Source: Clostridia bacterium (lineage in GTDB: Bacteria; Bacillota_A; Clostridia; UMGS1810). From it: a stretch of 16,137 nt of DNA. Every line of letters starts with the position of its first letter. Positions within the stretch are counted from its first letter, which is position 1. A program made the translations under genes and the position numbers. The notes beneath the pieces are model-generated. The model was given only the letters and a program-made list of their open reading frames with translations. It was not told the DNA's origin and did no database searches. Below are positions 1 through 16,137 of the stretch, piece after piece. The stretch is taken from NCBI GenBank assembly GCA_017437345.1, contig JAFSBJ010000028.1, positions 1-16,137 on the forward strand, given 5' to 3'.

Positions 1-280
1 TGAATTTATAAATGATAACAAAAGAATATATAAAGTTATTTTTGAAAATTCTGCCGGAATGTATTTCAGAAACAGAGTCCTTAACAAGCTTTTTAACAGA
101 GATGACAAAAGTATCAACTGGGTGAAAAATGAAATGGAACTAAAAAACACCATGCATTTTAAAATGCTTATGTGTGCTTTTGGCGGAATAACTGTGGTTG
201 AAAAATGGATATTCGGCGAATTTGAAGCAAGCCCGGAAGAGCTGGCGGTATATATGGCAAAATTCATAGAAAAAGCATAG
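1..280 (+). CDS. Probable TetR/AcrR-family regulator, C-terminal fragment (5' end outside window)
   Basis: The open frame enters from the left edge (first full codon at base 2) and ends at TAG 278-280, giving 92 residues. It contains no DNA-binding helix-turn-helix, which would lie upstream. What remains is helical. The stretch HFKMLMCAFGGITVVEKWI followed by SPEELAVYMAKFIE resembles the C-terminal ligand-binding and dimerisation part of clostridial TetR-type regulators, where a GG(I/V)..(I/V)..W segment precedes SPEELA. The family call rests on this resemblance only. The gene is convergent with nfnB and is followed 20 bases later by a palindromic repeat whose hairpin could end its transcript. 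Internal methionines such as the one at base 59 are not the true start, because the frame stays open upstream of them. Confidence 0.6.
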   Translation, partial: EFINDNKRIYKVIFENSAGMYFRNRVLNKLFNRDDKSINWVKNEMELKNTMHFKMLMCAFGGITVVEKWIFGEFEASPEELAVYMAKFIEKA

Positions 281-298
281 CCAAAATATCCAGGATGC

Positions 299-420
299 AA
301 AAGAATATAAATCAGATAAGAGTGAATAGTGAAAAGTGAATAGAAATAGTTGAAATCCGCTTTAAAAGCGGATTTCTTCCTTTTCTCTTCTCTCTTAGTT
401 CTTATCTGTTCTCTTTTATA
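299..420 (+). repeat. Palindromic intergenic repeat, copy 1 (~120 bp)
   Basis: An imperfect palindrome centred on GAAATCCGC...GCGGATTTC (352-376). Its outer arms also partly pair: CAGATAAG near 313 matches CTTATCTG near 402. A second copy in opposite orientation lies at 2877-3000. By-eye alignment of this copy with the reverse complement of the other gives about 95 identical positions in 120, with only one single-base gap before the centre. The left arm is purine-rich (GTGAATAGTGAAAAGTGAATAG) in this orientation. It contains no open reading frame and looks like a small non-coding dispersed element of MITE or REP type. Confidence 0.75.
352..385 (+). terminator. Hairpin with T-rich tail inside repeat copy 1
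   Basis: GAAATCCGC (352-360) pairs perfectly with GCGGATTTC (368-376), and TTT/AAA can extend the stem inward. The hairpin is followed by the pyrimidine-rich TTCCTTTTC. It is the first stable hairpin after the TetR-like gene and could serve as its terminator. The tail is interrupted by C residues, so efficiency is uncertain. Confidence 0.5.
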
Positions 421-445
421 AATTCATAGTTGTTTATAATAATCA

Positions 446-473
446 AAAAGAAGTCCGGAGCCGGACTTCTTTT
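446..473 (-). terminator. Rho-independent terminator of nfnAB (possibly bidirectional)
   Basis: A perfect 13-bp inverted repeat joins AAAAGAAGTCCGG (446-458) to CCGGACTTCTTTT (461-473) around a 2-base centre. It lies 2 bases beyond the nfnB stop codon (476-478). On the minus strand the stem runs into a T tract, as expected for an intrinsic terminator. The plus strand also has T residues after the stem, so it may stop readthrough from the left as well. Confidence 0.85.
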
Positions 474-475
474 AA

Positions 476-1867
476 TTATTTATTTTTTATATATTCATCA
501 ATTGCCTCAGCAGCATTTTTTCCTGCACCCATTGCAAGGATAACTGTTGCCGCTCCGGTTACTGCATCTCCGCCTGCATACACTGCTGTCTTTGATGTTT
601 TTCCGGTTTCTCCTTCAACTATGATACCGCCTCGTTCGTTGGTATCAAGACCTTTGGTAGTAGATTTTATAAGGGGATTTGGTGATGTTCCGATTGACAT
701 TATTACTGTGTCGCAGTCAAGAACAAATTCGCTTCCCTTCTTTTCTACAGGGCGTCTTCTTCCTGAAGAATCAGGCTCGCCCAATTCCATTTCTATGCAC
801 TTTATTCCCTTAACAAATCCATCCTCATCGCCAAGAATTTCGATGGGGTTATTTAAGAGTTTAAAATTAATTCCTTCTTCCATTGCATGCTCAATCTCTT
901 CTTTTCTTGCAGGAAGCTCGGAAAGAGAACGACGGTATACGATATATACCTCATCAGCACCCAGACGAAGAGCACCTCTTGCAGCATCCATAGCCACATT
1001 TCCCCCACCCACAACAGCAACACGACTGCTTTTCTTAATTGGAGTGGAGCTTTCGGAAAGATATGCCTTCATTAGGTTGAGCCTTGTTAAATATTCATTT
1101 GCAGAATATACACCCTTTAAGTTTTCACCGGGAATATTCATAAACTTTGGAAGTCCTGCTCCTGAACCTATAAACACAGCTTCAAAGCCTTCCTCCTCCA
1201 GAAGCTCATCTATTGAAAGTGTTTTTCCTATAACGGTGTTTGTTTCTATTGTAACTCCAAGGGCTTTAAGACCTTTTATTTCCATGGCTACAATTTCCTT
1301 AGGAAGACGAAACTCCGGAATACCATAGACAAGAACCCCACCAGGGGTATGGAGAGCTTCAAAAATCGTTACCTCATATCCTTTTCTTGCAAGATCTCCT
1401 GCGCAGGTAAGACCGGCAGGACCTGAGCCTACGATAGCCACCTTATGACCATTGGATTCTATTTTATCGGGCCAGGTGGTGCAATTTGCATTATGCCAGT
1501 CGGCAACAAAACGCTCAAGGCGTCCAATTGCAACACTCTCTCCCTTAATTCCTCTGACACATTTACCCTCACATTGATTTTCCTGAGGGCAAACTCTTCC
1601 GCAAACTGCCGGAAGTGAGCTGGATTTTGAAATGATTTCATAAGCCTTTTCAAATTCTCCCTTTGCTACCTCGGCAATAAATTCGGGGATATAAATCTTA
1701 ACGGGGCATCCCAAGGTGCAGGGCTTATTCTTACACCCCAGACAACGCTTAGCTTCGGCTATTGCCTGCTCAGGTGTGTAGCCAAGGGCTACCTCAAGAA
1801 AGTTTTTGGCTCTTTCCTTTGGAGGCTGGGTGGGCATTTCATTTTTCTTTGGTGACATATCAGCCAT
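476..1867 (-). CDS. nfnB: NADH-dependent reduced ferredoxin:NADP+ oxidoreductase, large subunit NfnB (GltA-like)
   Basis: 463 residues, the usual length for NfnB. Eight N-terminal cysteines in two groups (C42, C45, C50, C54 and C89, C93, C99, C103) are the pattern that binds two [4Fe-4S] clusters. An FAD dinucleotide fold follows (GSGPAG, 147-152), then an NADPH-binding fold (GGGNVAMDAAR, 287-297), and a C-terminal GGD (432-434) that completes the FAD site. Automatic annotation often calls this family the NADPH-dependent glutamate synthase small subunit. No glutamate synthase large subunit is present here, and the gene is fused by an 8-base overlap to an nfnA-like gene, so the electron-bifurcating transhydrogenase NfnAB is the better reading. 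That complex is cytoplasmic and couples ferredoxin and NADH oxidation to NADP+ reduction in clostridia. Start ATG at 1865-1867 has a GGGAG ribosome site inside nfnA. Confidence 0.88.
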   Translation of the reverse strand: MADMSPKKNEMPTQPPKERAKNFLEVALGYTPEQAIAEAKRCLGCKNKPCTLGCPVKIYIPEFIAEVAKGEFEKAYEIISKSSSLPAVCGRVCPQENQCEGKCVRGIKGESVAIGRLERFVADWHNANCTTWPDKIESNGHKVAIVGSGPAGLTCAGDLARKGYEVTIFEALHTPGGVLVYGIPEFRLPKEIVAMEIKGLKALGVTIETNTVIGKTLSIDELLEEEGFEAVFIGSGAGLPKFMNIPGENLKGVYSANEYLTRLNLMKAYLSESSTPIKKSSRVAVVGGGNVAMDAARGALRLGADEVYIVYRRSLSELPARKEEIEHAMEEGINFKLLNNPIEILGDEDGFVKGIKCIEMELGEPDSSGRRRPVEKKGSEFVLDCDTVIMSIGTSPNPLIKSTTKGLDTNERGGIIVEGETGKTSKTAVYAGGDAVTGAATVILAMGAGKNAAEAIDEYIKNK

Positions 1868-2711
1868 TTATTTCATCTCCCATCTTAAAGAGATTGCATG
1901 TTTCTTCGTGTTTCTTTCTTTCGAAGGGTTTATACATTGTGGATCTTGCCATAGCTTCGTCAAAATCTATTAAATGACCATCAAACTCAGGCCCATCAAC
2001 GCAAGCAAATTTTGTTTCTCCGCCAACTGTTAAACGGCATCCGCCGCACATTCCTGTTCCGTCTATCATAACAGGATTCATGCTGGCAACAGTTTTTATG
2101 CCATATTCTTTAGTTAAGGCACACACAAATTTCATCATAATAAGAGGTCCTATGGTTATTACCTCATCATATTTTTCTCCACTCTCAATAAGCTCACGGA
2201 GAGCATCAGTTACAAGACCTTTTTTTCCGGCTGTTCCATCATCCGACATAACAACAAGCTTTGAAGATACATTTTTAAATTCATCTTCAAGAATAACGAG
2301 GTCTTTATTTCTGAATCCTATTATTGAATGAACCTCGGTTCCCTGTTCATAGAATTTTTTCGCCACAGGATATGCAATGGCGCAGCCTACCCCACCACCG
2401 ACAATGGCAACCTTCTTTTTGCCGCAGGTTTCGGTTGGTTTTCCAAGAGGGCCAACAAAATCGCAGATAAAGTCGCCTTCTTTTTTATGATTTAATTCTT
2501 CTGTTGTGGCACCAACAATCTGGAAGATAATTGTTACTGTGCCTTTTTCTCTGTTGAAATCAGCAACAGTAAGGGGAATTCTTTCTCCTTCATCGCTTAC
2601 TCTTAATATTATAAACTGCCCCGGCTCTGCCTTTTTTGCAACCCTGGGAGCTTCTATTTCCATAAGAGTAACCGTTGGGTTAAGTTCTTTTTTCCTTATT
2701 ATTTTGTACAT
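1860..2711 (-). CDS. nfnA: NADH-dependent reduced ferredoxin:NADP+ oxidoreductase, small subunit NfnA
   Basis: 283 residues of the ferredoxin-NADP+ reductase type. The N-terminal barrel carries the flavin motif RIPLTVAD (44-51). A Rossmann segment VAIVGGGVGCA (101-111) binds NAD(H). Near the C-terminus, MCGGCRLTVGG and FACVDGPEFD supply C222, C225 and C237 with nearby D239; in NfnA proteins three Cys and one Asp hold a [2Fe-2S] cluster. Automatic annotation may read 'sulfide/dihydroorotate dehydrogenase-like'. It is the first gene of a two-gene operon and overlaps nfnB by 8 bases. ATG at 2709-2711 is preceded by AAGAGG (2721-2726) at a 9-base spacing. Its promoter lies about 50 bases upstream. 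A related SudAB-type complex cannot be fully excluded from sequence alone. Confidence 0.87.
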   Translation of the reverse strand: MYKIIRKKELNPTVTLMEIEAPRVAKKAEPGQFIILRVSDEGERIPLTVADFNREKGTVTIIFQIVGATTEELNHKKEGDFICDFVGPLGKPTETCGKKKVAIVGGGVGCAIAYPVAKKFYEQGTEVHSIIGFRNKDLVILEDEFKNVSSKLVVMSDDGTAGKKGLVTDALRELIESGEKYDEVITIGPLIMMKFVCALTKEYGIKTVASMNPVMIDGTGMCGGCRLTVGGETKFACVDGPEFDGHLIDFDEAMARSTMYKPFERKKHEETCNLFKMGDEING

Positions 2712-2762
2712 AGAATTATACCTCTTTAATCATTTTGCTAAAAATAAGATATATAATTTATG

Positions 2763-2791
2763 ATTATAGCACAAATAACTATTAATATCAA
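2763..2791 (-). promoter_or_regulatory. Sigma-A-type promoter of nfnAB
   Basis: On the minus strand TTGATA (2786-2791), a 17-base spacer and a perfect TATAAT (2763-2768). Predicted transcription start near 2756 gives a leader of about 45 bases before the nfnA ATG. No Rex-type palindrome was found around it. Confidence 0.7.
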
Positions 2792-2876
2792 GGTGAGTAT
2801 GGTTGATAAAAGAGACAATATTCTTTTAAAACACGAACTTTTTTTGAATAATTGTTATATATGCCAGAAAAACCAG

Positions 2877-3000
2877 TATAAAAAAGAACATATAAGAGTG
2901 AATAAGGAAAAGATAAAGAAGAAATCCGCACTATGTGCGGATTTCAACCATTTCTATTAACTTTTCACTATTAGTTCTTCTCTGATTTTACATTCTCTTA
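2877..3000 (-). repeat. Palindromic intergenic repeat, copy 2 (~120 bp, inverted relative to copy 1)
   Basis: Reverse complement of the element at 299-420, about 79% identical by eye. The best-conserved block covers the AATAGTGAAAAG region through the central GAAATCCGC; the other arm is more diverged but has the same length (44 bases). The element ends at the gdhA stop codon (complement of 2998-3000), so it forms the immediate 3' end of that gene. Apparent short reading frames across it are not credible genes. Confidence 0.75.
2914..2945 (-). terminator. Probable gdhA terminator, hairpin inside repeat copy 2
   Basis: GAAATCCGCAC (2921-2931) pairs perfectly with GTGCGGATTTC (2935-2945) around a 3-base loop. 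On the minus strand it is followed by the pyrimidine-rich TTCTTTATC. It lies about 50 bases beyond the gdhA stop and is the only stable hairpin between gdhA and nfnA. The T tract is imperfect. Confidence 0.55.
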
Positions 3001-4353
3001 GATAATACCCTGAGCAAGCATAGCTTTTGCAACTTTCATAAAGCCTGCAATGTTTGCACCAGCAATAAGGTCATAACCAAAACCATATTCACTGGCTGCT
3101 TCTTCAGATACTTTGTGGATATTAACCATAATGCCTTTGAGTTTTTCGTCAACTTCTTCTTCTGTCCAGCTATATCTCATTGAGTTCTGAGCCATTTCTA
3201 AAGCAGACACAGCAACACCACCTGCATTAACAGCCTTTGAAGGTCCGATAACGAGCTTAGCTTCTTTTAAGAGAGCAACAGCATCAGCTGTTGTGGGCAT
3301 ATTAGCAACTTCGATATAGTATTTTGTGCCATTAGCAATAATCTTTTTAGCTTCATCAGCGTTGATTTCGTTCTGTGTTGCACAAGGCATACAGATATCA
3401 ACTTTAACGCCCCATGGTTTTTCACCTGCGTGGAATTCGCAACCAAATTTATCAGCATAATCCTGAGCCTTATCTCTGCCGGAAGCACGCATTTCAAGCA
3501 TATAGTTGAATTTCTCTTCTGTTGTTACACCGTCGGGATCGTATACATAACCATCAGGACCGGAAATTGTTACAACCTTTCCGCCCAATTCTGCAACCTT
3601 CTGACAAACACCCCATGCAACATTACCAAAACCGGAAATTGCAACTGTTTTGCCTTTTATATCTTCACCGAAGTGTTTTAAAACTTCACAGAGATAATAT
3701 GTAGCACCATAGCCTGTGGCTTCTGGTCTTATGAGTGAACCACCATATTCAAGGCCTTTACCTGTTAAAACACCATTTTCCCAGCAAGCTTTGATTCTCT
3801 TATACTGGCCATAGAGATAGCCTATTTCTTTTCCGCTAACACCGATATCACCTGCAGGAACATCCACATCGGGACCAATGTATCTATAGAGTTCTGTCAT
3901 AAATGCCTGACAGAATCTCATGATTTCTGCATCACTCTTACCTCTGGGGTCAAAGTCGGAACCACCTTTACCACCGCCGATGGGAAGACCTGTTAAGCTA
4001 TTTTTAAAGGTCTGCTCAAAGCCGAGGAATTTAATGATACCGGAATATACTGAAGGATGGAAACGAAGACCGCCTTTATAGGGTCCTATAGCAGAGTTGA
4101 ACTGAACTCTGAAACCACGATTAACCTGAGCTTTGCCATTGTCATCTACCCATGAAACTCTGAAGGATACCATTCTTTCAGGCTCTACCATTCTTTCAAT
4201 AAGGCCTTTTTCTTCAAACTGAGGGTTCTTTTCGATAACGGGTTCTAATGATTCTAAAACTTCGGTTACAGCCTGATGAAATTCAGGTTCGCCGGGATTG
4301 CGTTTTACAACATCTTCCATTACTCTTTTAAGATACGCATTTTTAATACTCAT
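2998..4353 (-). CDS. gdhA: Glutamate dehydrogenase, hexameric class, probably NAD(H)-preferring
   Basis: 451 residues, standard for the bacterial hexameric family, converting glutamate to 2-oxoglutarate plus ammonia. Substrate and catalytic residues are in place: K93 (PYKGGLRFHP), K117, K129 (PIGGGKGG) and D169 (VPAGDIGV). The coenzyme fold is GFGNVAW (241-247). Recalled Clostridium symbiosum numbering fits with a constant offset of +4 (K89, K113, K125, D165). At the three positions known to set NAD preference in that enzyme (F238, P262, D263) this protein has F242, P266 and D267. The E. coli NADPH enzyme has S at the first of these and lacks the PD pair. NAD preference is therefore inferred, although automatic labels often say 'NADP-specific'. 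ATG at 4351-4353 has GGAGG at about 7 bases. A perfect promoter lies upstream and a repeat-borne hairpin downstream, so it is probably monocistronic. Confidence 0.95.
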   Translation of the reverse strand: MSIKNAYLKRVMEDVVKRNPGEPEFHQAVTEVLESLEPVIEKNPQFEEKGLIERMVEPERMVSFRVSWVDDNGKAQVNRGFRVQFNSAIGPYKGGLRFHPSVYSGIIKFLGFEQTFKNSLTGLPIGGGKGGSDFDPRGKSDAEIMRFCQAFMTELYRYIGPDVDVPAGDIGVSGKEIGYLYGQYKRIKACWENGVLTGKGLEYGGSLIRPEATGYGATYYLCEVLKHFGEDIKGKTVAISGFGNVAWGVCQKVAELGGKVVTISGPDGYVYDPDGVTTEEKFNYMLEMRASGRDKAQDYADKFGCEFHAGEKPWGVKVDICMPCATQNEINADEAKKIIANGTKYYIEVANMPTTADAVALLKEAKLVIGPSKAVNAGGVAVSALEMAQNSMRYSWTEEEVDEKLKGIMVNIHKVSEEAASEYGFGYDLIAGANIAGFMKVAKAMLAQGII

Positions 4354-4389
4354 AATTTACCTCCCGAATATTATAAAAAATATGAAATA

Positions 4390-4418
4390 ATTATAGCACC
4401 ATTCATTTTTGGTGTCAA
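4390..4418 (-). promoter_or_regulatory. Perfect consensus sigma-A promoter of gdhA
   Basis: On the minus strand TTGACA (4413-4418), exactly 17 bases, then TATAAT (4390-4395). This is a full consensus match and predicts strong expression. The DNA upstream is very A+T-rich (4440-4500), as in UP elements. Confidence 0.85.
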
Positions 4419-4422
4419 TAAA

Positions 4423-4537
4423 CTATGCAAGCCAGACTATGTAAAATTTCAAATTTTGAAAAATTTTCATAAAAATAGCAAATTTACAGCAAATTTTTTG
4501 TCGATTTTGAGATTTATCATAAGGCAAACTTGCATAG
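4423..4537. promoter_or_regulatory. Separated inverted repeat upstream of gdhA promoter, possible operator pair
   Basis: CTATGCAAG (4423-4431) lies 4 bases beyond the gdhA -35 box and its exact reverse complement CTTGCATAG lies at 4529-4537, near the rex stop. The arms are 97 bases apart. A 7-bp dyad TTTCAAA-T-TTTGAAA sits between them near 4448. They could be paired regulator sites acting by looping, or chance. No intrinsic terminator for rex is visible in this gap. Confidence 0.3.
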
Positions 4538-4551
4538 ATATGTTTCTTAGC

Positions 4552-5187
4552 TTATTTATTTCTGTTTTCGCTCATGCGGTAAGAAAGGGTCATTAGAGAA
4601 TCACTGAGATGAACATTTTCAACTGTTACATCCCCCGGCAGTTCAAGATCCACATAAGCAAAATTCCAAAGAGCCTTTATTCCGTAGGAAACAAGATCAT
4701 CTGCCACAGCTACAACTGCAGTTTTTGGAACTGCAAGAATGGCAATATCGGGCTTTTCGGACTCAATAAACTTTTCCAGCTCAGAATAAGGTTTAACGGT
4801 AAGTCCTGCAATTTCGGTTCCGATTTTTTCTTTATCAACATCAAACATTGCAAGAAGGGTAAATCCCCTGTTGGCAAATCCGGCATAGTTTGCCAGAGCG
4901 TGGCCGAGATTACCTGAGCCGATTATTATGGTTTTGTAGCCTTTGTCAAGACCAAGGATAGAGCTTATGCGACTATAAAGCATTTCCACATTGTAGCCAT
5001 AGCCCTGCTGACCGAATCCGCCGAAGAAATTAAGATCATGCCTTATCTGAGATGCAGTTACTCCCATTTTTTCACTGAGATCGGTTGACGATATTCGTGT
5101 TACATTATTTTTTAATAGTTCACCAAGATAGCGATGGTATCTTGGAAGTCTTTTTATTACCACAAGGGGAACCTGTTTTTCGTTCAC
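4552..5187 (-). CDS. rex: Redox-sensing transcriptional repressor Rex
   Basis: 211 residues, full length. The N-terminal winged-helix domain (about 1-80) has the typical RLPRYHRYL start, TASQIRHDLNFFG recognition region and GQQGYGY. The NAD(H)-binding Rossmann domain begins at IIIGSGNLGHALANY (87-101, glycines in GSGNLG). The C-terminal helix LSDSLMTLSYRM is the segment exchanged between subunits of the Rex dimer. Rex represses fermentation and redox genes when NADH is low and leaves DNA when NADH rises. The start is GTG (5185-5187) with GGAGG (5196-5200) at 8 bases. It lies 38 bases downstream of the TVP38-type gene, in the same direction, so it may be the last gene of the long cysE-to-rex block. 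No good Rex operator (TTGTTAA-N4-TTAACAA type) was found by eye in this window. Confidence 0.95.
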   Translation of the reverse strand: MNEKQVPLVVIKRLPRYHRYLGELLKNNVTRISSTDLSEKMGVTASQIRHDLNFFGGFGQQGYGYNVEMLYSRISSILGLDKGYKTIIIGSGNLGHALANYAGFANRGFTLLAMFDVDKEKIGTEIAGLTVKPYSELEKFIESEKPDIAILAVPKTAVVAVADDLVSYGIKALWNFAYVDLELPGDVTVENVHLSDSLMTLSYRMSENRNK

Positions 5188-5206
5188 TGCGGTTACCTCC
5201 TAATTG

Positions 5207-5221
5207 CCGGAAAAATTCCGG
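5207..5221 (-). other. Small hairpin between the TVP38-type gene and rex
   Basis: CCGGAA (5207-5212) and TTCCGG (5216-5221) form a 6-bp stem with a 3-base loop in the 38-base gap, just before the rex ribosome site. It has no T tract on the minus strand. It may be an mRNA processing or stability element, or chance. Confidence 0.3.
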
Positions 5222-5225
5222 ATTA

Positions 5226-5960
5226 TTAATGTTTATGCCTTTCTTTTCTTCTTTTTGCCTTTTCTCTTATTCTTTTAAGAATTATGTTGTAGAGTTTTAT
5301 GCCTATAAAGCTTACTGCTGCTGTTATAACAAAAAGAATCAAAGCTTCAGCATAGCGCTTTTCACCAATAAAATTGCCCCCAATGGTTGATGATACTACC
5401 GATGGAATTCTGGCAAAGAGAGTTATGCCCAGAAAATCTTTAAGAGTCATACGGGTTAGGGCAATAAAATAGGTTACTAAATCTTTTGGCGTTCCGGGAA
5501 TAAAATATAAAAGAAAGGTGAGGCGGCTGAATTTTTCTTCATCCTTTATAAATTTAAGCTGGTTTATTTTGTCTCTTGAAACAAAAATCTCAATAAAACG
5601 CACACCGAATTTTTTGGTGAAAATAAATATCAGGCTTGAGCCTATTGCCACACCAAAAAGTGAAAGTAAACTTGCTTCAAACCATCCATAGGCATAGCCC
5701 ATTCCTATTTCCACAAACTCTCCGGGAATCAGTGCTATAAAAACCTGAAGCGTCTGAATACCAACAGCAACAAGAAATCCGTATGCCCCGTAGCCTTTTA
5801 TAAAATTCCTGAATTCTTCTCCGGTTTTTGCAATTTTTGAAAAGCGAATAATTAAAAAGTAGGTCAGAAATGATATGACACAAAGCAAAATCGCAAATGA
5901 AATAAGAGCAAAAACTCTTTTTCTCTTAAGAAGCGCTTCTTCGCCCGGTGTTTTTTTCAT
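5226..5960 (-). CDS. TVP38/TMEM64 (VTT-domain, DedA-like) integral membrane protein
   Basis: About 244 residues. A hydrophobic helix near residues 17-40 is followed by a VTT domain with its usual marks: PGEFVEIGMGYAYG, then FIPGTPKDLVTY, then RIPSVVSSTIGGN. Several further membrane segments lie around 60-80, 97-117, 150-167, 175-195 and 205-228, and the tail is strongly basic. Members of this superfamily are linked to lipid scrambling or transport and envelope homeostasis; the substrate of this one cannot be read from the sequence. Start choice: the longest frame begins with a GTG at 5967-5969, but that GTG lies inside the ribosome site GGAGGTG. The ATG at 5958-5960 (8-base spacing) or 5961-5963 (5-base) is more credible. 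It lies between the transketolase genes and rex. Confidence 0.82.
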   Translation of the reverse strand: MKKTPGEEALLKRKRVFALISFAILLCVISFLTYFLIIRFSKIAKTGEEFRNFIKGYGAYGFLVAVGIQTLQVFIALIPGEFVEIGMGYAYGWFEASLLSLFGVAIGSSLIFIFTKKFGVRFIEIFVSRDKINQLKFIKDEEKFSRLTFLLYFIPGTPKDLVTYFIALTRMTLKDFLGITLFARIPSVVSSTIGGNFIGEKRYAEALILFVITAAVSFIGIKLYNIILKRIREKAKRRKERHKH

Positions 5961-5993
5961 CATTCCCACCTCCTTTTTGAGAGTTATATATTA

Positions 5994-6938
5994 TTATTTT
6001 TTAAGAGCAATTGCTTTTTTTGCAGCATCGCGGATAGCTTCTGCTGTGAGACCGTAGATTTCGAAAAGCTCGTTTGGTTTTCCTGAACGGCCAAACACAT
6101 CCTGAGTTCCTATTCTCTGAAGAACTGCAGGAGCATTTTCACAAAGAACTTCAGCAACTGCACTTCCGAGACCGCCGATAACATTGTGTTCTTCACATGT
6201 TACGATAGCGCCGGTTTCCAGGGCTGCTTTTGTTATTATTTCCTTATCTATTGGTTTTATAGTATGGATATTTATTACTCTTGCATTTATGCCTTCTGCC
6301 TTTAAAAGCTCAGCGGCATTAAGTGCTGTTTCAACTAAAAGACCTGTTGCAACGAGTGTTACATCATTACCTTCTTTAAGCTGAACGCCTTTTCCAAGCT
6401 CAAATTTATATGTATCATCATATAAAACAGGAACAGCAAGTCTTCCAAAACGGAGATATACAGGGCCATCATGCTTTATTGCAGCTTCAACAGCAGCTTT
6501 GGCTTCTGTGTCATCTGCAGGATTAATGATAACCATATTGGGAAGAGTTCTCATAATACCAATATCTTCTAAGCACTGATGAGTTGCACCATCTTCACCA
6601 ACTGATATACCGGCGTGAGTTGCACCGATTTTAACATTTAACTTTGGATAGCAGATAGAGTTTCTGATTTGTTCGAAAGCTCTGCCTGCAGCAAACATAG
6701 CAAAGGAAGATGCGAAAACTATTTTTCCGCAGGTTGCAAGACCTGCAGCAGTACTTAGCATACTTGCTTCTGCAATACCGCAGTTAATGAATCTTTCAGG
6801 GAATTTCTTTTTAAAGGTATCGGTTTTGGTTGATTTTGAAAGGTCGGCATCCATAACGATAATGTCATATTTTTCACCAAATTCTGCCAAAGCAGCACCG
6901 TAGGATTCTCTTGTTGCAATTTTTTTGATATCAGCCAT
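5994..6938 (-). CDS. Transketolase, C-terminal subunit (split form)
   Basis: 314 residues covering the pyrimidine-binding domain and the C-terminal domain of transketolase. CGIAEASM (53-60) holds E57, the conserved glutamate that activates thiamine diphosphate. HAGISVGEDGATHQ lines the active site. The C-terminal domain runs from about residue 190 (VTLVATGLLVETALNAAELL). With the partner encoded just upstream it would transfer two-carbon units among sugar phosphates in the non-oxidative pentose phosphate pathway. The 8-base overlap with the N-terminal subunit indicates coupled translation. ATG 6936-6938 has GGAGG (6948-6952) at 9 bases, inside the upstream gene. A split enzyme is normal for many Firmicutes and archaea and is not a frameshift: each part has its own start and ribosome site. 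It ends 24 bases before the TVP38 ribosome-site region. Confidence 0.93.
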   Translation of the reverse strand: MADIKKIATRESYGAALAEFGEKYDIIVMDADLSKSTKTDTFKKKFPERFINCGIAEASMLSTAAGLATCGKIVFASSFAMFAAGRAFEQIRNSICYPKLNVKIGATHAGISVGEDGATHQCLEDIGIMRTLPNMVIINPADDTEAKAAVEAAIKHDGPVYLRFGRLAVPVLYDDTYKFELGKGVQLKEGNDVTLVATGLLVETALNAAELLKAEGINARVINIHTIKPIDKEIITKAALETGAIVTCEEHNVIGGLGSAVAEVLCENAPAVLQRIGTQDVFGRSGKPNELFEIYGLTAEAIRDAAKKAIALKK

Positions 6939-7779
6939 TTATTTTCGCCTCCAGTTCAGCTATTTTTGCATCTAATTCTTTAATTGCCTGATTGTATTCT
7001 TCTTCTTTTGGAGCAGCACCATGCCATGCGGCATTGTTTTCCATATAGGAAACGCCCTTTCCTTTAATGCTGTTAGCAATAACTACTGTTGGTTTGCCTT
7101 TTGTTTCTCTTGCCTGTTTTAAAGCGGCTTTGATTTCTTCAATGCTGTGGGCATCAATAATAATTACATTCCAGCCAAATGCTTCAAATTTTTTGTCGAT
7201 TGGTGTGGGGTTCATAACCTTTGTGATGTCACCATCTATCTGGAGACCGTTAAAATCAACAAATGCGCAAAGATTGTCCAGCTTATAGTGAGCTGCAAAC
7301 ATTGCAGCTTCCCATACCTGACCTTCTTCGAGTTCACCGTCGCCAAGAGCTGCATATACGCGGTAGTCTTTGTTATCTAATTTAGCAGCAAGAGCCATAC
7401 CATTTGCAGCACAGATACCCTGACCGAGTGAACCTGTGGACATTTCAACACCGGGAGTTCCCTTCATATCGGGATGGCCCTGAAGGTAGCTATCGGTTCT
7501 TCTGAAGGTTTTGATGTCTTCTTTTGGAATAAATCCTCTTTCAGCAAGTGCACCATAGAGTGCAGGAGCACAGTGACCTTTTGAAAGAACAAAACGGTCT
7601 CTTGAAGGATCTTTGGGATTTTTCGGATCAATATTCATTTCGTCAAAATAAAGAACAGAAAGAATATCTGCTACAGAAAGCGAGCCACCGGGATGACCTG
7701 ATGATGCGCTGTATACACCGTCTATAGCGTGCTTGCGGATTTTGTAAGCTGCAAGCTCTAATTTTGTGTTATTTGACAT
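6931..7779 (-). CDS. Transketolase, N-terminal subunit (split form)
   Basis: 282 residues matching the diphosphate-binding half of transketolase. SGHPGGSLS (27-35) is the family's substrate and cofactor motif. FVLSKGHCAPALY follows, then STGSLGQGI (114-122). The thiamine diphosphate/Mg2+ motif starts at GDG (146-148) and ends at N177 of FVDFNG. The protein stops where the full-length enzyme would continue into the pyrimidine domain, which the next gene supplies. ATG 7777-7779 is preceded by GGAGG (7790-7794) at 10 bases. It lies 57 bases downstream of mrnC. That gap shows no terminator and no convincing promoter, so readthrough from the cysE operon is likely. Confidence 0.93.
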   Translation of the reverse strand: MSNNTKLELAAYKIRKHAIDGVYSASSGHPGGSLSVADILSVLYFDEMNIDPKNPKDPSRDRFVLSKGHCAPALYGALAERGFIPKEDIKTFRRTDSYLQGHPDMKGTPGVEMSTGSLGQGICAANGMALAAKLDNKDYRVYAALGDGELEEGQVWEAAMFAAHYKLDNLCAFVDFNGLQIDGDITKVMNPTPIDKKFEAFGWNVIIIDAHSIEEIKAALKQARETKGKPTVVIANSIKGKGVSYMENNAAWHGAAPKEEEYNQAIKELDAKIAELEAKING

Positions 7780-7836
7780 AACACATACACCTCCTTAATT
7801 TATTTAAGTAATTATTTTTTATAATTCAACAGAGAA

Positions 7837-8259
7837 TTACTTTTCTGCATTTATAACATCTATACTCCTGGCGATTATTTCTTCAAGCCTTTGGGTTTCT
7901 TTTTTAATAAAAAGATAACCTATGAGGGCTTCAAGCCCTGTTGCCATACGGTAGTCAACTATGTCGGCGTTTTTGGCGCTTGTGTAGGAATGGGCATTTC
8001 TGCCGCGCTTGTAGACCGACATTTCTTCATCGGTAAATTCATCCGATATATTTTTGACTATTGCAGCCTGAGAGGTGGCGCTTACAAAACGGGTTGCCGC
8101 TTTGTGAAGCTTTGCCACAGGCATATTGCAGTCTTTCATTATATATGACCTTACATACATCTCATACACAGCATCGCCAATATATGCAAGAGATAGCGGT
8201 GAAAGCTGAGATGGCGGAACCTCAACGGAAAAATAGTTTTTTTCTATGCTCTTTTCCAC
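7837..8259 (-). CDS. mrnC: Mini-ribonuclease III
   Basis: 140 residues, a lone RNase III catalytic domain without the double-stranded-RNA-binding domain, as in Mini-III. The signature [14 protein letters not shown] (24-37) carries the metal-binding D29. RGRNA (86-90) and [12 protein letters not shown] (106-117) with E110 complete the active-site region. In Bacillus subtilis the enzyme trims 23S rRNA precursor ends. The cysE-cysS-mrnC order is the classic Bacillota arrangement and supports the assignment. It overlaps the end of cysS by 16 bases. The start is GTG (8257-8259), with AGAGG about 10 bases upstream inside cysS; no ATG is available near the N-terminus. Confidence 0.93.
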
Positions 8260-9632
8260 TTCACACCGCCTCTGGTATCTTCTAAAATAATACCTGCATC
8301 TTTGAGCATATCTCTTATTTCGTCGGCACGGGCAAAATCCTTATTCTTTCGTGCGTTATTTCTTTCTTCGATAAGGGCCTCAATGTCGCTGTCTAAAAAG
8401 TCGTTTTCATTTTTGGATTTAACACCCAAAACATCCATAAGCTCTGATAACAAGGTGCCTGCATGGTTTAACGCACCTTTTGGAGTGGTTTCGTCAAAGT
8501 TGGTGTTTGCAAATTTAACAATATCAAAAAGAGTGGATATTGCATCGGCAGTGTTCACATCGTCATCCATTGCATCGGTAAACTGCTTCTTCAATGCATT
8601 AATCTGGGCTACAGTGCTTTCATCTGCATCACCGTCTTTAGCATTTGAAGCTAAAAACTCAAGATTTTTAACACAGGTTTCAATTCTTTCAAGACCTGTT
8701 CTTGCCTGAACCAAAAGATCGTGGCTAAAGTTTATCGGATTACGATAGTGAGCAGAAAGCATGAAAAATCTGATTACTATATAGTCAAATTCCTTGGTTA
8801 CATCTCTTACTGTGAAGAAGTTGTTTGAGGATTTACTCATTTTACGGTTGTCAACATTGATATAACCATTATGGAGCCAATAGTTTGCAAAGGGAGCACA
8901 ATTGGCACATTCACTCTGGGCAATTTCGTTTTCGTGGTGGGGGAAAATAAGGTCTTTTCCGCCCGAATGGATATCTATTGTTTTGCCAAGATATTTATTT
9001 GCCATAGCGCTGCACTCAATATGCCAGCCAGGTCTTCCCTCGCCCCATGGGCTTTGCCAGAAGGGTTCGCCTTCTTTTTTTGCTTTCCAAAGTGCAAAAT
9101 CCATTGGGTCTTTTTTCTTATCTTCAACATCTATTCTTGCACCCGCCTCAAGATTTTCAAGAGGCTGATGTGAGAGCTTTCCATATTCTTGGAATTTTTT
9201 AACGCTGAAATACACATCACCGTCAACACAGTAGGCATAGCCTTTATCTTCAAGATTTTTAATTAAATCTATTATGGCATCAATATTTTCTGTGGCTCTT
9301 GGATGAACTGTGGCTTCTTTGATGCCAAGGCCTTTTGCATCAATGAAATATTCGCCAATAAATCTTTCGGCCAATTCTTTAACTGTTATGCCTTCTTCAT
9401 TGGCTCTTTTTATCATTTTATCGTCTATGTCGGTAAAGTTCTGAACAAAGCTTACCTCATAGCCAAGATATTCAAAATATCTTCTTAAGGTATCAAAAAT
9501 AATAAATGGGCGGGCATTGCCTATATGGAAATAGTTATATACCGTGGGTCCGCAGGAATACATTTTTACCTTGCCGGGCTCTATGGGAACAAACTCTTCT
9601 TTTTTATTTGTGAGGCTGTTGTATAATCTCAT
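8244..9632 (-). CDS. cysS: Cysteinyl-tRNA synthetase
   Basis: 462 residues, full length for this class I synthetase, which charges tRNA-Cys. HIGN (36-39) and KMSKS (264-268) are the two class I ATP-binding motifs. The zinc site that selects cysteine is intact: C27 ([16 protein letters not shown]), C207 (GWHIECSAM), H232 and E236 ([11 protein letters not shown]). The C-terminal part ends with the helical [20 protein letters not shown] segment. Its stop (TAG) lies inside mrnC, and its ATG shares one base with the cysE stop (TAATG), so translation is coupled. GGAGG (9643-9647) lies 10 bases before the start. No T-box leader precedes the operon. Confidence 0.97.
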
Positions 9633-10324
9633 TATTTGTTTTCCTCCAATTTATTTATTTTTTTGGTCAGTTCATCAATGAGCATATGCATTTTGCAAAG
9701 CTCCTGGCTGACGGGGTCGGGAATGTGTATCTGGTCTAATTCTGCCGCAACTTTTTTGTTGTTTATTCTGACAACCCTTGCAGGAACACCAACACAAGTG
9801 CTGTTTTCGGGAACCTCAGATAAAACAACTGCATTGGCGGCTATTTTGGAATTTGAACCGACTGTGAAGGGACCGAGAACCTTTGCACCCGAACCTATCA
9901 TAACATTATCACCTATTGTGGGGTGACGCTTTCCTTTATCCTTACCAGTTCCGCCAAGAGTGACATTCTGATATATAGTACAGTTGTCACCGATAACCGT
10001 GGTTTCACCTATAACAACGCCCATTCCGTGGTCTATAAAAAAGCCTTTGCCGATTTTTGCACCCGGATGAATTTCTATGCCTGTTATGGCACGGGAAATC
10101 TGGGAAATGAGTCGGGCTATAAAAAACAGCTTTAATTTATAAAAAACATGAGCTATTCTATGGTTTGCCACCGCGTGAAGACCGGAATACAGAAGAAATA
10201 TTTCAACGGGGTTTCTTGCCGCAGGGTCTCTATCCATTATACGGGAAACATCTATAGCAACTATCACAGAAAAAACAAGAAGATATACTATAACAGCTGC
10301 AAGGAATATGTATAACGCAATCAT
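9632..10324 (-). CDS. cysE: Serine O-acetyltransferase with N-terminal membrane-like segment
   Basis: Makes O-acetylserine from serine and acetyl-CoA, the first step of cysteine synthesis. After DRDPAARNP the left-handed beta-helix starts at [19 protein letters not shown], with the catalytic Asp-His pair (D98, H99 counting from the chosen start), and [15 protein letters not shown] with a second conserved His (H134). Start choice: the longest frame begins at 10354, but that codon sits about 3 bases from the predicted transcription start and has no ribosome site. The ATG at 10322-10324 is preceded by AAAGGTGGG and leaves a 33-base leader, giving 230 residues. Odd point: the first 25 residues ([20 protein letters not shown] onward) form a hydrophobic helix, so the enzyme may be membrane-attached. 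The long helical N-terminal domain of E. coli CysE is absent, as in shorter Firmicute forms. Confidence 0.92.
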
Positions 10325-10363
10325 AAAAACCCACCTTTCCACCTTTAAATACATACATAATTT

Positions 10364-10392
10364 ATTATATTATTTTTTCTGTTAAATTACAA
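10364..10392 (-). promoter_or_regulatory. Sigma-A-type promoter of cysE (cysE-cysS-mrnC and perhaps on to rex)
   Basis: On the minus strand TTGTAA (10387-10392), 17 bases, then TATAAT (10364-10369). Predicted transcription start is near 10357, about 33 bases before the preferred cysE ATG. There is no room for a T-box or other riboswitch in the leader. Confidence 0.65.
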
Positions 10393-10498
10393 GTCTTTTT
10401 TACACAAAATTCTTATTTTTGCTATGTTTAGTATCCGAAAACACCCAAAGACATGAAAAAAGTTTTTCGTTTGTTGTCAGCTCTCGCCATATTTAATT

Positions 10499-10527
10499 TT
10501 GACTTTTCATATAAAGCGTGATAAAAT
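10499..10527 (+). promoter_or_regulatory. Promoter of the small Cys-rich gene cluster
   Basis: TTGACT (10499-10504), 17 bases, TAAAAT (10522-10527), with TG one base before the -10 box (extended -10). It points away from the cysE promoter about 107 bases away. Predicted start near 10534 gives a ~50-base leader with no clear structure. Confidence 0.6.
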
Positions 10528-10582
10528 ATCGAAAAGATAGTATTTTTATATAATCCATAATGAATAATAAAGGAAAACGAAA

Positions 10583-10792
10583 ATGCGAATAAGAGGATGC
10601 TTAAAGCCTGTGTGCAGTTTATGTAAACACAGCGAAAAACAAAAGATTTCGGAAAAGCTTTTCTGCAGTGAAAATCAAAATGATACTCCCGGAAATTCTT
10701 CCTGCTCAAAATTTGAATATGACATTTTTAAATATAGCCCGTCTGCTAAAAATGACTTAAAAAAATTTTCAAAAGAGGATTTTGAAATATAG
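10583..10792 (+). CDS. Small cysteine-rich protein, conserved-hypothetical type
   Basis: 69 residues with five cysteines (C6, C11, C14, C28, C41). C11-x2-C14, C28 and C41 could form a metal site. The C-terminal half (SSCSKFEYDIFKYSPSAKND, then FSKEDFEI) resembles a short family I associate with clostridia, in which a Cys-rich N-terminus precedes an 'F.YDP.K..P' segment and an acidic EDF end. I know no function for it. It has a good promoter, AAAGGA (10569-10574) at 8 bases before ATG, and its TAG directly abuts the ATG of the next gene, which supports a real and co-expressed gene. A 93-residue frame on the opposite strand (10428-10709) has no ribosome site and would overlap this gene and its promoter. 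Confidence 0.7.
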   Translation: MRIRGCLKPVCSLCKHSEKQKISEKLFCSENQNDTPGNSSCSKFEYDIFKYSPSAKNDLKKFSKEDFEI

Positions 10793-11608
10793 ATGATAAA
10801 AAAACTCATTAAATCAAAATTGTTTTTAGTTTTTATAGCTTTATTTATTATTCTATTTATAAGACATAAGCTAAATGAAAGAAATGCTTATTTTTCTCCA
10901 ACCTATGCCTATGAAAAGGTCTCTCCTTCCGACGGATATGAAAGAATATTTAAATACACAGGTCTTTCACCAAAGGGAACAGAAGATATTTTAAACGAAG
11001 GAAAAGTAAGTGAATTTGATAGACTCAACTCTCTCTATTTTGAAAAACCCAAAATAGAAAAGGAATACATTTTCTTTCCCACAACAGTTCAGGAAAGCCT
11101 TGAAAGGCAGCCCACCCCTATGGTGCCTTTAAAAGACGGTGACATTCTTGTTACCTTCAATACCCACACCCTCGACTGGCGTCACGGGCATCTTTCTATT
11201 GTGACCGACAGCGAAAGCGGAATTATTTTAGAGCATATGTCAATCGGAAACACCTCGGTTTTTAGCTATGCAAAAAAATGGGGAAGCTACCCCGCTTTTG
11301 CAGTTTTAAGGTATCCCGATGAAAAGATTTCAAAAAAAGCGGCAAAATATGCAAAAGAAAAGCTTAAAGACATCCCCTACAGTATTTTTGCCGGGATAAT
11401 AAACAAGGATAAATCTGATGATGAAAATATTGATTCATCCCATTGCTCTCATATTGTGTGGCAGGCATACAAGGCTGTTGGGGTGGATTTAGATTCAGAT
11501 AGCGGAAGAATTGTTACACCAATGGATGTGGCAAAAAGCGAAAAACTAAAGCTCGTTCAGATTTTCGGACTAAACCCCGGAGAATTTAACAATGAACTTA
11601 TGAAATAA
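10793..11608 (+). CDS. YiiX/YebB-like permuted papain-fold (NlpC/P60 superfamily, C92 type) cysteine hydrolase, membrane-anchored
   Basis: 271 residues. A hydrophobic stretch at 8-24 after a lysine-rich start looks like a signal anchor, placing the rest outside the membrane. In the catalytic part, LKDGDILVTFNTHTLDWRHG leads to HLSIV (H133), and SSHCSHIVWQAYKAVG supplies C218. His before Cys in sequence order is the circularly permuted arrangement of the YiiX/poxvirus G6R group. Members are predicted amidases or peptidases acting on cell-wall peptides or lipids; the substrate here is unknown. The stop of the Cys-rich gene and this ATG touch with no gap, so translation is probably coupled; the nearest ribosome site (AAGAGG, 10773-10778) is rather far at 14 bases. 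The flavoprotein gene follows after 12 bases. Confidence 0.75.
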   Translation: MIKKLIKSKLFLVFIALFIILFIRHKLNERNAYFSPTYAYEKVSPSDGYERIFKYTGLSPKGTEDILNEGKVSEFDRLNSLYFEKPKIEKEYIFFPTTVQESLERQPTPMVPLKDGDILVTFNTHTLDWRHGHLSIVTDSESGIILEHMSIGNTSVFSYAKKWGSYPAFAVLRYPDEKISKKAAKYAKEKLKDIPYSIFAGIINKDKSDDENIDSSHCSHIVWQAYKAVGVDLDSDSGRIVTPMDVAKSEKLKLVQIFGLNPGEFNNELMK

Positions 11609-11620
11609 GGATGTGAAAAG

Positions 11621-13219
11621 ATGATAAAGCTTGCAAATGTTAAGATACCATATAATATCAGCGAAGATAGATACACTATCTATGCTGCAAAAAAGCTCCG
11701 AATTAATAAAGCTGATATTGTTAGCTGCAGGCTTTTAAAAAGGTCTCTTGATGCAAGAAAGCCTGACGATATACACTATGTGTGTACATTTATCCTTAGA
11801 GCTAAAAATGAGAGTGAAATTATAAAAAACAAAAGAATAAATGCTGTAAGATATGTTCCAAAGACATACACCTTCCCTTTTGAAAAGCTTGATTTAAAAT
11901 CAAAGCCTGTTGTCTGCGGAAGCGGCCCTGCGGGGCTTTTTTGTGCGCTTATGCTTGCAAGATGCGGACTTTGCCCTGTAGTTATTGAAAGAGGAGAAAT
12001 GATTGACGAAAGAAGAAAAAGCGTTGAAGCATTTAAAAACGGAGGAAGCCTTAATATAAATTCCAACATTCAGTTTGGCGAAGGCGGTGCAGGAACATTT
12101 TCCGACGGGAAGCTCACCTGCGGACTAAACGACGAAAGAATGGATTTTGTTTTAAAAGAATTTGCATCCCACGGAGCTCCCCACGATATTCTCACAAATG
12201 CCAAGCCCCATATCGGCACAGATTATCTTGAACAAACAGTCAAAAACATAAGAGAAGAAATTATATCCCTTGGCGGAACATTTCTTTTTAACACCCTTAT
12301 GACTGAAATTGAAGCTGAAAATGGAAAGGTTAAGGGAATTAAAACTGAAAATGTTAAAACCGGCAAAGATGGTCACATCCCCTGCGAAATCCTTGTTTGT
12401 GCAATAGGCCACAGCTCAAGGCAGACTTATGAAATGATGCTTCAAAAAGGCTTTAATATGGAAAGAAAGCCTTTTTCGGTGGGAGTTAGAATTGAACACA
12501 AAAGAGAATATATAAATAAGCTTCAATACAAGGAAGCCTTCCGTGATGAAGCTCTGCCAACTGCAGACTACAAGCTGTCGTGCCACCTTAAATCCGGCAG
12601 CGGATATACATTTTGCATGTGTCCTGGAGGAGAGGTTGTGGCATCAGCATCAGAAGAAGGCGGAGTTGTTACAAATGGTATGAGTAAGTTCCACAGAAAA
12701 GCCGAAAATTCCAACAGCGCTGTTCTGGTATCTGTTACTCCCGATATGATTGATGGAGAGCATGTTCTGGGGGGAATGTATTTCCAAAGAGAGCTTGAGA
12801 AAAAAGCATATGAGCTAGGCGGAAAAAACTATTATGCACCCTGTCAGAAACTGGGCGACTTTTTAGAAGAAAAAGAAAGCACAGAATGTGGCACTGTGAA
12901 ACCAAGCTACAAGCCGGGAGTTAAATATACAAATATTCACTCTATTCTTCCTCATTTCGTTTCTGAAACTCTTAAAGGAGCATTTATTGAATTTGACAAA
13001 AAAATGAAGGGCTTTTCCCAAAGCGATGCCCTGCTCACAGGTCTTGAAACAAGGAGCAGCGCTCCTGTCAGAATCTTAAGAGATGAAAGCGGACAAGCAA
13101 GCATAAAGGGAGTATATCCCGCAGGAGAAGGCGCCGGATATGCCGGAGGGATAATGTCGTCGGCTGTTGACGGGATAAAGTGTGCAGAGAAGATTTGCTA
13201 TGCAATAATTAATGCATAA
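11621..13219 (+). CDS. COG2509-type FAD-dependent dehydrogenase (uncharacterised flavoprotein)
   Basis: 532 residues. The first ~90 residues form a small N-terminal domain. The FAD dinucleotide fold follows: VVCGSGPAG (97-105), with the ribose-binding acid in VVIERG (120-125, E123). Next come FGEGGAGTFSDGKL, typical of this family, and a C-terminal flavin segment GVYPAGEGAGYAGGIMSSAVDG. The family is widespread in Firmicutes and often annotated as 'NAD(FAD)-utilizing dehydrogenase'; the substrate is not established. A weak ribosome site (AAGGAT) precedes ATG 11621 by about 9 bases. It appears to be the last gene of the Cys-rich/hydrolase cluster. No hairpin terminator follows before the argG promoter region. 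Confidence 0.85.
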   Translation: MIKLANVKIPYNISEDRYTIYAAKKLRINKADIVSCRLLKRSLDARKPDDIHYVCTFILRAKNESEIIKNKRINAVRYVPKTYTFPFEKLDLKSKPVVCGSGPAGLFCALMLARCGLCPVVIERGEMIDERRKSVEAFKNGGSLNINSNIQFGEGGAGTFSDGKLTCGLNDERMDFVLKEFASHGAPHDILTNAKPHIGTDYLEQTVKNIREEIISLGGTFLFNTLMTEIEAENGKVKGIKTENVKTGKDGHIPCEILVCAIGHSSRQTYEMMLQKGFNMERKPFSVGVRIEHKREYINKLQYKEAFRDEALPTADYKLSCHLKSGSGYTFCMCPGGEVVASASEEGGVVTNGMSKFHRKAENSNSAVLVSVTPDMIDGEHVLGGMYFQRELEKKAYELGGKNYYAPCQKLGDFLEEKESTECGTVKPSYKPGVKYTNIHSILPHFVSETLKGAFIEFDKKMKGFSQSDALLTGLETRSSAPVRILRDESGQASIKGVYPAGEGAGYAGGIMSSAVDGIKCAEKICYAIINA

Positions 13220-13231
13220 ACGCGATTTTTA

Positions 13232-13245
13232 TGCATATTTATACA
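13232..13245 (+). promoter_or_regulatory. Distal ArgR-type (ARG box) site
   Basis: TGCATATTTATACA matches the ARG-box pattern TGAATwwwwATTCA at 12 of 14 positions. Its centre is about 66 bp upstream of the site over the -35 box. Considered alone it would be weak in such A+T-rich DNA; support comes from the other two sites. Confidence 0.4.
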
Positions 13246-13296
13246 AATTACACAAAGTAAATATGTATATTTTCAATATTTTTTTGCAAAAATCTC

Positions 13297-13325
13297 TTGC
13301 ATAATTATTCACCTTGTGATATACT
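13297..13325 (+). promoter_or_regulatory. argG promoter
   Basis: TTGCAT (13297-13302), 17 bases, TATACT (13320-13325), with TG one base before the -10 (extended -10). Predicted start near 13332 leaves a ~50-base leader before the argG ATG. Confidence 0.65.
13298..13311 (+). promoter_or_regulatory. ArgR operator overlapping the argG -35 box
   Basis: TGCATAATTATTCA matches the ARG-box consensus TGAATwwwwATTCA at 13 of 14 positions and covers the -35 element. A bound arginine repressor would block RNA polymerase here, so argG is probably repressed by arginine. No argR gene lies in the window. Confidence 0.65.
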
Positions 13326-13328
13326 TAG

Positions 13329-13342
13329 TGCATAAAATTTCA
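13329..13342 (+). promoter_or_regulatory. Second promoter-proximal ArgR-type site
   Basis: TGCATAAAATTTCA matches the ARG-box pattern at 12 of 14 positions and spans the predicted transcription start. Its centre is 31 bp, about three helical turns, from that of the site over the -35, so both could lie on the same face of the DNA. Confidence 0.5.
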
Positions 13343-13381
13343 TTGTTTAATTTTTTTACATAAAAAACGGAGGAAATAAAA

Positions 13382-14608
13382 ATGGCAGAAAAGAAAATCA
13401 AAAAAGTAGTTCTTGCTTATTCAGGCGGTCTTGATACTTCAATTATTATTCCCTGGCTCAAGGAAAACTATGATAACCCAGAAATTATCGCAGTATCCGG
13501 TAATGTTGGTCAGGCTGATGAATTAGAAGGCTTAGAAGAAAAAGCAATCAAAACAGGTGCTTCAAAGCTCTATGTTGAAGATTTAACCGAAGAATTTGTT
13601 AATGAACTTATTATCCCCACAGTTCAGGCAGGGGCTAAATATGAAGAATATCTTTTAGGTACTGCTCTTGCAAGACCTATCATCGGTAAAAGACTTGCTG
13701 AAATTGCAATCAAAGAAGGTGCAGATGCTATCTGCCACGGTTGCACAGGTAAGGGAAATGACCAGGTTAGATTTGAGCTTGCAATAAAAGCTTTTGCTCC
13801 CGGAATGAAGATTATTGCTCCCTGGAGAGAATGGGACATTAAATCAAGAGAAGAAGAAATTGAATATGCAGAAGCACACAATGTTCCTCTTAAAATAAAC
13901 CGTGAAACAAACTATTCAAAAGATAAAAACCTCTGGCATCTTTCCCACGAAGGCTTAGATCTTGAAGATGCAGGAAATGAACCCTTATATGATAAGGAAG
14001 GCTTTTTGGAAATGGGCGTTTCTCCAATGAAAGCTCCCGATGCTCCAACCTATGTTGAATTAGAATTTGTAAAAGGTGTTCCGGTAGCACTTGACGGTAA
14101 GAAAATGAGTGCCAAGGAAATCATCCTTAAATTAAACGAAATCGGTGGAGCAAATGGTATTGGTCTTTTAGATATTATCGAAAACCGTCTTGTTGGTATG
14201 ACATGCCGCGGTGTGTATGAAACACCGGGCGGCGATATTCTCTATTTTGCCCACAACTATCTTGAAACAATGTGTCTTGACAAAATGACAATGCACAAAA
14301 AACAGGAATTGGCAATAACCTTTGCAGACCTTCTCTACAATGGTCAGTGGTATACACCTCTTCGTGAAGCACTTTCTGCTTTTGTTGAAAAAACTCAGGA
14401 ACATGTTACAGGTAAGGTAAGAATCAAGCTTTATAAAGGAAATATGATTAAAGCCGGTGTATGGAGTGGTTGGTCACTTTACTCAGAAGAAATTGCAACC
14501 TTTGGTGAAGATGAAGTATACAACCAGAAGGATTCAGAAGGCTTTATAAATCTTTGGGGACTTCCTATTTCTGTTCAGGCACAGGTGGAAGCAAAAAATA
14601 AGAAATAA
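13382..14608 (+). CDS. argG: Argininosuccinate synthase
   Basis: 408 residues, standard length. It joins citrulline and aspartate with ATP to make argininosuccinate in arginine synthesis. The PP-loop ATP motif AYSGGLDTS (12-20) opens the protein. [33 protein letters not shown] and IAPWREW are characteristic of the family. GGAGG (13369-13373) lies 8 bases before the ATG. Strong upstream ARG-box-like sites fit arginine control. The lyase gene argH, often the neighbour, is not present here, and two hairpin terminators close the transcript directly after the gene, so argG is probably transcribed alone. Confidence 0.97.
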
Positions 14609-14621
14609 GAATAATTTTATA

Positions 14622-14659
14622 ACTGAAAAAAGGGATTGAATTCAATCCCTTTTTTCAGT
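14622..14659 (+). terminator. argG terminator 1, a 38-bp perfect palindrome
   Basis: The 38 bases form a perfect dyad (19 + 19) centred on GAATTC. The stem ends ...GGGATTG/CAATCCC... and carries an A tract on the left and a T tract on the right, so it can act as an intrinsic terminator in either direction. It begins 13 bases after the argG stop. Confidence 0.88.
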
Positions 14660-14664
14660 ATTAC

Positions 14665-14702
14665 AGAACTCTTTTTTACATTGAAAAAGAGTTCTTGTTT
14701 TT
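14665..14702 (+). terminator. argG terminator 2 (tandem)
   Basis: AGAACTCTTTTT (665-676 in this kilobase) pairs perfectly with AAAAAGAGTTCT (684-695) around a 7-base loop, followed by TGTTTTTA. It lies 6 bases after the first palindrome. Together they isolate argG from the downstream unit. Confidence 0.65.
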
Positions 14703-14723
14703 AGTCACTTGCCATGATATAAT
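14695..14723 (+). promoter_or_regulatory. Extended -10 promoter of the 301-residue gene
   Basis: TGATATAAT contains a perfect -10 box TATAAT (14718-14723) preceded by TG one base upstream, the extended -10 pattern. A weak -35 TTGTTT (14695-14700) stands 17 bases away. Predicted start is near 14730. The -35 overlaps the tail of the second argG terminator. Confidence 0.6.
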
Positions 14724-14734
14724 ATAAATAGAAG

Positions 14735-14748
14735 CGAACAAATGTTTA
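14735..14748 (+). promoter_or_regulatory. LexA (SOS/Cheo) box at the transcription start
   Basis: CGAACAAATGTTTA matches the Gram-positive LexA consensus CGAACRNRYGTTYC at 13 of 14 positions; only the last base differs. It lies about +5 to +18 relative to the predicted start, a position where a bound repressor would block transcription. This suggests the downstream gene is induced by DNA damage. Confidence 0.55.
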
Positions 14749-14781
14749 TAAAATATAATAATTTAACTATCGCAAAAGAAA

Positions 14782-14823
14782 AAGTACATTAGAAGCTTGA
14801 AAGAAAAGCTATCTAATGTACTT
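14782..14823 (+). other. Leader hairpin 1
   Basis: AAGTACATTAGA (14782-14793) pairs perfectly with TCTAATGTACTT (14812-14823). After a 1-base bulge the stem continues with AGCTT/AAGCT around a 7-base loop: 17 pairs in all. It has no T tract, so it is not a typical terminator. It is the first of two hairpins in the untranslated leader of the 301-residue gene. Confidence 0.6.
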
Positions 14824-14827
14824 AATC

Positions 14828-14878
14828 ACGGATATGCAAAAGCAAATCCTAAGCCAATTTGTATTTTAGCATATCCGT
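14828..14878 (+). other. Leader hairpin 2
   Basis: ACGGATATGC (14828-14837) pairs perfectly with GCATATCCGT (14869-14878). With small bulges the stem continues through AAAA/TTTT and CAAAT/ATTTG to a loop around CCTAAGCC. It ends 29 bases before the ribosome site and only 4 bases separate it from hairpin 1. No known riboswitch pattern was recognised. Together with hairpin 1 it fills most of the 314-base gap after argG. Confidence 0.6.
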
Positions 14879-14922
14879 AAATTAAAAGCAAGCAAAATTT
14901 AATTTATGGAGGTAAAAAATAT

Positions 14923-15828
14923 TTGGAAAACAGATGTCAAAGATGTGACAGAGAATTGTCTGACCCCAATGCAGTGTTTGGTTGGCGTTGTGCTGAAATT
15001 TTAGGTGTATCGGGACAACTATCACAAATGGGAGCAGCTGTCTTTAGAAAATTTGTAAACGGAGTACTAAAAGCAAAAAAACTTTTTGGCAACAGTAATT
15101 TTGAGTTTACAGATAAGCAATGGAAAAAACTATACTCAGCTTTTGCAAAAATGTCATTATGGGATGGCGTTGATGAAAGAAAAGTAAAGAAAGCAAGGAA
15201 AGAGAGCTATTCTGTTTTAGATGGTTCAAAAACAAAAGCATCCGAATTTTCCGATTCACTCAAAGAATACTCCAAAGCCATTATCAAAAAAAATCCCATT
15301 TATAGTGTATGGAACGCAGCAGAAGATGCTATTTGGAAATCAGGAGCGGTAGTGCTGGACAAAGCGGGGTATCATTTATCAAGTGATTTACTTAAATTAG
15401 CAGCAAGCGGGAGTGGAAATAAATACATAGCCAAAGAAGGAAGTTATGCATCAAATTTATTAAAAAAAGATAAAGGACTAAATGATTTTGTAAAAAGAAA
15501 AATATGGGAACATGGTGAAGATAAAAACAATCCAAATCCTTCAATTCCAACTGAAACATATAAAATCCCGCTTAATAATGGAGATTTGGGGGTTGCTTTG
15601 CACAGGGTTAAAGTTGATATCAATGCCACCAAAAATTCAAACGGAGTTTGGAACGCAAAGGTAAAGGTAACAGATGAATTTGATTTTACAGAACTTGTAA
15701 ATCCACTTAACAAAGGCTCAATAAAAAATTTTGTTTTGTGGACCGCAAATGATTTTGCATATCTTGATTCAAGCATGGGATTATTAGATCCGGTTAAAGT
15801 TGAGATAACTTATTCAAAGGAATATTAA
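14923..15828 (+). CDS. Uncharacterised 301-residue protein with N-terminal Cys motif; candidate SOS-controlled toxin or bacteriocin-like protein
   Basis: I do not recognise a named family. The start is TTG (14923-14925) with GGAGG (14908-14912) 10 bases upstream. No signal peptide or membrane helix is seen. Residues 1-28 (RCQRCDRELSDPNAVFGWRC) carry C5, C8 and C23 in a zinc-ribbon-like setting with only three cysteines. Residues ~30-190 are helical and Lys-rich. From ~205 the character changes to beta-rich: PLNNGDLGVALHRVKVDI, GVWNAKVKVTDEFDFTEL, then NDFAYLDSSMGLLDPVKVEI to the end, which looks like a compact C-terminal domain. The combination of helical carrier, separate C-terminal domain, LexA-like operator and a small membrane-protein gene 12 bases downstream resembles toxin/immunity or bacteriocin pairs. 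That role is an inference. It could instead be an uncharacterised intracellular or phage-derived protein. Confidence 0.7.
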   Translation: MENRCQRCDRELSDPNAVFGWRCAEILGVSGQLSQMGAAVFRKFVNGVLKAKKLFGNSNFEFTDKQWKKLYSAFAKMSLWDGVDERKVKKARKESYSVLDGSKTKASEFSDSLKEYSKAIIKKNPIYSVWNAAEDAIWKSGAVVLDKAGYHLSSDLLKLAASGSGNKYIAKEGSYASNLLKKDKGLNDFVKRKIWEHGEDKNNPNPSIPTETYKIPLNNGDLGVALHRVKVDINATKNSNGVWNAKVKVTDEFDFTELVNPLNKGSIKNFVLWTANDFAYLDSSMGLLDPVKVEITYSKEY

Positions 15829-15840
15829 AGGGGAAGTTAT

Positions 15841-16137
15841 ATGAAAAATAAAATTGCAACAATACTTTTATTTATTCTTTTTGCAATACCAATTCCTATT
15901 TCCATATTAGTCATTCCTATGTCTATTATATGTATTTTTGGTATATTGATTGGAGAACTTCGTTTTTTTGAAATAATAAATACTTTACTAATAATGATAA
16001 TATCAACCTCATATCTTTTTATTTATGTGTATGCACTCAAAAAAACATGGTCTGAAAATAAAATTACCGCAAAAACATTTCTTCCAATAGCACATTGTTT
16101 TATGGCTTTTGTGGTTTCATTAATACTGATAAACCCA
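15841..16137 (+). CDS. Small hydrophobic membrane protein, 3' end outside window; candidate immunity protein
   Basis: An open frame of 99 codons runs without a stop to the right edge. ATG 15841 is preceded by AGGGGAAG at a short spacing and follows the stop of the 301-residue gene by 12 bases, so the two are probably co-transcribed. It shows at least three membrane segments (about 5-21, 23-38 and 43-63) and begins a fourth at about 80-98, joined by the short charged stretch KKTWSENKITAKT. I do not recognise the family. Small multi-helix membrane proteins directly behind a toxin gene are common as immunity proteins against envelope-acting toxins. A transporter subunit or unrelated membrane protein is also possible. 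Confidence 0.65.
   Translation, partial: MKNKIATILLFILFAIPIPISILVIPMSIICIFGILIGELRFFEIINTLLIMIISTSYLFIYVYALKKTWSENKITAKTFLPIAHCFMAFVVSLILINP

Follow-up and report, generated by a model that had tools for sequence, protein, structure and literature searches.

The window, by which we mean the whole 16,137-nucleotide stretch of Clostridia DNA under analysis, ends behind argG in a compact unit made up of a promoter, a LexA-type box, a structured leader, a gene for a 301-residue protein and the first part of a gene for a membrane protein (Table 1). Most of this layout had been described in the original prediction and is borne out here: the two terminators behind argG (both hairpins are present), the extended -10 promoter, a LexA box matching in 13 of 14 positions at the predicted start (1 mismatch to CGAACN4GTTYG), the 301-residue reading frame and the membrane protein gene, whose ATG comes 12 bases past the toxin stop. 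The structured leader was absent from that account. Terminator-like sites are not more frequent in the window than expected by chance (2 versus 1.7 +/- 1.2 in shuffles), and a promoter scan of the window listed none at the -10 element, where there is no good -35. The ArgG protein shows 82% identity to its counterpart in G001, the genome harboring the related locus L001, and 83% to those in G002 and G003; therefore, none of the three is close to the window's genome. Elsewhere in the window (10793-11608) lies a gene for a 271-aa protein with weak matches only, including permuted papain-like amidases (PF05708, E 0.09).

Table 1. Features of the unit behind argG, in window coordinates.
Feature	Position (strand)	Basis or remark
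Terminator-like hairpins on the argG side (two)	14622..14695 (+)	14622-14659, inverted repeat by eye; 14665-14695, terminator scan
Extended -10 promoter element TGATATAAT	14715..14723 (+)	read in the sequence; kept in L001
LexA (SOS) box CGAACAAATGTTTA	14735..14748 (+)	just 3' of the presumed transcription start
Conserved structured leader RNA	14771..14912 (+)	between LexA box and start codon
Hairpin H1	14782-14823 (+)	leader
Hairpin H2	14828-14878 (+)	leader
Optional helix H3	14875-14886 with 14898-14909 (+)	takes first GG of Shine-Dalgarno GGAGG (14908-14912)
Putative toxin gene, 301 aa, TTG start	14923..15828 (+)	open reading frame
N-terminal NRCxRC domain	14923..15270 (+), residues 1-116	common to proteins with unrelated C-termini
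C-terminal putative toxin domain	15292..15825 (+), residues 124-301	colicin-M-like fold by model; also ends RHS proteins
Presumed immunity gene	15841..16137 (+), truncated by window end	membrane helices; full protein is P0208

A search of 5.8 billion proteins returned 124 relatives of the 301-residue protein. Among the matches listed, 120 of the 124, which are those that were mapped, three kinds can be told apart: full-length relatives, proteins related only over approximately residues 1-116 to 129, and proteins related only over residues 123-301 or so. The shared N-terminal domain, with the pattern NRCxRC...GWRCAEILG, stands before at least four different C-terminal domains; C5, C8, G20, W21 and C23 are invariant in 10 aligned rows, and residues 1-60 used as a query retrieved 75 proteins from 78 candidates. 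No Pfam or NCBIfam family matches this domain over its cut-off, a similarity to DUF6011 being sub-threshold. The domains found in exchange at the C-terminus include DUF6973 (PF22322) and, by reading, pretoxin-like types and a C39/papain-like type (NGCEVIAAYN...LHTVAMRK) that no family matches over its cut-off. One protein of the DUF6973 type, P0103, matches, at E 1.8e-33, a crystallised chain whose database entry describes a type VI effector of Bacteroides fragilis; the NRCxRC domain therefore does precede an effector domain known from another system. Homologues thus carry the swapped C-termini that the original prediction proposed to look for, and, judged by its sequence, the 301-residue protein is a polymorphic toxin.

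The NRCxRC family is rare among genomes. Two peptide patterns led to four confirmed loci (L001-L004), one of which, L001, encodes the same toxin type as the window and comes from a metagenome-assembled Clostridia genome of roe deer caecum. Family- and order-level searches with the N-terminal alignment found one matching genome among 21 and one among 28 near G001, and one among 394 near G002; the genome returned was each time one already known. The toxin protein had no match in plasmid and phage collections, and the N- and C-terminal alignments gave pattern matches in IMG/VR with no confirmed relative among them; a phage-borne unit is thus not supported.

The C-terminal domain also ends the RHS-type proteins P0056, P0060 and P0072 (the RHS core model matches P0056, and P0072 has an RHS name), and L065, L066 and L071 are further cases of its reuse behind RHS-type delivery domains. 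Searching 391 genomes of the class for it gave 11 matches in 10 genomes, among which the match in G001 is simply locus L001, and L073 was set aside since its reading frame looks like ribosomal protein L9. The original prediction could not place the protein in any described toxin family. This stands as far as sequence similarity goes, since the colicin M family model PF14859 gave no match to the toxin up to E 1 and none to 10 members of its family up to E 10, but not for the fold: the best matches of an AlphaFold model of the C-terminal domain are colicin M, pectocin M, syringacin M and BtpeA. A match to a known non-toxin family had been named as evidence to the contrary; what the model resembles instead is toxins of the colicin M group, and we tentatively place the C-terminus by this predicted fold. 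A further colicin-M-like domain, accompanied by a BamE-like immunity protein, is described from other polymorphic toxins in PMC12419801.

The most likely substrate of the C-terminal domain would be lipid II or another lipid-linked precursor of the cell wall related to it. The catalytic motif of colicin M reads DxYDx5HR (PMC5821083). Its first half is kept as DxF/YD in all 29 rows of the C-terminal alignment, with D251 and D254 in 29/29 and position 253 occupied by F (28 rows) or Y (one), but H at 260 or R at 261 occurs in 0/29. Invariant instead are H227, D254-F255-T256 and N276 (29 rows; H227, D251 and DFT being conserved among close relatives). The missing HR and this different set of invariant residues lend some weight to the idea that the protein is indeed a toxin with a target other than lipid II, such as other membrane lipids, teichoic acid carriers or a protein. 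We regard this as a real, though the less probable, possibility. The DxF/YD motif is universal in the alignment, degenerate motifs are found in named ColM bacteriocins (PMC5821083), and a membrane-anchored partner with an ectodomain suggests an envelope target.

That partner had been predicted to be a small multi-helix membrane protein. The membrane helices are there, but the protein is more than that and carries a large ectodomain. Its complete form, P0208, has 242 aa and is identical over the 99 aa encoded in the window; it comprises three or four membrane helices (2-14/17-37, 42-72 and 77-107 in a model with a pLDDT of 89) followed by an alpha/beta domain that is presumably extracytoplasmic. 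Nothing credible was found for it in Pfam, NCBIfam or the PDB, and a Foldseek search with the model gave no match at E 0.001 or better, the listed VIA rows mostly covering residues 1-108 and barely the ectodomain. L001 has a homologous 239-aa partner directly downstream of its toxin, while the C39-like toxins of L002-L004 are followed by lipoproteins with a lipobox. Thus, a membrane or lipoprotein gene stands on the same strand behind the toxin in all five NRCxRC loci (the window and L001-L004), as expected from the conserved downstream membrane gene proposed originally, and in 5/5 the type of partner follows the C-terminus. L072 offers an independent case of the pairing, where a divergent colicin-M-like domain has this ectodomain, in anchored form, behind it. 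Comparison of 41 toxin proteins (of about 60 with this C-terminal type) with 120 partner proteins showed equal longest contigs in 7 cases (9474, 1713, 2421, 51857, 6387, 1563 and 85623), of which the short ones may be due to chance.

With a profile of the partner, 14 of the 147 genomes in the order to which G003 belongs gave a match, which at L030 is confined to the membrane part. Among the loci read, a lipoprotein-like reading frame often encodes the ectodomain, with no toxin of this kind noticed beside it; a simple lipobox pattern fits 2 of 4 such starts. These occurrences suggest a location outside the cell and indicate that the domain is not limited to the toxin pair. At L023-L029 and L031-L036, a DTHGGFxGDG-like ectodomain is encoded in lipoprotein-like genes whose neighbors, by reading, are often an HTH gene and one for a small membrane protein; these might possibly be orphan immunity genes.

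The LexA box is credible because it is conserved and because of its SOS-gene context, not by match count: the window holds 8 matches to CGAACN4GTTYG at up to 2 mismatches where 15.2 are expected, which is not above chance. The string GCGAACAAATGTTT is identical between the boxes of the window and L001, the single further locus with this type of toxin and thus the basis of the conservation. In G001, CGAACAAATGTTT or a sequence close to it stands in front of lexA, of recA and of a yneA-like LysM gene. The pattern CGAACNNNNGTTY has 14 sites in that genome and its reversed control 45, so that site frequency as such proves nothing. Half of the 14 sites lie inside open reading frames and the other seven at gene starts, which, named from a reading of their proteins, belong to lexA (L038), recA (L041), a LysM/YneA-like gene (two in tandem, L045/L046), a radical-SAM gene (L039, near its start), a 146-aa membrane-anchored protein (L040) and the toxin (L049). 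At L040 (G001 contig 4, near 11226), the toxin-type promoter and its LexA box occur a second time, 82% identical over 66 nt, ahead of the gene for this 146-aa signal-anchor protein.

At L002-L004, where the C-terminus is another one, no LexA-type site occurs within 500 bp upstream. The proposed box is therefore found at the only other locus of the same type and is absent from these relatives, and SOS control would belong to the subtype of the window and L001 rather than to the whole N-terminal family. The C39-like toxin loci appear, by eye, to have a promoter region in common (L002 7820-8000, L003 1190-1450, L004 7830-8000) with TGAGACAAAAAT- and CAATTATGGGA-like motifs, which suggests that a different regulator may act there.

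It is also worth considering that an SOS-regulated pair might act in the producer, controlling cell wall or division during damage, rather than on rivals. YneA-like SOS genes, too, act on the envelope, and the family of the partner's ectodomain occurs without toxins. The swapped C-termini, the RHS fusions and the partner types following the C-terminus are, however, marks of polymorphic toxins, and the N-terminal family has just four confirmed loci; we hold a role in the producer to be very unlikely.

The leader folds better than its shuffled versions (z -6.8 in the window, -3.35 in L001). Between the two loci, 49 of 53 columns are identical in H2, 29 of 43 in H1 and 32 of 40 in the H3 region; in the toxin gene, the corresponding figures are 39 of 79 fourfold-degenerate sites and 56% of third positions. 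A DNA search of 391 genomes of the class, complemented by a covariance model, brought the number of copies, all in Clostridia, to 14 including the window. The first 11 are the window, L001, L102 (= L078), L103 (L079), L104 (L080), L105, L106 (L081), L107 (L082), L108 (L083), L109 (L084) and L110 (L086); the others are L125, L126 and L127, of which L126 and L127 score lower (75 and 56 bits). In the DNA search, 25 of the 391 genomes matched and nine were kept (G001, G481, G499, G525, G564, G565, G575 with two copies, G690 and G720), the 16 dropped having matches of 20 to 50 bases, of which only that in G726 (L085) was read. Covariance-model searches matched 2 of 9 genomes (G594, at 37 bits, is not counted) and 6 of 51 (the three contig-end matches of G544 are not counted); the region upstream of the L004 toxin, with 26.5 bits (E 0.057), is likewise left out of the count.

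Among the first 11 leaders (alignment A9), 96.6% of cells pair. H1 and H2 hold 6 doubly changed pairs versus 2.2 +/- 1.2 in shuffles (reached by 1 in 500) and 13 doubly changed cells versus 3.7 (0 in 500), a count made on 11 of the 14 leaders with shuffles that overstate support among related sequences. Further pair types (10 versus 10.3; 387 of 500 shuffles) do not support the structure by that measure. Six of the 11 leaders, folded singly, gave z values of -3.6 to -8.4. For H3 the covariation is weaker: over 13 leaders (L127 left out, arms cut by hand), 83% of cells pair versus 79% in shuffles, with 6 doubly changed cells versus 2.1 (1 in 500). In slid controls of both counts, at most 55% of cells paired.

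Several interpretations of the leader were considered. A known riboswitch or Rfam leader is rejected, as no Rfam model matched at its gathering score (searched up to E 5 in the window and up to E 1 in eight loci). Nor do we propose a conserved leader peptide; several copies have a short reading frame that stops ahead of H1 or where H1 starts, and its sequence is not conserved. A strict choice between H2 and H3 is weakened by their coexistence in the L001 fold, where H3 is shortened, and by the mean predicted openness of GGAGG, which ranges from 0.25 to 0.83 among 11 leaders. We favor the view that the leader gates translation of damage-inducible cargo, which it probably does by way of the Shine-Dalgarno region.

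One could also envision the leader as a DNA element, a recombination anchor or the end of a mobile cassette behind which toxin cassettes are swapped, instead of a regulatory RNA. We think this rather unlikely. Unrelated cargo does follow the same leader, H2-like hairpins lie near integrase genes in the L101 and G544 contigs, and a hairpin conserved as DNA would give the same covariation in H1 and H2. Against this, all 14 copies are on the same strand as the reading frame that follows, GGAGG comes shortly behind H2 in the first 11 copies (the leaders were cut there, so that its place was chosen but its presence was not), and H3, which involves the Shine-Dalgarno region, shows some covariation. 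Of two leader patterns run against IMG/VR, one gave no match and the shorter one 15 stretches, only one of which (L101) is leader-like; its neighbor is an integrase-like gene. An integrase-like gene follows the H2-like hairpin both at L101 (3443-3550) and at L129, and further such hairpins lie at L128 and L130; the leader may thus have come from integrative elements.

As a regulatory RNA, the leader would serve diverse genes. Two of the 14 copies precede NRCxRC toxins and nine a DUF4417 gene (eight by Pfam, L105 by reading); that at L107 precedes a tail-spike-like protein (PF12708 at 24.9 bits, under the cut-off of 27), and those at L109 and L126 a short reading frame followed by a peptidase-like gene. 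The start codon behind the leader is ATG in most copies, TTG in the window (14923), ACG in L001 (7998) and apparently ATA in L110 (near 6235). A small reading frame follows the DUF4417 gene in 9/9 cases, overlapping it or within about 70 bases. Near its start, an FGNTxG- or FGSTxG-like tag is present in seven (L103, L104, L105, L106, L110, L125 and L127) and missing in L102 and L108. Toxin or immunity parts are recognisable in three of the nine small proteins: L105 has Ntox37 (28.2 bits, cut-off 27.8), L125 a ParB-like nuclease domain and L110 a fused DUF2247; no family exceeded its cut-off in the five others scanned, L102 lying outside the scan. A DUF4417 gene, a tiny FGNTxG-tagged reading frame and a small downstream gene make up a cassette type seen at L103, L104, L106, L125, L127 and elsewhere.

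A LexA-type site lies at the promoter of three of the 14 leaders (window, L001 and L107). Five others, all among the nine with DUF4417, have a gene for an ImmA/IrrE-type protease upstream (L102, L103, L106, L125 and L127), and an Xre-type regulator exceeds its cut-off upstream of L103, L125 and L127. ImmA and its repressor form a damage- or signal-responsive switch in ICEBs1. Both types of regulator thus fit damage induction, for which the evidence from sequence given here is for LexA only. The leader RNA would link the window unit to other damage-inducible toxin cassettes, which we see as the newest part of the finding. Accounts of NRCxRC toxins, of the leader or of DUF4417 next to toxins were not found in searches covering the main texts of open papers, nor was one of the tagged DUF4417 cassette in the papers listed for DUF4417, PMC12704722 among them.

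Here, then, are a modular toxin, a linked partner, a conserved box and a conserved, covarying leader common to other cassettes. We consider it quite probable that the window unit is a DNA-damage-inducible antibacterial toxin-immunity pair, including gating by the leader and a colicin-M-like toxin. The pairing of a toxin with an immunity gene, as originally predicted, is upheld by the swapped C-termini, the reuse in RHS proteins and the matched partners in all five loci, which together make it likely. LexA, bound to the box at the transcription start, would block the promoter; upon DNA damage, RecA-driven cleavage of LexA would give rise to a bicistronic mRNA, as the box and the SOS genes of the relative suggest. 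Because the 3' flank of the leader can pair with the Shine-Dalgarno region, translation would probably be held low until a second signal, or upstream translation itself, opens the leader. The zinc-ribbon-like and helical N-terminal domain might serve in release, docking or delivery, and the C-terminal domain would kill from the outer side of the target membrane, most likely through cleavage of lipid II or a similar precursor. The partner, anchored in the membrane with its ectodomain outside, would block incoming or self-made toxin.

No signal peptide was seen in the toxin and no lysis gene in the neighborhood of L001; the same gap exists for colicin M, for which PMC8469651 describes an SOS-controlled transcription unit, no identified lysis protein and an unknown route of release. 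Contact-dependent export, through type VII (LXG-like) or another secretion system, is suggested by the small size of the protein, its helical N-terminal half and a swapping of domains that resembles LXG toxins (PMC5555719). We give this route little credence and do not favor type VII export: the EssC profile TIGR03928 was over its cut-off in none of three draft genomes with NRCxRC toxins, which as drafts weigh weakly, and no LXG model was among the family matches of the toxin and its relatives. Release by lysis or some other route is the more probable course.

It is tempting to go further and see in the leader a new class of cis-acting structured RNA that marks and controls damage-inducible toxin cassettes in Clostridia, together with an NRCxRC delivery domain and Gram-positive toxins of the colicin M fold. 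A single Shine-Dalgarno-sequestering leader would then be the common translational switch for released antibacterial weapons, namely NRCxRC/colicin-M-fold toxins (under LexA), DUF4417 with small FGNTxG-tagged toxins (behind Xre and ImmA/IrrE regulators) and a tail-spike-like protein (under LexA). We regard the arguments for and against this joint proposal as evenly balanced. If it is true, colicin M chemistry, mainly Gram-negative so far, works in gut Clostridia under SOS control, paired there with an immunity ectodomain of a separate kind; the leader becomes a shared genetic handle by which an RNA search finds damage-inducible toxin cassettes with unrelated proteins; and the release and silencing of such proteins in Gram-positives become directly testable.

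These properties inspire comparisons with several known systems. DNA-damage induction as proposed for the window unit is found in Gram-positives for the clostridial and bacillar bacteriocins BCN5 and megacin A-216, which are other proteins under other regulators. The window toxin is like the colicin M family (PF14859; colicin M, pectocin M, syringacin M, PaeM) in the C-terminal fold that the model predicts and in the DxF/YD motif. The proposed SOS control of the transcription unit and the want of an identified lysis protein recall colicin M itself (PMC8469651), and membrane-associated immunity proteins, differing in topology, are a trait of the family (PMC5821083). Unlike colicin M, the window toxin has no detectable sequence similarity to the family, lacks the HR of DxYDx5HR and carries another N-terminal domain; its setting is Gram-positive (Clostridia), and its partner has an ectodomain for which no named family was found. 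BtpeA-BtpiA of Bacteroides fragilis, known to us from the title of its entry (PDB 9jdi), is a Gram-negative type VI effector-immunity pair. Like the toxin that we propose, TelC of Streptococcus intermedius, an LXG protein with TipC as its immunity protein, is Gram-positive and cleaves lipid II (PMC5555719). The fold of TelC, however, differs from that of ColM (PMC5821083). TelC is moreover a type VII substrate, whereas the window toxin has no LXG match and EssC is not over its cut-off in the relatives' draft genomes. As to the leader, structured RNAs directly upstream of a toxin are known from the ToxI-ToxN type III toxin-antitoxin system and others in Clostridiales (PMC8040213). The leader described here differs in that there is no ToxN, that it runs up to the Shine-Dalgarno site and that it precedes several unrelated genes.
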